Shown one piece after another: positions 1 through 64,000 of a stretch of 64,000 nt of DNA; positions within the stretch are counted from its first letter, which is position 1, and every line of letters begins with the position of its first letter. This stretch comes from Acidobacteriota bacterium (GTDB lineage: Bacteria; Acidobacteriota; Terriglobia; Terriglobales; SCQP01): positions 1-64,000 of the forward strand of contig JAJYIU010000007.1 in the NCBI GenBank assembly GCA_021789895.1. The letters are read 5' to 3'. Position numbers and translations under genes: made by a program. The notes below the pieces were generated by a model. The model saw only the letters and a list, made by a program, of their open reading frames with translations, made no database searches and was not told where the DNA came from.

Positions 1-155
1 TTCACGGCAATGCGAAGCGTAAATAGCGATTCGGACTGGTTTCCAGTGCGTCGCATGTTTCTGCGTCGGAGTTTATCCTCGCTCGATGCATTGACACCTG
101 GAAGGCACTTCTACCACGGGCTGCTAGCTGCTCTGCTTTCCCCTAGACTGAAATT

Positions 156-2273
156 ATGCCTAACGCGCTCAGCCATGAATCCAGCGCCTATTTGCGGTCG
201 GCCGCGGAACAGCCGGTGGACTGGCAGCCCTGGAGCGAGTCGGCATTCGAGCGCGCCCGCCGCGAGTCGAAACCGGTGCTGCTCGATATCGGCGCCGTCT
301 GGTGCCATTGGTGCCATGTCATGGACCGGGAAAGCTATGAAAACCCGGAAACTGCCGCGCTGATCAACCGGCATTTTGTCGCCATCAAAGTGGACCGCGA
401 CGAGCGGCCCGACGTGGACGCGCGTTATCAGTTGGCGGTGAGCGCTTTGGTCGGCCAGGGCGGCTGGCCGCTGACCGTCTTTCTCACCCCCGCCGGCGAC
501 CCTTTTTTCGGCGGCACTTATTTCCCCCCGTTTCCGCACGGCGAATTTCCCGGCTTCGCTCAGCTCCTGGCCTCGGTTGCGGAGGCGTTCGCGCGCCAGG
601 CACAGCAGGTCGAGCAGCAGGCCCGGCAAATTACCGGCGCCTTGAAAGAATTGGAAACGCGCGCCCCCGGCGCGGCGGCGCAGCCCGAAGATTTCCTGCC
701 GGCGCTGCTGGCGGCGGCGGAGCGAAGCTTCGACGCGCAGCATGGCGGCTGGGGCGGCGCCCCCAAATTCCCGCACCCCAGCTTGCTCGAGCTGCTGCTT
801 GATCGCGCCGCCCGGGGCGAGGCGGCGGCGGGCCGCATGGCGTTTTTTACCCTGCGCCAAATGGCCGCCGGCGGCGTGTACGACCAGTTGGGCGGCGGCT
901 TTCATCGCTACAGCGTGGATGCGGAATGGCGCGTCCCGCACTTTGAAAAAATGGCCGCCGATAATGCCGAACTGCTGCGCTGCGCCGTGCTCGCCGCCCG
1001 CCTCGGCGGCGAGCCGCTTTTCTTCCAACTGGGGCGCGATATCGTGCGCTGGGTGGACGCCGATTTGAGCGACCGCGAGCGCGGCGGCTTTTACAGCAGC
1101 CAGGATGCCGATACTTCGCTCGACGACGACGGCGATTTTTATACCTGGACGCGCGCGGAAGCCCGCGCTGTGCTCGCTCCCGATGAGTTCGAGCTGCTGA
1201 GCCGCTACTACGATATTGGCGAGCGCGGCGAGATGCGCCACGACCCCGCGCGCAATGTGTTGTTCCAGGCGCTGCCGCTCGATTCGCTGGCGGAGGAACT
1301 GTCGCTCGACCTTTCCACCGCCGTAGCCCGGCTCGCTGCCGGCCGGCGCAAATTACTGGCGTCCCGCGCCGGCCGCCGCCCGCCCGCGGTGGATACCGCG
1401 CTCTATACCGGCTGGAACGCCCGCTTCATCTCCGCCTACCTGGAAGCCGCGCGCGGCCTGCGTGCCCCGGGGGAGGACGAAGCCGGCCGCGCCTGGCGCC
1501 GCGGCGTGCGCGATTTTGCCCTGCGCTCGCTCGATCGTCTGCTCGCCAGCCGGCATCCGGAAACCGGCCTGCCGCATCGCCTGCCCGGCCCGGGCGAGCG
1601 GGAGCGCGGCGGCGATCCCCGCCTGCTCGAAGATCAGGCCTATGCCGGAGTAGCGGCGCTGGATGCCTGGGAATGCACCCTGCGGCCGGAGTATTGGCGC
1701 GCCGCCGCGCAAATCGCCGGCTGCATCTTGACCCGGTATGCCGATCCCGCCGGCGGCTTTTTCGACTTGCCCCCGGCGCCGGCGAATGGCATCAGCCTGC
1801 TCGCCGCGAGCCGCAAGCCGCTGCAGGACCAATCCTCGCCTTCCGCCAACGCTGCCGCCATCCTGTTGCTCGAGCGGCTTTACGGGTTGACTCACGCCGA
1901 ACCTTATCGCGCCGCCGCCGCGGCTGCGCTGGCGGCGCTGGCGCCCGCGGCGCGGGAACATAATTTGTTCTCTGCCGCCTTCCATCTCGCCGCGCAGGTG
2001 CATCGCCGCGGCCCGGCGCAGGTTTTGATTTTTGGCCCCGGAGGCGAGCCGGTGAATGCGCTTTGGACCGCCGCGCTGGCTACGCCGCGCGCCGGCCTGA
2101 CCTTGCTGCGGCTTCCCCACGTTCCCCCGCGTGATTTGCCGCCGGCGGTGGCGGAATCGCTCGCCGCCTGGAGTGGGACGGAAGCCTGCGCCCTGGTCTG
2201 TTCCGGTTTTAGTTGTCAGCCGCCGCGGCACACTCCGGCCGAGTTAACCACCGCGCTGCAAAATCTGCCCTGA
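156..2273 (+). CDS. DUF255 thioredoxin-like / six-hairpin glycosidase-like protein (YyaL/SPATA20 family)
   Basis: 705 residues, the usual length of the family. The N-terminal part (about residues 5-170) is the thioredoxin-fold DUF255 domain: it opens with the PVDWQPW motif and carries the CHWCHVM active-site motif near residues 50-56, with two cysteines spaced like a thioredoxin CxxC. The remainder is an alpha/alpha toroid like that of N-acylglucosamine epimerases and cellobiose epimerases. No signal peptide is visible, so it is probably cytoplasmic. The family is widespread but its reaction is not established. The start ATG gives the canonical N-terminus. The 155 bp before it hold no gene; a TTGACA at 91-96 could be part of a promoter. 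Confidence 0.93.
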   Translation: MPNALSHESSAYLRSAAEQPVDWQPWSESAFERARRESKPVLLDIGAVWCHWCHVMDRESYENPETAALINRHFVAIKVDRDERPDVDARYQLAVSALVGQGGWPLTVFLTPAGDPFFGGTYFPPFPHGEFPGFAQLLASVAEAFARQAQQVEQQARQITGALKELETRAPGAAAQPEDFLPALLAAAERSFDAQHGGWGGAPKFPHPSLLELLLDRAARGEAAAGRMAFFTLRQMAAGGVYDQLGGGFHRYSVDAEWRVPHFEKMAADNAELLRCAVLAARLGGEPLFFQLGRDIVRWVDADLSDRERGGFYSSQDADTSLDDDGDFYTWTRAEARAVLAPDEFELLSRYYDIGERGEMRHDPARNVLFQALPLDSLAEELSLDLSTAVARLAAGRRKLLASRAGRRPPAVDTALYTGWNARFISAYLEAARGLRAPGEDEAGRAWRRGVRDFALRSLDRLLASRHPETGLPHRLPGPGERERGGDPRLLEDQAYAGVAALDAWECTLRPEYWRAAAQIAGCILTRYADPAGGFFDLPPAPANGISLLAASRKPLQDQSSPSANAAAILLLERLYGLTHAEPYRAAAAAALAALAPAAREHNLFSAAFHLAAQVHRRGPAQVLIFGPGGEPVNALWTAALATPRAGLTLLRLPHVPPRDLPPAVAESLAAWSGTEACALVCSGFSCQPPRHTPAELTTALQNLP

Positions 2274-2386
2274 ATAGGTAAACTAAGCGAGCGCATCTTG
2301 ATCGTCGTTCGTGCGTGCGCCGTTCCCGACAACTGCGGTTTGCGGCCGATGCTTTAGGCTTGCGCCCGCGTCAGGAGGACCTGCCG

Positions 2387-5300
2387 ATGAGTTCATTCCA
2401 GTGCATCGTCCGCCGCGGTCTGTATTGGCTGCCGGCGCTGGGCCTGCTGCTCTCCCTGAGCTTGGGCGCGCAGATGGCGCCCCGCCTGCTTGCCGGCCTG
2501 CGCTGGCGCTCGATCGGCCCTTTCCGCGGTGGACGCGTGCTGGCGGTCACTGGCGTGCCGGGACATCCGGATACGTATTATTTCGGCTCGGTGGATGGCG
2601 GCGTGTGGAAGACCACCGATGCCGGGCGCGTCTGGCATCCGCTCTGGAATCATACGGCGGTGGCCTCGATTGGCGCGCTGGCGATCGCGCCCTCCAATCC
2701 CAATGTGCTCTATGCTGGCGCCGGCGAAGCCGATATGCGCTCGGATATGTCTTTGGGCGGCGGAATGTATAAATCCACCGACGCCGGCCGCACCTGGCAG
2801 CCCGATGGCTTGAACTCCGGCTTGGCCTTTGGGCGAATTCTGGTGGATCCGCACGATCCCAACCGCGTGCTGGTAGCCGTGCTGGGCAATCCCTATGGGC
2901 CCAGCGCCGAGCGCGGCGTCTTTCTCACCACCGACGGTGGTTCCACCTGGCGCAAGGTGCTGGGTAAAAACAACGATACCGGCGCCATTGATCTCAGCTA
3001 TGAGCCGGGCAATCCCCAGGTGGTTTACGCGGCGCTTTGGCAAGTGCGGCGCCCATTCTGGAGCACGTATGCGCCGCTCAGCGGACCGGGTGGCGGAATA
3101 TACAAATCCACCGACGGCGGCCAGACCTGGCGTGAACTCACCGGCCCTGGCTTGCCGGCCAAGCCCTACGGCCGCATCGGCCTGGCGGCCGCCTCCGCAA
3201 ACCGTGTGTACGCCATCATCCGTGCCGCCCGGCGCCAGAGTGGCCTCTATCGCTCCGACGATGGCGGCGCCACCTGGACGCGGGTTTCCGCCGATACCCG
3301 CATCCTCGGCCGTTCCTGGTACTTCAGCTCGCTCACCGTGGACCCGCTCGATTCCGCCGTGGTCTACGCCATGAACACTTCCATTTACCGCTCCCGCGAT
3401 GGCGGCCGGCATTTTACTCCGATCGAGGGCGCGCCCGGCGGCAACGATTACCATATCCTCTGGATCGCTCCCCGCCATCCGCAGCGCATGATCCTGGGCA
3501 GCGATCAGGGCGTGAAGATCACGCTCGACGGCGGCCGTACCTGGAGCTCCTGGTATAACCAGGCGACCGGCCAGTTTTACCACGTCGCCCTCGATCATCA
3601 GTATCCCTACAACGTCTATGGCGCGCAGCAGGATAGCGGTTCGCTGGCCCTGCCCAGCCGCAATAACAATGGCGAGATTACTTTCAATGATTGGTTTCAG
3701 GTGGGCGGCGGCGAAAGCGGTTATTTCGCTCCCGACCCGCTGCATCCCAATCTCGTTTACGGCGGCAATTACGGCGGCGGCGTTTCCCGCTTCGACCGCG
3801 TCACCGGACAGGTGCGCGATGTCTCGCCGGCGCCGGTCCCCGGCCCCGGCCCGGGGTTACGGTTTACCTGGACCTCGCCGCTGGTCTTCTCGCCCCGCAA
3901 TCCGCATGAATTGTTGTTCGGCTCGCAATTTCTCTTTGTTACCGATAATGGCGGCCAGTCGTGGCGGCGGATCAGCCCTGATTTGACGCGAGGCGCCAGC
4001 CGGCGCCCGGCCGGCCCGCATCCCTCGGCCTTGCTGCGCGACCCGCGCGCCCGCCATGCCGGCGTCATCTACACCATCGCCCCCTCGCCGCTTGCCGCCG
4101 CTCAGATCTGGGTCGGCACCGATAACGGCTTGATCCAGCTCACGCGCGATCATGGCCGCACCTGGACGAACGTCACTCCTCAGGGTCTGCCCGCCTGGAG
4201 CGAGATCAGCCTGTTGGCCGCTTCTCCCTTCAACGCCGGAGAAGCGTATGCCGCCGTGAACCGCCGCCGGCTCGATGACCGCAATCCTTACATCTACCGC
4301 ACCCGCGATTACGGCCGCCACTGGAGCTTGATCACCCGGGGCCTGAGCGCGCCCGCCTACGTGCATGCCATCCTGCCCGATCCGGTGCGTCGCGGCCTGC
4401 TCTTCGCCGGCACCGAAACCGGCGTGGCGGTGTCCTTCGATGACGGCGATCATTGGCAGCCGCTGCAGCTCAACCTGCCCACCTGCTCGATTCGCGATCT
4501 GGCCATTCGCGATCAGGATTTGGTGGCGGCGACCCATGGCCGGGCGTTCTGGATTCTGGATGATATTTCTCCGCTGCGCCGGATGCAGGCCGACGATGCC
4601 GCCCATGCGATCGTCTTCTATCCTCCCCGCGCCGCGATCCGTATCCGCCGCGACGTGAATACCGATACGCCCTACATGCCGGAAACGCCGGCCGGCGCCA
4701 ACCCGCCCGACGGAGCAACCCTTTATTACTACTTGCGTCAGGCGCCGGCCGCGCCCTTGCGCCTGCAGATCTACGACGCCCGAGGCAGGCTGGTGCGCCA
4801 GTATTCCAGCCGCGTGCAGGCGCACCCGCCGGGACCGCGGAACGTGCCGGCGTCTTGGCTGCGTCCGCCGGTGCATTTGCCCGCCCGCGCCGGCCTGAAC
4901 CGCTTTACCTGGAGCTTGCGCTATCCGCATCCCGCCGTCCTGCACTATGACTACACCATTGCCGCGGTTCCCCACGCCACCCCGCGCCGCCCGCGCGGCC
5001 CGCTGGTGCTGCCCGGCAGCTATCGCCTGGTATTGACCGCCGGCGGCAAAACCTACGCCCAAACGTTGACGGTGCGCAATGACCCGCGCGTGCGCGTTGC
5101 GCCCGCCGATCTGGACGCCCAATTGCGCCTGGAATTGCGCCTCACCCATGCGTTGACTGAAAATGCCCATGCTATCCGCGCCGCGCGCCGGTTGCGCACC
5201 CGCCTGGTGCATGCCGGCCAAACCGCGCCGCTCAAGCGCCTCGATGCGCTGCTGGGCGGCGAACGGGCGGCGTTTAGCTTCCATTTCAAAACGGCCGCGC

Positions 5301-5473
5301 CGACGCTGATGCAGCTCAATGACCGCCTGTTGCTGCTGTACGTCTCGGTGGCGGGCGCCGACGCCCGGCCTACCCTCCAGCAGGGGCAATTGGCCGATTC
5401 CACCCTGGCGGCATTGCGCGCGGATCAAGCGCGGCTGCGGCGGCTGCAGGCGGCGCCTCCCGGTGCGCGCTGA
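2387..5473 (+). CDS. Secreted sortilin/VPS10-like BNR-repeat beta-propeller protein
   Basis: 1028 residues from the ATG at 2387, chosen over an in-frame ATG at 2315 because AGGAGG at 2373-2378 lies 8 bp upstream and a clean signal peptide follows (Arg-Arg, then a Leu-rich core ending near LGA-QM, about residue 30). About residues 35-760 consist of repeated blades with Asp-box motifs such as STDGGQTW, SDDGGATW and TRDYGRHW, as in sortilins and sialidase-like propellers. The C-terminal 270 residues form a mixed beta and helical region without repeats. Such proteins are abundant in Acidobacteriota and Bacteroidota and are usually called WD40/YVTN/BNR-like; a carbohydrate or protein-binding role is inferred only. 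No catalytic residues can be assigned. Confidence 0.9.
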   Translation: MSSFQCIVRRGLYWLPALGLLLSLSLGAQMAPRLLAGLRWRSIGPFRGGRVLAVTGVPGHPDTYYFGSVDGGVWKTTDAGRVWHPLWNHTAVASIGALAIAPSNPNVLYAGAGEADMRSDMSLGGGMYKSTDAGRTWQPDGLNSGLAFGRILVDPHDPNRVLVAVLGNPYGPSAERGVFLTTDGGSTWRKVLGKNNDTGAIDLSYEPGNPQVVYAALWQVRRPFWSTYAPLSGPGGGIYKSTDGGQTWRELTGPGLPAKPYGRIGLAAASANRVYAIIRAARRQSGLYRSDDGGATWTRVSADTRILGRSWYFSSLTVDPLDSAVVYAMNTSIYRSRDGGRHFTPIEGAPGGNDYHILWIAPRHPQRMILGSDQGVKITLDGGRTWSSWYNQATGQFYHVALDHQYPYNVYGAQQDSGSLALPSRNNNGEITFNDWFQVGGGESGYFAPDPLHPNLVYGGNYGGGVSRFDRVTGQVRDVSPAPVPGPGPGLRFTWTSPLVFSPRNPHELLFGSQFLFVTDNGGQSWRRISPDLTRGASRRPAGPHPSALLRDPRARHAGVIYTIAPSPLAAAQIWVGTDNGLIQLTRDHGRTWTNVTPQGLPAWSEISLLAASPFNAGEAYAAVNRRRLDDRNPYIYRTRDYGRHWSLITRGLSAPAYVHAILPDPVRRGLLFAGTETGVAVSFDDGDHWQPLQLNLPTCSIRDLAIRDQDLVAATHGRAFWILDDISPLRRMQADDAAHAIVFYPPRAAIRIRRDVNTDTPYMPETPAGANPPDGATLYYYLRQAPAAPLRLQIYDARGRLVRQYSSRVQAHPPGPRNVPASWLRPPVHLPARAGLNRFTWSLRYPHPAVLHYDYTIAAVPHATPRRPRGPLVLPGSYRLVLTAGGKTYAQTLTVRNDPRVRVAPADLDAQLRLELRLTHALTENAHAIRAARRLRTRLVHAGQTAPLKRLDALLGGERAAFSFHFKTAAPTLMQLNDRLLLLYVSVAGADARPTLQQGQLADSTLAALRADQARLRRLQAAPPGAR

Positions 5474-6257
5474 GGGCTCCGCCTCTCCTTCGCCGCCGGC
5501 GCTGCTGGAAATGCGCAACATCTCCGTCATGCGCGCCGGGCGCCGCGTGCTGCGGGGCTTGAACCTGCGCCTGGAGTTGGGTGAATCGGCGGCCATCTTG
5601 GGCCCGAATGGCGCCGGTAAATCCACCCTGCTGCAGTTGTTGACTCGCGATCTTTATCCGCTGGCGCGCCGCGGTTCCCGCCTCTGCCTACTGGGACGCG
5701 AGCAATGGGATATCTGGTCGCTGCGCGCCTCCCTCGGCATGGTGCTGCAGGATGGCTGGCTGCCGCCTGCCGGTCTCTCCGCCCGCGACCTGGTGCTCTC
5801 CGGCTTCTTCGGCAGCCGGGTGCTGCCGGCCGCCGCCGCCGTCGCTCCTTCCATGCGCCGCCGGGCGCGGCAGGCGATGCTGCAGTTGGGGGTCGCCCAT
5901 CTCGCCCGCCGCTCTGCCGCCTCCTTGTCCGCCGGCGAAATGCGCCGCATCTGGATGGCCCGCGCCCTGGTCCATCAACCCTCGACCTTGCTGCTCGATG
6001 AACCCGGCGCCAATCTCGATCCCCCGGCGCGCAGCCTGCTCACGCGCTATCTGCGTCAACTCGCCCGCTCCGGCCAGGGCTTAATTGTGGTGACCCATCA
6101 GGTGCAGGATTTGATTCCTGAAATCCGCCGCATCGTCTTTCTACGCGAGGGCCGCCTGATCGCGGATGGCCCCCGCGAACGTCTGCTGACCCCCCGTTCG
6201 CTGGCCCGCCTGTTCGGCGTCTCAAGCCGGGAGTGGACGCGCCTGGGCTGGCAGTAA
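5463..6257 (+). CDS. ABC transporter ATP-binding protein, stand-alone
   Basis: 264 residues from a GTG at 5463 that overlaps the end of the propeller gene; an ATG at 5511 is the alternative but would cut the first strand (PALLEMRNISV). Walker A is GPNGAGKST, the signature is LSAGEMRR, Walker B is LLLDEPGANLD and the switch His is in VVTHQ. The overall layout resembles iron-complex/ModF-like ATPases. No permease or substrate-binding gene is adjacent, so the transported substrate is unknown; it may act with membrane subunits elsewhere or be a soluble ATPase. Confidence 0.85.
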   Translation: MRAEGSASPSPPALLEMRNISVMRAGRRVLRGLNLRLELGESAAILGPNGAGKSTLLQLLTRDLYPLARRGSRLCLLGREQWDIWSLRASLGMVLQDGWLPPAGLSARDLVLSGFFGSRVLPAAAAVAPSMRRRARQAMLQLGVAHLARRSAASLSAGEMRRIWMARALVHQPSTLLLDEPGANLDPPARSLLTRYLRQLARSGQGLIVVTHQVQDLIPEIRRIVFLREGRLIADGPRERLLTPRSLARLFGVSSREWTRLGWQ

Positions 6258-6469
6258 CCACCGCCGGTATGGAATCGTACTTAGCCTGGTCAAGTGGCAT
6301 TTTTGTCATCGCCAGTGCCTAAAATCTCCCTGGAGGCAGGCAGCAGGCAGGATTTTACCCTGGCTTTTTTCTTCTAAATTCTTCATATTATTTGCTTTCC
6401 TGGCTCGGATCAGTGGATATTGGATTGCTTGCTACTTGCCTTGTGAATGGATTGCAATGAGGTGGTTTT

Positions 6470-7582
6470 ATGAAAGTGAATAGGTCGTGCCGGTCTTTAA
6501 CCGGATTTGAATCCCGTATGCTTTGCGCCGGCGCAGTCGGTCTATTCAGCCTGATTTTGGCCGGTATAACTGGCTGTAACCTGCTTCATTCCTCCCGCGA
6601 TCGGGCCATGATTAGCGCGGTACAGCAAAAGATCCAGCAGGATAAAACCCTGGCCGGGCAGCCGATTCAGGTATCGGTCGAGCGCGGCATCGTGGTGCTC
6701 TCGGGTAAGGCCGCCAGCGAAGCCCAGCGTATGGCTGCCGAAACCGACGCCAATCATGCGGGTGCGCAGCGCGTGTTGAACGAAATCACCGTCCCCGCCT
6801 CCATGCCCACGGCACTGGCTGCCAACTCGCCCGCCGTGGCGAGTGCCGCACCCCGGCCCTCGCCCAAGCGCAAATGGGGGCATTGGCCAGCCGCCAGCCG
6901 CCGCCGTCCCCCCGCGGTCCATCGCCATAAGGTGACGACTCGCCATGCGGCGGTCGCAACGGCTTCCACGGCCCGCTCAAATGCCACGCCGGCGCATGCC
7001 GCGCCGCCCGCAGCCGCGGCTCCGCCTCCGGCTGCGCCGCCCCAGCCGGTGTCCATCACGGTGCCGGCGGGAACTGCCATGGTGATCACCCTGGATCAAC
7101 CGCTGTCTTCGAAGACGAATGCCAATGGAGACGCTTTCTCCGGCCGGCTGGTCGCGCCGGTTGCGGTGGACGGGCAGCAGGTCATCCCGACCGGAGCCGT
7201 AGTTCATGGCAAAGTAGTCTTGGCCCACAGCGCGGGGCACTACCGCGGCCGTTCGGAACTGCGCCTGGTGCTCGACCAGGTGCGCTACAACGGGCTCTCC
7301 TACCGCCTGCAAACGCAGAATTGGGACCAGCGCAGCCAGCCCCGCGGCGTGCGCACGGCCCAAACAGTTGGCGGCGGCGGGGGACTGGGCGCGCTCATCG
7401 GCGCCATCGCCGGCGGCGGCAAGGGCGCGGCCATCGGCGCGGCCGTCGGCGCCGGCGCCGGCGCGGCCGCGCAAGCGCTGACTAAGCCGCCGGAAATCGA
7501 GCTGCCCGCCGAGACCCGAATGCAATTCCTGCTCTCGAACCCGGTCGCGGTTCAGCCCGCGGCCGCGCTTTTACGGCCATGA
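6470..7582 (+). CDS. BON-domain, glycine-zipper lipoprotein
   Basis: 370 residues. A signal peptide ends in a lipobox (ITGC near residue 36), so it should be lipid-anchored. About residues 40-110 look like a BON domain (phospholipid or envelope binding; ...[12 protein letters not shown]...). A Pro/Ala/Arg-rich linker (about 115-195) follows, then a beta-rich domain starting at [15 protein letters not shown] that is common in acidobacterial envelope proteins, then a glycine zipper ([21 protein letters not shown], about residues 300-330) able to insert in a membrane. GAGGTGG lies before the start. The 212-bp spacer upstream contains a GGCAGGCAGCAGGCAGG run and no gene. Envelope structural role is inferred. 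Confidence 0.8.
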
Positions 7583-7695
7583 AGGCCATATTCACCATTG
7601 ACTCGCGCGGACACATCAAGCAGCATGGAAATTCCGGCGCGCCGGATGGATACAAATACGGATACGTTTATCCGTTAACGCTCACTTCCCAATGA
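7579..7695 (+). CDS. Possible 38-residue peptide between lipoprotein and response regulator
   Basis: An open frame of 38 codons plus stop starts at an ATGA overlapping the lipoprotein stop and ends at an ATGA overlapping the response-regulator start, so all three frames would be translationally coupled. The predicted peptide begins [14 protein letters not shown] and is rich in Tyr and Gly at its end. No homologue is recognised and there is no independent ribosome-binding site. It may be chance read-through between two genes. Confidence 0.3.
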   Translation: MKAIFTIDSRGHIKQHGNSGAPDGYKYGYVYPLTLTSQ

Positions 7696-8867
7696 ATCTG
7701 CCTTTTAAACCCTCCAAAATCCTGGCGGTGGACGACGAGGCCGATATCTGCGAGTTGCTGAAGGAGGCGCTGGTCCAGGCGGGATATGCATGCCACGCGG
7801 CCAATTCCGCCGAAGCCGCGCTGGGCCGGCTCGAGCGCGAGCACTTTGATGCCGTCGTCTCCGACCTGCATCTGGGCGGCGGCATGGATGGGCTGCACTT
7901 CATGCAGGCGGCGCTCGAACGCTGGCCGCACCTGGTTTTCCTGCTGGTCACGGCCGAGGACGACGTGCGCACCGGCATCGAAGCGATGAAGCGCGGCGCG
8001 GCCGATTACCTGATCAAGCCCTTTCAAATCGCCAATGTGGTCAGCGCGGTGGGTTGGGCGCTGGAACGCAAGCGCATGCAATTGGAGCTGGACCGCTATC
8101 GCGACCACCTGGAAATCATGGTGCGCGAGCGCACCGCCATGCTGCAGTCGGCGCTGCTAAAAATCGAAAACAGTTATAACCAGACCCTGGCCGTGCTCGG
8201 CGCCGCCCTGGATTTGCGCGATGACGAAACCGGCGGCCACGCCCTGCGCGTCAGCCGCTATTTCATTACCCTGGCCGAAGCCGTCAAGTTCCCCTCCGAG
8301 CAGTTGCCGGATGCGATTCGCGGGGCCTACCTGCACGATATCGGCAAGCTGGCGATTCCCGATGCCATCCTGCTCAAGCCCGGCCCGCTGAGCGCGGAAG
8401 AAGCCGGCATCATGCAGACCCACGTCGCCATCGGCTACGAGATGGTGCGGCAGATCGCTTTTCTCGAGCCGGCCGCCGAGCTGATTCTCAGCCATCATGA
8501 GCGCTTCGACGGCAGCGGTTATCCCCGTGGCCTGCTCGGCGATGACATTCCGCTCAGCGCCAGAATTTTCTCCGTCGCCGATGCGCTCGATGCCATGACT
8601 TCCAACCGCCCCTACCGCCCTTCGCTCGGCTTCGAGTCCGCGCTGCGCGAAATCCGCAATCAGTCGGGGCGGCAGTTCGATCCCGCCGTGGTGCAGGCTT
8701 TCGTGCATCTGCCCGCGGCGCTTTGGCCGGATATCCGCAATGGCCGGGTGAAAACCGGCGAGTCCTTCCTCTCCGAGCTGCTCTCCACCGGCTTGCGCGA
8801 AGCCGCGGCGCGCACGCTGACGGTGAAATTCAGCTCCGCCTCCGGCCGGCGCGCCGCCGGCCGCTGA
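7692..8867 (+). CDS. Response regulator with HD-GYP phosphodiesterase domain (RpfG type)
   Basis: 391 residues. Residues about 8-125 are a receiver domain with the DDE acidic pair (VDDEAD), phospho-acceptor Asp near residue 57 (VVSDLHLGG), and Lys in the LIKPF motif. A helical linker (about 130-175) precedes an HD-GYP domain: HD in YLHDIGKL near residue 215 and HHERFDGSGYPRG near 267-279, both intact, so cyclic di-GMP hydrolysis is expected. The protein is cytoplasmic. No histidine kinase gene is adjacent. The start overlaps the 38-codon ORF in front of it. The C-terminal 40 residues are a less conserved basic tail. Confidence 0.92.
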   Translation: MNLPFKPSKILAVDDEADICELLKEALVQAGYACHAANSAEAALGRLEREHFDAVVSDLHLGGGMDGLHFMQAALERWPHLVFLLVTAEDDVRTGIEAMKRGAADYLIKPFQIANVVSAVGWALERKRMQLELDRYRDHLEIMVRERTAMLQSALLKIENSYNQTLAVLGAALDLRDDETGGHALRVSRYFITLAEAVKFPSEQLPDAIRGAYLHDIGKLAIPDAILLKPGPLSAEEAGIMQTHVAIGYEMVRQIAFLEPAAELILSHHERFDGSGYPRGLLGDDIPLSARIFSVADALDAMTSNRPYRPSLGFESALREIRNQSGRQFDPAVVQAFVHLPAALWPDIRNGRVKTGESFLSELLSTGLREAAARTLTVKFSSASGRRAAGR

Positions 8868-8974
8868 TCCGCGGCGGCGCGCCGGCTCCCGGCCGCAATC
8901 GCCTGCGCGCGCAACGCCCCCTCCCAGCCCGGCATCCACCCGCCTAGGCGCTTGCCGCCGGAAAGGGAAAGCTT

Positions 8975-9475
8975 ATGTCCACGGCAGATAAGGATCGGTA
9001 TCTGTTACACCTGAACCATGCTTTGGCGATGGAAAGCGCGCTGGTCGACCACTTGCAGCAGCGCGCGCGCGCCGTGCCGCTGGCGGCGGCGCGTGTACGC
9101 CTCGAGCAGCACCACCGCGAAACGCTCGAGCATCGGGATCGGGTGCGGGCGATCATTCAATCCCTGGGCGGCGATCCCACTCCCGGCAAGGCCAATGTCC
9201 AGCCGCCGATCACGCCCGGGCTGCTGGGCAAGATGGTGAAGGCCCTGGAAGCGGAAAAATCCGACCAGGCGCTGATGGAGGCGCTGGCCGATTACGCGGT
9301 CGAAAACTACGAAGCCGGGCTTTACATGGCGCTGGGGCTGATGGCGGAAAACCTCGGCCTGATGGAGCACATTCGCGACTTTGACCGCATTCGCGAGCAG
9401 GAAGAAGCAATGGCGCGCTTCCTCTCCGCCAGCACGCCGGAACTGGTGAATTACGCCTTTCCGCGCGCCGCCTGA
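8975..9475 (+). CDS. Ferritin-like DUF892/YciF-type protein
   Basis: 166 residues, all-helical, with Glu and His spaced as in four-helix ferritin-like bundles (ALAMESALVDHL, LEQHHRETLEHRDR, ENYEAGLY). It matches the DUF892 (YciE/YciF) family in length and pattern; members are linked to stress and may bind a dinuclear metal, though the function is not established. GGAAAGGGAAAG provides the ribosome-binding site just before the ATG. It stands alone; the next gene is convergent. Confidence 0.75.
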   Translation: MSTADKDRYLLHLNHALAMESALVDHLQQRARAVPLAAARVRLEQHHRETLEHRDRVRAIIQSLGGDPTPGKANVQPPITPGLLGKMVKALEAEKSDQALMEALADYAVENYEAGLYMALGLMAENLGLMEHIRDFDRIREQEEAMARFLSASTPELVNYAFPRAA

Positions 9476-9481
9476 GCGGGT

Positions 9482-9640
9482 TCAGTAAAAATCCGCGCAG
9501 GAAAGAAAATAGCCGCACTCCGGGCACAGCAGCTTGCAACTGCGCTCTTCCAGCCGCCGTGAGCAGTTGGGGCAATAGCGCAGTGCCGGTTCCGGCGGCG
9601 TGGGCGGCGGCGGCGCCGTGCGATCCGGAGGGTCACTCAC
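9482..9640 (-). CDS. Small double-CxxC zinc-ribbon protein
   Basis: 52 residues starting with GTG at 9640. The start overlaps the stop codon of the OPT transporter (stop at 9633-9635), indicating translational coupling. After a Pro-rich linker (TAPPPPTPPEP) come CPNC and CPEC pairs plus two more Cys (SCKLLC and SCADFY), typical of a treble-clef or zinc ribbon. Many acidobacterial transporters carry such a small zinc-ribbon partner downstream; no function can be named. Its stop lies a few bases from the stop of the convergent ferritin-like gene. Confidence 0.65.
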   Translation of the reverse strand: MSDPPDRTAPPPPTPPEPALRYCPNCSRRLEERSCKLLCPECGYFLSCADFY

Positions 9641-11831
9641 CCGGCGTGCCTCCCGGCATCGGCTTGCGGCCGAAGCGATACAACGAATAGGCCAGCAGCA
9701 GGAACACCGCCATCGCAATCCAGGGATTGCGGGCCCAGTGGCCGAACCACTGCGGGCCATATTCCAGCGCCGTGGCGCCGATGCGTCCCGTGGCCTTGAG
9801 GTAGGCGATGCCGGCGGCCAGCAAGCCGAAAATTGCGCCCCCGGCGATGAGGCCGCTGGAATACAGCGCCCCGCTGCCGGTGTCGCCTTCGGTTTTCCGG
9901 CCCTGCTCGGCCAGCCAGCGGATGACCCCGCCGGCGCAGATCGCCGCCGTCGTGCCCAGCCCCAGATAAGCGCCGACGGCGAAGGCTAGCGAGCGGATGC
10001 CGAGCATCTCGACCGCGGCGACGATAAACACCCCGATCAGGATCAGCGCCCAGGGCAGCCGGTGGTTGAGGATGCCATTGATCACCGTGGCCATCAGTTG
10101 CGCCTGCGGCGCGGGCACCTGCTCGGAGCCGATGCCCTGCACCCAATGCACGCGGATCTCGCCGCGGGCCGGGTCGTAGAGATATTTGCCGTCGGGAATG
10201 GCATTCGCGCCGATCGCGTTCAGCTCCCAATAGCGGCGTTGCCGCACTTGCGGCAGCACCGCCGCCGGCAGTTGATAATTCCGGCTTTCGATGCGGACGC
10301 CGGCGATGCCGGTTTGGCTGCCCTGCGTCTGGCGGGCGAGGGCGGGCAGAGCAAGGGTGAGCGGGCGGTAGCTGGAGTAGGCGGCGTTCAGGAACGGCAC
10401 CGTATATCCGATCACCAGCACCGAAGCCACCACCCCCATCATCAATCCCACCTGCTGCTTCCAGGGGGTGGCGCCGACCAGGAAGCCGGTTTTCAAATCC
10501 TGCGAGGTGGCGCCGGCGTTGGCGGCGGCAATCGCGACCGCGCCGCCGACGCTCAATGCCAGCGCGCTGTAAAGATGCCCCGTCCAGCCGGCCAGCACGA
10601 ACAACAGGCAGGTCAGCACCAGCGTGGCAATCGTCATGCCGGAGACCGGGTTCGAGGAGGTGCCGATGATGCCCACGATCCGGCTGGAAACCGTGACGAA
10701 GAAAAACCCGAACAGCACCACCAGCAAGGCGCTGAGCACGTTGCTGAACCAGGCCGCCTGCGGATTGTAGCGAAAGGCCAGGATGGCCCAGGTCAGCAGC
10801 CCCAGCAGGGCGGAGCCCACCAGCACCAGCCAGAGCGGCAGATCGCGCTCGGTGCGCAGCCGGCGGTTGGCGGCTACGCGCGCCTGCCGCTGCCGCAGTT
10901 CGCGCCAACTGCTGCGAAAGGCGCTGGCAATGGTCGGCAGCGTGCGCAGCAGCGTGATCAGGCCGGCGGCGGCGACCGCCCCCGCCCCGATCGGGCGGAT
11001 GTAGCTGGCCCAGATGTCGTCCGGCGAAAGATGGGCGATGGGCGCGGTGGCCGGATAGATCGCGCCGGGGAAGGCGCTGCCGAAAAATTTAATCGCCGGC
11101 GCAATCACCAGCCAGGAAAGCACCCCGCCGGCGAACAGCAGCGCCGACGTGCGCAGCCCGATGATGTAGCCGACGCCCAGGTACTCGGGCGTGATGTCCA
11201 TGCGAAAGCTGGCGCCCGGCAGCCAGCCCGGCTGGTACTGCGGATTTTCCCGCCAGAAATACAGCCCGTTCATCAGCAGCTTATAGGCGCTGCCGATGCC
11301 CAGCCCCCAGAACACCCGGCTGGCGAAATTCCCGCCCCGCTCGCCGGCCACCAGCACGTCGGCGCAGGCAGTGCCTTCCGGATACACCAGCACGCCATGC
11401 TCCTCGACGATCAGGTAGCGCCGCAGCGGAATCATGAACAGGATGCCCAGCCAGCCCCCGATCATGGCAAGCAGAAAGATGCGCGAGTATTCCAGCGGAA
11501 AGCCGAGAAAGATCATCGCCGGCAAGGTAAAAATGACCCCGGCGGCGATGGACTCGCCGGCCGAGCCGGTGGTCTGCACCAGATTGTTTTCCAGAATGCT
11601 CGAATGCCCCAGCTTTTTGAAGATGCTGATGGCCAGCACGGCAATCGGAATCGAAGCCGATACCGTCAGCCCGGCGCGCAGCCCCAGATAAGTCGAAACC
11701 GCGCCGAAGAGCAGGCCGAAGAGCAGGCCCAGCAGCACCGCCCGCGGGGTAAATTCCGGCAGGCTGGTTTCGGAGGGAACGAACGAGATGGGATGTGCGC
11801 GCTTCGGCGAGGTCGTCTGCGGGCTGGCCAT
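9633..11831 (-). CDS. OPT family oligopeptide/metal-chelate transporter
   Basis: 732 residues with about 14-16 hydrophobic segments. The N-terminus has the family pattern (RAVLLGLLFGLLFGAVSTYLGLRAGLTVSASIP) followed by NLVQTTGSAGESIAAG, and an internal SSNPVSGMTIATL motif, all typical of bacterial OPT proteins. It should sit in the inner membrane and import oligopeptides or metal-peptide complexes; the substrate is not readable. A soluble insertion of about 100 residues (near 480-590) separates membrane segments. It is followed by an overlapping zinc-ribbon gene. Confidence 0.9.
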   Translation of the reverse strand: MASPQTTSPKRAHPISFVPSETSLPEFTPRAVLLGLLFGLLFGAVSTYLGLRAGLTVSASIPIAVLAISIFKKLGHSSILENNLVQTTGSAGESIAAGVIFTLPAMIFLGFPLEYSRIFLLAMIGGWLGILFMIPLRRYLIVEEHGVLVYPEGTACADVLVAGERGGNFASRVFWGLGIGSAYKLLMNGLYFWRENPQYQPGWLPGASFRMDITPEYLGVGYIIGLRTSALLFAGGVLSWLVIAPAIKFFGSAFPGAIYPATAPIAHLSPDDIWASYIRPIGAGAVAAAGLITLLRTLPTIASAFRSSWRELRQRQARVAANRRLRTERDLPLWLVLVGSALLGLLTWAILAFRYNPQAAWFSNVLSALLVVLFGFFFVTVSSRIVGIIGTSSNPVSGMTIATLVLTCLLFVLAGWTGHLYSALALSVGGAVAIAAANAGATSQDLKTGFLVGATPWKQQVGLMMGVVASVLVIGYTVPFLNAAYSSYRPLTLALPALARQTQGSQTGIAGVRIESRNYQLPAAVLPQVRQRRYWELNAIGANAIPDGKYLYDPARGEIRVHWVQGIGSEQVPAPQAQLMATVINGILNHRLPWALILIGVFIVAAVEMLGIRSLAFAVGAYLGLGTTAAICAGGVIRWLAEQGRKTEGDTGSGALYSSGLIAGGAIFGLLAAGIAYLKATGRIGATALEYGPQWFGHWARNPWIAMAVFLLLAYSLYRFGRKPMPGGTPGE

Positions 11832-12358
11832 AGTGCATCCTGCGGCGCCCCGGTCCGTTCCGGCGGCGCACTCACGCGAAAATGTAACACGTTATTTCAT
11901 CTTTTCAAATTCTTGGATTGTAATGCCAAGTTGGCGGATTATTTTAAAAACCAAGGGGGGAGCCGATCTCGCGTCCACCATGGAATGGGATGGTGACGGT
12001 ACGGCCATCGGGATGATGCCAGCGTCCATGACTCCCGGTCTGCCGGCTTTTTATAAAAACCCAGGCCCTAGGAGCGAAAGCTCTGAAAATTTAACTTGAT
12101 ACAACTTCCGTATGATCCAACGGCAGGGTTTTGCCTTGATATTTGTATTCTTCTGCGATCATCTGAAATACATTCTTTCATTCGTCAAGCGCTTCTCCTC
12201 GAGTCGGCATTAACGCATAGCAACCGGATATGGCGGGAATTTCAGCTACCCCAGCCCCGTCTTCTTGGCGATAAAGAATCGTTTTATATTCTTCAAATCG
12301 CATGCATCAGATTTGCGCAAATCAGCCGCTAAATTCGACCGTTTACAATAGAAGTACG
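11832..12358 (+). other. Non-coding divergent interval between the OPT transporter and metH
   Basis: About 530 bp that is less GC-rich than its surroundings. It must hold the promoters of both divergent genes. No known riboswitch consensus (cobalamin, SAM, SAH) could be recognised. Short open frames in it (for example 12096-12332) have no family resemblance and no ribosome-binding site. The only clear structure is a palindrome at 12310-12323. Confidence 0.5.
12310..12323. promoter_or_regulatory. 14-bp palindrome upstream of metH
   Basis: GATTTGCGCAAATC is a perfect dyad placed 35 bp before the metH ATG, next to TTTACA at 12341-12346. The position fits an operator for a dimeric repressor or activator. 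No regulator is identified. Confidence 0.35.
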
Positions 12359-15300
12359 ATGAATTCTGCCGAACGCCGCGCGGCTTTGCTCGCCGCCCTG
12401 GGGGAACGCATCCTGGTGCTCGACGGCGCCATGGGCACCATGCTGCAACAGCAGCAGCTCACCGCCGCCGATTTCGGCGGCCCCGAGTTGGAAGGCTGCA
12501 ACGAACACCTGGTGCTCAGCCGGCCGGAAGTGGTCGCCGGCATACACCGGCGCTATCTGGAAGCCGGCGCCGACATCATCGAAACCAACAGCTTCGGCGG
12601 CACGCGCATCGTGCTGGGCGAATACGGCTTGCAGGAAAAAGTGGCTGAGATCAATCGCGCCGCCGCCCGGCTGGCCCGCGCGGCCGCCGATCGCTGCGCA
12701 ACCCCCGGCCGGCCGCGCTGGGTCGCGGGCTCGATCGGCCCCACCACCCGCGCCATCTCAGTCACCGGCGGCATCTCCTTTCCCGCCTTGCAGGAGGCGT
12801 TTTACGAGCAGGCGCGGGCGCTCTGGGAAGGCGGCGTGGATCTGTTCCTGATCGAGACTTGCCAGGATACGCGCAACATTAAAGCCGCCGCGCTGGCCGC
12901 CTTGCGCCTGCGCCAGGAAACCGGCGAGCCGATTCCTTTCATCGTCTCCGGCACCATCGAGCCGATGGGCGCGATGCTGGCCGGGCAGAGCGCCGAGGCC
13001 CTGTGGGTCTCGCTGGCCCACCTGCCTTTGCTCGCGATCGGGCTGAACTGCGCTACCGGGCCCGAGTTCATGACCGATCACCTGCGCACCCTCTCGAGTC
13101 TGGCCACCTGCGCCCTTTCCTGCTACCCCAACGCCGGGCTGCCCGATGAAGAGGGCCGTTACCTGGAAACGCCGGAGTCGCTGGCGGCGCAGCTTGAGCG
13201 CTTTGCCCGGCGCGGCTGGCTGAATCTGGTGGGCGGCTGTTGCGGCACCACCGACGCGCACATCCGCGCCCTGGCGGCGATGGTCCAGGGCTTGCCGCCG
13301 CGCCGCCCGCCGGCCCCTTCGCGCCGCAGCTTCTACAGCGGCATCGAGGTGGTCGAAGCCGAGCCTTCCACCCGCCCGCTGTTGGTCGGCGAACGCACCA
13401 ACGTCATCGGTTCGCGGCAGTTCATGCGCCTGATCGCGGAAGAACGCTGGGAAGAAGCCTCGGAAATCGGCCGCCGCCAGGTGCGCAACGGCGCCCAGAT
13501 CGTGGATGTGTGCCTGCAAAGCACCGAGCGCGATGAGCTGCGCGACATCCCGCCCTTTTACGAGCAGCTTATCCGCAAAATCAAGGCGCCGATCATGCTC
13601 GATTCGACCGACGCGCGCGCGCTCGAGCTGGCCCTGACCTACTGCCAGGGCAAGAGCCTGATCAACTCCATCAACCTGGAAGACGGCGAATTGAAATTCG
13701 AGCGCGTGGCGCCGCTGGCCCGGCGCTATGGCGCGGCGCTGGTGGTGGGCTGCATTGACGAAGACCCGGTGCAGGCGCAGGCGTTCACCCGCGAGCGCAA
13801 ACTCGAGGTGGCGCGCCGCTCCTTCCGCCTGCTGACCGAAAAATACGGCATTCCCCCGGAAGACATCATCCTGGACCCGCTGGTGTTTCCCTGCGCCACC
13901 GGAGACGAAAATTATATCGGCGCTGCGGTGGAAACCATCGAGGGCATCCGCCTGATCAAAGCCGGGCTGCCGGAAGCCCGCACCATCCTGGGCATCTCCA
14001 ATATCTCCTTCGGCCTGCCGGCGGCGGCGCGCGAGGTGGTCAACTCCGTCTTCCTCTACCATGCCACCCGCGCCGGGCTCGACCTGGCCATCGTCAACTC
14101 GGAAAAGATCGAGCGCTTCGCCTCGCTTCCCCCCGCCGAACGCGAGCTGGCCGAAGCGCTGCTGTTCAACCGCCCGCCCGCCCTCATTCCGCCCGGCCAT
14201 CCGCAAGCCGCGTGGCTGCAGGCCGCCCCGGAAGACTGGCGGCGCCAGACGCGCGAGCAGAAAATCGCCGTCAATCAGTTTCAGATCGCCGCCCTCAGCC
14301 AGCACTTCCGCCAGGCCGGCGTGCGCGCCCGCGCCGCCGCCGCCGCGCTCTCGCTCGATGAGCGCCTCGCGCGCTATATCATCGAGGGATCGAAAGACGG
14401 TCTGGTCGAAGACCTCGACCGCAAGCTGGCCGCAGGCGCGCGCCCGCTCGATATCATCAATGGCCCGTTGATGCAGGGCATGGGCGAGGTGGGCCGGCTG
14501 TTCAACGCCAACGAACTGATCGTGGCCGAGGTGCTGCAATCGGCCGAGGCGATGAAGGCGGCGGTCGCCCACCTCCAGCAATTCATGGAAAAAACCGATG
14601 CCCTGCATCGCGGGCGCATCCTGCTGGCTACCGTCAAGGGCGATGTCCATGATATCGGCAAAAACCTGGTGGATATCATCCTTTCCAACAACGGCTACGA
14701 AGTCATCAATCTCGGCATCAAAGTGCCGCCGGAGGCATTGATCGAGGCCTGGCAGCGCCACCGCCCCGACGCCATCGGGCTTTCCGGCCTGCTGGTGAAG
14801 AGCGCCCAGCAAATGGTGGTCACCGCTTCCGACCTGCGGGAAGCCGGGGTCACCGCGCCGCTGCTGGTCGGCGGCGCGGCGCTCTCGGACCGCTTCACCC
14901 GCACCCGCATCGCCCCCGCCTATTCCGAACTGGTCTGCTACGCCCGCGATGCGATGACCGGGCTGGAGTTGATGAACCGGGTCATGACGCCGGAGCAACG
15001 CCCGCGCCTGCGCTCCGAGTTTGCCGCCGGCGAGCCCTCGCCGCCGCCCCCCGCCGCGGCCCCGCCTTCACCCGCCGTTCCGGCGCGGCGGAGCGCCAAA
15101 ATTCGCGCCGATCTGCCCATTCCCGCGGCGCCCTACCTCGATCGCCGCCTGCGCCCGCTCGATCATCTGGACGAGCTCTGGAATTACATCAATCCCCACA
15201 TGCTCTACCGCCATCATCTGGGCTTTAAGGGCAACTTCGAGCAAGCCCTCGCCGAGCGCGATCGCAAGGCGCTGGAATTGGAAGCGCAGGTGGAGGATTT

Positions 15301-15958
15301 GAAGCGCCAGGCGCGCGAATTCCTCCGCCCCCGCGCGGTTTGGCAATTTTTCGAGGCCGAAGCGGACGGCAACACGCTGCATCTGTTCGCGCCCGGCCAG
15401 CGGCGGCCGCTGCACAGCTTCCAGTTCGAGCGCCAGCCGCGCTCGGAAGGTTTGTGCCTGGCCGATTACATTCTGCCCGCCGCCGGCGGCCGGCGCGATC
15501 ACCTGGCCCTGTTCGTGGTCACTGCCGGCGCCGGCGTGCGCGAGCGCAGCGAAGCGGCGCGCCGCGCCGGACGTTTTTTCGCATCCCACGGCCTGCAGGT
15601 GCTGGCGCTGGAAACCGCCGAAGCCGCGGCCGAATACCTGCATCGCCGCCTGCGCGAAGATTGGGGCTTCCCCGATCCGCCGGGCATGACCATGCAGCAG
15701 CGCTTCACCTCGCGCTACCGCGGCAAGCGTTATGCCTTCGGCTACCCCGCCTGCCCCAACCTCGCTGACCAGGCCGGAATCTGGAAATTGCTGCGCCCCG
15801 AGGAAATCGGGGTGGAGTTGACCGAGGGCATGATGATGGAACCGGAGGCCAGCACCAGCGCGCTGGTTTTCCACCATCCCGATTGCAGCTATTTTTCGGT
15901 CAGCGAAGAGGCTGCCGGCCGCGCCGTGCCGGCCGGCGAGGGCCGGGCGATTCCCTAG
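12359..15958 (+). CDS. metH: Cobalamin-dependent methionine synthase
   Basis: 1199 residues, the normal full length. It transfers a methyl group from 5-methyltetrahydrofolate via cobalamin to homocysteine. Domains in order: homocysteine-binding barrel (about 1-320) with zinc-ligand Cys in GLNCATG and GGCCGTT; pterin-binding barrel (about 340-600); cobalamin cap and Rossmann domain (about 630-880) with DVHDIGKN near 761-768, whose His ligates cobalt; a Pro/Ala-rich linker (about 885-915); and the AdoMet reactivation domain to the end (MTMQQRFTSRYRGKRYAFGYPACPNL). The ATG at 12359 is preferred over an in-frame ATG at 12302, which would add an untypical 19 residues. All modules are fused, so no separate activation protein is needed. 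Confidence 0.97.
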   Translation: MNSAERRAALLAALGERILVLDGAMGTMLQQQQLTAADFGGPELEGCNEHLVLSRPEVVAGIHRRYLEAGADIIETNSFGGTRIVLGEYGLQEKVAEINRAAARLARAAADRCATPGRPRWVAGSIGPTTRAISVTGGISFPALQEAFYEQARALWEGGVDLFLIETCQDTRNIKAAALAALRLRQETGEPIPFIVSGTIEPMGAMLAGQSAEALWVSLAHLPLLAIGLNCATGPEFMTDHLRTLSSLATCALSCYPNAGLPDEEGRYLETPESLAAQLERFARRGWLNLVGGCCGTTDAHIRALAAMVQGLPPRRPPAPSRRSFYSGIEVVEAEPSTRPLLVGERTNVIGSRQFMRLIAEERWEEASEIGRRQVRNGAQIVDVCLQSTERDELRDIPPFYEQLIRKIKAPIMLDSTDARALELALTYCQGKSLINSINLEDGELKFERVAPLARRYGAALVVGCIDEDPVQAQAFTRERKLEVARRSFRLLTEKYGIPPEDIILDPLVFPCATGDENYIGAAVETIEGIRLIKAGLPEARTILGISNISFGLPAAAREVVNSVFLYHATRAGLDLAIVNSEKIERFASLPPAERELAEALLFNRPPALIPPGHPQAAWLQAAPEDWRRQTREQKIAVNQFQIAALSQHFRQAGVRARAAAAALSLDERLARYIIEGSKDGLVEDLDRKLAAGARPLDIINGPLMQGMGEVGRLFNANELIVAEVLQSAEAMKAAVAHLQQFMEKTDALHRGRILLATVKGDVHDIGKNLVDIILSNNGYEVINLGIKVPPEALIEAWQRHRPDAIGLSGLLVKSAQQMVVTASDLREAGVTAPLLVGGAALSDRFTRTRIAPAYSELVCYARDAMTGLELMNRVMTPEQRPRLRSEFAAGEPSPPPPAAAPPSPAVPARRSAKIRADLPIPAAPYLDRRLRPLDHLDELWNYINPHMLYRHHLGFKGNFEQALAERDRKALELEAQVEDLKRQAREFLRPRAVWQFFEAEADGNTLHLFAPGQRRPLHSFQFERQPRSEGLCLADYILPAAGGRRDHLALFVVTAGAGVRERSEAARRAGRFFASHGLQVLALETAEAAAEYLHRRLREDWGFPDPPGMTMQQRFTSRYRGKRYAFGYPACPNLADQAGIWKLLRPEEIGVELTEGMMMEPEASTSALVFHHPDCSYFSVSEEAAGRAVPAGEGRAIP

Positions 15959-16094
15959 CAATCGCCTGCCGGCGTCAGCGGTTCCGCTTTGCGGCCGGCT
16001 CGCGGCTTAAATAAATTGCGTACAGCAGCACGGCCGCAAGCCAGCCGTTCCCTGCGATGGTATCGCCCCAAAAATACGGCAGGGTCATGCGCGA

Positions 16095-16517
16095 TCACGC
16101 CGCTTTCGGCTGGGAGACGTCTTCCAGCACTTTTTTGGCTTCGCCCGATTTTTCTCGCGCCAGGTCGGCTTGGGCGATGATGCCCACCAGCCGCCCGTTC
16201 TCGGTGACCAGCATGCGGCGCAACTGATGGCGGCGCATCAACTCGACTGCGTCTTTGATATCGTCATCGGCCTCGCAGGTGACCGCCGGGGTCGTCATCG
16301 CTTCGCGGCAGGTGATCTCCGACGCCCTCCGGTCGATGCGGCCCAGCAACAGCGCCGCATCGCGGTCGGTCACGATCCCGAGCGGCCGCAGTCCTTCGCG
16401 GTCCTCGACGACCGGCACCGCGCCCACGTCCTGTGCGCCCATAATGGCCAGTGCGTCCATCAGGCGCTCGTGCGGTAAACACGTTGTCGGCGAATGCATC
16501 AATTCGGAACACTTCAT
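16095..16517 (-). CDS. Two-CBS-domain protein
   Basis: 140 residues consisting almost only of a CBS pair (about 8-60 and 72-122; GAVPVVEDREGLRPLGIVTDRD and RRMLVTENGRLVGIIAQADLAR). Such stand-alone CBS proteins bind adenosyl nucleotides and act as energy sensors; the partner is unknown. It converges on metH with 136 bp between stop codons, which contain GC-rich dyads. A frame upstream (16518-16636) holds no gene. Confidence 0.88.
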   Translation of the reverse strand: MKCSELMHSPTTCLPHERLMDALAIMGAQDVGAVPVVEDREGLRPLGIVTDRDAALLLGRIDRRASEITCREAMTTPAVTCEADDDIKDAVELMRRHQLRRMLVTENGRLVGIIAQADLAREKSGEAKKVLEDVSQPKAA

Positions 16518-16636
16518 AATCTCGGCCTCGCTTTCCGGGGAGAACTCCTGCGTCGGATATGCCTTTGGCGGTGGTCATATAGACGCCGGCATCCGGACCG
16601 GCGTTGTCCCGCCGCGGGTGAAATCTCCGGCCGCTT

Positions 16637-17707
16637 TTAGCGCGGCTGCTGCTGCGTGGCGCAATGGCAGGCGCCCAAACCCCAGACCATGTCGGAGCAC
16701 TCGATGGGGCAGATTTCGCGCCCGGGAAACACGCGCGCCAGCGTTGCCATCGCTTCCCGGTCGGCGGGACAGCCGAAGACGGGCAGGAGCACGGCCCGGT
16801 TGCCGATATAAAAATTCAAATAGCTGGCGGGCAGCCGCTGCTCCTCGTAGATGACCGGCGCGGGCATGGGCAGGGTCGCCAGATTGAAGGCGCGGCCGTT
16901 CTCGTCGCGCATCGCTCGCAGCCGGGCGAGATTCTCCTGCAGCGGGCGGTAATTGGCATCCAGCGGATCGGCTTCCACCGCGGCCAGCACGGTGTCGGGC
17001 GCGGCGAAGCGCGCCAAGTCGTCCACATGCCCGTCGGTATCGTCGCCGGCGATGCCCTCGCCCAGCCAGTAGATCTGGCGCACGCCCAGCGCGGCGCGCA
17101 GTTTCTGCTCAATCTCCTTCCGGCTCAGGCCGGGATTGCGGTTGGGATTGAGCAGGCAGGCCTCGGTGGTGAGCAAGGCTCCGCGGCCGTTCACGTCAAT
17201 GGAGCCGCCTTCGAGCACCATCGTTTCCCGCCAGGCGGGGAGGTTCAGGGCTTCGCCGATTTTGCCCGGCACGGCATTGTCCAGATCGAACGGCGGGTAT
17301 TTACCGCCCCAGGCGTTATATGCCCAATCCAGGAGCACGCGTTCCCGCCGTCCACCCGCTTCCCGCACCAGGAAGATCGGTCCATGGTCGCGCACCCAGG
17401 CGTCATTGGTGGGGATATCGAACCAGCGCACCCGCTGCAGCGGCACGCCCGCCGCGCGCAGGCTGGCCTCGGCGGATGCGCGCAACTCCGGCGCGCCGTT
17501 GATATGCACGCCTTCCCCCGCCGCCAGGGCCCCTGCCATTGCGGCGAAGACGGCGGGAATGGGCGCGAATTTGCCCGGCCAGCTTGCTTCTTTATGCGGC
17601 CAGGAAAGCCAGGTGGCCTCGTGCGGCTCCCACTCCGCCGGCATGCGAAATCCGGCTTCGCCGGGCGGAAGGGGGAGTGGCGGCGCAGCCGGCATGCGAA
17701 GGATCAT
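16637..17707 (-). CDS. aguA: Agmatine deiminase
   Basis: 356 residues of the agmatine/peptidyl-arginine deiminase fold. It hydrolyses agmatine to N-carbamoylputrescine and ammonia. Family motifs are seen: PAEWEPHEATWLSWPH at the start, NDAWVRDHGP, VLEGGSIDVNG, DDTDGHVDD with the catalytic His/Asp, and the C-terminal nucleophile Cys349 in ACHCATQQQP (usual form NIHCITQQQP). Its ATG overlaps the stop of the next gene upstream (ATGA at 17704-17707), so deiminase and amidase are co-translated. An internal ATG 12 bp downstream is an alternative start. Confidence 0.93.
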   Translation of the reverse strand: MILRMPAAPPLPLPPGEAGFRMPAEWEPHEATWLSWPHKEASWPGKFAPIPAVFAAMAGALAAGEGVHINGAPELRASAEASLRAAGVPLQRVRWFDIPTNDAWVRDHGPIFLVREAGGRRERVLLDWAYNAWGGKYPPFDLDNAVPGKIGEALNLPAWRETMVLEGGSIDVNGRGALLTTEACLLNPNRNPGLSRKEIEQKLRAALGVRQIYWLGEGIAGDDTDGHVDDLARFAAPDTVLAAVEADPLDANYRPLQENLARLRAMRDENGRAFNLATLPMPAPVIYEEQRLPASYLNFYIGNRAVLLPVFGCPADREAMATLARVFPGREICPIECSDMVWGLGACHCATQQQPR

Positions 17708-18588
17708 TGCGGACGCGCCCGCAGCTTCAGCTCGCCATACGCATCAATGCGGCGGTCGCGGAGAAAGGGCCAGTGCATGCGCGTTTCGGCGACCCGGTCG
17801 AGATCGATTTTCGCAGCCACGATGGCTTCCTGCTGGTGCGCCGCCTCGGCCACGATCTGCCCCGAGGGATCGCAGATGAAGCTGTGTCCCCAAAACTCGA
17901 TCCCCTCGCCTACGAGCCGTTCGTGCCCGACCCGGTTGGGCGCGGCGACGTAAAGGCCGTTGGCGATCGCATGGCTGCGCTGGATCAGTTGCCAGGAGTC
18001 CAGTTGCCGTGCGCCCCATGCCGCTTTTTCCGCCGGATGCCAGCCGATGGCGGTGGGAAACAACAGCAGTTCCGCTCCCGCCAGCGCCGCCAGGCGCGCG
18101 CCTTCGGGAAACCATTGGTCCCAGCACACCTGCACCGCGATGCGGCCGTGCCGGCTGGCGAATACCGGAAAGCCCTGATCGCCGGGGGTGAAATAGAACT
18201 TTTCGTAATAAAGCGGGTCGTCGGGGATGTGCATCTTGCGATAGCGCCCGAGCAGCCGGCCGTCCGCATCGAGCACCACGGCAGTATTGTGGTAGAGGCC
18301 CGGCAAGCGGCGCTCGAACAGCGAAGCCACCACCACCACCTCCCGGCGCCGCGCCCACGCGCTTAAGCGTTCCGTCGTCGGACCGGGAATCGGTTCCGCC
18401 TGCTCGAACCAGCGGTGCTCCTCCGCCTGGCAGAAGTAGGGGGTGAGAAACAGCTCCTGCGTGCACACGATCTGCGCGCCCGCGTCGGCGGCGGCGTCCA
18501 TTTTTTCCAGCGTCCGTTGCAAATTGGCGGCCGCCGGTTCTGCCGCCGTCATCTGCAGCAAGGCTAATTGAACCGGTCGCGCCATCAA
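17704..18588 (-). CDS. aguB: N-carbamoylputrescine amidase
   Basis: 294 residues of the nitrilase superfamily. It hydrolyses N-carbamoylputrescine to putrescine, completing the agmatine route with the overlapping aguA. The catalytic triad is present: Glu45 (CTQELF), Lys118 (YRKMHIPD) and Cys155 (VQVCWDQWFPE). The signature around DPLYYEKFYF and the WH motif after FPTAIG are typical of plant and bacterial carbamoylputrescine amidases. Its own start overlaps the stop of a small upstream gene (ATGA at 18585-18588). Confidence 0.93.
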   Translation of the reverse strand: MMARPVQLALLQMTAAEPAAANLQRTLEKMDAAADAGAQIVCTQELFLTPYFCQAEEHRWFEQAEPIPGPTTERLSAWARRREVVVVASLFERRLPGLYHNTAVVLDADGRLLGRYRKMHIPDDPLYYEKFYFTPGDQGFPVFASRHGRIAVQVCWDQWFPEGARLAALAGAELLLFPTAIGWHPAEKAAWGARQLDSWQLIQRSHAIANGLYVAAPNRVGHERLVGEGIEFWGHSFICDPSGQIVAEAAHQQEAIVAAKIDLDRVAETRMHWPFLRDRRIDAYGELKLRARPQ

Positions 18589-18851
18589 CGTTCGTCGCGC
18601 TCGCGCATCAGCGCGTTCGGCATGGACCGGATTTCAAACAATCCCGCGAGGATTTGGTTGAATCGCGTCTTGACTTCCCCGCGTGGGGCGTTCATTTGCG
18701 CTTTCATTTCCGCAAACCCGGCATGGACGCCTGCGAACCGGGCATTGATGTTTTCCCGTAAATCGCCTCTGCGGCGGTTGCCGTAAATCAGCCTTCCCGG
18801 CATCGCGGCCAAAATCGTGACCGCCAGGACGATGGTTTGCGCCCAACTCAT
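18585..18851 (-). CDS. Small membrane protein with coiled-coil tail
   Basis: 88 residues from the ATG at 18851 (other in-frame ATGs at 18872 and 18902). One hydrophobic segment (TIVLAVTILAAMPGRLIY, about residues 6-24) is followed by a basic stretch and an amphipathic helix (ENINARFAGVHAGFAEMKAQM) that could form a coiled coil. No named family is recognised. It overlaps aguB and so probably belongs to that operon; a membrane-anchoring or regulatory role would be a guess. Confidence 0.5.
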   Translation of the reverse strand: MSWAQTIVLAVTILAAMPGRLIYGNRRRGDLRENINARFAGVHAGFAEMKAQMNAPRGEVKTRFNQILAGLFEIRSMPNALMRERDER

Positions 18852-18902
18852 ATCCCGCGTCTCTAACGGCATTCTATCTGAAATCAACAAGGGAGGCGGC
18901 AA

Positions 18903-19832
18903 TCACGCCGGCAGCAGCAGCGCCAGCGCGCGCGGCGCCAGCTCGATTTCCACCGGCGTTCTCCCCGCCGCTTCGCCATCGGCTTGCAGCTCTGCCGGCT
19001 CGCCCGCGATCGCGATCCTGGAGCACTCCAGCCACTCTACCGCTGCGGGAGCCATGGCCCGCCTTTCCGCCTGCCGTAGAAAACCGCCGTGCAGCGCGGC
19101 GCGCAGGCCGGCTCGCCACGGATTTCCATGAATGAGTAAAGTTTCCGGAATGCCGTAGTCGCGCCGGGAACCGAATTGGAAACCGCCGGCGTAGGTGGTG
19201 GTGAGGCCGAAGATCGCTTGATGCGCCGGGTACTGCCGGCCGCCGGCGACGACTTGTAACTCCGCCGGAGCATACCGCCAGGCCATGCCGGCGAAGCCAA
19301 GCAGATAACCCAGCCGGCCGAGACGTTTCCAGCCGGAACCCTCGACGGCATGCACCAGGTGGGCATCCAAGCCGGCGCCGGCCATGCTGAGAAAGTAGCG
19401 CTGCCGGCCATCCGGATAGCGTACCCGTCCGATCGGAATCGGCTGGACGCGGGTGCGCTCCAGCCGCCGCGCTGCCTCTTCCGGGTCGAGCGGCAGGCGC
19501 CAGTGGCGCGCCAGCACGTTGGCCGTGCCGGCCGGCAATAGCGCCATCCGGGGCAGTCCGCTTTCCCCCTCCTGCCCGCCGTGCGGGCCGCGCGGCAGCT
19601 CGGCCAGAATGCCGGCGATGTTGGCGAAGGTGCCGTCGCCGCCGGCGGCAATGAAAACTTCCACCCCCGATTGCCAGGCGGCGTGCATCGCTTGGGCATG
19701 GCTGCCGTCGGCCGCGGTGGAGCGCAACTCGAGCTCCCAGCCGAACTGGTGCAGCCGCTCCAGGGCGCGCGCGATCCGGCCTTGCCGCCACCCGCCCCCG
19801 GCAACCGGGTTACAAAGCGCCAGCGCACGCAT
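18903..19832 (-). CDS. Diacylglycerol/lipid kinase family protein
   Basis: 309 residues. The N-terminus has the NAD-kinase-like fold motif CNPVAGGG (nucleotide loop) and the catalytic-domain signature AAGGDGTFANIAG near residues 61-74, then GTANVLARHW. The C-terminal beta-sandwich follows with LQADGEAAG. Members phosphorylate diacylglycerol, sphingosine or related lipids; the substrate is not decidable from sequence. Divergently placed from the gene at 19916. Confidence 0.88.
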   Translation of the reverse strand: MRALALCNPVAGGGWRQGRIARALERLHQFGWELELRSTAADGSHAQAMHAAWQSGVEVFIAAGGDGTFANIAGILAELPRGPHGGQEGESGLPRMALLPAGTANVLARHWRLPLDPEEAARRLERTRVQPIPIGRVRYPDGRQRYFLSMAGAGLDAHLVHAVEGSGWKRLGRLGYLLGFAGMAWRYAPAELQVVAGGRQYPAHQAIFGLTTTYAGGFQFGSRRDYGIPETLLIHGNPWRAGLRAALHGGFLRQAERRAMAPAAVEWLECSRIAIAGEPAELQADGEAAGRTPVEIELAPRALALLLPA

Positions 19833-19915
19833 CTCTGGATTATCCCGCGCCGCCGCCTGCCCCCTTGGTGAAATTTGCGTGGCTGCCGCATAATGTTTGC
19901 TTTCCGGAGTTGCTT

Positions 19916-20203
19916 ATGGACCTGACCCGCCGCCGCCTCGCTCAATGGGCTGTCGCCCTGTTTGCGGCGCCGCATGCGCTGGCTGCCTTGCCGCCGCCGG
20001 TGGCAACGGCGGTGAAGTTGCCCTTCACGCTCCATCCCGATCAACTGCCGATTTACAAAAAAGAGCTTGCCGGCCAGGCGCGTGAAGCTGCCAGCCTGCG
20101 GCGGTTTCCGCTCGGATACGGCTATGAGCCGGACTTCGTTTTTTCCGCGCTGCCCGCCCGTCCGGCCCGCCGCCGCCGCGGACATTCAGGAACGCCCGCA
20201 TGA
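19916..20203 (+). CDS. Small Tat-type secreted protein preceding an amidase
   Basis: 95 residues from the ATG at 19916, which has GGAG 6 bp upstream. The N-terminus TRRRLAQWAVALFAAPHALA is a twin-arginine-like signal with a cleavage site near ALA. The mature part is about 70 residues, with a short conserved-looking segment (RFPLGYGYEPDFVF) and a basic tail. Its stop overlaps the amidase start (ATGA at 20200-20203). No family name can be given; the coupling suggests an accessory role for the amidase or its substrate. Confidence 0.55.
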   Translation: MDLTRRRLAQWAVALFAAPHALAALPPPVATAVKLPFTLHPDQLPIYKKELAGQAREAASLRRFPLGYGYEPDFVFSALPARPARRRRGHSGTPA

Positions 20204-21693
20204 GCCGCCTGCCGGAATCCACTGCCTTTCTCGGCCTCGCCGAACTCGGCCGCGGCCTGCGCCGGCGCGAGTTCACTTCGCTGGAATTGACCGGGTTCTA
20301 TCTGGATCGCCTGCGGCGCATCGGCCCCCGTCTCAACGCCGTCGTCACCCTCACCGCCGATCTGGCGCGCGAGCAGGCGCACCGCGCGGATGCTGAAATC
20401 GCGGCCGGCCGCTGGCGCGGTCCGCTGCACGGCATTCCCTATGGCGCCAAAGACCTGCTCGATACCGCCGGCATTCGCACCACCTGGGGCGCGGCGCCGT
20501 TCCGCCACCGCGTCCCGCGCGAAAACGCCACCGTGGTTGAGCGGCTGCAGGACGCGGGCGCGGTGCTGGTCGCCAAGCTGGCGATGATCGAACTGGCCGG
20601 CGGCGGCGATTACAATATGGCCGGCGCCGCTTTCACCGGCCCGGCGCGCAATCCCTGGGATCCGGCGCGCTGGACCGGCGGCAGCTCCAGCGGTCCCGGC
20701 GCCGCGGTTGCCGCCGGCCTGGTCGGCTTTGCGATCGGTTCGGAAACCTGGGGCTCGATCGTCAATCCTTCCACGTGGTGTGGCATCGCCGGCTTGCGGC
20801 CCACCTACGGCCGCGTCAGCCGCGCCGGCGCGATGGCGCTGAGCTGGACGATGGATAAGCTCGGGCCCATGGCGCGCCGCGTGCGCGATCTGGGCTGGGT
20901 GCTCGCCGCGCTTGCCGGTCCCGATGCGCGCGATTCCAGCGCGCTGCCGCGCCGTTTCCGCACGCCGCGCTATCCGGCGCGCCTGGAGGGCTTGCGCCTG
21001 GGCTACTTCCCGCCCGAAGCTTTGCCTGCCGGCAATCCGGTGCGCGAGCCTTATCGCCGCGCTCTGGCGCTGCTTCGCCGCCTGGGCGCCACCATGCTGG
21101 CCACGGCGCTGCCCGATCTGCCCTATGGCGCCGCCGCCAGCCTGATCCTCGATGCCGAAGGCGCTTCCGCCTTCGAGCCGTTGATCGCCAGCCCCGAACT
21201 CCAGTCGCTGCCCGATCCCACCCAGATCGCCGGGCTGGCCGCCGGCGCCCACATTCCCGCCGTGGACTATTTGCGCGCCTTCCGCTTCCGCCGCGCCGCC
21301 CAGGCCGCATTCTCCACTTACCTGGCGGGCTTCGATGCGCTGGTGCATCCGGCGGAAAGCGGTCTCCCGCCGCTCGCCGATGTGCCTTTCGACCAGCAGG
21401 AAAAGCATCACCCTATCGCCCGGCGACCGCCCTCGCATCCACCTAAGCCCCGGCGCCAGCCGCGCAATTACCAGCTCGGCGGCGCCGGCAACCTGCTTGG
21501 CCTGCCTGCGGTCGCCGTCAACATGGGCTTCGCTATGCCGCCGGCAAGCGCCACGGAAGCGACTCCTCATCCCCTGCCGGTGGGCTTGGAAATCGTGGCC
21601 GCGCCGCTTGCCGAAGCCCGGCTGCTGCAAATCGCCGCCGCCTTCGAAGCCGCCGCCGGATGGTATCGCCATCATCCTCAGGTGGGGGCTTAA
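20200..21693 (+). CDS. Amidase of the amidase-signature family
   Basis: 497 residues. The Ser-cisSer-Lys triad region is intact: Lys in PYGAKDLLD near residue 84, the glycine/serine loop TGGSSSGPGAAVAAGL near 158-173 and GSETWGSIVNPS near 179-190 (the usual form has Gly where Trp is). Hydrolysis of an amide is expected; the acyl substrate is unknown. GatA-specific features are not evident and no gatB/gatC is near, so it is likely a catabolic amidase. First enzyme of a four-gene overlapping operon. Confidence 0.9.
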   Translation: MSRLPESTAFLGLAELGRGLRRREFTSLELTGFYLDRLRRIGPRLNAVVTLTADLAREQAHRADAEIAAGRWRGPLHGIPYGAKDLLDTAGIRTTWGAAPFRHRVPRENATVVERLQDAGAVLVAKLAMIELAGGGDYNMAGAAFTGPARNPWDPARWTGGSSSGPGAAVAAGLVGFAIGSETWGSIVNPSTWCGIAGLRPTYGRVSRAGAMALSWTMDKLGPMARRVRDLGWVLAALAGPDARDSSALPRRFRTPRYPARLEGLRLGYFPPEALPAGNPVREPYRRALALLRRLGATMLATALPDLPYGAAASLILDAEGASAFEPLIASPELQSLPDPTQIAGLAAGAHIPAVDYLRAFRFRRAAQAAFSTYLAGFDALVHPAESGLPPLADVPFDQQEKHHPIARRPPSHPPKPRRQPRNYQLGGAGNLLGLPAVAVNMGFAMPPASATEATPHPLPVGLEIVAAPLAEARLLQIAAAFEAAAGWYRHHPQVGA

Positions 21694-22262
21694 TGCCCGG
21701 CGCGGAGAGTTGCGACAACGGGGTTCCGGCCCGGACCTGGCAGCGGCCCGGCTGGGAAATCAGCACCGACCGGCAGCGGCTCGATCTGGACGCAGCCCAC
21801 CGCTTGATCGCCTCCAGCTACTGGGCCGCGGGCATCCCCCGCGCCGTGCTGGCATGCGCCTTGCGCCACTCGCTCTGTTTCGGCCTTTATCGGCGGGAGC
21901 CTCCCGCCGCCGGCGCGGCGGGCGCTCCGCTACCCCGGCTTTGCGGCATGGCGCGCGTGATCAGCGATTATGCGACCTATGCCTACGTCGCGGATGTGTT
22001 CATCGAGCCCGAATGGCGCCGCCGCGGGCTGGGGAAGTGGCTGATGGAGTGCATCCGCGCCCATCCGCACCTGCAGGAGTTGCGGCGCTGGGGATTGGTC
22101 ACGCGCGATATGCAGGCGCTCTACCGCCATAGCGGTTTTCAGCCCCTGGGCCACCCTGAACGCCACATGGAAATCTACCGCCCCGGGCTGTATCGCGCCG
22201 TTGCAGATTTCGAGTCGCTCTGGCGGCGCCCCCGCCAGGCCGGCCAGGAAGAAACCCGATGA
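21693..22262 (+). CDS. GNAT family N-acetyltransferase
   Basis: 189 residues from the ATG in the TAATG overlap with the amidase stop; an ATG at 21660 inside the amidase is less likely. The acetyl-CoA binding signature is VADVFIEPEWRRRGLGKWLM (about residues 102-121), followed by the usual GLVTRDMQALYRHSGFQ motif. The Cys/Trp-rich N-terminus matches a common family of small-molecule acetyltransferases. The substrate is unknown; its operon context with an amidase and threonine dehydratase hints at amino-acid or amide metabolism. Confidence 0.85.
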   Translation: MPGAESCDNGVPARTWQRPGWEISTDRQRLDLDAAHRLIASSYWAAGIPRAVLACALRHSLCFGLYRREPPAAGAAGAPLPRLCGMARVISDYATYAYVADVFIEPEWRRRGLGKWLMECIRAHPHLQELRRWGLVTRDMQALYRHSGFQPLGHPERHMEIYRPGLYRAVADFESLWRRPRQAGQEETR

Positions 22263-23212
22263 GCGATTACGAGCGCATTCTCGCCGCGCGTGAGCGCCTG
22301 GCGGGCCGCATTCACCGCACGCCGGTGCTGCATTCCCGTTCGCTCGATGAAGCCGCCGGCGCCGAAGTCTTCTGTAAAGCCGAGAACCTGCAGCGCGGCG
22401 GGGCGTTTAAAATCCGCGGCGCCATGAACCGCCTGCTGCAGTTGTCGCCGGCGGAGCGGCAACGCGGCGTCGTTGCCTTCTCCAGCGGCAACCATGCCCA
22501 GGCCGTCGCCCTGGCCGCGCGCGAGCTCGGCCTGCGCGCCACCCTGGTCATGCCCCACGACGCGCCCCGCCTGAAACTGGCCGCGGTGCGCGCCTTCGGC
22601 GGCCAGGTCCTGCTCTACGATCGCGCCGAACAAAGCCGCGAAGCCTTGGCCGCTGATCTGGTCGAGCGCGAAGGCCGGGTGCTGGTGCCGCCTTTCGACG
22701 ATCCGGAAATCATCGCCGGCCAGGGAACGGCCGCGCTGGAGTTGCTGGAAGAAGTTCCCGATCTGGACGCGCTGGTGGCGCCGGTCGGCGGCGGCGGCCT
22801 GATCTCCGGCTGCGCCCTGGCCGCGCATGCCCATCACCCTAAGTTGGACGTCTATGGCGTCGAGCCGGCAACCGCCGCCGACGTGCAACTTTCGCTTCGG
22901 CTTGGCCGCATTACCGCCATTACCGATAACCCCACCATCGCCGATGGCTTGCGCACCCAGCAGCCCGGCCAGCTCACCTTCGCCATCATGCAGCGCCATC
23001 TGCGCGCCATCGTCACCGTCAGCGACGACGAGTTGCTGGCGGCGGTGCGCCTGCTGCTGCTGCGCATGAAAACCCTGGTCGAGCCCTCCGGCGCCGCCGG
23101 CGTCGCCGCCCTGCTCGCCGGCCGGCTGCCGCGCGTCCGCCGATTGGGCGTCATCCTCAGCGGCGGCAATATGGATCCCGCCGCCCTCGCCGCCGCCCTG
23201 ACCCCGGCCTGA
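22259..23212 (+). CDS. Threonine/serine dehydratase, PLP-dependent
   Basis: 317 residues, the length of the short catabolic or serine-racemase-like form without the ACT regulatory domain. PLP Lys is in GGAFKIRGA near residue 51; SSGNHAQAVA and the phosphate-binding loop VGGGGLISG are present. It converts threonine to 2-oxobutanoate and ammonia, or serine to pyruvate. Its ATGA start overlaps the acetyltransferase stop. A serine racemase activity cannot be excluded. Confidence 0.88.
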   Translation: MSDYERILAARERLAGRIHRTPVLHSRSLDEAAGAEVFCKAENLQRGGAFKIRGAMNRLLQLSPAERQRGVVAFSSGNHAQAVALAARELGLRATLVMPHDAPRLKLAAVRAFGGQVLLYDRAEQSREALAADLVEREGRVLVPPFDDPEIIAGQGTAALELLEEVPDLDALVAPVGGGGLISGCALAAHAHHPKLDVYGVEPATAADVQLSLRLGRITAITDNPTIADGLRTQQPGQLTFAIMQRHLRAIVTVSDDELLAAVRLLLLRMKTLVEPSGAAGVAALLAGRLPRVRRLGVILSGGNMDPAALAAALTPA

Positions 23213-23515
23213 GCGCCTGCCCCCGCCGCTTTTCGCGCTGCCGTCTACAGCCGCTCCATCAGCCGCCCGAGCGCTGGTTGAAGATTGCGCCCGCGCTGCG
23301 CTACGCTCGCAGCGGGCTCCACCGGTTCGACCGCATACCCAACCACCCAACGGTACAGGTTGTGCAGATCGCGGACGGCTAATTGCAGCAGAGGATAGCG
23401 AGCATTGTTGATTTCAGGTGAGGTGATAAAAACGCCCGGATTCGATGGTGGACGATAGCTGAGTTTTAACTTCAATCGGGCCTGATCGGAGGACGCGGCG
23501 AGTTGATACTTCCTC
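23213..23515. other. Interval with a doubtful minus-strand ORF
   Basis: About 300 bp between convergent genes. On the minus strand a frame is open from just after the CRTAC1 stop to 23245 and could start at a TTG at 23475 (76 residues; ...LLQLAVRDLHNLYRWVVGYAVEP...). Its composition looks protein-like but there is no ATG/GTG start, no ribosome-binding site and no family match. It may be a decayed gene end. Confidence 0.3.
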
Positions 23516-25357
23516 TTACAACTTCGCTAATACCGGCGCCGGCTTGCGGGTGCGCTTGGCGTCAATTCCTTCTCCTTCGCGGACGTTGTAGAAGCGGTTG
23601 GCCGCCACCTGCTTGAGCGTTTCGACATGCCCGCTGGGCCAGCGGATGGTGATGCGCTCGGCCTCGCGCGCCCGGCCTAGCCCGAAGTGCAGCCGCAAAT
23701 CGTTTTGCGAGATGAAGCTGCCGCCCGAGCGCACTTCATCATATTGCGGCGAGCCGTTCGCTTCCACCGTCACTCCGGCGCCGATCGCCGCCCGGTTCGA
23801 CTTCACCCCTTCCAGCTTCAAGCTGAGAAAATTGCCCACCGGGGCGGAGTTGTAATACAGCGACGGCCGCCCGTTCATGTTGTTGACCACCCCCGACAGC
23901 CGGCCTTCGTTGAATAGGTCGCCGATGGCCAGGCCGCGCGCGGCCTGGGGGAGGGAAAGATCGGCGCCGGCGCGGCCGGTGATGTTGGCGAACCGCCCGT
24001 CGTGGAGGTTGTAGTAGAGCACCTTCGGCTCCTTGAAGCGGGTGCCGAGCTTATGTTCGTCCACTTCCGGGTACACGTGGCCGTTGCAGATGAAGATCCC
24101 CAGCCAGCCGCTGTTGTCGAAATCCATGAACATCACCCCCCAGCCCAGCCAGCGGGTGATGTTGCCCAGCCCGGCGGCGTAGGTGACGTCTTCGAAATTT
24201 TCCTTGCCCTGGTTGCGGTAGAGCGTCGGCGTGTCGTCGCTGAAGTTGGTCTTGACGATGTCCAACCGGCCGTTGCGCAGGTAATCGCCGGCGGAAACCC
24301 CCATCCCGGCCTGCTCGGCGCCGTCCTGGTTGTAAGCCACGCCGGCCATCGCCCCGATATCGCTGAAGGTGCCGTTTCTATTGTTGTGGTAAAGGATATT
24401 GGGGGTGGAATCGTCGCTGACGTAAATGTCGGGCCAGCCATCCTGATCGTAGTCGCCGGTGAGCGGAGTGAACCCGTAATAGCCGGAGGGGTGGACGACG
24501 CCGGATTTTTCCGAAACGTCGGTGAAAGTGCCGTCGCCGTTGTTGTGGAAAAGCGCATTGACCCCGCCGCGCAGCCCGCGCGGCCCGCACATCACGTCAA
24601 TCCCTTTCCATTGGCACCAGCGCCCCTCGCCCGGCCGCGGCACGCTGTGATAGCTGAAGTCCACGTAGCGGGCGACGAAGAGATCGAGATGGCCGTCGCG
24701 GTCGTAATCCACGAAACAGGCGCCGGTGTTCCATTCGCGCCCCGTGGTCAGCAGCCCGGCGCGCTCGGTAACGTCGGTGAAGGTGCCGTCGCCGTTATTG
24801 TGATACAGCACGTTTTGGCCCCAATAGGTGACCAGCAGATCGAGGTGGCCGTCGTTATCGTAGTCGCCCACGCAGGCGCCCTGGCCCCAGCCGGAACGCA
24901 GCAGTCCCGCCTCGCGGGTCACGTCGCGGAAGCTGCCGTCGCGGTTGTTTTTGTAAAGATGATTCGTTGGCGCCTGACCGGCGGGAAAGCCCCCGCGCCG
25001 CCAGCCGTTGACCAGGAAAATGTCGGGCCAGCCGTCGTTGTCGTAATCGAACACCACCGCGCCGTTGCCGGTGGTGCTGATGATGAAATTTTTGTGGTGG
25101 ACGCCGCCGTAAAAATTTTGCATCGTCAGGCCGGCGCGGGCGGCGATGTCGGCAAAGGCGATGCGCGGAATCTGTCCGGGCGCAAGCGCCGGGTGCGGGC
25201 GCGGCGGCGGCAGGCCGGGAAGCGCCGCCGGCCGCGGGCGCCAGAGCGCGGGCGCACCGGCCGCGCGGGCAACCGCCGCCTCCGCCCAGGCTTGCGGCGA
25301 GCGGGCGGCCCAGGCCGCCCCCAGCAGTTGGCCGAAAAATGCGCGCCGGTGGGTCAT
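23516..25357 (-). CDS. CRTAC1-type FG-GAP/VCBS repeat protein with ASPIC/UnbV domain
   Basis: 613 residues from the ATG at 25357, selected because THRRAFFGQLLGAAWAA then reads as a Tat-like or Sec signal; longer versions begin at 25438. Repeated calcium-binding blades (FDYDNDGWPDIFLVNG, GDYDNDGHLDLLV, VDYDRDGHLDLFVA, GDYDQDGWPDIYVSDD) form a seven-bladed integrin-like propeller across about 70-500. The C-terminal 100 residues are the ASPIC/UnbV domain (GAGVTVEANG, SGGSFISQNDLRLHFGLG). Secreted, calcium-binding; the partner or ligand is unknown. These are very common in Acidobacteriota. Confidence 0.9.
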   Translation of the reverse strand: MTHRRAFFGQLLGAAWAARSPQAWAEAAVARAAGAPALWRPRPAALPGLPPPRPHPALAPGQIPRIAFADIAARAGLTMQNFYGGVHHKNFIISTTGNGAVVFDYDNDGWPDIFLVNGWRRGGFPAGQAPTNHLYKNNRDGSFRDVTREAGLLRSGWGQGACVGDYDNDGHLDLLVTYWGQNVLYHNNGDGTFTDVTERAGLLTTGREWNTGACFVDYDRDGHLDLFVARYVDFSYHSVPRPGEGRWCQWKGIDVMCGPRGLRGGVNALFHNNGDGTFTDVSEKSGVVHPSGYYGFTPLTGDYDQDGWPDIYVSDDSTPNILYHNNRNGTFSDIGAMAGVAYNQDGAEQAGMGVSAGDYLRNGRLDIVKTNFSDDTPTLYRNQGKENFEDVTYAAGLGNITRWLGWGVMFMDFDNSGWLGIFICNGHVYPEVDEHKLGTRFKEPKVLYYNLHDGRFANITGRAGADLSLPQAARGLAIGDLFNEGRLSGVVNNMNGRPSLYYNSAPVGNFLSLKLEGVKSNRAAIGAGVTVEANGSPQYDEVRSGGSFISQNDLRLHFGLGRAREAERITIRWPSGHVETLKQVAANRFYNVREGEGIDAKRTRKPAPVLAKL

Positions 25358-25496
25358 CGAGCAATCAAACTCAGGGCTGGGGCCTCGGAATTTCGGGAAT
25401 GTCGTGCCAAGCGCGCGCCCGCGCGTAACGCGAATCACGCCATGCTGGAATCATTGTACCGGTTCCGTATGCGGTCTAAGCGTGCACGCAAATACG

Positions 25497-26432
25497 CTAC
25501 TGCGCCGGCAGTGTGGCGAGCCAGCGCAGTGCGACCGCCTTGGGATCCTGGTGATCTACGTCCACCTCGGCGTTCATGGCGCGCATCGCGGCGGTGCTGA
25601 TGCGGCCCGCGAGCCGGGCCAGAATCGGCCGCAGCAGCGGCGCGGCCTCCGGACGATAGACGTAGATCGCCTGGTACGCCGGGAAAAAATGGCGATCGTC
25701 GCGCAATTGCCGCAAGTGCAGCGCCGCGATGCGTCCGGCGGTGGAGTCGCCGGCGATGACATCCACCCGGCGCGCCGCCAGCGCCATATACGTCAGCGCC
25801 AGGTCCATCACGTGCGGCGGCGCGGCGAAATGCAGGTGGTAAGCGCGCGCCAGCCCGCGGTAGCCGTCGGGACGCTCCATGAACTCGTAGCCGAAGCCGG
25901 CGCGCAGGCGCGGCGCCACCCGCGCCAGATCGCTGAGGGTTTCCAGGTGCAGCCGCGTCGCCGTCGTTTGCCGCACCAGAATGGCGAAACTGTCGTCGAA
26001 GCCCAGCGGCGGGCTGATGCGCAGCCCCAGCCGGGCATAATCGGCGCGCGTCTGCCGCCAGGCGGCGGCGGCATCGGCCGGCGGCGGCTGGTGAAAGATG
26101 TCGGCCAGCGCGGTGCCGGTGTATTCGGGATAAACCGAAATGCGCCCCGCCTCCAGGGCGCGATGGCAGATCAGCGTCCCGCCGAGATCGAAGCGCCGCA
26201 CCACTTCCACCGGCGGCCCGGGATGCTGCTGCGCGGCGTCGGCCAGCAACTCGCCCAGCACGATCTGCTCGGTGAAATCCTTGCTGCCAATCACCAGCCG
26301 CGGCCCGCGGTGGCAGCCTGCGGCGAACACGGCGGCGAACAGCACCAGCCAGGCCGGCAGGCGGCGCTTCGCCCGCCAGCATTGACCGGCTTTTTTCAAC
26401 CGAAGTGCAGGGTGCTCAGGATTGTTTATCAA
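25497..26432 (-). CDS. Glycine betaine/osmoprotectant ABC transporter, substrate-binding lipoprotein
   Basis: 311 residues. A basic stretch and hydrophobic segment end at the lipobox AAGC near residue 40, so the protein is lipid-anchored at the membrane exterior. The body matches the OpuAC/ProX-like fold (VIGSKDFTEQIVLGELLADAAQ, VYPEYTGTAL, AYQAIYVYRPEAAP). The start is uncertain: the frame begins with a TTG at 26432, another TTG lies at 26399, and no ATG is available. Located 127 bp after the permease gene, in the same direction. Likely ligands are betaine, choline or similar compounds. Confidence 0.85.
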   Translation of the reverse strand: MINNPEHPALRLKKAGQCWRAKRRLPAWLVLFAAVFAAGCHRGPRLVIGSKDFTEQIVLGELLADAAQQHPGPPVEVVRRFDLGGTLICHRALEAGRISVYPEYTGTALADIFHQPPPADAAAAWRQTRADYARLGLRISPPLGFDDSFAILVRQTTATRLHLETLSDLARVAPRLRAGFGYEFMERPDGYRGLARAYHLHFAAPPHVMDLALTYMALAARRVDVIAGDSTAGRIAALHLRQLRDDRHFFPAYQAIYVYRPEAAPLLRPILARLAGRISTAAMRAMNAEVDVDHQDPKAVALRWLATLPAQ

Positions 26433-26449
26433 TAATGTGATTGTTTATC
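26420..26449. repeat. Tandem 11-bp direct repeat at the start of the substrate-binding gene
   Basis: GATTGTTTATC occurs at 26420-26430 and again at 26439-26449, 19 bp apart, in a locally AT-rich patch. Placed over the first codons and upstream region of the osmoprotectant-binding gene, it could be an operator or a promoter element specific to this gene. Confidence 0.45.
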
Positions 26450-26559
26450 CGCTAAAGGCGGTCTTGGGCGACGGCCTCGCATTTGGCGATCCCAAAGTTC
26501 GCCATCGAATTGAAGATACCATTGTCGAAAATCCGGCAATTCTTCGGTTGACAGTTCGT

Positions 26560-27246
26560 TCACGCGCCGCTTGCGGTTTCGGCCAGCGCGGGCGGCGGCG
26601 CCGCCGGGCGATAGCGGCGGGCGAGCATGCTCTCCAGCCCGCCCAGCAGCCCATCCACCGCCAGCGCCAGCAGCGCGGCCGGTACCGCGCCCGCCAGGAT
26701 CAGATTGTTATCGGCGGTGGCCAGCCCGCGGAAAATGAATTCGCCCAATCCCCCGGCGCCGATGGCCGCGCCGATGGTCGCGGTGCCGACGGCAATCACC
26801 GCCGCGACCCGCAAGCCGCCGAAGATCGAGGGCAGCGCCAGCGGCAGTTCCACCTGCCACAGCCGCTGGCGCGCCGTCAGCCCCAGCGCCACCGCCGCTT
26901 CCTTCACCGCGGGGTCCACCTGCGCGATGCCGCTATAGACGCCGCGCATGATCGGCAGCAGCGAATACAACACCAGCGCCACGATCGCGCTCGACGCGCC
27001 CACCCCGCCCAGCAGCGGCAACGGCAGCAGAAAGCCGAACATGGCCAGGCTGGGGATGGTCTGCACGATGTTGGCCGTGCCTATGCCCCAGCGCCGCGCG
27101 GCGCGGCTGCGCGTCGCCCAAATCCCCAGCGGCAGCGCAATCGCCGCCGCGATCAGCGTGCTGGCCGCGACCAGGCCGATATGTTCGAGCAGCAGTTGCA
27201 GCAGCTCGCGCCGGTGAAATATCAGGAATTGGAGCCAGGCGCGCAT
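26560..27246 (-). CDS. Osmoprotectant ABC transporter permease
   Basis: 228 residues with five to six membrane segments. The permease EAA-like loop is EAAVALGLTARQRLWQVELPLALPSIFGGLRVA (about 117-149, EAA---G pattern), matching ProW/OpuCB-type proteins. It works with the ATPase immediately upstream (6 bp spacing) and the lipoprotein downstream. Only one permease is present here; a second may not be needed for a homodimeric channel. Confidence 0.9.
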   Translation of the reverse strand: MRAWLQFLIFHRRELLQLLLEHIGLVAASTLIAAAIALPLGIWATRSRAARRWGIGTANIVQTIPSLAMFGFLLPLPLLGGVGASSAIVALVLYSLLPIMRGVYSGIAQVDPAVKEAAVALGLTARQRLWQVELPLALPSIFGGLRVAAVIAVGTATIGAAIGAGGLGEFIFRGLATADNNLILAGAVPAALLALAVDGLLGGLESMLARRYRPAAPPPALAETASGA

Positions 27247-27252
27247 GGCGAA

Positions 27253-28005
27253 TCAGGAAAGCGGGCATGCCGGCTGCGGGTGGGCAAGCCGGAAATAGGC
27301 GCGGGCCTCGGGATGCTGCGAGGCGGCGACCTCGGCCGGCGTGCCGGAAGCCGCCAGGCGCCCACCGTGCAGCAGCGCCAGGCGCGTGCCCAGCCGCAGC
27401 GCTTCCTGCAAATCGTGCGTGACCAGCACCAGGGTGATGCCGGTTTCCGCCTGCAGCCGCAACAGCAGGGTTTGCATCTCCTCGCGGGTGATCGGGTCGA
27501 GCGCGCCGAAGGGCTCGTCGAGCAGCAGCACGCGGGGCCTCGCCGCCAGCGCCCGCGCCACCCCCACCCGCTGGCGCTCGCCGCCGGAAAGCTGGTGGGG
27601 AAATCGCGCCGCATAGCGCGCCGGCTCCAGCCCCATCGCTTCCAGCAATTCCGCCACCCGCTTTCGTGTATCGTCTTCCGGCCAGCCCAGCAATCGTGGC
27701 AGCAGGCCTATATTTCGCGCCACCGAAAAATGGGGAAAGAGGCCGCCTTCTTGTATGACATAACCGAGCGAGCGGCGGAGCTGGATTGGATCCCAATCGA
27801 GTACCCGCCGGCCCTGGCAACGCACCTCGCCCGCGCTCGTCTCGACCATGCGGTTGATGGCTTTCAGGGCGGTGGATTTTCCCGCGCCGCTGCGCCCCAG
27901 CAGCACCCAGCGTTCGCCGTCGCCAATCTGTAAATTCAAATCGGTCAGCGCCGCGCGACCCTCACGCCGCACGCCGGCATGGGCGAATTCAATGATGGGT
28001 GGCAT
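27253..28005 (-). CDS. Osmoprotectant ABC transporter ATPase
   Basis: 250 residues. Walker A GRSGAGKST (about 37-45), Q-loop YVIQEGGLFPH, signature LSGGERQRV, Walker B VLLLDEPFGALD and switch His in VLVTHD are all intact. The sequence resembles OpuCA/ProV-type ATPases; there is no C-terminal CBS regulatory pair, so it is the short form. Its start lies 17 bp inside the end of rlmB. Confidence 0.92.
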   Translation of the reverse strand: MPPIIEFAHAGVRREGRAALTDLNLQIGDGERWVLLGRSGAGKSTALKAINRMVETSAGEVRCQGRRVLDWDPIQLRRSLGYVIQEGGLFPHFSVARNIGLLPRLLGWPEDDTRKRVAELLEAMGLEPARYAARFPHQLSGGERQRVGVARALAARPRVLLLDEPFGALDPITREEMQTLLLRLQAETGITLVLVTHDLQEALRLGTRLALLHGGRLAASGTPAEVAASQHPEARAYFRLAHPQPACPLS

Positions 28006-28906
28006 GATTGCCGTCCGGCCCGCCTTTCGCGGCGCGCTGGCGCACCAGCTCGAAAAACGCGATGCCGGCGGCGACGGAAGCGTTGAGCGAGGCGACGCCG
28101 CCGCGCTCGCCCGGCTGCATCGGAATCGAGCAGAGGGCGTCGCAGCGCTCGCGGATAAGGCGATGCAGGCCGTGGTGTTCGGCGCCGATCACCAGCACCA
28201 GCGCCGGCTGAAAATCGGTTTCCCAAATGCTCTTGGGCGCGGCGGCGTCGAGGCCGTAAACCCAGAACCCGGCCTGCTGCAGGCGGGGCAGCGCCTGGGC
28301 AAGGTTGGCGACCCGGGCCACCGGCAGGTATTCCAGCGCCCCGGCGGCGATGCGTTCCACCGCGGCGCTCAGGCCGGCGGCGCGGCGCGCCAGCAGAATC
28401 GCGCCTTCCGCTCCCGCCGCCGCCGCCGAGCGCAGAATGGCTCCCAGGTTGTGCGGGTCTTCGATGCCGTCGAGCGCCACCAGCCAGCGCCGTCCCGCCT
28501 GCGCCCGCGCCATCAATTCCTCCAACTCCACCACCGCCCGGGCTTCGCCGCGCGCCATGACGCCCTGGTGCGGCACCCCGGCGGCCGCCCGGTCGAGCAC
28601 CGCGCGCGGCTCCAGCCGCACCGCCACCCCGCGCTCGCGCGCCAGCGCGGCCAGCGCCGACTGGCGAGGCGAGGGCGCGCGCTCCCGCGCCAGCAGCAGG
28701 TATTGCAGCGGGCGGCGCCCCGCCCGCAGCGCCTCTTCCACCGCATGCGGCCCCACCAGCCAGTCTTCGCCAGGCGCAGGCGTACTATGCGGCCGTTCCT
28801 CCGCTGCCGCGCGGAGGGGCGGCGCGGCGGCAGCCCCGCGGCCCCCGCCGCCGCGCTCGCGCCCCCGCCATTGCTGCGGCCGCCGCGGATTGTGCTCGCT
28901 TGCCAT
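27989..28906 (-). CDS. rlmB: 23S rRNA 2'-O-ribose methyltransferase, RlmB/TrmH family
   Basis: 305 residues from the ATG at 28906; an upstream in-frame ATG at 29044 would run into the divergent egtD region. After an Arg/Gly-rich disordered N-terminus (about 1-45) come the substrate-binding domain (VGPHAVEEALRAGRR) and the SPOUT knotted domain with LDGIEDPHNLGAILRSA, IGAEHHGL and the C-terminal SLNASVAAGI motif. RlmB methylates G2251 of 23S rRNA, but other TrmH-type targets are possible. It heads an operon leading into the osmoprotectant transporter, an unusual neighbour. Confidence 0.88.
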   Translation of the reverse strand: MASEHNPRRPQQWRGRERGGGGRGAAAAPPLRAAAEERPHSTPAPGEDWLVGPHAVEEALRAGRRPLQYLLLARERAPSPRQSALAALARERGVAVRLEPRAVLDRAAAGVPHQGVMARGEARAVVELEELMARAQAGRRWLVALDGIEDPHNLGAILRSAAAAGAEGAILLARRAAGLSAAVERIAAGALEYLPVARVANLAQALPRLQQAGFWVYGLDAAAPKSIWETDFQPALVLVIGAEHHGLHRLIRERCDALCSIPMQPGERGGVASLNASVAAGIAFFELVRQRAAKGGPDGNHATHH

Positions 28907-28985
28907 TGCCCCATTATGCGCGTGCCGCTTAACCGCGCTTGGCTCGCTTGACTTGGCTGAATGCTCTGCCGCCACAATAATCCCG

Positions 28986-29966
28986 ATGCCCAATGTCGCC
29001 GCCGTTCCGGATGCCGGGTTGCTGCAAGCCGTGCGCGAAGGCATGGCGCGCTCGCCGCGCTGGCTGCCGGCGCGCTACTTCTATGACGCCGTCGGCAGCG
29101 CGCTGTTTGAGGCGATTACGGTCTTGCCCGAGTACGGCCTGACGCGCGCCGATGCCCGGCTGGTCGTCGCCCATGCCGGCGCCATCGCGCGCCGGCTGCC
29201 GCCGCAAACGTGCGTGATCGAGCTGGGCAGCGGCAGTGCGATCAAGACTCGCCCGTTGCTCGAGCGCCTTGCCCGCCGCTGCCGGCTGCGGTATTGCCCG
29301 ATTGATGTTTCCCGGCCTTCGCTCGAGCGCTGCGCCTTCGAGTTGCGCGGCGTGCGGCGGGTCCGTATCCAGCCGCTGGCGCAGGATTATCTGCCGGGGC
29401 TGCGCCGCGCGCTGGCGGGCCGCCATCCGCGCGAAGGCGTGCTGCTGCTGTTTCTGGGCAGCACCATCGGCAATTTTGATCCGGAAGCGGCGCTGCGATT
29501 CCTGCGCGCCTTGCGCCAGCGCCTCGCTCCCGGCGACCTTTTTTTATTGGGCGCCGATCTGGTCAAGCCGCGGGAGCGGCTGCGCCGCGCTTACGACGAT
29601 GCCGCCGGCGTGACCGCCGCGTTCAATAAAAACCTGCTGGCGCGCTTGAACCGCGAACTGGGCGCCAATTTCGATCTCGACGGCTTTGCCCATGAAGCCC
29701 GCTGGGTGGAAGAACGGCGGCGCATCGAGATGCATCTGCGCGCGATCCGCCGCCAGCGGGTGCGTATCCCCGCCGCCGGCCTGGCCTTCACCCTGCGCCG
29801 GGGCGAAACTATCTGGACTGAATCCAGCTATAAATACCGTGCCGGTGATTTGATTGCCTGGGCGCGCCGCTCCGGCTTCGAGCCGCTGGCGCAGTGGCGC
29901 GACCGCGAATGGCCCTTCTGCGAAAACCTCTGGCGGGCTACTCATCATAGGCGATCAGCGAGTTGA
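28986..29966 (+). CDS. egtD: L-histidine N-alpha-methyltransferase (ergothioneine biosynthesis)
   Basis: 326 residues from the ATG at 28986. It trimethylates histidine to hercynine with SAM. Motifs: [25 protein letters not shown]-type start (DxxGSxLFExIT.LPEYY), SAM loop [26 protein letters not shown], and the C-terminal WTESSYKY with the Glu and Ser that bind histidine. The frame is open far upstream but residues before 28986 are antisense shadow of rlmB. No egtB follows in this window, so the sulfoxide synthase must be elsewhere. Its last 29 bp overlap the convergent apt gene. Confidence 0.9.
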
Positions 29967-30501
29967 CATCGTAGCCGCCGAGCCGCTGGCGCCCGTGCAG
30001 AAAGCGTAGCTCGACGATGAAGCCGAACCCGGCCACTTTGCCGTGCAAGGTCTCAACCAGTTGGGCGGCGGCGCTGGCGGTGCCGCCGGTGGCGATCAGG
30101 TCGTCCACGATCAGCACCTTCTGGCCGGGCCGCACCGCATCCTGATGGATTTCCAGCGTATCGCTGCCGTACTCGAGCGCGTACTTGGCGCTGACCGTCA
30201 CCGCGGGCAGCTTGCGTGGCTTGCGAATGGGCACGAAACCGGCGCCCAGGCGATACGCCAGCGCCGGGCCGAAAATGAAGCCGCGCGCCTCGATCCCGGC
30301 CACCAGGTCCACTTTATGGCCGGCGTAGTGCGCCGCCAGGATGTCAATCAACCGGGCAAAGGCGGCCCCGTTTTTCAGCAGCGTCGTGATGTCGTAAAAA
30401 AGAATGCCCGGCTTCGGCCAATCCGGTATGGCTCGAATCAGTTGTTTCAAATCCGCGCAATCGGCCGCGGGTCGGGAATGAGGTTTGCTCGCGGGCGCCA
30501 T
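29938..30501 (-). CDS. apt: Adenine phosphoribosyltransferase
   Basis: 187 residues from the ATG at 30501, which has AGGAG 9 bp upstream. It converts adenine and PRPP to AMP in purine salvage. The hood and core match the family: [18 protein letters not shown] at the start, [17 protein letters not shown], and the PRPP loop [13 protein letters not shown] near 120-132. Acylphosphatase lies 13 bp upstream in the same direction. Confidence 0.94.
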
Positions 30502-30514
30502 AGTGCCGTTCTCC

Positions 30515-30808
30515 TTAAATTTCCACTCGGAACCCGGTGTGCCGGGCCTCGTCCACCGCCTCCACCGGCTGGCTCTCGACCGAGTCCACGCGCGCGCCAG
30601 GCGGGCCTTGACGCAGCGCCGCAACAAACTTCTCCAGTGCCTGCGGAGGCGCGATCGCCAGCGCTTCCACGGCGCCGTCCTCGCGGTTGCGGACCCAGCC
30701 GCGTACTTTCAGCCGCGTCGCCGCCGCTTGCGCGTAATAACGGAAGCCCACCCCTTGCACCCGCCCGCGGACCAGAAATCGGGCGGCAGAGTGCGAGTGG
30801 CTTTTCAT
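30515..30808 (-). CDS. acyP: Acylphosphatase
   Basis: 97 residues, normal size. The catalytic residues are visible: Arg23 in [12 protein letters not shown] and Asn41 in GWVRNREDG. It hydrolyses acyl phosphates. The frame is open upstream to 31216 but those residues are the shadow of the divergent gene at 30893. Probably cotranscribed with apt. Confidence 0.92.
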
Positions 30809-30892
30809 GTTAAGTTCAGACAGGAAGCGTGAAGCGGCCAGCCGCATTGTAACAAACCCGCCGCGACGGCGAAGCGGGATGGGGCCGGCCGG

Positions 30893-31759
30893 ATGGGGGT
30901 CGATGCCATGGGTGGATTTCGGCAAAGCCTGAAACAGGCGCGCAAAATCAGTTCCAGCCAGATCCGCAAGCGCGCCGAACGTTCGTTCAATATCTGCTTT
31001 ATCGGCGCGGATGAAAGCGACCGGGCGGCGCTGTTGCGCCTGTTCCTGCCGGAATCTACGCCGCGCGCCGAGCGCGATCGGGCGGTGAGCTTCATCCGCT
31101 CCTCGCTGGCCGGCGGCGCGCGTCCGCGCGAAGGTGAGTTGGTGGTCTGGACCAGCGCGGCGGCTCAAATGGCCGGCGTGGACTCCAGCCGGCAGGCCGT
31201 CGTTGATCTTGACCAACCGCTGCCGGGCTGGGAGCGTTTGCTGCGGCTGCAGCCCTCAATGGCGCTGGCTCTGGCGCGCACCTTCCCCGTGCTGCGCCCG
31301 ATTGCGGCGCGGCATTGCATCGAAGCTACCGCGCTGCGCAACGCCGCCTTTGCGGCCATCAGCGCCATTCCTGAGGTGGCGCCAACCCCGTTGAGCCTGG
31401 TTTGGGCGGCGGGCGAGTTTGCCTCCGATACCATCGTGTTGACCGCCAATCAGGTGCGCCTGGCCTTCGAGCTAGCGGCGCTGGCCGGCGCCGAGGTGGG
31501 CTGGACCCGGCAATCGGGCCGCCTCCTCGCCATCGTGGCCGGCGCTTTCGGCTGGCGCGCCCTCGCGCGTGAGTTGGTCAGCCTGATCCCCGCCGGGGTG
31601 GGATTGGCAGCCAAATCGGGCATTGCCTATTCCGGCACCTATGCGGTCGGAAAAATGCTCTGGCAGTTTAACGGGGATATTCAGCGCGAGCCGCGGGCTC
31701 GAAAAGCGCTGCGCGCGGCCCCGGAAGAATCCCTTGGTTCGCTACCCCTTTCCGCCTGA
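30893..31759 (+). CDS. DUF697/YcjF-like hydrophobic-domain protein
   Basis: 288 residues. The N-terminal 140 residues carry no named domain (RKISSSQIRKRAERSFNI, then an alternating fold with GADESDRAALLRLFLP). The C-terminal half has hydrophobic stretches with the pattern of DUF697 proteins (FASDTIVLTANQVRLAFELAALAG, LVSLIPAGVGLAAKSGIAYSGTYAVGKM), which often accompany GTPase-like proteins. No GTP-binding motif is present. An alternative ATG is at 30908. Function unknown; possibly membrane-associated. Confidence 0.6.
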   Translation: MGVDAMGGFRQSLKQARKISSSQIRKRAERSFNICFIGADESDRAALLRLFLPESTPRAERDRAVSFIRSSLAGGARPREGELVVWTSAAAQMAGVDSSRQAVVDLDQPLPGWERLLRLQPSMALALARTFPVLRPIAARHCIEATALRNAAFAAISAIPEVAPTPLSLVWAAGEFASDTIVLTANQVRLAFELAALAGAEVGWTRQSGRLLAIVAGAFGWRALARELVSLIPAGVGLAAKSGIAYSGTYAVGKMLWQFNGDIQREPRARKALRAAPEESLGSLPLSA

Positions 31760-32023
31760 GCCCGGCCGTTTTGCGCGCCGCATGGAACGCTATAAAACGA
31801 ATCCCAGCAAGCTTATAGATATAACGGCCTTATTGCCTGTTCCATTGCCGGAATTATTGCCGGCGACGCCGGTTGGCTGCTGCAGCGTGACGGGCAGGCG
31901 GCATCCCCGTAGTGTTTCCTCCCGGCATCCTGTTTGGTTTTTAGTGATGGCCGGAGTTGCATTTTCCTCGGGATTTTCGATACTGAAAGCCAGAAGCCAG
32001 GCCCGCGCAGGGAGGAGATTGCC

Positions 32024-33052
32024 ATGAAGCTTCAGTTCACCTACCAGGTGGCCAAAGCTCCCGAATTGGAAGCCTTGGTGCAGCGCACGGCGGATAAAAT
32101 CGGCCGCTTGCTGCGGGTGTTCAACCCCGATCTGGTGCAACTGCATGGCCGCCTGTCGCGGGGCAGTCCGCGGGAAGGTGTGCTGTGCACCTTGAATCTC
32201 CGCCTGCCGACCGGACAGCTTGCCGGAGAAGAGAACGCGGTGACCGCCCAGGCCGCCTTGCGCGCCGCCCGCGCCGAGCTGATTGAGCAGATTAAAAAAC
32301 ATAAGCAAAAATTGCGCCGCGAAAGCGGCCAGCGGCGGGCGTTGCGCGAGTTGCCGGCCCAGGCGGCGCCCGTGCCGCGTGTAGCGGGCTTGAGCCCGTT
32401 GGATCTGTCGCATTTCATCAATGCCCACCTCGACGCCCTGCGCGAATTCATCCGCCGCCAGATTCGCTGGCGGGTGGAAAGCGGCGAATTGCGTCCGGGC
32501 GAATTGGATGAGCGCGAGGTGTTGGATGAGGCCATCGCCCGCGGCTTGGGCGATCACGCTTATCTCGAGGAAACCAACCGTGAGCGTTGGTTCTTGCTGC
32601 TCGCCGCCGACGCCATTCGCCGGCTGAGCGAGCGGGATGGCTTGGCTTCCGGCGTGGAAGTGGTCTCGCTGGAAAGCGATTTGAACGAGAGCGAGCGCCT
32701 GCGGGCGGGGCAATTCGAATCCGTCGAGCCGGATGACGATTTGCAACATGCCGACTTGATTCCCGATCGCGGCATGGCTTCGCCGGAAGACGTCGCCTAC
32801 ACCGATGAAGACGTGACGCTGCTCGAGGCGGCGCTGCTGCGGCTGCCCGCCGAACAGCGCGAAGACCTGGTCTTGTTCACCTTCGAGGGCTTTACCTTAC
32901 GCGAGCTGGCGCTGTTGAGCGAGCGTGATCCGGAGGCGGTGGAAGCCAGCCTGCGGCGCGCCCGCGAGCTGCTGGAAACCAGCCGGGAAATCCCCGGCGA
33001 CCTGCGAAAAATGGTGGTGGAAAGGACCGGCCGCAAGCTGAACGTGGCCTGA
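32024..33052 (+). CDS. HPF/S30AE-like domain fused to sigma-70-like segment
   Basis: 342 residues from the ATG at 32024, with GGAGGAG 6 bp upstream. Residues about 1-105 have the pattern of hibernation-promoting factor/RaiA (regular strands, TLNLRLPTGQLAGEE, then a helix of the LIEQIKKHKQKLRRE type). A linker follows to about 140. Residues about 140-250 resemble sigma-70 region 2 (INAHLDALREFIRRQI, DEREVLDEAIARGLG). The last 90 residues resemble region 4: LPAEQREDLVLFTFEGFTLRELALLSERDPEAVEASLRRARELL, a helix-turn-helix. Thus one protein joins ribosome binding with a promoter- or polymerase-binding-like module. No fused protein of this sort is known to me as characterised. Confidence 0.72.
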   Translation: MKLQFTYQVAKAPELEALVQRTADKIGRLLRVFNPDLVQLHGRLSRGSPREGVLCTLNLRLPTGQLAGEENAVTAQAALRAARAELIEQIKKHKQKLRRESGQRRALRELPAQAAPVPRVAGLSPLDLSHFINAHLDALREFIRRQIRWRVESGELRPGELDEREVLDEAIARGLGDHAYLEETNRERWFLLLAADAIRRLSERDGLASGVEVVSLESDLNESERLRAGQFESVEPDDDLQHADLIPDRGMASPEDVAYTDEDVTLLEAALLRLPAEQREDLVLFTFEGFTLRELALLSERDPEAVEASLRRARELLETSREIPGDLRKMVVERTGRKLNVA

Positions 33053-33056
33053 ACCG

Positions 33057-34886
33057 ATGCAAACTGGCGGGTTAAAGGCCATGTCTGTGGCGGCGGGGTT
33101 GCTGCTGGCCGGCTTGACGGCTTGCAGCCCTGTCCGGCGTCCGCTCCCAGTGGTCGCGCCCCGTCCCGCGCCCCCTCCGCTGCCCGCGCCTCCGCCGCCA
33201 GCCTCGCCGCTGGCCTTCCATCCGGCGCCGGCGCGGCATTTGCAACTGCCCCCCGCGCCGCCGCCCCCGCCGCGCCTCTCCCCGGTGGCGCTCCTGATTA
33301 ACGCCAGCCAGAGAGATTATGCCCGTGGCGTCGAACTCTATCGCCATGGGCGGCTGGACGCGGCCCGCCTGCGCTTTGATCGCGCCGTCACTCGCATTCT
33401 CGCCAGCCCGCTGCCGGTGCGCGCCACTCCGGCGCTCCAGGCCGAGCTCAATCAACTGGTGGATCAGATTCATGCGCTGGAAATGAACGCGCTCGAGGCG
33501 GGCGATGGCTTTACCGCCGCGCGCGAGCACCCCGCGCCCATGGATACGCTGGCGAAACTGACCTTTCCGCTCACCCCCGCCATCCGCGCCCAGGTGGAAC
33601 GGCAGATTCGCAACCGGCGCGGCGAAATGCCGCTGGCCTTGAATGGCCCGGTGATTCGCTATATCCATTACTTCACCACCGCCGGCCGCCAGGAATTGAT
33701 TCGCAATTTCCAGCGCGCCGGCCGCTATCGCGCCATGATCGAGCGTATCTTCCGTCAGGAAGGCATCCCTCGTGAGTTGATCTATCTGGCCCAGGCGGAA
33801 AGCGATTTTCACAATGATTCCGTCTCCAGCGCCGGCGCCCGCGGCATGTGGCAGTTCATGGAAAGCCGCGCCCGCGGTTATGGCTTGCGCCGCAATTGGT
33901 GGATCGACGAGCGCCAGGATCCGGTGCTCAGCACCTGGGCCGCGGCCAGGCATCTGAAGTCGCTGCACGCCGAATTCGGCGACTGGTACTTGGCCATGGC
34001 CGCCTACGATGCCGGGCCGCGTCCGGTGCTGGAGGCGGTCGCCCGCACCGGCTATGCCGATTTTTGGCAGCTTTATCGCCGCCAGGTGCTGCCGCAGGAA
34101 ACGCGCCATTATGTGCCGATCATTCTGGCGCTCGCGCTGATTGCGAAAAACCCGGCGCCCTATGGCTTGACCGGGATCCGGCCCGATCCGCCGCTGCGCA
34201 TGGATACGGTGCGGCTCACGGCGCCGGTGGACTTGCGGCTGGCGGCCGAATGCGCCAATGCCAGCTTGCAGCAAATGCGCCGCCTCAATCCCGACCTGTT
34301 GCGGCTCACTACCCCCAACCTGCCCGGCTTCGCGCTGCATGTGCCTTACGGAGAATCGGCTGCCTTTCAGGCCGCGCTCGATCGCATTCCGCCCGATAAG
34401 CGGGTGGTCTGGCGCTATCATCGCGTACGCGCGGGCGAGTCGTTGCGTGCGCTGGCGCGCCGTTATGCGGTGCGGTTGCGCCAGTTGGCTGCGGTCAATA
34501 ACCTCGATCCCGGACGCCCGCTTCCGCGCGGTGCGCGGCTGGTGATTCCCATTCGCCACCGCACCGCCGCCTTGATTGGCGGGGTTTACCAGGTGCGTCG
34601 CGGCGATACCTTGTATGGGCTCGCCCGGCGCTTTCATCTGCGCCTCTCGGACCTGCGGCGCTGGAACCACATCCGCGGCCATATCTTGCAGATAGGCATG
34701 CACTTATGGCTCCAGCCGCACGGCCGTCCGCGCACCCCGGCGCGGCCCCGCCACTATCGCGTGCGCCGGGGCGACACCTTGGCCGCCATCGCCCGCCGCT
34801 ATCACATCTCCGCCCTCGCCCTGCGCCGCCGCAATCGTTTGCGCAGCGCTCATCTGCGCGTTGGGCAGGTGCTTCGTATACGATGA
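33057..34886 (+). CDS. LysM-containing membrane-bound lytic transglycosylase (MltD-like lipoprotein)
   Basis: 609 residues. A short signal peptide ends in a lipobox (LTAC near residue 23) and a Pro-rich stretch (about 30-90) spans toward the cell wall. The SLT domain (about 215-350) has the catalytic Glu in AQAESDFHNDSVSSAGARGMWQFM and the AAYDAGP loop. Three LysM repeats (about 455-500, 515-557, 562-609; YRVRRGDTLAAIARRYH) bind peptidoglycan. It cleaves murein glycan strands. An ATG at 33081 would make a shorter lipoprotein signal. Starts 4 bp after the HPF-sigma gene. Confidence 0.9.
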   Translation: MQTGGLKAMSVAAGLLLAGLTACSPVRRPLPVVAPRPAPPPLPAPPPPASPLAFHPAPARHLQLPPAPPPPPRLSPVALLINASQRDYARGVELYRHGRLDAARLRFDRAVTRILASPLPVRATPALQAELNQLVDQIHALEMNALEAGDGFTAAREHPAPMDTLAKLTFPLTPAIRAQVERQIRNRRGEMPLALNGPVIRYIHYFTTAGRQELIRNFQRAGRYRAMIERIFRQEGIPRELIYLAQAESDFHNDSVSSAGARGMWQFMESRARGYGLRRNWWIDERQDPVLSTWAAARHLKSLHAEFGDWYLAMAAYDAGPRPVLEAVARTGYADFWQLYRRQVLPQETRHYVPIILALALIAKNPAPYGLTGIRPDPPLRMDTVRLTAPVDLRLAAECANASLQQMRRLNPDLLRLTTPNLPGFALHVPYGESAAFQAALDRIPPDKRVVWRYHRVRAGESLRALARRYAVRLRQLAAVNNLDPGRPLPRGARLVIPIRHRTAALIGGVYQVRRGDTLYGLARRFHLRLSDLRRWNHIRGHILQIGMHLWLQPHGRPRTPARPRHYRVRRGDTLAAIARRYHISALALRRRNRLRSAHLRVGQVLRIR

Positions 34887-34987
34887 TGAGGTAGGCTGGG
34901 ATCCGCTTGACAGCCCGCGGCGTCTGCGGTAAACCCAAGCCTGCGGGCATGCCCCAGCCGGCTGGCCCTCAAACTCGAGGAGGAAGA

Positions 34988-35539
34988 ATGGACAACGAGC
35001 GTTGGCGCTATTTCTGCCAGGAAGACAACGGCGATGGCGATTTTCCGGAAGGCCAGGATTCGTTTTTGGAAGACGACGACGATCTCGATGCGGGCGAAGA
35101 CGATCAGGCGAACTATCCCGCGCCTCCCGCTGCGGCGCCGTCGGTCGCGGAAACGGTGATCATCGAAGAAGAAGAAGATATCGTTCCCGTGGCGACTCCG
35201 GCGCGCAAGCCGCGCGCGGCGCATTCCGCCTCCTCGCGGGCAAAGGCGAAGCCCGCCCCCAAGCCGGCCGCCAGGAAAAAGGCCGCTCCGCGGGCGCGTT
35301 CCAAACGCGCTGCGAAAGCGGCGTCGCGCGGCAAATCGAGTGCGGCGAAGCGTGGTAAGGCCGGACGCGACGCTTCCGCCCGCGCCCGCGGCGGCGCCGC
35401 CCGTGGCAAAGCCGGTAAAGCGCGCGCCAAAGCCGCCTCCGCCCGCGGCAAGAGCGTGCGCAAGGCCAGCCGCGGCCGGGCGGCGAAGCGTGGCCGCGTG
35501 GCGAAGCGTGGCCGTACGGCGAAGCGCGGCCGCAAGTAA
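34988..35539 (+). CDS. Charge-polarised protein: acidic N-terminus, histone H1-like Lys/Arg/Ala tail
   Basis: 183 residues from the ATG at 34988, with GAGGAGGAAG just upstream. Residues about 8-70 are acidic (EDDDDLDAGEDD, VIIEEEEDIVP). Residues about 75-183 are a low-complexity Lys/Arg/Ala/Gly/Ser tail with AKRGR repeats at the end (AAKRGRVAKRGRTAKRGRK). Such tails occur in bacterial histone H1-like proteins and bind nucleic acid by charge. A DNA or RNA compaction role is inferred; it may be a sequestering or self-inhibited form because of the acidic end. The tail composition also makes spurious antisense frames. Confidence 0.72.
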   Translation: MDNERWRYFCQEDNGDGDFPEGQDSFLEDDDDLDAGEDDQANYPAPPAAAPSVAETVIIEEEEDIVPVATPARKPRAAHSASSRAKAKPAPKPAARKKAAPRARSKRAAKAASRGKSSAAKRGKAGRDASARARGGAARGKAGKARAKAASARGKSVRKASRGRAAKRGRVAKRGRTAKRGRK

Positions 35540-35563
35540 CGCGCTGGCCAGGGTCTCTGCCGT

Positions 35564-35595
35564 CCGCCGTCCCGCTGGCCGCAGCGGGACGGCGG
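35564..35595 (+). terminator. Strong GC hairpin after the histone-like gene
   Basis: CCGCCGTCCCGCTG at 35564-35577 and its perfect complement at 35582-35595 form a 14-bp stem with a 4-base loop, 25 bp after the stop codon. The T tract is absent (GGGGCTTCATT follows), so it may act as a weak terminator, an mRNA stabiliser or both. Confidence 0.6.
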
Positions 35596-35694
35596 GGGGC
35601 TTCATTGGCCGCGCGGGATAACAGGCCCGCCGTGCCCGGCATCTGCTTAAAGCGTGTGAATGCCTGATGACCCGCGCCGCCGCGCGCACTTGCC

Positions 35695-36213
35695 TTGCAG
35701 GAGAAAGCCGCCGTTATCGCTGAACGCGCCGTGGACTATTCCGAACTCACCGGCGCTTTGACGCTGGGCGAAGGCATTTGGACTGCGGAGCGGATGCTCT
35801 TTGTCGCCCGCCTCGGCATCACGCACATCCTCAGCGTGCAAGATGATTTCGACGATCGCCCGCTGGCCGAGCCATGGGGTATCGAAGTCTGCTGGAACCC
35901 CACGTCCGACGATTTCCAGCCCAAGCCGCCCGAATTTTTTCAGCGCGCCGTCGCGTTCGGCCGTGACGCCCTCGCTTCCGCCACCCATCGCCTCTACGTG
36001 CATTGCGCCGCCGGCGTGCATCGCGGGCCGCTGGCGGCGTTGGCAATCCTGACCGGCTGCGGCATGGCCCTCGATGACGGCTTGGCGCTGATCCAGGCTC
36101 GCCGTCCGGCGGCGGATTTTCCCCCGGTGTATGTGGATTCTCTCCGCGCCTATCTCAGTGGGCAGCCGCCGGCCGTCCCCCAGCCCCTCCCGCAACCGCC
36201 GGAAGAGTCGTAA
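35695..36213 (+). CDS. Dual-specificity/tyrosine-type protein phosphatase
   Basis: About 172 residues from a TTG at 35695; no ATG is in frame upstream, because a stop lies at 35668. A GTG at 35731 is another option, so the start is unresolved. The P-loop is intact: VHCAAGVHRGP fits HCxxGxxR, and Asp in DDFQ precedes it as possible general acid. A Cys-based phosphatase acting on phospho-Tyr/Ser/Thr is expected, though a lipid or RNA substrate is possible. Its stop TAA overlaps the kinase ATG (TAATG at 36211-36215), giving translational coupling with a HipA-like kinase. Confidence 0.75.
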   Translation: MQEKAAVIAERAVDYSELTGALTLGEGIWTAERMLFVARLGITHILSVQDDFDDRPLAEPWGIEVCWNPTSDDFQPKPPEFFQRAVAFGRDALASATHRLYVHCAAGVHRGPLAALAILTGCGMALDDGLALIQARRPAADFPPVYVDSLRAYLSGQPPAVPQPLPQPPEES

Positions 36214-37055
36214 TGGAACGCCTGGAAGCGGTGGAACACATCCGGCCGATGCGCGGCGGAGCGCAGTCGCACCTGCTTCGCGCCGGTGATGGCAACTTTT
36301 ATGTGGTCAAATTTCAGAACAATCCCCAGCATCGCCGGGTGTTGGCGAACGAACTGATGGCAGCGCGGCTGGCGCGCCATCTCGGCCTGCCGGTGCCGGT
36401 CTGCGCGCTGATTGACAGCACTCCCTTGGCCGGCGCGCCCGGCCTGGTCATGCGCATCGGCGGCCAAATGCAGCCCTGCGCCCCCGGCCTGCAGTTCGGC
36501 TCGCGCCTGCCCACCGCCGACCCGCAAACCCCCATCTACGACTTTTTGCCCGATGCCGGCCTCGAATTGGTGGCCAACCTGGGCGACTTCGCCGGCATGC
36601 TGGCCTTCGATAAATGGACCTGCAACTGCAATGGACGCCAGGTCGTCTTTTGCCGTCCTCATCCCCGCCAGCGGCTGCGGGTGTACATGATTGACCAGGG
36701 CTTTTGCTTCAATGCCGGCGATTGGAATTTCCCGGATAGTCCCTTGCGCGGCGTCTATGGCCGCAATATCGTGTATCAAGGGGTGACCGGCTGGGATTCG
36801 TTTCAGCCCTGGCTGGAAAAAATCGAGTCGGTGCCGGCGGAGCTGTTGGAAGCGGTGGCCGAGGAAATTCCGCCGGAATGGTACGGCGACAGCAATGATC
36901 TGGAAGCCCTGTTGTGGCGCCTCTTTGCCCGCCGCGAGCAAGTGCGGGAATTGATCTCGGCGGTGTGGCGCTCCGCCCGCGCCCCTTTTCCGGCCTGGCG
37001 CGATGATGCCGCCGCTGCCGCGCCGGCAGGCTCCGGAGACGGCCCGCCGGCCTGA
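36213..37055 (+). CDS. HipA-like kinase family protein
   Basis: 280 residues. The N-lobe carries VVKFQNNPQHRRVLANELMAARLARHLGLPVP, and the catalytic part FDKWTCNCNGRQ and VYMIDQGFCFNAGDWNFPDSPLRG, as in HipA-like kinases; the catalytic and metal-binding Asp residues are plausible in these motifs. It lacks the full HipA length, and no HipB-like DNA-binding antitoxin is adjacent. The preceding phosphatase overlaps, and a DUF3037 gene begins 6 bp after its stop. Target unknown. Confidence 0.78.
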   Translation: MERLEAVEHIRPMRGGAQSHLLRAGDGNFYVVKFQNNPQHRRVLANELMAARLARHLGLPVPVCALIDSTPLAGAPGLVMRIGGQMQPCAPGLQFGSRLPTADPQTPIYDFLPDAGLELVANLGDFAGMLAFDKWTCNCNGRQVVFCRPHPRQRLRVYMIDQGFCFNAGDWNFPDSPLRGVYGRNIVYQGVTGWDSFQPWLEKIESVPAELLEAVAEEIPPEWYGDSNDLEALLWRLFARREQVRELISAVWRSARAPFPAWRDDAAAAAPAGSGDGPPA

Positions 37056-37061
37056 TGCACG

Positions 37062-37913
37062 ATGTCTGTCAACGGCGCCAAATTGTGCAGTTATTTCCTC
37101 ATCCGGATCGCTCCCGACCCGGTGCGGCAGGAATTTCTCAATATCGGCGTGGCGCTGTTCGATCCGGCCGGCGGTTTCGCCGATCTGCGCCTGGTGCGCG
37201 ATTATCGCCGGCTGCAATGCCTCTTCCCCGGCCTCGATCTGGAAGCCGATTTGCCGCAATTGGAAAGCGCGCTGCGCGAGGAACTGCGCCGGCCTGACCA
37301 GTTGCTGGCCGCCGCCGAGGAAAAATTTGCCCTCGCGCTGCAGTTCACTCCCGCCCGCTCCGTCCTCACCGCCGACCCGGCGCTGGAGCTGGAGCGCCTC
37401 TTCCAGCAGTACGCCCGCCCGCCGGCCCTGGCTCCCGCCGCTCCCGGCGCTGCCCTCTCTCCCCGCCGCCAATTGCAGATCCGCCTCAAAGACGGCCTCC
37501 AGCAGGCCGGCGTGCTCCCTTATCTGAACCCGGAATTTCACGCCGCCCAGCTCGTTGCCAGCGCCGATACTTACCGCTTCGACTATCATTACCGCCCCAA
37601 CGGCGTGCATAAGCTCCTGCATGCGGTTTCGCTCACCGCCGATAGCGGCGCCATCAAGGAGCTGAGCTTTACGCTGACGGATTTGCGCGCCCGGCTGCAG
37701 GCCCGCGGCGTCGGCCTCCATCTCACCGCCGTCACCGAGGCGCCGGAAGAATTCGACTCGAATGAGGGCGAATTGGTCAAAGCGGGCGCAGACGCGGCCC
37801 GGCGCTGGGACATGCATCGGGCCTGGCTGGAAGCTGCCGAAGTCGAGTTGATCGCCGCGCCCGCCCTGCCGCAGTTGGGCGCGCGCATCCGCGCCGACCT
37901 CCACCTGGCCTGA
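37062..37913 (+). CDS. DUF3037 family protein, kinase partner candidate
   Basis: 283 residues. The opening SYFLIRIAPDPVRQEFLNIGVALFD is the DUF3037 hallmark (residues about 8-35), and a Glu/Leu-rich helical body follows. The family is of unknown function. Genes for DUF3037 and HipA-like kinases are often adjacent (from general knowledge of annotated genomes, not checked), suggesting one complex. It ends a three-gene operon after the phosphatase and kinase and runs convergent with the MOSC gene. Confidence 0.78.
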   Translation: MSVNGAKLCSYFLIRIAPDPVRQEFLNIGVALFDPAGGFADLRLVRDYRRLQCLFPGLDLEADLPQLESALREELRRPDQLLAAAEEKFALALQFTPARSVLTADPALELERLFQQYARPPALAPAAPGAALSPRRQLQIRLKDGLQQAGVLPYLNPEFHAAQLVASADTYRFDYHYRPNGVHKLLHAVSLTADSGAIKELSFTLTDLRARLQARGVGLHLTAVTEAPEEFDSNEGELVKAGADAARRWDMHRAWLEAAEVELIAAPALPQLGARIRADLHLA

Positions 37914-38564
37914 TCATTCCGCTGCCGCCCGGGCTACGAATTTTTTCCGCCACGCCCAGGCCAGTGCGTTCAAGCCGGCCAGCTCGCGCGCCGCTTCGCG
38001 GTTCTCCGGCTCGTGGTACATCACCTGGCTGACCCGCCGCATCGTCCACTCCGGCTGCGGCCGCGCTTCCAGCCGCAGCTCCTGCCCGGCTTCGATCTTC
38101 CCCGCTTCCAGCACCCGCAGAAACCAGCCGCTGCGAAAATTCGCCCGAATCCGCTGCTCGATATCTAATTGCTGTAAGTACCGCGCCAGCTTCGAGCAGG
38201 GCTGGCGGGGATAGGACGCCTCCAGCCGGCAGCCGCCCAGGGTGTAGATGTCGCCCACGCAGGCCTCGCCCTCGTCCTGTCCCTCGACCGTTAAGTTTTC
38301 GCCGAAACTGCCCGGCGGCCAGGCGTGCCCCAACTCCCGCTCCCATTCCAAATAATGATGGCGCGCATATACCAGCACCGCGCGGTCCGGGCCTCCGTGG
38401 CCGGGGTGCTCGACCTGCATGTCGCCGCTCACACCCGCGGGTGTAACCATCACTGGCTCGAAAACCGGCTGTTTTCCGCACGCGGTCAACACTTCCAGCC
38501 CGGGCGCGGCGGCATACTGCTGCGCTTGGCCGGTCTGTATCGAGACCACGAGGATGCGAGGCAT
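37914..38564 (-). CDS. MOSC domain protein (YiiM-like)
   Basis: 216 residues from the ATG at 38564. The MOSC fold is visible with GDMQVEHPGHGGPDRAVLVYARHHY and GSFGENLTVEG; the reactive Cys is in SYPRQPCSKL. A C-terminal helical part (3-alpha domain) follows. Such proteins bind the molybdenum cofactor and take part in reduction of N-hydroxylated compounds; the exact substrate is unknown. Divergent from citrate synthase. Confidence 0.88.
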   Translation of the reverse strand: MPRILVVSIQTGQAQQYAAAPGLEVLTACGKQPVFEPVMVTPAGVSGDMQVEHPGHGGPDRAVLVYARHHYLEWERELGHAWPPGSFGENLTVEGQDEGEACVGDIYTLGGCRLEASYPRQPCSKLARYLQQLDIEQRIRANFRSGWFLRVLEAGKIEAGQELRLEARPQPEWTMRRVSQVMYHEPENREAARELAGLNALAWAWRKKFVARAAAE

Positions 38565-38731
38565 AAGGTTGGCGCGCCTGAAAGGATACAGTAATCTATA
38601 AAGTACCCACTCGTGGGGCTGCGCCGCGCCTCGGGGCAAGAGGTTTTCCGCAGAGCGGAGTTTGTAGAAGCGCGGGCGCTTAAATTGATATGCGGCTGAG
38701 CCGCCCCGGCCGCGCAGGAGATTTCAGCAAA

Positions 38732-39859
38732 ATGCCCACCGTGGCTGCTCGCGGTCTTGAGGACGTGGTTGCTTCTCCGTCCTCGATCTGTTTCATTGAC
38801 GGCACTCGCGGCATTCTCGCCTATCGCGGCTACGACATACACGATTTGGCCGAGCGCTCGAGCTTTATCGAAACCACTTTCCTGCTCTGGAACGGACGCT
38901 TGCCCCGCGCCGAGGAACTGGCCGCGCTCGAGCGCCAGGTGGTCGCCGCCATGTCCGTCCCCGAGCCGGTGCTGGCCATGCTGCGCCAGTGGCCGCGCGA
39001 GATCGCGCCCATGGATGCGCTCCGCACCGCGGTCTCCGCCCTCGGCCTCTACGATCCCGAAGCCCGGCTGATGACGCCCGAGGCCAACCGCAATAAGGCG
39101 CTGCGCCTGCTGGCGCAAACCCCGATCCTGGTCGCCGCGCTGGAGCGCGCCCGCAAGCAACTCCCCCTCCCCGCGCCCGATCCCAATCTCTCGCTGCCGG
39201 CCAATTTCCTCTACCTGCTCACCGGCAACAAGCCCGGCAAAACCGCCGAGCGGGCGATGGATATCGCCCTCATTCTCCACGCCGATCACGAATTCAACGC
39301 TTCCACCTTCGCCGCGCGCGTCACCGCCGCCACCCTCAGCGATCTGCACTCGGCCGTCACGTCCGCCTTGGGCGCCCTTAAGGGACCGCTGCACGGCGGC
39401 GCGAACGAGGCCGTCATCCGCCTGCTGCTGGGCCTGGGCGGGCGCGATCCGGTGCAGGTGGTGCGCGATGCTCTCGCCGCCCGCCAGAAAATCCCCGGCT
39501 TCGGCCACCGCGTTTACCATACCGAAGACCCCCGCGCCACCCACCTCCGCCAGATGGCCCGGGAACTGACCCAGGCCAGCGGCCACGCCGCGCTCTATGA
39601 AGCTGCCCGCCAGATCGAGCAGTACATCAACACCGAAAAACACCTCAACGCCAATGTGGATTTCTACTCCGCCTCGGTCTATTACAGCCTCGGCATTGCT
39701 CCCGACCTGTATACCCCCGTGTTCGCCATCTCGCGCATGAGCGGCTGGACCGCCCATGCGCTTGAGCAGTATGCCGATAACCGCCTCATCCGCCCGCGTG
39801 CGGATTACGTCGGCCCCTCCGTCCCCCAAAGCTACGTCCCCCTCGACCTGCGGGGATAA
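38732..39859 (+). CDS. gltA: Citrate synthase
   Basis: 375 residues from the ATG at 38732, with AGGAG at 38716-38720. It condenses acetyl-CoA with oxaloacetate. Catalytic motifs: LHADHEFNASTFAARV, GPLHGGANEAVI, FGHRVYHTEDPR, and Asp in VDFYSASVYYSLGI. The length matches the short bacterial dimeric type; a 2-methylcitrate synthase side-role cannot be excluded. A longer in-frame start at 38690 exists. Confidence 0.93.
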   Translation: MPTVAARGLEDVVASPSSICFIDGTRGILAYRGYDIHDLAERSSFIETTFLLWNGRLPRAEELAALERQVVAAMSVPEPVLAMLRQWPREIAPMDALRTAVSALGLYDPEARLMTPEANRNKALRLLAQTPILVAALERARKQLPLPAPDPNLSLPANFLYLLTGNKPGKTAERAMDIALILHADHEFNASTFAARVTAATLSDLHSAVTSALGALKGPLHGGANEAVIRLLLGLGGRDPVQVVRDALAARQKIPGFGHRVYHTEDPRATHLRQMARELTQASGHAALYEAARQIEQYINTEKHLNANVDFYSASVYYSLGIAPDLYTPVFAISRMSGWTAHALEQYADNRLIRPRADYVGPSVPQSYVPLDLRG

Positions 39860-39881
39860 GCCGAACGCAGCCGAGGGTCAT

Positions 39882-39913
39882 AATTTGCTGCCAGCAAATT
39901 TGTGCGTTTTTTT
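39882..39913 (+). terminator. Hairpin plus T-run after citrate synthase
   Basis: AATTTGCTG at 39882-39890 pairs with CAGCAAATT at 39892-39900; seven T follow at 39907-39913. It is AT-rich in an otherwise GC-rich region and sits 23 bp after the gene stop, so it is a likely intrinsic terminator. Confidence 0.55.
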
Positions 39914-40009
39914 AAAATTGTGTTTTTTTGACGCGCGCAAACGCCGCAGCAATTGTGTTTTAGCTGAGGGTTGAGGGCTGAGGGCTTAATTCAGCATTAT
40001 GCTGTGGCT

Positions 40010-40924
40010 GTGCGAGTGCTGATTTCTGGAGGCACCGGTTTTATCGGACGCCGGCTGGTCGCCGCGCTGCGGGAAAGCCGGCATCAGGTTACCGTGTTGA
40101 CGCGCCGGCCGTCGGCCGCCGGCCCCGCCTGGTCGCCGGACGTGACCGTCTTCGCCGGCAATCCTTTTTCGGCAGAAACCTGGCAGGCGGCGCTTGCGGA
40201 AAAAGACGCAGTGGTGCACCTTGCGGGCGAGCCGGTGGGGCCGGCGCGCTGGACGCCGGCCAAAAAACGCCGCATTCGCGATTCGCGCGTGCTCACGACC
40301 CAAGCCTTGGCCGCCGCCGCTCGCAGTCTGTCTTCTCCTCCGCAAGTGCTCGTTCAAGCATCCGGCGTTGGCGTTTACGGCGACTGTGGCGAGCGGGAAC
40401 TCGATGAGCGATCCCCCATCGGCGATGATTTTCTTGCCCGTGTAGCCGCCGAGTGGGAAGCCGCCGGCCGCGCCCTCGCGCCTCTAGGCACGCGCGTGGT
40501 GCAGCTCCGCCCCGGCTTGGTGATGGACGCGCATGGCGGCGCGCTGCCGCGCCTGCTGTTGCCTCTGCGCCTCGGCCTGGGCGGCCGTCTCGGCTCTGGC
40601 CGCCAGTGGGTCTCCTGGATTGACCTGGAAGACTTGGTCCGCCTGGCGCTGTTTGCGCTTGCCCGTCCCGAGCTTTCCGGCCCCGTCAATGCGGTCTCGC
40701 CCTCGCCCGTGCGCAATGCCGATTTGATCCGGGCCCTGGCGCGCCGCCTGCATCGCCCCGCCCTCCTGCCCGTTCCCGCCGCCCTGCTGCGCGCCGCTCT
40801 CGGTGAGGGCGCCTCGATCTTGCTCGCTTCCCAGCGCGCCCGGCCCCGCGCCGCCCTGGCCGCCGGCTTTACTTTCCTCGCGCCCTCCCTCGATCGCGGC
40901 CTCGCCCGCTGGCTCCCAGCCTGA
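40010..40924 (+). CDS. TIGR01777-type NAD(P)-dependent epimerase/dehydratase
   Basis: 304 residues from the GTG at 40010 (another GTG at 40004; both lack a clear ribosome-binding site). The Rossmann loop is VRVLISGGTGFIGRRL; HLAGEPV and QASGVGVYGD are typical of the SDR39U1/YfcH family. It is a predicted oxidoreductase of unknown substrate. Upstream 39962-39990 contains a triple TGAGGG run. Next gene lies 29 bp on. Confidence 0.85.
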   Translation: MRVLISGGTGFIGRRLVAALRESRHQVTVLTRRPSAAGPAWSPDVTVFAGNPFSAETWQAALAEKDAVVHLAGEPVGPARWTPAKKRRIRDSRVLTTQALAAAARSLSSPPQVLVQASGVGVYGDCGERELDERSPIGDDFLARVAAEWEAAGRALAPLGTRVVQLRPGLVMDAHGGALPRLLLPLRLGLGGRLGSGRQWVSWIDLEDLVRLALFALARPELSGPVNAVSPSPVRNADLIRALARRLHRPALLPVPAALLRAALGEGASILLASQRARPRAALAAGFTFLAPSLDRGLARWLPA

Positions 40925-40953
40925 CCGTATTCTCGCTGTCTCCGCATGCGACA

Positions 40954-41970
40954 ATGCCGCTGATGGCCGACTCCAGACCAGAGCCCTGCCAGACTTTCAC
41001 CGCTGCAGAATCTGACCGCGGGCTCCGCCTCGATCGCTTCCTCGCGCTGCAGTTGCCGCAGCTCAGTCGCACGCGGCTGCAGCAACTGCTCGCCGCCGGC
41101 CAGGTGGCCGCCGCCGACGGACGCCGCTGGCGCCCCTCCGACCGGCTGCGCGGCGGCGAACGCTTCTCCGTGCGCTTCGACCCGCCCGTCGCCGCCGGCC
41201 TCGAGCCGGCGGCGCTGCCGCTCGAAATCCTCTACCAGGACCTCGATCTGGCGGTGATCGTCAAGCCGGCCGGACTGGTCACACATCCCGCGCCCGGCGC
41301 GCGCGGCCCCACCCTGGTGCATGCGCTGCTGCATCATCTCGGCCCGTTGCCCGGCGCCGCCACTTCCCGCCCGGGCATCGTGCATCGCCTCGACCGCTGG
41401 ACCAGCGGCTTGATGGTCGTGGCGCGCACCGATGTGGCGCAGCGCCGCTTGAGCGAGGCTTTTCGCCGGCGCGAGGTCGAAAAAGAGTATCAGGCGCTCG
41501 CGCATGGGCTGCTGGCGCGCGATTCCGGCGAGTTGGCCGCGCCCATCGCCCGCGATCGCCGCCGCCCCATTCGCATGACCACCCGCCGCGCCCCCGGGGG
41601 CGCCGGCGTGCGCCCCGCCCGTACTCTCTACCGCGTCCTTGCGCGCTTTCCGTTTCGCGGCTTGCCCGGCGGCGGCTTCAGCCATTTGGCCCTCCACCTC
41701 GAAACCGGACGCACACACCAGATCCGCGCCCATCTCGCCGGCCTCGGCCGCCCCCTGGTGGGCGATACCGTTTACGGCGCGCCCCGCCAGTTGCCCGGCC
41801 CCGGCAGCCTGCGTGGCTTTTCCCTCCCACGGTTGTTTTTACACGCTTCCAGGCTCGCTTTTACCCACCCCCTCACCGGCCTCCGGCTGGAGTTTAACTC
41901 TCTGCTGCCGTCCGAGTTGATGGCACTGCTGGCCCGCCTGCGCCATGAATTGGAACTGGGATTGCTATAA
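40954..41970 (+). CDS. RluD-type 23S rRNA/tRNA pseudouridine synthase
   Basis: 338 residues. An S4 RNA-binding domain occupies about 20-85 and the synthase domain follows; catalytic Asp is in GIVHRLDRWTSGLMV near residue 147. ETGRTHQIRAHLA and GDTVYGAPR are conserved. RluA/C/D family; the target uridines are not resolvable. Slightly longer insert after REVEKEYQAL. Confidence 0.92.
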   Translation: MPLMADSRPEPCQTFTAAESDRGLRLDRFLALQLPQLSRTRLQQLLAAGQVAAADGRRWRPSDRLRGGERFSVRFDPPVAAGLEPAALPLEILYQDLDLAVIVKPAGLVTHPAPGARGPTLVHALLHHLGPLPGAATSRPGIVHRLDRWTSGLMVVARTDVAQRRLSEAFRRREVEKEYQALAHGLLARDSGELAAPIARDRRRPIRMTTRRAPGGAGVRPARTLYRVLARFPFRGLPGGGFSHLALHLETGRTHQIRAHLAGLGRPLVGDTVYGAPRQLPGPGSLRGFSLPRLFLHASRLAFTHPLTGLRLEFNSLLPSELMALLARLRHELELGLL

Positions 41971-41984
41971 TTTCCTTCAAGCTC

Positions 41985-42911
41985 ATGCGCCGTATCCTGA
42001 CTTTCCTCTTCCTGGCGGCGGCATTCATGGTCCCTGCCGGAGCCCAGGCCCCGGCGGGCCATAAGCCTCCGTCCACGCCTTCGTTCACCAAGGCCGTGAA
42101 CGAAGTCAATATCGTCTTCTCCGCCACCACCAGGCACCATCAGTACATCACTGGCCTGACGCCCGGCTACCTGCGCGTTTTTGACAACAACCACCCGCAG
42201 CAAATTAAAAAACTGCTGACCGAAGGCAATGTCCCGCTCCGCCTGGCGCTGGTGATTGATACTTCTACCAGCGTCCGCACCCGCTTCCGCTTCGAGCAGC
42301 AGGCGGCCATCACCTTCCTCGAAACCGTGCTTCGCCCGGGCAAGGACAAAGCCATGATCGTCGGCTTCGATACCGACGTCACCGTCGCCCAGCCCATGAC
42401 CGATAACGTGCACCTGCTGGCGCACGCCATCCGCGGCATGGCCGCCAACGGCGGTACTGCCCTCTACGACGCGGTTTATTACACCATCGCCCAGGGATTG
42501 CTCAAGTCCGGCCCCGCCAATGTGCGCCGCGCCATGGTCCTGATCAGCGACGGCGAAGACGATGCCAGCCGCCCCGGCATGCATCGGCGCGCGATTGCCC
42601 TGGCCGAAAGCGCCGGCGTGGTGATCTTCTCCATCAGCACCGATCCCACCGGCATTGATCAGGCCGACGATCGTATCATGCAGAGCTTTTCTACCGCCAC
42701 CGGCGGCAAGTTCTTCTTCCCCTTCCGCGCCGACCAGCTCGGACGCATGTTCGAGCAGATCGCCTATGAGCTGAATCACGAATACCTGCTCACCTATATC
42801 CCCACCGATTTCGTGCTCAACGGCAAATACCACTCCGTCCGCATCAAAACCATCTCCAGCAACATCGTCATACACGCCCGCAAAGGCTACTACGCCATCC
42901 AAACTCCCTGA
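41985..42911 (+). CDS. Secreted VWA-domain protein, acidobacterial type
   Basis: 308 residues. A signal peptide (about 1-21, cleaved near GAQA) precedes a von Willebrand A domain (about 85-260). The MIDAS is complete: DTSTSV, Thr in NGGTALYDA and Asp in SDGEDD. It matches a VWFA-related family expanded in Acidobacteriota. Ligand binding or adhesion is inferred. The start is 14 bp after the pseudouridine synthase stop. Confidence 0.9.
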   Translation: MRRILTFLFLAAAFMVPAGAQAPAGHKPPSTPSFTKAVNEVNIVFSATTRHHQYITGLTPGYLRVFDNNHPQQIKKLLTEGNVPLRLALVIDTSTSVRTRFRFEQQAAITFLETVLRPGKDKAMIVGFDTDVTVAQPMTDNVHLLAHAIRGMAANGGTALYDAVYYTIAQGLLKSGPANVRRAMVLISDGEDDASRPGMHRRAIALAESAGVVIFSISTDPTGIDQADDRIMQSFSTATGGKFFFPFRADQLGRMFEQIAYELNHEYLLTYIPTDFVLNGKYHSVRIKTISSNIVIHARKGYYAIQTP

Positions 42912-43028
42912 GCCGAATTAACTGCTGCAAAAATTCCGCTGGCGTTTCGGGCCATGACCGTTGGTTGCGGCGTTTGCCCGCGCCGCCGCCGCTTGCCATC
43001 CCCGCCGGCTTTATTCCACACTGGCGAG

Positions 43029-44141
43029 GTGAAACTTCGCTTTTCCGGTTCCCTCCTCGGTCTTGCCCTCGGCCTGATTTTGCCCGCTGCGGCCGTCCCC
43101 GCGTTGCCGCTTCATCCGCCGGCGGTGCTGATGTACACCGTCAACCGCCGCGATGCCTGGCTGGATTTCCAGCGCCATGCCCGCCAGATCGATATCATCG
43201 CGCCCCAGGTGCTGGTGGCCGGCGCTCGCGGCCAGCTCCGCGGCCGGGTGCCGGCGAAACTGGCCCGGCTGGCGAAGCGCGATCATGTCCGGCTGATGCC
43301 GCTGGTCACCAACGCCGGTTTCAGCGAAACCCTGATGCACCGGCTGCTGCGCTCTCGCGCCGCCCAGCGCCGCTTGCTCCGCGCGCTGGCCGGCCGCGCG
43401 CGCGCGGGGCATTGGTGGGGCCTGCAGTTCGATTTCGAGCATATCCCCGCCCGCGACCGCGCCCGCTACAGCGCCCTGGCGCGGCGCGCCGCGCGCCGCC
43501 TGCACCGCCTGGGCGTGCGCTTCAGCGTGACCATCGTGCCGCGCATGTCCGATAACCCGCGCGATTTCACCGCCGGCGGATGGGACGATTGGGCCGGCGT
43601 CTACGACTATCGCGCCCTGGCGCGCGCCAGCGACTTTTTGACCATCATGACCTACGCCGAATACAACCGCCCCACCCGCCCCGGTCCGATCTCGGGCTTG
43701 CCCTGGATCCGCCGCTGCCTGCGCTACGCCCTGCGCCGCGCGCCGGCGCGCAAGCTTTCGATTGGGGCCGCGTTTTATTCCGGCGTTTGGCGCGGCCCCG
43801 CCGGCCTGCGCTTGGCTTCGTTGCCCCTGGTGCCGCATGCCTATCAGCCTCTCGCGCCCAATCCCTGGCATTTTCATGTGCCCGAAAGCGCGGAGCTGTT
43901 GCGCTTCTGGAAACGCGCTCCCGGCCGCTGGCAACCCAGCCAGCAGGCCTACAGCGTGGTGCGCCGGAATGATGCCGGCACCGAGGTGATCTGGTACAGC
44001 ATGGCGCGCAGTCTGAAACCGCTGCTGCGCCTCGCGCGCCGCGATCATTTGGCCGGCATCTCCGCCTGGCGCCTGGGGCAGGAAGATCCCGGCGTCTGGA
44101 AATTGCTGCCGCGGCGCGCTCCCGCTACGCCGGCCAGGTGA
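43029..44141 (+). CDS. GH18-like secreted glycosidase-fold protein
   Basis: 370 residues from a GTG at 43029, preferred because a signal peptide follows (LRFSGSLLGLALGLILPAAAVP); an ATG at 42954 would give an untypical N-terminus. GLQFDFEHIP matches the GH18 DxxDxE motif with the final Glu as catalytic acid, followed by FSVTIVPRM and FLTIMTYAEYNRP. Such proteins (YaaH-like) act on chitin or peptidoglycan. Exported, substrate not decidable. Confidence 0.78.
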   Translation: MKLRFSGSLLGLALGLILPAAAVPALPLHPPAVLMYTVNRRDAWLDFQRHARQIDIIAPQVLVAGARGQLRGRVPAKLARLAKRDHVRLMPLVTNAGFSETLMHRLLRSRAAQRRLLRALAGRARAGHWWGLQFDFEHIPARDRARYSALARRAARRLHRLGVRFSVTIVPRMSDNPRDFTAGGWDDWAGVYDYRALARASDFLTIMTYAEYNRPTRPGPISGLPWIRRCLRYALRRAPARKLSIGAAFYSGVWRGPAGLRLASLPLVPHAYQPLAPNPWHFHVPESAELLRFWKRAPGRWQPSQQAYSVVRRNDAGTEVIWYSMARSLKPLLRLARRDHLAGISAWRLGQEDPGVWKLLPRRAPATPAR

Positions 44142-44165
44142 GCTAGACTCATTGCTGCCGAGGCT

Positions 44166-44651
44166 ATGACCCCTCTTCCCGCCCCTGCTTCTTTCTTCGT
44201 GCGCTGGCCCTGGAAGCCAATGCTGGCCGGGCTCATCGTGACGCTGGCCCTGATCGCGCTCCTGCGCTGGGGCAGCCGGCATCAGAACTCGCCCCAGGGC
44301 CGCTCCGATCGCGCCTACGCCGCCCGCATCGAGCTGCGCGCCACCGACGCGCTGCGCGCCGAAACCATGATGGCGGGCTCGGTCTATTACATTGACGGCA
44401 AGGTGCGCAACCGCGGCCCCCTGCCGGTCAGTTATCTCACCGCCCGCATCCGCTTCCTCGATCCCTTCGGGCAACTGGCGCAGCTTTCCGAGCGCCCCAT
44501 CGTGGACCACTCCAGCGGCGTGCTGCAGCCCGGCCAGACCCGCGCCTTCCGGCTCGGCTTCAGCCACATCTCCGCGCTCTGGAACCAGGCGCCCCCGGCC
44601 ATGCAGCCGGCCGCAATCTATGTGCAGCCGGCGCGCGGTCAAAAACCTTGA
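44166..44651 (+). CDS. Single-pass membrane protein with beta-sandwich (DUF2393-like)
   Basis: 161 residues. One hydrophobic segment (MLAGLIVTLALIALLRW, about 19-35) anchors a beta-rich domain (SVYYIDGKVRNRGPLPVSYLTARIRF) that resembles DUF2393/FxLYD-like proteins of Acidobacteriota. Function unknown. Immediately upstream of GH31. Confidence 0.6.
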   Translation: MTPLPAPASFFVRWPWKPMLAGLIVTLALIALLRWGSRHQNSPQGRSDRAYAARIELRATDALRAETMMAGSVYYIDGKVRNRGPLPVSYLTARIRFLDPFGQLAQLSERPIVDHSSGVLQPGQTRAFRLGFSHISALWNQAPPAMQPAAIYVQPARGQKP

Positions 44652-44664
44652 TCCGGCAAAATCC

Positions 44665-47304
44665 ATGAAACTCCTGGCAGCTTTCCTGGTCATCTTTGGG
44701 CGCCGGCTGCGGCCGGCGCTGCGCGCCGCGGTACTGCTGCTGGCTTGCTCCGGGCTGGCGTTCGCGCGCTGGCACTCGCTGGGCGCGATGCCGCCCGCCG
44801 CCCGCCTGCCCAACGGAGTGGAATACCGCAACGCCCGGGGCGTGGTGCGTATTTATGTGATCGCCCCGGGCATCCTGCGCGTGCGCTGGATTCCCGCGGC
44901 GCTGCTGCCCTCCCAGGCAAGCTCGCGCCCCGGCGTGCCGGCCCCGCTCGGCCGCGATCATTCTTACGCGGTGGTCGCGCCCCCTCCCGCCGTCGCTCAG
45001 TTCCAGTTCCAGCCCGGCGGCGATTCCGATCGCCTCAGCACCGCGCGCCTGCAATTGCTGATCCTGCGCCACCCGTTCCGCCTGACGTTCCTCGATCGCC
45101 GGGGCCATATCCTCGACCAGGACGCCGCCGCCGGCGGCATGGCCAGGAACGACTCCCGCGTCCGTGTCTGGAAGCGGCTTGAAGACCAGGACCACTTCTT
45201 CGGGTTTGGCGAAAAAACCGGCCCGCTCGACAAGCGCAATCTCAAACTGGGCGGCGTCGCCTACACCATGTGGAACTCCGATGTGTACGGCTACGGGGAC
45301 GCCACCGACCCGTTGTATGCCGATATCCCGTTCTTCCTGGTGCTGCGCCAGGGCGAGGCGCATGGCATCTTTTTCGACAATACCTGGCAGAGTTGGTTCA
45401 ACATCGGCCACGCCAGCCGTCGCCGCTTCAGCTTCGGCGCCGAGGGCGGGGAACTGAACTATTACCTGATCGCCGGCCCGTCGCCGCGCCAGGTGCTGCG
45501 GCGCTACACCCGCCTGACCGGACGCATGCCGCTGCCGCCGCTCTGGGCGCTGGGTTATAACCAGTGCCGCTACAGCTATTCCCCGGCTGCCAAGGTCCTG
45601 GCCATCGCCCATGGCTTTCGCCGCCGCCGCATCCCCGCCGACGTGCTCTGGCTCGATATCGCCTACATGCGCGGTTATCGGGTCTTTACCTGGAGCCCGA
45701 AACGCTTCCCGCATCCCCGTAAAATGCTGGCGCAGTTGCACGCGCTCGGCTTTCACGTGGTCGCGATCGTTGATCCCGGCGTGAAAGTCGATCCCGTGTA
45801 CGCCGCCTTCGCCGGCGGCCGGCGGCGCAACGTCTTCGTGCGCTACCCCGACGGCAGCCTCTACGTCGGCCCGGTCTGGCCCGGACCGGCGGCGTTTCCC
45901 GACTTCACCGCCGCCGGCGCGCGCGCCTGGTGGGCCCGCCAAATCGCCGGCTTCGCCAATGCCGGCCTGGACGGCATCTGGAACGACATGAACGAGCCCT
46001 CCGTCTTCAAGACCGCCTCCGGCACCATGCCCGATCAGGTGGTCTTCGACAATGACGGCCGCCCCGCCTCCAGCGCCCAGGATCACAACGTCTTCGGACA
46101 GCAAATGTCGCGCGCCACTCGCCGCGGCCTGTTCGAGCTGCGTCCTGCCTTGCGCCCCTTCGTGCTGACGCGCTCTACCTACGCCGGCGGCCAGCGCTAC
46201 GCCGCCCTTTGGACGGGCGACAACACCGCCGATTGGGTGCATTTGCGCCATGGCGTCGCCACCCTGCTGGGCATGGGCATCTCCGGCTTTCCCTTCGTCG
46301 GTAACGATATTGGCGGCTTCGCCGGCGCCGGCTCGGCCGAGCTCTGGACGCGCTGGGTCGAAGCCGGAACTTTTTTCCCCTTCATGCGCGCCCACGCCGA
46401 AATCCAGGACCCGCCCAAGGAGCCTTGGGTTTACGGCCCGCCTTACACCGGCTACAACCGCCGCGCCATCGAGCGCCGCTACGAGTTCCTGCCCTATATC
46501 TACAACGCCTTCTATCGCAGTTCGCTCACCGGCATGCCGATGATGCGCGCCCTGATGCTCGACTATCCCCAGGACCCCGCCACCTACACCCTCGGCGACG
46601 AATTCCTCTTCGGCCGCGATCTGTTGGTGGCGCCCATCCTGCGCGCCGGCCGGCTCCGGCGCACCGTCTATCTGCCCCAGGGCGGATGGTACGCGCTCGA
46701 CTCCGGCCAGGCATTTGCCGGCCCCGCCCGCATTTCCGCCGCCGCCGCGCTGGGCCAAATCCCGCTCTATGTCCGCGAAGGCGCGATCCTCTTCCGCGCG
46801 CCGGCCATGCAAACCACTGCGGATTGGGCCACGGCGCCGCTGATCTACGATATCTATGCCCGCCAGGCCACCGCGCGCGATTACTACGAAGACGACGGCT
46901 CGACGCTTGACTATAAAAACGACGGCTTTTACCTGCGCCATATCACCGCCGCTCCGGATGCCTCCGGCTGGAGCATCACCCTCGCCGCCGCGCTTGGCAC
47001 TTACCGCCCGCGGCACTCCGTCAATGAGATCTGGCTGCATTTTACCGGCCGCCCCCGCGAGGTGCGGTTGAATGGCATGCCGCTCGCCCGCCTGGCGAAC
47101 AAGCCGCATGCCGCCGGCGCCCCGCTGGGCTGGTGGTACGCCCCCGCCGCTGCCCTTCCGGCCCCGGCCGGCTCGAGTTCTGCCGCCGCCGTCTCCGCCT
47201 CCGAACTGCGCATCGTCATCCCGCAATCGCCGTTCCAGCAGGTGATCGAGGTCATTGCCTCCTCCCCCGCGCCTGTTCCCGCGCCGCGGTCTGGTCGTAA
47301 GTAA
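44665..47304 (+). CDS. Glycoside hydrolase family 31 (alpha-glucosidase/xylosidase-like)
   Basis: 879 residues from the ATG at 44665; upstream in-frame residues belong to the shadow of the previous gene. A signal peptide is likely (LRAAVLLLACSGLAFA). The catalytic nucleophile is Asp in GIWNDMNEPSVF near 438-449 and the acid/base Asp is in LWTGDNTADW near 517. GYNQCRYSY and DIGGFAGAGS are family motifs. It hydrolyses alpha-glycosides of unknown type, probably in the periplasm or outside. Confidence 0.93.
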   Translation: MKLLAAFLVIFGRRLRPALRAAVLLLACSGLAFARWHSLGAMPPAARLPNGVEYRNARGVVRIYVIAPGILRVRWIPAALLPSQASSRPGVPAPLGRDHSYAVVAPPPAVAQFQFQPGGDSDRLSTARLQLLILRHPFRLTFLDRRGHILDQDAAAGGMARNDSRVRVWKRLEDQDHFFGFGEKTGPLDKRNLKLGGVAYTMWNSDVYGYGDATDPLYADIPFFLVLRQGEAHGIFFDNTWQSWFNIGHASRRRFSFGAEGGELNYYLIAGPSPRQVLRRYTRLTGRMPLPPLWALGYNQCRYSYSPAAKVLAIAHGFRRRRIPADVLWLDIAYMRGYRVFTWSPKRFPHPRKMLAQLHALGFHVVAIVDPGVKVDPVYAAFAGGRRRNVFVRYPDGSLYVGPVWPGPAAFPDFTAAGARAWWARQIAGFANAGLDGIWNDMNEPSVFKTASGTMPDQVVFDNDGRPASSAQDHNVFGQQMSRATRRGLFELRPALRPFVLTRSTYAGGQRYAALWTGDNTADWVHLRHGVATLLGMGISGFPFVGNDIGGFAGAGSAELWTRWVEAGTFFPFMRAHAEIQDPPKEPWVYGPPYTGYNRRAIERRYEFLPYIYNAFYRSSLTGMPMMRALMLDYPQDPATYTLGDEFLFGRDLLVAPILRAGRLRRTVYLPQGGWYALDSGQAFAGPARISAAAALGQIPLYVREGAILFRAPAMQTTADWATAPLIYDIYARQATARDYYEDDGSTLDYKNDGFYLRHITAAPDASGWSITLAAALGTYRPRHSVNEIWLHFTGRPREVRLNGMPLARLANKPHAAGAPLGWWYAPAAALPAPAGSSSAAAVSASELRIVIPQSPFQQVIEVIASSPAPVPAPRSGRK

Positions 47305-47362
47305 TCCGGCGGAGAGAAATAAGTTTTTATCTCGATTTAATTAAAGCTTATCGCTTCGCCCT

Positions 47363-48373
47363 TCAGTCTTCTTTTTCCAGCTCGACCTGCCGCAGCGTCA
47401 CCCCCGCCGCTTGCAGCAGGCCCAGCGCCGCGCCGTGCAGCGGGTAATGGGCGTTGTACACCACCTCGCGAATCCCGGCGTTGATGATCATCTTGGTGCA
47501 TTGCAGGCAGGGGGAAAAGGTCGAGTACAGCGTCGCATCCTTGATCGCGATGCCGTGATAGGCGGCCTGCACGATGGCGTTTTCTTCCCCGTGCGAGCAC
47601 AGGCAGGCGTCCAGGTTCTGGCCGCTGACGGCGAGGCCGTTGCAGCGCGGGCAGCCGCCCTCGTTGCAGTTCACCACCCCCCGCGGCGTGCCGTTGTAGC
47701 CGGTGGAGATGATGCGCTTGTCTTTGACGATGATCGCCGCCACCTTGCGCTTGATGCAGTTGCTGCGCAGCGCCACGATGCGCGCGATGCGCATGAAGTA
47801 TTCGTCCCAGCCCGGACGTCCCTGCCCGCGCAGCCATGCGGAAATCTGCGCGTCGGCCTGGGCGAGAAAATCCTCGCGCGTCCCGGCGTTCAATAGCTTT
47901 GCGTCGGCCAGCCGCGCGCAGGCTTCCAGGTTTTGCGCGTCGGGCGAGCTGCCGCCCAGCTCTTTCGACTCCAGCTCGGCGAATCGTTCGAAGCTGGCCG
48001 GCGTGCGCGTGTCCTGGCGCGCCCGCGCGCGCTCGTAGCGCTGCTCGATCGGCGCGTCCAGGTGCAGCAGGTGGAAATGCGGCAGCCGCCGCAGCGCCTC
48101 GATCTCCTGCGGATGGCGTATGGAATCGATCACGTAATTGCGGTCTTCCAGCACCCGCGCCGCGGTGCGCTCGGCCAGCACCGCCAGCCCGAAATCGCGC
48201 CGCAGCCGGTTGCCGGTCTCGATCAGGTTCTCGCGCGTGTCCGGCCGCTGCTCGCGCTTCAGCTCGCGCCGTATCTCGTCCGAAAGCGAGAGAAAGCTGA
48301 AGCCGCGCTGCTTCAGATGCTCGGCCAGCGTGGTCTTGCCCGCGCCATTGGTGCCCGTCAGTCCAATTACCAT
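47363..48373 (-). CDS. P-loop kinase-like/dCMP deaminase fusion
   Basis: 336 residues from the ATG at 48373 (VIGLTGTNGAGKTT). The N-terminal part (about 1-180) is a dephospho-CoA-kinase/nucleoside-kinase-like P-loop with GTNGAGKTT at 6-14. The C-terminal part (about 190-336) is a zinc deaminase: His261, Glu263 (SHGEENA), Cys289 and Cys292 (SPCLQC). A second Cys set (NCNEGGCPRC) is structural. It should deaminate dCMP to dUMP. The two-domain order matches fungal DCD1 and, in longer form, the AvcD antiphage deaminases; no RNA antitoxin region is apparent here. Convergent with GH31. Confidence 0.82.
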   Translation of the reverse strand: MVIGLTGTNGAGKTTLAEHLKQRGFSFLSLSDEIRRELKREQRPDTRENLIETGNRLRRDFGLAVLAERTAARVLEDRNYVIDSIRHPQEIEALRRLPHFHLLHLDAPIEQRYERARARQDTRTPASFERFAELESKELGGSSPDAQNLEACARLADAKLLNAGTREDFLAQADAQISAWLRGQGRPGWDEYFMRIARIVALRSNCIKRKVAAIIVKDKRIISTGYNGTPRGVVNCNEGGCPRCNGLAVSGQNLDACLCSHGEENAIVQAAYHGIAIKDATLYSTFSPCLQCTKMIINAGIREVVYNAHYPLHGAALGLLQAAGVTLRQVELEKED

Positions 48374-48433
48374 ACAATTGCAATTTCCGCCCCGCCGCCC
48401 GTTCCGGCCGCGGGGCAAAGCTAGTGTACACGC

Positions 48434-49087
48434 ATGCCGCGATCCAATGAAGAACGCGTACTGGCGGTGGAGGCCGCGGGCTTGTTCGCCGCCGGGCGCT
48501 TTCAGGGCTGCCGGCTCGACGCCGGCGACTATCTCGATTACCTCTTCGACCCGCGTAACGGCCATTACCTGGAGCGCGGCCGCGCCGAAACCGATCCGGC
48601 CTGGAAACAGGTCATCCCCTACGTGCTCTTGACCCACCAGGGGCGCCTGCTCGCCTACGAGCGCGGCCAGGGCGCCGGCGAAGCCCGTCTGCGCGCGCAA
48701 GCCTCCGTCGGCTGGGGCGGGCACATTCGCCCGGAAGACGCCAGCCTCTTCGCTCCCGCCGGCCTGGCCAGCTATCGCCGCGCGGTCGAGCGCGAGTTGG
48801 CGGAAGAGTTGGCCTGGCCGGAAGGCGCGCGCCTCTCCGATCGCATCGTCGCCCTTCTCAACGACGATTCCGTCGCCGTCGGCCAGGTGCATATCGGCAT
48901 TGTGCATATCTGGGAAATGTCCGGCGCGCAGGTGGAAAAGCGCGAGCGCCAGATCGTGGCCCCGCGCTGGCTCGCGCTCGAGCAGTTGCGCCGCCCGGCA
49001 ATGTACCAGCGCCTCGAAACCTGGTCGCGCTTTTGCGTGGACCATTGGCCCGATCTGCAGCGCCAGCCCGGTTGGCAGCCCGGCTGA
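48434..49087 (+). CDS. NUDIX-like phosphohydrolase
   Basis: 217 residues. The region GWGGHIRPEDA...YRRAVERELAEELAW (about 95-135) has the spacing of a NUDIX box (Gx5Ex7REUxEExG), with the first acidic position altered. Likely hydrolysis of a nucleoside diphosphate-linked compound. It starts 60 bp from, and divergent to, the deaminase; both act on small nucleotides if the calls are right. Confidence 0.65.
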   Translation: MPRSNEERVLAVEAAGLFAAGRFQGCRLDAGDYLDYLFDPRNGHYLERGRAETDPAWKQVIPYVLLTHQGRLLAYERGQGAGEARLRAQASVGWGGHIRPEDASLFAPAGLASYRRAVERELAEELAWPEGARLSDRIVALLNDDSVAVGQVHIGIVHIWEMSGAQVEKRERQIVAPRWLALEQLRRPAMYQRLETWSRFCVDHWPDLQRQPGWQPG

Positions 49088-49114
49088 CGGCAAGCGGTGA
49101 AAAGGAAGGCCTGA

Positions 49115-52100
49115 ATGACAACCAAAATCCATGCCGCGCCTTTGCTCGCTCTGGCATTTACGCTGTCCGCCGCCATGCTGGCGCGGTCACAGTCGCCCGC
49201 GTCTCGATCCACGATTCCCCCGCCCCGGCCGCAAGGCCCCTGCGATCTCTATGCCGCGGCCGGCGATCCCTGCGTCGCCGCCCACAGCACCACCCGCGCC
49301 CTCTACGCCGCCTACAACGGCCCGCTCTATCAGGTGCGGCGCCAGTCCGATGGCAAGACTTTGGATATCGGCGTCGTTCCTCCCTCCGCGGCCCCCTTTC
49401 CCGATCCGGGCGGATACGCCGGCGCGGCCGCGCAAGACCGCTTCTGCGCCAACACGATTTGCTGGATCACCCGAATCTACGACCAGTCGCCCCGGCATAA
49501 TGATCTGACTCAGGCGCCCCGGGGCGCATTCAGCGGCCCCGCCCTGGGAGGCCGCAACAATCTGCCGCTCGCCAATATGGCGCCGGTGATGATCATGGGT
49601 CACAAAGTGTACGGCGTCTTTATCGAGCCTGGCATGGGCTTGCGCGATGACGACCCGAAGGGCACCGCGGTGGACGATCAGGCCGAAGGCCAGTACTGGG
49701 TGGTGGACGGCCATCATTTCAACTCCGGCTGCTGCTTCGACTACGGCAACGCCGAAATTGACAGCCATGACGACGACGCCGGCACGATGGAGGCCGCTTA
49801 CTTCGGCGACGCCCCGTCCTGGTATCACGGCAATCTTCCCGGGCCCTGGGCCATGACCGACCAGGAAAACAATCTTGTCGGCTGCGTCAACCCGAATGGC
49901 TCCCGCCTCTGCGTGAAATTGCCGAACCTCGCCTGGCGCTTCGTCACCGCCATCGCCAACGGCGAGCCGCACCGTTGGGCTTCGATGGCCGGCGACGCGC
50001 AGCGCGGCGCGCTGTCGCTCCTGTTCAGCGGGCCGCGCGTCGGCCCTGCCTACGATCCAATGCGCAAGCAGGGAGCGATCCTGCTGGGCAACGGCGGCGA
50101 TAACAGCAACGGCTCGCAGGGCACTTTCTATGAAGGCGCGATGACGGCCGCCGGCACCTTTCCTTCGTATGCCACCGAGCAGGCGGTGCAGGCCAATATC
50201 GTGGCTGCCGGCTACGGCGTGTTGCCGCTGAGCCTGGCGCCGGCCTCGGCCGTCGCCGCCCCGCCCGGGCTTCAGACCTTCTCGCCCGGGTCCTCGCAGC
50301 TAACCACGGTCGCCTTCAACAACACCACCGCCTCGCCCGCGGCGTATATCAAACTGAGCCTTTCCCTCCCCAGCCGCCAATGGCGTTCCGTGCTTTCGGG
50401 CGCGGCCGCATCCTCGAAAGCCTTCTCCGGGCCGCTGGCGCCGGGCAGAAGCGTGAGCGCGACCTTCCGTGTGACCTCGCCTGCTGCGGCCTTCAACGGC
50501 GACCTGGTCGCCGACGCCTGGTGGATCAATCCATCCACCGGTAGAAAGCATTTCCTCGCCGTCTCCGAGCAGGTGCGCAATGTCAGCCCGGTCCGGATCA
50601 ACGAGTTCCGCATTAGCTCCGGCCCGCCCGCCAATCCGAGTAATTCATTCATAGAGCTCTACAACGCCGGCCCGCGTCGCGTGGATATTTCCCACTGGAC
50701 TCTCACCCTGCGTCCCGCCCAGCAGGCCATCTTCTCGCACGTGCAGATTCCGGCCAGAACGCAGCTCGCCTCGCGCAGTTTCTATCTGCTGGGCCTTTCC
50801 AACTCCGGCCTGGCCGCTCCGGCGCGCCCCGGCGACCGCATCATCTACGTCCGCAGCACGGCCGGCATGCGCGCCGGCGATTCCATTTACATTGGCAGCG
50901 GCGCCAGCGCTGAGCTCCGCCGCATCCGCAGCCTTGGATCGGCAGCCGCCATTCCCACCACGCTCTGGCAGCCGCTTCCCGATGGCCCGATCACCCTCCC
51001 CGCCGGCTCGACCGATGTGCCGGTGATGAGCGTCGCCGGCTTCAAGGTCGGCCAGAAAATCGCGCTCGGTTACGGCGCAACCTTCCCTGCCGGCCCGGTC
51101 CGCCTTGAGCATTACGAGCTGGCCACGGTCACCGGCATCGGCACGCCGGGAACGCAGGCGTATCTGGCTGCTGCCGCCCCCGCCGGCTCGGCCAGCCTCA
51201 AGGTAACCTCGGTCCGCAACATCTCGCCCGGCGACACCATCAGGCTGGATATTGCCAGCGTCGGCCATGGCATCGAAACCGTGACCGTCGCAAAGGTCGG
51301 CACCGGCGAAAGCCGCACGCAGCTCCTGGCCGCTGCCAGCCCCGGCGCAACTCATATACAGCTCCGCAGCGTGAAGGGTTTCGTTGTGGGCGATCAGATG
51401 GCGGTCGGCAACGCCCCGCACCAGGCGACGGTGACCATCACCGCCATCGGCGCCGCCGGCCCAGCCGGGGTTGACTTTCAGCCGGCCCTGGCGCGCCCGT
51501 TTGCCCGGGGCGCGCAGGTATCCGATCTCGGTTCCGGTCTCGCTCTCGCTGCTCCGCTGCGCTTCAATCATTCCTCCAACCTGCCTTTCAGCGATCGGGG
51601 AACTGGCATCGGCTTCACGCCGGCCACGGCGTTTGTGCATCTGAGCGACGAGCCGGTACAGGCGCTTGGCGCCGGCATCACTCTCGACCGGCCGCTGGCT
51701 AAGCCGCACCCGATCCATGCGGTGGTGCGCGACCCCGCGGTCAGGACGGCGGGCTACCAGGGTCCGCCCGCGCCGGATCAATGGTTTGGCGGGCCCGAGC
51801 TCATCACCCGCGCGCCGCTTTTCGGCCGCATCATCCCGGTTCGCGAAGGCAGCATGGTGCTGCGCAACGCCGGCGGCCTGGTGGTGGATAGCCTCAACTA
51901 CGGCGGCCTGGCCGATCCCTGGGCGGCTGAAGGCTACCAGGCGGCTTCCGGCTTAGGCAAGAGCGGGTGTTATGCCGTCGCCCCCGGCGCGCCGCTGGGC
52001 TTTTGGTTTTTTGCTCCCCGCCGCGCCTTCGATACCAGCACCGGCCGCTTCCCCGACGGCTTTAATTCCGATAGCAATTGCCGCGATTTTCATGCCTCGC

Positions 52101-52576
52101 CCGCCACCATCCTGGCGGCGGCTGCGCCCGCGGGCGCAGCCGGTATCAAGGTCGCCGGAGTGGCCGGCTTCCGCGTCGGCCAGACGATCAGGATCGGCGC
52201 GGGCGCGAACTACGAGACTGCCGTGATCGCGGCCGTGGGCGCGCCCGGCGCCTCCGCACTGCGCGCGGCCACGGCCGTAGGTGCCAAGGTTGTTCCGGTC
52301 GCCAACGCGATCGGCTTCCGCCCGGGCGAAACGGTTTCGATTGGCAGCGGCGCGGATTTTGAAACCGCGGTGGTCGCCTCCGTCCGCTGGTTCCGCGGCC
52401 CCCTCCTTACCGTCGCCACGCCGCTGACATCGCCGCATGCGGCGGGCGAGCGGATTTCGGCGACCGGCATCACGCTCGCGGCCCCGCTGGCCCGGGCGCA
52501 TGCCCGGGGAGCCGAGGTGACCGGCCGCCGTGCCACCCCCGGCGCCCCCAACCGCTATTCAGCGGTTCGTCGCTGA
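49115..52576 (+). CDS. GH54-type arabinofuranosidase with lamin-tail domain and repeats
   Basis: 1153 residues. After a signal peptide (about 1-25), residues about 40-370 match the ArfB/GH54 catalytic domain: GPCDLYAAAGDPCVAAHSTTRALY, the FCANTICWITRIYDQS block, HHFNSGCCFDYG and EAAYFGD. An Ig-like segment follows, then a lamin-tail-like domain (about 490-590; SFIELYNAGPRRVDISHWTL). The remainder holds at least six degenerate 40-50 residue repeats of the form AGxxGIKVAGVAGFRVGQTIRIG (visible from about 590, 630, 680, 730, 1005 and 1050). It releases arabinose from arabinan or arabinoxylan. The repeats may bind carbohydrate or cell wall. Confidence 0.8.
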   Translation: MTTKIHAAPLLALAFTLSAAMLARSQSPASRSTIPPPRPQGPCDLYAAAGDPCVAAHSTTRALYAAYNGPLYQVRRQSDGKTLDIGVVPPSAAPFPDPGGYAGAAAQDRFCANTICWITRIYDQSPRHNDLTQAPRGAFSGPALGGRNNLPLANMAPVMIMGHKVYGVFIEPGMGLRDDDPKGTAVDDQAEGQYWVVDGHHFNSGCCFDYGNAEIDSHDDDAGTMEAAYFGDAPSWYHGNLPGPWAMTDQENNLVGCVNPNGSRLCVKLPNLAWRFVTAIANGEPHRWASMAGDAQRGALSLLFSGPRVGPAYDPMRKQGAILLGNGGDNSNGSQGTFYEGAMTAAGTFPSYATEQAVQANIVAAGYGVLPLSLAPASAVAAPPGLQTFSPGSSQLTTVAFNNTTASPAAYIKLSLSLPSRQWRSVLSGAAASSKAFSGPLAPGRSVSATFRVTSPAAAFNGDLVADAWWINPSTGRKHFLAVSEQVRNVSPVRINEFRISSGPPANPSNSFIELYNAGPRRVDISHWTLTLRPAQQAIFSHVQIPARTQLASRSFYLLGLSNSGLAAPARPGDRIIYVRSTAGMRAGDSIYIGSGASAELRRIRSLGSAAAIPTTLWQPLPDGPITLPAGSTDVPVMSVAGFKVGQKIALGYGATFPAGPVRLEHYELATVTGIGTPGTQAYLAAAAPAGSASLKVTSVRNISPGDTIRLDIASVGHGIETVTVAKVGTGESRTQLLAAASPGATHIQLRSVKGFVVGDQMAVGNAPHQATVTITAIGAAGPAGVDFQPALARPFARGAQVSDLGSGLALAAPLRFNHSSNLPFSDRGTGIGFTPATAFVHLSDEPVQALGAGITLDRPLAKPHPIHAVVRDPAVRTAGYQGPPAPDQWFGGPELITRAPLFGRIIPVREGSMVLRNAGGLVVDSLNYGGLADPWAAEGYQAASGLGKSGCYAVAPGAPLGFWFFAPRRAFDTSTGRFPDGFNSDSNCRDFHASPATILAAAAPAGAAGIKVAGVAGFRVGQTIRIGAGANYETAVIAAVGAPGASALRAATAVGAKVVPVANAIGFRPGETVSIGSGADFETAVVASVRWFRGPLLTVATPLTSPHAAGERISATGITLAAPLARAHARGAEVTGRRATPGAPNRYSAVRR

Positions 52577-52659
52577 GGTGCGCTCTGTCGCTCTGCGCCG
52601 GCAGATTGTTGTTCTGGGCGCTTCAAGACTAAAATAAGGTTCGCGAAAGGTGCGCACTC

Positions 52660-53295
52660 ATGGCCAAGCCAAAATCTGCTTCCACCCGGCGCGCGAAACC
52701 GGCGCCGAAAAAAAGCCGGTCGTCCCGGCCCGCCGCCGGACGCGCTCCACGCCGTCGCGCCGGGTCCTCGCGCGCGTCCGCCGCCTCCCGCCGCGCCGCC
52801 TCGCCGGCCCGCCCGTCTCCTTTTTCCGGCATGGAATTGCGCCAGCAGTTGGCGGCGTTCCTCGACGGTAAGCATGCGCACGCCGATTTCGATACCGTCG
52901 TTGCCGCCTGGCCTCCGTCCCTGGTCGGCCAGCGCCCGGCAGGCGCGCCCTACACTCCCTGGCAGATCCTTGAGCATATGCGCATCGCGCAGTCGGACAT
53001 CCTGAATTTCTCCCTCAACCCCGGACACGTCTCGCCTTCCTGGCCGGATGGCTATTGGCCGGCATCGGAATCGCCGGCGCCGGGGGAGTGGGAAAAAAGC
53101 GTCGCCGCTTATCGCCGCGATCTGCAGCACTTGCGCAAGCTGGCCTTGGATCCGCGCCAGGACCTCTTCCGCCCCATCCCCCATGGCTCCGGTCAAACCC
53201 TGCTGCGCGAAATTCTGCTCGCCGCTGACCACAACAGCAACCACCTCGGCCAATTGGTCCTGCTTCGCCGCCTCCAGGGCGCCTGGAAAAGCTAA
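52660..53295 (+). CDS. DinB-like protein with basic N-terminal tail
   Basis: 211 residues. The first 55 residues are a Lys/Arg/Ser/Ala/Pro-rich tail. The rest is a four-helix DinB-like fold with metal-ligand histidines in QILEHMR and AADHNSNHLGQL. DinB-superfamily proteins can be thiol transferases or metal enzymes; the basic tail suggests nucleic acid binding. A disordered tail gene of low complexity may be miscalled in its first residues. Confidence 0.7.
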   Translation: MAKPKSASTRRAKPAPKKSRSSRPAAGRAPRRRAGSSRASAASRRAASPARPSPFSGMELRQQLAAFLDGKHAHADFDTVVAAWPPSLVGQRPAGAPYTPWQILEHMRIAQSDILNFSLNPGHVSPSWPDGYWPASESPAPGEWEKSVAAYRRDLQHLRKLALDPRQDLFRPIPHGSGQTLLREILLAADHNSNHLGQLVLLRRLQGAWKS

Positions 53296-53396
53296 ATCCG
53301 TTTTCCTCTCGCGGAAGAAGTAAATCATCTCTGCCCAATATGGCAATCCATTGAATTCGATGATTGATTGTGATCCCGTTGTAGATCTGTTTTAAG

Positions 53397-54347
53397 TCAG
53401 GTTTCGAACCGTACGGCTGCCTCCGTCTGGGGCGCGGGAAACAGCTCCGGATGCAGTATCCCGGCCAGCAGCTCCAGCCCGTCCCACAGCCCCGGCCCGG
53501 CCTGGCTGAAAAATCGCGGCCCGTCCGCAACCCAGAATTGCTGCCGCCGCACCGCCTGAAGTTCATAAAACCCGGGGCGCTGCCGCAAAATTTGCAGCTC
53601 GCGCTGCGCGCGCTCGCGCGGAAAGCCGCACACCGCCGCTACGATGAATTCGGGATCGTATTCCCGCAGCCGCTGCCACTCGATCCGGCTGGAATGCCCG
53701 CCCGGATGCGCCAGTTCGTCCCGCCCGCCGGCTAACTCGACCATTTCCGGCACCCAATGCCCGGCGTTATAGAGCGGGTCGGGCCATTCCAGGCAAAACA
53801 CGCTCGGTCGCGAGCCGGCCGCGGCGGCGCGTTCCGCCACCTTCTGCATGCGGCTGCTAAGCCGCGCGACCAGCTCTGCGCCGCGCTCCTCCAAACCCAG
53901 CGCCGCGGCCACCGCCTGCATCTCCGCCAGCGCTTCGCCCAGCGTGTGCGCGTGCAGCTCGACCAGCGCCGGCGCCGGCTTCAGCCCCGCCAGCGTGGCC
54001 TGCAAATCGCTCGGCGTAATCGCGCAGACCTCGCATAGCCGCTGCGTCAGAATCAGCGTCGGCTGCAGGCGCGCGATCGCCTCCGCGTCCAGGATGTATA
54101 TGCTGCGGCCGTCCGCATAGGTCGAGCTGACGATCTGGTCAATTTCGCGGCTGCTCATATTGCGGTCGTCGTAGCCGAGGCGGTTGACCACCGGCAGGTG
54201 GCGCACCGCTTCCATCAACTGGTGGTCGTGCGAGACGCCGGCCAGCCGCTCGCCCGCTCCCAGCGCCAGCACGATCGTGGTCGCGGTTGGCAGCAGCGAC
54301 AATACCCGCGCGCCGGCCGCGGAGGGAGAGGTTCCTATGGCGTTCAT
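53397..54347 (-). CDS. BtuF-like cobalamin-binding protein without signal peptide
   Basis: 316 residues. The two-lobed periplasmic-binding fold is evident: VLSLLPTATTIVLALGAGERLAGVSHD, YDDRNMSSREIDQIV, LQPTLILTQRLCEVCAITP. No signal peptide precedes the fold (MNAIGTSPSAAGARVLSLLP). It is probably intracellular or a dedicated cobamide-binding protein; other metal-complex ligands are possible. Located next to and divergent from cobB. Confidence 0.8.
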   Translation of the reverse strand: MNAIGTSPSAAGARVLSLLPTATTIVLALGAGERLAGVSHDHQLMEAVRHLPVVNRLGYDDRNMSSREIDQIVSSTYADGRSIYILDAEAIARLQPTLILTQRLCEVCAITPSDLQATLAGLKPAPALVELHAHTLGEALAEMQAVAAALGLEERGAELVARLSSRMQKVAERAAAAGSRPSVFCLEWPDPLYNAGHWVPEMVELAGGRDELAHPGGHSSRIEWQRLREYDPEFIVAAVCGFPRERAQRELQILRQRPGFYELQAVRRQQFWVADGPRFFSQAGPGLWDGLELLAGILHPELFPAPQTEAAVRFET

Positions 54348-54420
54348 CTTCTGTCCATTTTAGCTGCTGGGCCAAGAAAAGCATTTTAGGATGTTAAGCG
54401 GGCTTTAGTTGGTCTTCTGC

Positions 54421-55851
54421 ATGGCACTTTTAATCGCAGGCACGCACAGCGGCGTCGGCAAAACCACCGTAACGCTGGCCATTATGGCCGCGCTGCGGCG
54501 GCGCGGCATCTCCCTGGCGCCCTTCAAACTGGGGCCCGATTTCCTCGATCCCGGCCATCTCGCCGCCGCCGCCGGACGCCCCTGTGGCAATCTCGATCTC
54601 TGGATGCTGGGCCGCGCGTATGTTCAAGCCCGCCTGGCCGCTGCCGCCGCCGCCGGCGAGTTCGCCGTGATCGAAGCCATGATGGGGCTGCACGACGGGC
54701 GCAGCGGCATGAGCGCGGAAGGCAGTCCGGCGGAATTCGCCCGCCGGTTCAATCTTCCCACCCTCCTGGTCGTGGACGCCTCCGCCATGGCCCGCAGCCT
54801 GGCGGCCCTGGTGCGCGGCTTTCGCGATTTCGATCCCGCCGTCCCGCTCGCCGGCATCATCGCCAACCGCGTCGGCGGCCCCGGGCACGTGCGCTATCTC
54901 GAAGATGCCCTCGCTGGAGAGTCTCTGCCGTTGCTTGGCGCGCTGCCCCTTGATCCGGCCTGGAAAATTCCCGAACGCCATCTCGGCTTGGCCATGAGCC
55001 AGGAAGGTTCTCCGGCCGAGCGTTGGCCGGAGTTGGCCGCCTGGGCCGAACGCCATCTCCAGCTCGACCGGCTGCTGGAATTGGGACGGTGCCCGCCGGT
55101 GGCGCCCGCCGCCGCAGCCAATGGCCGGCCGCCTGCCGCCGTCCCGGCCGCCCCCAATCCGCTGCCTGCCTCCGGGCCGCCGCGCCTCCGCCTGGGCGTG
55201 GCCCGCGATGCCGCCTTCAGCTTTTATTACGAAGATAATCTCCGCCTGCTGGCCGCCGCGGGCGCCGACCTGGTCGAGTTTTCTCCGCTGCGCGATTCCC
55301 GCCTGCCGCCGCGGTTGGCGGGCATTTATTTCGGCGGCGGCTACCCCGAACTGCACGCCGCCGCCTTCGAAGCCAACCGCTCTCTGCGCCTTGAGCTGCG
55401 CGAATTCGCTGCCGCCGGCCGTCTCATCTATGCCGAGTGCGGCGGCCTGATGGCGCTGGCGCGTTCCTTGAGCGATGCCGCCGGCCGCGCCTATGCCATG
55501 GCCGGCGTGCTGCCGATTGATATACGCATGTGCGCCCGCCTGCGCGCCCTCGGCTACCGCGAAGTCGCCCCCCTGGGCTTGGGCGAAGCCGCCGCCCGCC
55601 TGCGCCTGCGCGGCCACGAATTTCATTACTCCGAAATCGTCCAGGCGGATTCGCTCCCCCCCGCCTGGCAAATTACCTGGCCCGCCGACGGCCCCCCGGC
55701 CGCCGGCTATCGGCTCGGCTCCGTGCTCGCCGGCTACATCCATCTGCACTTCGCCTCCTGCCCCGAGTTTCCCCGCCTGCTGGTCGAGCGCATGCGCGCC
55801 GCGTTCAACCGGACGAGCGGCCGCCATGATCACATGAGCCCTGCAAACTGA
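54421..55851 (+). CDS. cobB: Cobyrinate a,c-diamide synthase
   Basis: 476 residues from the ATG at 54421. The N-terminal dethiobiotin-synthetase-like ATPase has the P-loop GTHSGVGKTT and FKLGPDFLDPGHL; the C-terminal class-I glutaminase has Cys in YAECGGLMAL near residue 340 and FHYSEI. It amidates the a and c side chains of cobyrinic acid in cobalamin synthesis (CbiA/CobB). A Pro/Ala linker joins the domains. Hydrogenobyrinate specificity cannot be excluded. No other cob genes follow. Confidence 0.92.
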   Translation: MALLIAGTHSGVGKTTVTLAIMAALRRRGISLAPFKLGPDFLDPGHLAAAAGRPCGNLDLWMLGRAYVQARLAAAAAAGEFAVIEAMMGLHDGRSGMSAEGSPAEFARRFNLPTLLVVDASAMARSLAALVRGFRDFDPAVPLAGIIANRVGGPGHVRYLEDALAGESLPLLGALPLDPAWKIPERHLGLAMSQEGSPAERWPELAAWAERHLQLDRLLELGRCPPVAPAAAANGRPPAAVPAAPNPLPASGPPRLRLGVARDAAFSFYYEDNLRLLAAAGADLVEFSPLRDSRLPPRLAGIYFGGGYPELHAAAFEANRSLRLELREFAAAGRLIYAECGGLMALARSLSDAAGRAYAMAGVLPIDIRMCARLRALGYREVAPLGLGEAAARLRLRGHEFHYSEIVQADSLPPAWQITWPADGPPAAGYRLGSVLAGYIHLHFASCPEFPRLLVERMRAAFNRTSGRHDHMSPAN

Positions 55852-56052
55852 ATTTGCCGCCGCTTTGCCGGCCCGGAGCGATTTCACAAACGGCGAATAC
55901 AAGCTGTTCAGCCCGCGCACAGAACGCTGAAATTTTAGTTGCCCTAACGCCCCTGCCAGCTTAAGCCAGGCTGTAGCAATAATTTGCATGTGGCGCTAAC
56001 TTGTCTTTTAGTGCCACAGTTAGTACCACCACACAAGCGCTGGGCTGGAATT

Positions 56053-56304
56053 TCAGGAGATAAGGTCGAGGCGGAGAAGATCGTCCGCCGTCCAGCGCGC
56101 TTGCACTTCGATCATGCTTCGCAACGTGCCGCTGCGGAACGTATCGGAAGCATGATGGAAAGAAACCGTAACCCGGCGGCCATCCGAATGACGGTAGTGA
56201 CGATGGCTTCCTTTCTGGCGGGAGAGCGTGAAGCCATCGTGCTGGAGGGCTGCAACCAATTGACGGGCGGTGAGGGAATGCAGGCGGGAATACTCGATGA
56301 TCAT
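56053..56304 (-). CDS. hicA: HicA-type mRNA interferase toxin
   Basis: 83 residues. TARQLVAALQHDGFTLSRQKGSHRHYRHSDGRRVTVSFH matches HicA, with the catalytic His in GSHR. It is a double-stranded-RNA-binding-fold ribonuclease that cleaves mRNA. It overlaps the HicB stop by ATGA (56301-56304), the order being antitoxin then toxin. The 200 bp upstream to cobB hold no gene. Confidence 0.85.
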   Translation of the reverse strand: MIIEYSRLHSLTARQLVAALQHDGFTLSRQKGSHRHYRHSDGRRVTVSFHHASDTFRSGTLRSMIEVQARWTADDLLRLDLIS

Positions 56305-56534
56305 AGGCTGACCGCCACGAGTGGCTGGTCAGAGACCGTAACACTGGGCGGCAGTTCCTCGCCGTCTTCCTGCAATTCTTCCATCACCATCTGCGCCACC
56401 TCCTGGATATTGCGTAGCGCCTCTTCCGGGCTGCGACCCCAAGTAGCGGCCCCCTTCGCCTCTAATTCGGGAACGTACGCGCGCCACACGTCCTCGTCCT
56501 GTTCGAGCACGACGCGCAGAACAAACGAACGCAT
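56301..56534 (-). CDS. hicB: HicB-type antitoxin
   Basis: 77 residues from the ATG at 56534, with GGAGG 8 bp upstream. EDVWRAYVPELEAKGAATWGRSPEEALRNIQEVAQMVMEE is the HicB partial-RNase-H fold. No C-terminal DNA-binding domain is present, so autoregulation may be weak or rely on another factor. It neutralises HicA. Confidence 0.85.
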   Translation of the reverse strand: MRSFVLRVVLEQDEDVWRAYVPELEAKGAATWGRSPEEALRNIQEVAQMVMEELQEDGEELPPSVTVSDQPLVAVSL

Positions 56535-56747
56535 TGTTTCCTCCTTTTTTTGCACTGCTTTTGCTATGCCACACTCACGGTAGCAGGCCGGCGCTGCCTG
56601 TCAAGCGACCGCTTCATGCCGCATTCATCTCCATTTTAAATGTCCTGCTGTTTCAGGAATCAGTTCGAGCCAAGCGGCGCGCCCGAAACCATCTTTTTTC
56701 ACGCGCCGCGGCCTTGGCTCCCGGCGCCGCTCTCGCACAATGATGGC

Positions 56748-56864
56748 ATGGCATTTGCCACTCTGAATGCGCCTTTAACTGAGTCCGAAAAAGACCGGCT
56801 CCAGGCGTTGCTCGCCCGGTGCAAAGACGCCGAAGAGGCGTATGCTGCCCGTAGGAGGCGTTGA
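56748..56864 (+). CDS. Small 38-residue ORF upstream of HNH gene
   Basis: The ATG at 56748 opens a 38-residue helical peptide (TESEKDRLQALLARCKDAEEAYAARRRR). Its stop lies 2 bp before the HNH start, and the HNH ribosome-binding site is within its last codons. No homologue recognised; it could be an accessory to the nuclease. Confidence 0.4.
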   Translation: MAFATLNAPLTESEKDRLQALLARCKDAEEAYAARRRR

Positions 56865-56866
56865 AC

Positions 56867-57169
56867 ATGGCGAATTACGACAGGCTTGAGATTTATGCGC
56901 GTGATGGATTCCGCTGTTGCTATTGTGGTTTTGATGGAGGCACTTTCGATACCTGGAAATTTTTGGAAATTGATCACATCAATCCTAAAGGACCGAACGA
57001 AAGCAGCAATGTTGTCACCAGTTGCCACTATTGCAACGGTTGCAAGGGAAATGATCCATGTGAAACTTTAGAGCAAGGAAGAGAAATCGTCTCGCGTCAC
57101 AATCAGACAAACTTTAAGTATTGGCAGGATAAAGTTTTGCCGATAATGCTCAAAGATCGCAGCCATTAG
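56867..57169 (+). CDS. Small HNH endonuclease
   Basis: 100 residues from the ATG at 56867 with AGGAGG 8 bp upstream. FRCCYCGFDG (first CxxC), LEIDHINPKG and SCHYCNGCKG give the HNH/zinc fold; no other domain is present. A DNA endonuclease of mobile-element or defence type is expected. Codon use is less GC-rich than in the surrounding genes. Confidence 0.8.
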   Translation: MANYDRLEIYARDGFRCCYCGFDGGTFDTWKFLEIDHINPKGPNESSNVVTSCHYCNGCKGNDPCETLEQGREIVSRHNQTNFKYWQDKVLPIMLKDRSH

Positions 57170-57283
57170 GCTTTCATGGGTTCAGCATTATATTTCTCTC
57201 GCGCGCGTTCGGGCGCGCATTGAGTATGCGGGATTCCAGCCTCATTCGCCATCGTTCCGGTTTGCTTCAGGTAGCTCCCATTC

Positions 57284-57388
57284 CTAGTGCGCGTTGAACT
57301 TCCGGCCGCCGCGCCGGCGGGAGCGGATGTCCAGGCTGCGCGCGGCGCGAATCAGGGTGCGTTCGCTGTGGCCGCATACGCCGCCATT
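57284..57388 (-). pseudogene. Gene-end remnant with helix-turn-helix-like motif
   Basis: A frame of 35 codons without start, ending at a TAG, reads GHSERTLIRAARSLDIRSRRR and ends KFNAH. This resembles the C-terminal end of AAA/primase-type proteins of integrated elements (SERTLxRAxxxLxIRSRR). Too short to be sure. Confidence 0.3.
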
Positions 57389-57402
57389 TCAAAAGACCAT
57401 AT

Positions 57403-57564
57403 TCACGTGTACACCCGCTGGCCGCCGGCATTGTAGATGTACGAGGCCGAAGAACAATTGGAGACCGTGTTGATCCGTCCGGCGTCATTGTAGGTGAAGC
57501 ATTGCGAATTGTTGACGATATGGTCAAAAGTATCGCCAGTGAGGATCACCTCAAAACCGGCCAT
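57403..57564 (-). pseudogene. RHS/YD-repeat-like fragment
   Basis: 53 residues from an ATG at 57564 that has GGAGG upstream. CFTYNDAGRINTVSNCSSASYIYNAGGQRVYT is the pattern of RHS repeats, but only one or two are present. A small relic or cassette of an RHS gene. Confidence 0.45.
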
Positions 57565-57645
57565 TCTTCCTCCCCGCCAGGACGGATTTTTTAACCCGCC
57601 ATTCACCGCCGTGAAACAAGCTTCCGGCGGAGGCGTGCCGGCAAA

Positions 57646-57721
57646 GTGACGGCAAATATTGATTGGCCGTCACTCGTAAATCATTGATGTTGAATTACTT
57701 AATTTTCAAGTGACGGTAGTG
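57646..57721. repeat. GTGACGG cluster: inverted pair and direct copy
   Basis: GTGACGGC at 57646-57653 pairs with GCCGTCAC at 57666-57673 (8-bp inverted repeat), and GTGACGGTAGTG at 57710-57721 repeats the motif again. The same 12 bases recur at 61657-61668. The arrangement resembles recombinase-binding sites at one end of an element. Confidence 0.5.
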
Positions 57722-57916
57722 ATGGGATAGGAGATAGAGCGGTTTGAAATTGCACCCCCCCCGTCCGCCCCCCATGCCCCATCCTGTTCTGGCACTACAG
57801 ACACTATTACAGTTTATTGTTCAAAAAAGGTACCTCTGGCATTTAACTTTGCCTTTCCAATCCGGAGCTTCTCGGCCATCGGCCAGGTCTGGCGCTTGCG
57901 TTGAGTGGGTTGCGAA

Positions 57917-57942
57917 GTGTCCATTTAAAAATAGATGGACAC
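57917..57942. repeat. 8-bp inverted repeat
   Basis: GTGTCCAT at 57917-57924 and ATGGACAC at 57935-57942 with a 10-base AT-rich loop. No T-run follows. It may be a protein-binding site or transposon end. Confidence 0.45.
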
Positions 57943-58104
57943 GTAACCGAAGTGCTCACTTCCCAAGCTTGAGTGAGTTTATCGCTTGAGTCTAGACGGC
58001 CTTGGGATGGCGCTTACGCTCATGAAGTTCTCCTTGTGATCGGTTTTTGAGTCGGAAACCCTAAATATCCTACCACTCGGAGCCTCGTGGGCACCTCTCA
58101 GGCA

Positions 58105-58141
58105 GTTGGCTCCGGTCGGGCTTCGCCCTCCCTCCGCCAAC
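58105..58141. repeat. Nested hairpin (GTTGGC...GCCAAC with inner GGGCTTCGCCC)
   Basis: GTTGGC at 58105-58110 pairs with GCCAAC at 58136-58141, enclosing GGGCTTCGCCC at 58118-58128. Located 80 bp after the methyltransferase stop; it could be its terminator, or part of an IS-like end. The attC consensus of integrons is not met. Confidence 0.4.
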
Positions 58142-58220
58142 CGTCTGCTTGGCGCTCAAACTGTCCGCTCATCTCCAGCTAAGTTCACGTTAGTATTTCT
58201 ATAATAACGGCATGTCTGTA

Positions 58221-61094
58221 CTAATCCTTAATTAGCCCCCTAGTCATAATCATCTCGTAGACATATGCTCTATAAAGCCTTAAAAGATCATTCTTGTTAG
58301 TCTTGAGACGTAATGCTTTAAATATCTTTAAATCATATTCTATCCGTATCTCATTAGGCAATATTTCCTGTTCGAGAATTGACCAAAATCTAGATTGATG
58401 TTTATTATTTCTTTTAGACTCCCAGAACTCTTTATATCTTTCAGTGAAATTTACATCAAATTGCAGCGATATGGAAGGGAAATTAACATTCTTATACTGA
58501 TTATAAATATTAATAAGCCCAGCTATACATGAAGAATCAGGAATTAAATACATTTGTTCTAAATCATATACCCTTAAATTGATAAAACGTCCAGTACTCT
58601 CTTCTTTTAACAAAAAGAATTGTGTAAAAAACAAACTAGAATTTAACAAAACACATATTGCTTTTAGCAAATTATTATCTTTGTTGAGGAATATATTAAA
58701 TTGATCAGAAGATGCTAGCATAGTATTAGAATAAAATGCGACATGGTGTATATTCGGAGAAAAAGGATTAATCCGATGCACAACGGATAAGTACGATTGG
58801 GTTCGTTTTATATTTTTATCAATAGAATCCCAATCAAGCTCTAAATTGTAGTCGCAAGCTGCTTTAACCCTATCAATTTCTCGATATGGTCTGTGAGCTA
58901 TATAGTCCCACTTTTCATTTATATCCATATGTGAGATGCCAACTGGTGTTCGCAAGGATGGCGTTATGCTGTTTACTTCAATGTTATATTTGGCGCCTAA
59001 AGGAGAGGATGCTTTTATATGGTTTTTATTTTCTATGCTGAATTTTATAAATGCCTCGTCTGTTCTTTCGGTAGTAATTTCACGTGTAAAATATAAAACC
59101 TTAGACATATTGGCGTCTGGGCGAAATCCAGTAGCTATGTAATTAGAAGGCAATTTAAATAACTTATTTTTAAAATCATTAAAGTGTGAAATCATTAAAT
59201 CACGATGATAAAAATCTGTCACTCCACAAAACCACATTAAATTTTTAACTCTAGGCTTTAATTCCGTTATACTATAACTATCTATATCTAATTCGGGGGT
59301 TCTTAAATATTCATTATTTATAATTAAAGTTCGTATATTTGTAATTTCTTTATGATTAAATTCTTTTAAATTTTTTTTAATTAAGCAAAAACGCACCTTG
59401 TGAGATTTCTTGCAGTCTTCCTTTTTAGCAACTAACAATATATCTCTATATTCCGACCATTCTGAAAATCCATAATTATATGTGCATTTAATTATGTACA
59501 AGGGAGTCCATTTGCTGATAATAAATTGCCTAGTCAATGTTGTTTCCCTTCCTCTTAAAACATTTATTGGTAACACAGCCCCATATATGCCTTTTTTACA
59601 TAAAAAATTATCCGCTAAAAAAATAAAATGACACCATAAACCTGCTTCGCCGCCAACATTTGGTTGATAACGCTCCATGTTTACATATTTTTTTATACCA
59701 CGTTCAACTTTGGTAAATGGTGGATTCATCATAATTACATCAAAACTTTCTTTAGAAAAAACAATTCTGTAGTCCTCTCCAGAAATTTTTTTAGCAAATT
59801 GTGGTTTCTCAAAAAGCCCAAATTGTTGTACTCCATCTTTAAAACTCATACCTGAGTCAATGCTTAAACTATCAGATTGCAAGATTCTTGTATGCGATAT
59901 AGTTTGCGCCACATCCATAGCAGCAAGATTGGCACAAGTTAAATGAACAGCGAAAGGCATAACATCCGAACCGTGTATATCCTTTTCGCAGAATTGTTTA
60001 TGAGGATTAATATTATTTTGTTCTAATTTGAAAAGTCTCAATTTTTCTCTGTAAGCTGCTGTCAAAATTGTGCCCGATCCGCATGCGGGATCAAATACTG
60101 TATTACTTGAACTCTGTATGCATAATTGAGATAGTAGTTCTGCCGCTTGAGGTCTCGTATAAAAAGCAGCCAATAATTTTCTAATATCAGGAGGCATTAA
60201 TTCGTGGAATATTCTTCCAGGCAGTTCATAGCGAACCTTATCTACTGCAAGTCCCCATATTAAATCAAAAGTATCCTTTAAGAATTCATCCTCCAAAAGA
60301 TCAATTACTGATAAAGAAAATATAGGCTTATAATTTATTTCTAACACTCGGTTAAACGCTGATTGAAGCTTGCTTTTGGTAATTGGGTTTATATCACTCA
60401 CAATATCAGGATGAACAACTGAAAAAAGACGCAGAAATAAGATTTGACTTAATATAATATATGCGGCCAAAAACCTGCTAGCATGCCTTGCATCTTGTGG
60501 CTTTAAATTATGTCCTAAACTACTTAACAGATCCCAACTAGTAATAATCTCAAGAATATTGCGCTCTTTTACCCTTAGGTCTCTCATTATATCCATGACC
60601 TGTTCACGTAATAATTTAATTACAAGTTCTAATGAATACGTACTTATAATTCCTTGATATATTCTTGGTTCAATGTCGGAAGCAATTAAATCAAGAATTT
60701 CAGGAAAAGATTTACCCCTAATTTCTTCTTTGATCGTTATGGCATCTATTAATGCCACAACTTTGTTATTCATTATGGCATTGCGAACTGAATCCTCATT
60801 TGCAGCGATTGATTTTAAATCATCAGGTAATAATAAAAGTATACCGCGCTCAATTCCGCTCTCCTCCTTATGTCGCAAGTATTGAATAAATGCTGATTTC
60901 AGTAGTGATGTAGATTCGCCAACTTTAACCGATAAAAGCCAAGGATTGCCAAATAAAGTAAAAGAAATATCAGGAACCGATTTATATACTACTTCTTGAA
61001 CGCCCGTACCACCCTTCAGGTGAATAGCATCAAGAAGCGCTGGATAAAAAGTTCTTTCACTGACCGCTGCACGATATTTTACTTTTGCTGACAT
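58221..61094 (-). CDS. Adenine-specific N6 DNA methyltransferase, AT-rich, acquired
   Basis: 957 residues. The N6-adenine methyltransferase core is clear: AFYTRPQAAELL, SAM loop VFDPACGSGTILTAAY near residue 340, and the catalytic NPPF motif in VIMMNPPFT near 455. About the first 300 residues may contain a nuclease-like fold (VPDISF...LLSVKVG, a degenerate PD-(D/E)xK pattern with Ser in place of an acidic residue), and the C-terminal 400 residues may be target recognition. Codon use is very AT-rich compared with neighbours. No separate specificity subunit or restriction gene is adjacent; it could be a type IIG-like enzyme or a defence-associated methylase. Confidence 0.85.
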   Translation of the reverse strand: MSAKVKYRAAVSERTFYPALLDAIHLKGGTGVQEVVYKSVPDISFTLFGNPWLLSVKVGESTSLLKSAFIQYLRHKEESGIERGILLLLPDDLKSIAANEDSVRNAIMNNKVVALIDAITIKEEIRGKSFPEILDLIASDIEPRIYQGIISTYSLELVIKLLREQVMDIMRDLRVKERNILEIITSWDLLSSLGHNLKPQDARHASRFLAAYIILSQILFLRLFSVVHPDIVSDINPITKSKLQSAFNRVLEINYKPIFSLSVIDLLEDEFLKDTFDLIWGLAVDKVRYELPGRIFHELMPPDIRKLLAAFYTRPQAAELLSQLCIQSSSNTVFDPACGSGTILTAAYREKLRLFKLEQNNINPHKQFCEKDIHGSDVMPFAVHLTCANLAAMDVAQTISHTRILQSDSLSIDSGMSFKDGVQQFGLFEKPQFAKKISGEDYRIVFSKESFDVIMMNPPFTKVERGIKKYVNMERYQPNVGGEAGLWCHFIFLADNFLCKKGIYGAVLPINVLRGRETTLTRQFIISKWTPLYIIKCTYNYGFSEWSEYRDILLVAKKEDCKKSHKVRFCLIKKNLKEFNHKEITNIRTLIINNEYLRTPELDIDSYSITELKPRVKNLMWFCGVTDFYHRDLMISHFNDFKNKLFKLPSNYIATGFRPDANMSKVLYFTREITTERTDEAFIKFSIENKNHIKASSPLGAKYNIEVNSITPSLRTPVGISHMDINEKWDYIAHRPYREIDRVKAACDYNLELDWDSIDKNIKRTQSYLSVVHRINPFSPNIHHVAFYSNTMLASSDQFNIFLNKDNNLLKAICVLLNSSLFFTQFFLLKEESTGRFINLRVYDLEQMYLIPDSSCIAGLINIYNQYKNVNFPSISLQFDVNFTERYKEFWESKRNNKHQSRFWSILEQEILPNEIRIEYDLKIFKALRLKTNKNDLLRLYRAYVYEMIMTRGLIKD

Positions 61095-61148
61095 GCGTTA
61101 GCAAGAGTATCACATGGCAATGCTACATGAAAAATACTTAATTTAAAA

Positions 61149-61646
61149 TCATTTTATGTAGTCATATAGCATGCAATCTCCGCACACCGTCCCCCTTTCC
61201 GCCGCCTTCCCGCATCGTTCACAAAAGCCCGTCGCATTGCGTTTATCCGGGATGCGTACCAGCCGTTTCCGGGCAGCCCGTTTCCGGCTTTGCGTCAGCC
61301 GGGTAGCCGGAGCTTTCCAGGCTTTATCGCCACTAGCTGCCCAATATTCATGCGCCAGCCATTCGGCTATTGGGACAACAGCTTTAGCCCATTGCTGGCT
61401 GGTTTCGGCCAGAATGGCCGTGTATGACGCCATCAGGCGGCAGTTCCCATCCCTCTGCTCGAAAAACCATTCCCGCTTGAGCTTTTGGTTTGCAATCAAA
61501 TCGAACACGAAAGCGTCTACCTGCGGGCGGATCGGTTCCATCAGGTCAAACGATAGACTATCGCGGCGGTTGGATTCCATATGCAAAACACCAATGCCGG
61601 GATCAAGCCCTAGCGCGGCGGCTGCCAGCCGGGATTCGGCCCCTAT
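61149..61646 (-). pseudogene. cas1: 5'-truncated Cas1 with C-terminal zinc finger
   Basis: The open frame after a TGA at 61647-61649 reads LAAAALGLDPGIGVLHM and continues RRDSLSFDLMEPIRPQVDAF, which is the C-terminal half of Cas1 with its metal-binding His (GVLH) and Asp (SFDLMEP). The N-terminal domain and the first catalytic Glu region are missing. The tail ends in CERCG...CGDC, a zinc finger seen in some stand-alone Cas1 proteins. There is no start codon before about 61586 (TTG) and no CRISPR array or other cas gene. It is about 165 codons of a normally 330-residue protein. Confidence 0.75.
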
Positions 61647-61656
61647 TCACTATCCT

Positions 61657-61668
61657 GTGACGGTAGTG
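61657..61668. repeat. Right copy of GTGACGGTAGTG direct repeat
   Basis: Identical to 57710-57721. It lies 11 bp beyond the point where the Cas1 frame opens, and 109 bp before the GH35-like gene. Together with the left copy it brackets the methyltransferase and Cas1 fragment. Confidence 0.5.
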
Positions 61669-61776
61669 GCGGCAATTTTCAACGAGTTTTTGATGCAAGC
61701 GGTCAATGGCCGGAGGAAATCCGGAGGAAATACATTTTATGAGATCGCTACTCATCGCGGCTAGAATAGCCCTGCA

Positions 61777-63333
61777 ATGAACTTTCCTCTACGCGCCCGT
61801 CTGAGCATGCTTGCAATCTTCCTCCTGGCTTCGCTCGCCGCCCCGGCGCAAACGCCCGCCGCCCTGCCGGCCATCGTGCGCGGACCCCATGGCTACAGCT
61901 TCGAGCTGCACGGGCGCCCCTACCTGATCCTCGGCGCCCAGGTGCACAACTCCAGCGGCTGGCCCCGCCGCCTCGCCCCGCAATGGAGCCGCTTCGCCGC
62001 CTGGCACTTCAATACCGTCGAAGTGCCGGTCTATTGGGAAACCATCGAGCCGCAGCCCGGCCAATTCCATTTCGGCCAACTGGATCGGATCCTCGCCGGC
62101 GCGCGCGCGCACCATCTGCACCTGGTGCTGCTCTGGTTCGGCACCTGGAAAAACGGCGATATGGAATACACCCCCGGCTGGGTCAAGCTCGATCCCGCCC
62201 GCTTTCCGCGCGTGCTGACTCGCGCCGGTGAGGCCACCAGCACGCTTTCGCCATTTTGCCGCGCCTGCTTCACCGCCGACCGCGCCGCCCTGCTGCGGCT
62301 CTTCCAGCACCTGCGGCAGGTGGATGGCGCCTCCCAGACCGTCCTCATGGTGCAGCTCGAAAACGAAAATGGCGCGCTCGGTTCGCCGCGCGATTACAGC
62401 CCCGAGGCCAACCGCCGCTTTGCCGCGCCCGTGCCCGCGGCGCTCCGCTCCCGCCTTAAGCTGGCCGCCGGCAATTGGCGGCAGCTCTTCGGCCGGCGCG
62501 CGGACGAAAGTTTCGAGGCCTGGTATGACGCCCGCTACATTGACCGCCTCGCCGCCGCCGCCCGCCGGGTTTACAACCTCCCGGTTTACGTCAATGTCTG
62601 GCTGCGCACCCCCAACCACTTCGCCCGCCCCGGCCGCGATTACCCCGCCGGCGGCGCGGTCTACACCGTTTTGAATGTCTGGAAGGCCGCTACCCCCGAC
62701 ATCAACATGATCTCGCCCGATATTTATATTTCCGACCGCCGCGGCTATCGCTGGGTGCTGCAAACTTACGCGCGCCCCGATAATCCGCTCTTCATCCCCG
62801 AAACCTTGCCTTGTCCCTTCAACTACCCCAACCTCTTCCTCGCGCTGGCGAAATTCGATGCCCTGGGCTTCTCGCCTTTCGGCATTGACAGCCCGCAGGT
62901 CTGCCGCCGGCCGGGTGCGCAGGCCATGGCGCCGCTGGGCGTGGAATATGGATTGATCGAGGCCGCGCTGCCGGCGATCCTGCGCGCCCGCGGCACCGCT
63001 AATCTCCGTGCCGCCGTCCCTTATTGGCATGCCTGGACCGAGCTGCTGCGCTTCCCCAATTACGATGTCCAGTTCAGCTTCGACAATGACCAGACCAGCG
63101 GCGGGATGGTCGTCCGCAACGCTCCCGGCGTGTATCTCGTCCTGGGCGCCGGCGTGCGGGTCCAGTTCTTCGCGCGCGCCCCCCATCGCCACGCCCAACT
63201 GCTCCAGGTCGCCCAGGGACGCTATCTCCACGGCCGTTGGCAGACCCGCGATTTGTGGAACGGCGATGAAGTCTATCGCTTCCACCTCCCGGCGAAAGGC
63301 GCGCTGCTGCGCGTCACGCTGACCCGATATTGA
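61777..63333 (+). CDS. Secreted GH35/GH42-like beta-galactosidase (DUF5597-like)
   Basis: 518 residues. A signal peptide (about 1-25; FLLASLAAPAQ) precedes a TIM barrel starting with RPYLILGAQVHNSSGW. The acid/base Glu is in MVQLENENGA near residue 198 and the nucleophile Glu in LFIPETL near 343. It should cleave beta-linked galactose or arabinose residues. GC-rich codon use returns here. Followed 23 bp later by ribokinase. Confidence 0.85.
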   Translation: MNFPLRARLSMLAIFLLASLAAPAQTPAALPAIVRGPHGYSFELHGRPYLILGAQVHNSSGWPRRLAPQWSRFAAWHFNTVEVPVYWETIEPQPGQFHFGQLDRILAGARAHHLHLVLLWFGTWKNGDMEYTPGWVKLDPARFPRVLTRAGEATSTLSPFCRACFTADRAALLRLFQHLRQVDGASQTVLMVQLENENGALGSPRDYSPEANRRFAAPVPAALRSRLKLAAGNWRQLFGRRADESFEAWYDARYIDRLAAAARRVYNLPVYVNVWLRTPNHFARPGRDYPAGGAVYTVLNVWKAATPDINMISPDIYISDRRGYRWVLQTYARPDNPLFIPETLPCPFNYPNLFLALAKFDALGFSPFGIDSPQVCRRPGAQAMAPLGVEYGLIEAALPAILRARGTANLRAAVPYWHAWTELLRFPNYDVQFSFDNDQTSGGMVVRNAPGVYLVLGAGVRVQFFARAPHRHAQLLQVAQGRYLHGRWQTRDLWNGDEVYRFHLPAKGALLRVTLTRY

Positions 63334-63356
63334 GCGCCGGATTCGCAAGGCAATTT

Positions 63357-64000
63357 ATGTCTACTCCCATCGTCGTCATCGGCAGCCTGAATTACGACCT
63401 TGTCGCCTGCGCGCCGCGCATCCCGGTCGTCGGCGAAACCCTGGTCGGTGAGCGCTTCTTCGAAGAACCCGGCGGCAAAGGCGCCAACCAGGCCTATGCC
63501 GCGGCGCGGCTCGGCGGGCGGGTCAGGATGCTGGGCCGGGTCGGCGACGATATCTATGGCCGGCGCATGCGCGACAACCTCGCCCAGGCCGGCTGCGAGG
63601 TTTCCGGATTGCTGGCCATTCCGCAATGCACCAGCGGCATTGCCTTGATCTTCGTCGCCGAAACCGGCGCCAACTCCATCGTCATCGTGCCTGGCGCCAA
63701 CGACCGCTTTCTCCCCGGCGACATCGCCCGCCAGGAGCCCGAGCTGGCGGGCGCGGGCGTGGCGCTGCTGCAGTTGGAAAATCCGCTGCCGACGGTCGAG
63801 GCGGCCGCCCGCGCGGCGCGCCGCGCCGGCGCGCGCGTGGTGCTCGATCCCGCCCCGGCGCAGCCGCTGCCCGATTCCCTGCTGGAGCAGGTGGACGTGC
63901 TCACTCCGAATGAAACCGAAGCGGCCATTCTGGACGGGCGTCCGCCCTCCCGCCTGGCGCCGGAAGACGCCGCGCCGATCGCGCGCCGGCTGCGGCAGCG
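63357..64000 (+). CDS. Ribokinase, partial (window edge)
   Basis: At least 214 residues in frame to the last base. PfkB-family motifs: GSLNYDLVA, GGKGANQAYAAARLGG near 38-53, GANSIVIVPGANDRF, and LTPNETEA. It phosphorylates ribose or a related sugar. The C-terminal DTxGAGD catalytic motif lies outside the window. Likely an operon with the GH35-like gene. Confidence 0.9.
   Translation, partial: MSTPIVVIGSLNYDLVACAPRIPVVGETLVGERFFEEPGGKGANQAYAAARLGGRVRMLGRVGDDIYGRRMRDNLAQAGCEVSGLLAIPQCTSGIALIFVAETGANSIVIVPGANDRFLPGDIARQEPELAGAGVALLQLENPLPTVEAAARAARRAGARVVLDPAPAQPLPDSLLEQVDVLTPNETEAAILDGRPPSRLAPEDAAPIARRLRQ

Follow-up and report, generated by a model that had tools for sequence, protein, structure and literature searches.

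This locus raises the question of why a phosphatase, a HipA-like kinase and a DUF3037 protein are encoded as one closely packed operon in an Acidobacteriota genome, and the question was addressed within a 64,000-nucleotide stretch of DNA (the window). The initial annotation proposed a reversible phosphorylation module, possibly a toxin-antitoxin-like (TA-like) system; it missed that relatives carry the kinase-DUF3037 pair and the phosphatase as parts of a phage-derived element, and that the close packing of the genes accompanies the absence of that element's phage genes. On balance, we favour reading the trio as a phage-gene-free relic of an ancient, vertically inherited gene-transfer-agent-like (GTA-like) element of the class Terriglobia, with a co-opted HipAD-like pair. 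The features of the window locus are as follows:

33057..34886, + strand, MltD-like LysM/transglycosylase gene, which anchors the locus on its upstream chromosomal side here and in other families
35695..36213, + strand, DSP-type phosphatase (PRL-like P-loop, HCAAGVHRGP), with a TTG start or a GTG start at 35731
35731..35733, + strand, GTG codon, likely the true phosphatase start, aligned with the ATG start of several relatives
36213..37055, + strand, HipA_2-fold kinase-like protein, with K33, E47 and D161 kept and the catalytic Asp changed to Asn140
36630..36632, + strand, codon for Asn140 in the NCNGRQ loop (HipA D309 position)
37062..37913, + strand, DUF3037 protein, with the DUF3037 domain at residues 11-117 and a PD-(D/E)XK-like domain at about 132-283
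37914..38639, - strand, convergent MOSC/YiiM-like gene, the right edge of the operon

The layout given in the initial annotation was borne out, as the phosphatase stop and the kinase ATG overlap by one base (TAATG at 36211-36215), the DUF3037 gene begins 6 bp past the kinase stop, and a HipB-like gene is absent, with no HTH gene recognised in or beside the operon. The operon itself is real, with its three genes tightly packed on the same strand. The kinase and DUF3037 genes are linked in 71 of 80 genome loci, and the phosphatase always lies upstream on the same strand whenever it is found within about 20 kb of the kinase, so the gene order is not due to chance. The proposed adjacency of phosphatase and kinase likewise recurs in several genera, even where DUF3037 does not stand beside the kinase (G125; L042, L058, L072). 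A promoter and terminator scan of the locus was uninformative in this GC-rich DNA, and NCBIfam gave zero matches for any of the three proteins.

The kinase-like protein matches the HipA_2 family (PF20613) at 35.8 bits (cut-off 27) through its N-lobe; phmmer with the kinase alone found zero PDB relatives, and only structure prediction revealed the fold. Along its length, the predicted model (pLDDT 88) resembles type II PI4K (Z about 15), CtkA (14.8), and also HipT and HipA (up to 12.5), and the HipA/HipT matches at Z 11-12.5 assign the model to a HipA-like kinase fold. The residues K33, D133, N138 and D161 are invariant in a 100-row kinase alignment, and E47 is conserved alongside K33 and D161 in kinase relatives. 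The Asp of the N-x-D loop, at the position of HipA D309, is Asn140 in the window kinase; D309 mutants of HipA are inactive. Position 140 carries Asn in 115 of 128 kinase sequences and Asp in 13, some of the latter being linked to phage genes, and its state changes about six times on the kinase tree. The Mg-binding Asn, five residues beyond position 140, is a hydrophobic residue in paralogues and orthologues alike. Unlinked paralogues, which have neither phosphatase nor DUF3037, keep the catalytic Asp (DRRQ or DGRQ), such as L142:893-1795; L145:7414-8385; L146:6357-7196; L147:5744-6643; and L151:5747-6784. A separate canonical PDC-M66-like pair with a short DUF3037 protein, whose DUF3037 matches exceed 130 bits, occurs in 23 of 60 near relatives and keeps an NVDRTxRN loop in the three examples read (L132-L134). 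Because Asn140 replaces the catalytic Asp, despite the invariant ATP-binding residues, the window kinase is likely a pseudokinase as judged from its sequence, and the designation of 'writer' does not suit a protein whose catalytic Asp is replaced in the window and in most relatives.

The DUF3037 protein matches PF11236 at 59.9 bits (cut-off 22.6). The best structural matches of its predicted C-terminal domain, which has no DUF1829 match in Pfam, are PD-(D/E)XK-type nucleases (BstEII, Z 9.8; Cdn1, 8.2; Can2, 8.1), and since the top matches consistently belong to this nuclease class, they support a PD-(D/E)XK-like assignment, with the proviso that Z near 8 can be background. The idea that the phosphatase substitutes for DUF3037 in loci without an adjacent DUF3037 gene was considered and rejected, as DUF3037 lies elsewhere in the genome in G002, G006, G010, G103, G109 and G145; G125 is the only genome of those loci that seems to be without it.

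The phosphatase scores 33.0 bits against the Pfam DSPc cut-off of 33.5, just under the threshold, and a 20-row family profile matches the PTP4A1 and VHR phosphatases (E about 4e-12). The catalytic H103, C104 and R110, together with G107 and the acidic D72/D73, are invariant in the 20-row alignment, and the residue after the P-loop Arg is Gly or Ala in 20 of 20 rows. An orthologue was detected in 49 of 150 genomes, representing 28 of 43 genera of the order, and is single-copy in all but one genome. The reported lack of an ATG start applies to the window and does not extend to the family, in which several relatives have ATG at the position aligned with GTG 35731, and the suggestion that the missing ATG keeps the phosphatase level low was for that reason rejected as a family feature. 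A same-genus relative has GTA at this position, which makes the use of GTG 35731 as the start uncertain.

A TA-like origin of the kinase-DUF3037 pair, as suggested at first, is supported, since the pair corresponds to PDC-M66 / DS-6 (HipAD), with PADLOC matches to PDC-M66A (2.7e-6) and PDC-M66B (2.7e-11). Pairs of this kind protect E. coli from phage, and DUF3037 is apparently their antitoxin (PMC12548924, PMC13092281): in Retron-Sda1 the HipA-like kinase is needed against Bas51 and the retron parts are not, and deletion of DUF3037 is toxic (PMC12548924), and DS-6/HipAD is an independent defence case in which mutating the predicted catalytic residue abolished defence (PMC13092281). DUF3037, the known antitoxin-like partner, is present here and fills the antitoxin slot, so a phosphatase that replaces the antitoxin is not the simplest reading. 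The initial annotation knew of no description of the three-gene grouping; the kinase-DUF3037 pairing is already known as a published anti-phage pair, and what is new is the addition of the phosphatase, the altered active site and the phage-element setting.

The distribution of the pair was then compared across genomes. Kinase homologues were observed in 59 of 60 near relatives, usually with 50-56% identity outside the window's family, and a DUF3037 match was likewise found in 59 of 60, while a phylum sample of 159 genomes yielded a kinase homologue in only one genome from outside the order, and a similar kinase was absent from 50,697 deposited phage records. The kinase pair thus counts as a core module in the order and neighbouring groups and not as a patchy defence island; its near-universal presence in the order is unlike that of an accessory defence system.

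The phage-derived element was recognised in the relatives at the following positions:

L158:4760-20000 and L173:5134-15500 (G041 contig 5, about 94.7-115.5 kb), GTA-like element of Acidobacteriaceae-type genomes

In the two loci read first (L158 and L161), the kinase-DUF3037 pair stands between the terminase large subunit (TerL) and the portal, with TerL matching phrog_2 (E about 1e-26) and the portal matching PF04860 (E 5.5e-45 and 4.5e-43). The same placement between TerL and portal was found in 37 of 37 genome loci and 22 of 22 IMG/VR contigs that hold both genes. In G041, the genes after the portal encode a 214-aa conserved protein, a protein with a coiled coil, a very strongly conserved one of 323 aa, a head-tail adaptor, other conserved proteins and an endolysin. 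The upstream side holds a divergent S24/HTH repressor together with the phosphatase and a protein resembling a tail spike. G035 and G053 have the capsid block ahead of the terminase, with the TerL-kinase-DUF3037-portal order unchanged. The 323-aa protein, our capsid candidate, has zero convincing matches in Pfam, PHROGs or PDB, and a capsid role is therefore proposed from its position. No integrase or replication genes were found among the scanned ORFs of G041 and G035, several of which have no family match. The IMG/VR contigs with this kinase carry the TerL-kinase-DUF3037-portal order in 22 of 23 cases (L186-L207), and those contigs look like fragments of the host element that were catalogued as viruses. 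In G063 (L221, L222; a single contig), TerL and portal are neighbours but lack the kinase pair, found 3.7 Mb from them, so that pair and element are naturally separated.

The portal was detected in 38 of 60 relatives and the capsid candidate in 37 of 60, one per genome. An E2 acyltransferase/LipB/LPD flank is common to four element-bearing genomes (G041, G015, G035 and G053), which places the element at a fixed chromosomal site, and vertical inheritance at that site is seen in the shared flank, the single copy and the correlated distances. Pairwise kinase distances track those of TerL (r 0.79), portal (0.81), capsid candidate (0.75), DUF3037 (0.85) and phosphatase (0.90), a pattern that co-inheritance predicts but that a shared species history would also produce by itself. 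A description of a GTA in Acidobacteria was not found in the open-access literature searched; one portal was counted in many subdivision-1 genomes by Eichorst et al., who recorded one portal and zero prophage in strain KBS 146 (L101 here) (PMC5900883).

The window locus is devoid of the searched phage genes. There is no TerL, portal or capsid match within the window and no portal or capsid-candidate match anywhere in its genome, and both are absent from all 14 genomes of the window's family; this accounts for the adjacency of phosphatase and kinase. The phosphatase lies within 1.5 kb of the kinase in 12 of 80 genome loci, with phage genes absent in 12 of 12, and loci with both phosphatase and phage genes have tail and TerL genes between phosphatase and kinase. 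The MltD-like gene precedes the element in L158 and the trio in the window, and an MltD-kinase-DUF3037-E2 order without phage genes is present in other groups of the class. Intermediate arrangements were also observed, such as HTH-G219-phosphatase-tail-E2 without the kinase pair (G069, G071, G116); HTH-phosphatase-kinase-E2 (G125); and HTH-phosphatase-3 kb-kinase-DUF3037 (G118). On the kinase tree, loci with and without phage genes are intermingled, with 7 changes, counts that cannot tell gain from loss, and we infer repeated loss of the phage genes.

Other ORFs near the trio were also recorded. An ORF at window positions 31934-33052 matches Ribosomal_S30AE (hibernation factor type) and sigma-70 region 4, an unusual fusion whose position beside MltD is kept in the window's family (L152-L155, L166, L168, L169). 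The ORF at 34907-35539, between MltD and the phosphatase, encodes an acidic N-terminus followed by a Lys/Ala/Arg-rich histone-like tail; in G041, a short acidic ORF also adjoins MltD.

Under the favoured reading, the kinase-DUF3037 pair would descend from a HipAD/PDC-M66-type immune module that was placed between terminase and portal and co-opted there. The HipA-fold protein, with an ATP site and no catalytic Asp, would work as a nucleotide-dependent switch and not as a robust kinase; DUF3037 would hold it, and the C-terminal PD-(D/E)XK-like domain may contact nucleic acid, while the phosphatase would remove phosphate from the pair or its target and so be able to reset the switch. In element-bearing relatives, the switch together with the divergent S24/HTH repressor would time or gate particle production, and in the window's lineage the particle genes would be gone and the switch alone left, serving regulation or defence.

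Other explanations were weighed against these observations. A working HipAD-type anti-phage TA system, with an active kinase toxin, a DUF3037 antitoxin and the phosphatase as an additional safeguard undoing phosphorylation by the toxin, would agree with the PADLOC matches, with the conservation of K33, E47 and D161, and with the published requirement for the kinase in DS-6/HipAD and Retron-Sda1 defence and the toxicity of DUF3037 loss (PMC12548924, PMC13092281). It is nevertheless unlikely, given that Asn stands at the catalytic Asp in the window and in 115 of 128 relatives, that DS-6 lost its defence on mutation of the predicted catalytic residue (PMC13092281), that occurrence in 59 of 60 near relatives does not resemble an accessory system, and that DUF3037 lies apart from the kinase in several genera. 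The reversible phosphorylation switch first proposed, in which the kinase writes, the phosphatase erases and DUF3037 is a substrate or adaptor unrelated to phages, appears highly improbable: Asn140 speaks against efficient writing, two thirds of genomes have no phosphatase gene whereas almost all near relatives have the kinase and DUF3037, and the association with phage genes is strong, against which stand the one-base overlap with co-directional packing, the roughly twelve loci where phosphatase and kinase adjoin, in some of which DUF3037 is not next to the kinase, and the kinase-phosphatase distance correlation (r 0.90).

The order of events can also be reversed, with an ancestral chromosomal phosphatase-kinase-DUF3037 regulatory operon of Terriglobia into which phage structural genes were inserted later in Acidobacteriaceae-type lineages. 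The phage-free MltD-kinase-DUF3037-E2 loci in other groups of the class and the 14 of 14 genomes of the window's family without phage genes speak for this course, which we regard as doubtful: at 59 of 59 loci the pair has phage genes to its left and right in the canonical TerL-portal order, so that coordinated insertions would be needed, and phage-bearing L078 and L090 fall inside a mostly phage-free clade, with phage-free loci nested in phage-bearing clades. Several points nonetheless count against the relic reading, as the phage genes could be later insertions around a host trio that was there first, the MltD-kinase-DUF3037-E2 loci could represent the older state, and the 13 Asp140 relatives, the separation in G063 and the capsid candidate without a match do not favour it.

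A bolder formulation of the relic reading, which we put forward tentatively, is that an immune TA kinase pair was captured between terminase and portal of an undescribed GTA-like element of Acidobacteriaceae and related Terriglobia, became a largely pseudokinase switch controlling packaging or release with the PRL-like phosphatase, and survives as three relic genes in lineages that no longer have the particle genes, such as that of the window. This would link three topics, namely HipA-type immune kinases, pseudokinases and domesticated phage particles. If true, a GTA-like element built around an immune-type module, and without a description in the literature searched, is present in much of a dominant soil bacterial group; it would be the second case of immunity genes serving a GTA after Caulobacter LypABC, an immune system that controls GTA release (PMC13236601), and gene exchange among Acidobacteria via such particles becomes a testable question. 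In addition, annotation as PDC-M66 can extend to core-genome members with an altered catalytic site, which probably do not serve as defence systems.

Among known systems, RcGTA, CcGTA and domesticated prophages resemble the relatives' element in the cluster of TerL, portal, head-tail adaptor and endolysin, in single copy and at the same site; the difference lies in the kinase-DUF3037 pair inside the packaging genes of the relatives' element, and in the window itself, which keeps none of the searched phage structural genes. HipBA and HipBST share the kinase fold (HipT and HipA, up to Z 12.5), whereas the window has no HipB or HipS gene, carries Asn at the HipA D309 position and matches by sequence in the N-terminal lobe only. 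PDC-M66 / DS-6 shares the HipA_2 kinase fold, the DUF3037 gene directly downstream and the lack of HipB; the window differs from it in having Asn instead of an intact catalytic Asp and a C-terminal PD-(D/E)XK-like domain without a Pfam DUF1829 match, and its family differs in a core rather than patchy distribution and in the link to the phosphatase and, in relatives, to phage packaging genes. The phosphatase shares with PRL (PTP4A) the H-C-x-x-G-x-x-R signature and the Ala or Gly after the Arg, where canonical DSP phosphatases have Ser or Thr, and differs from both PRL and DSP enzymes in belonging to a bacterial family linked to a phage-derived element.
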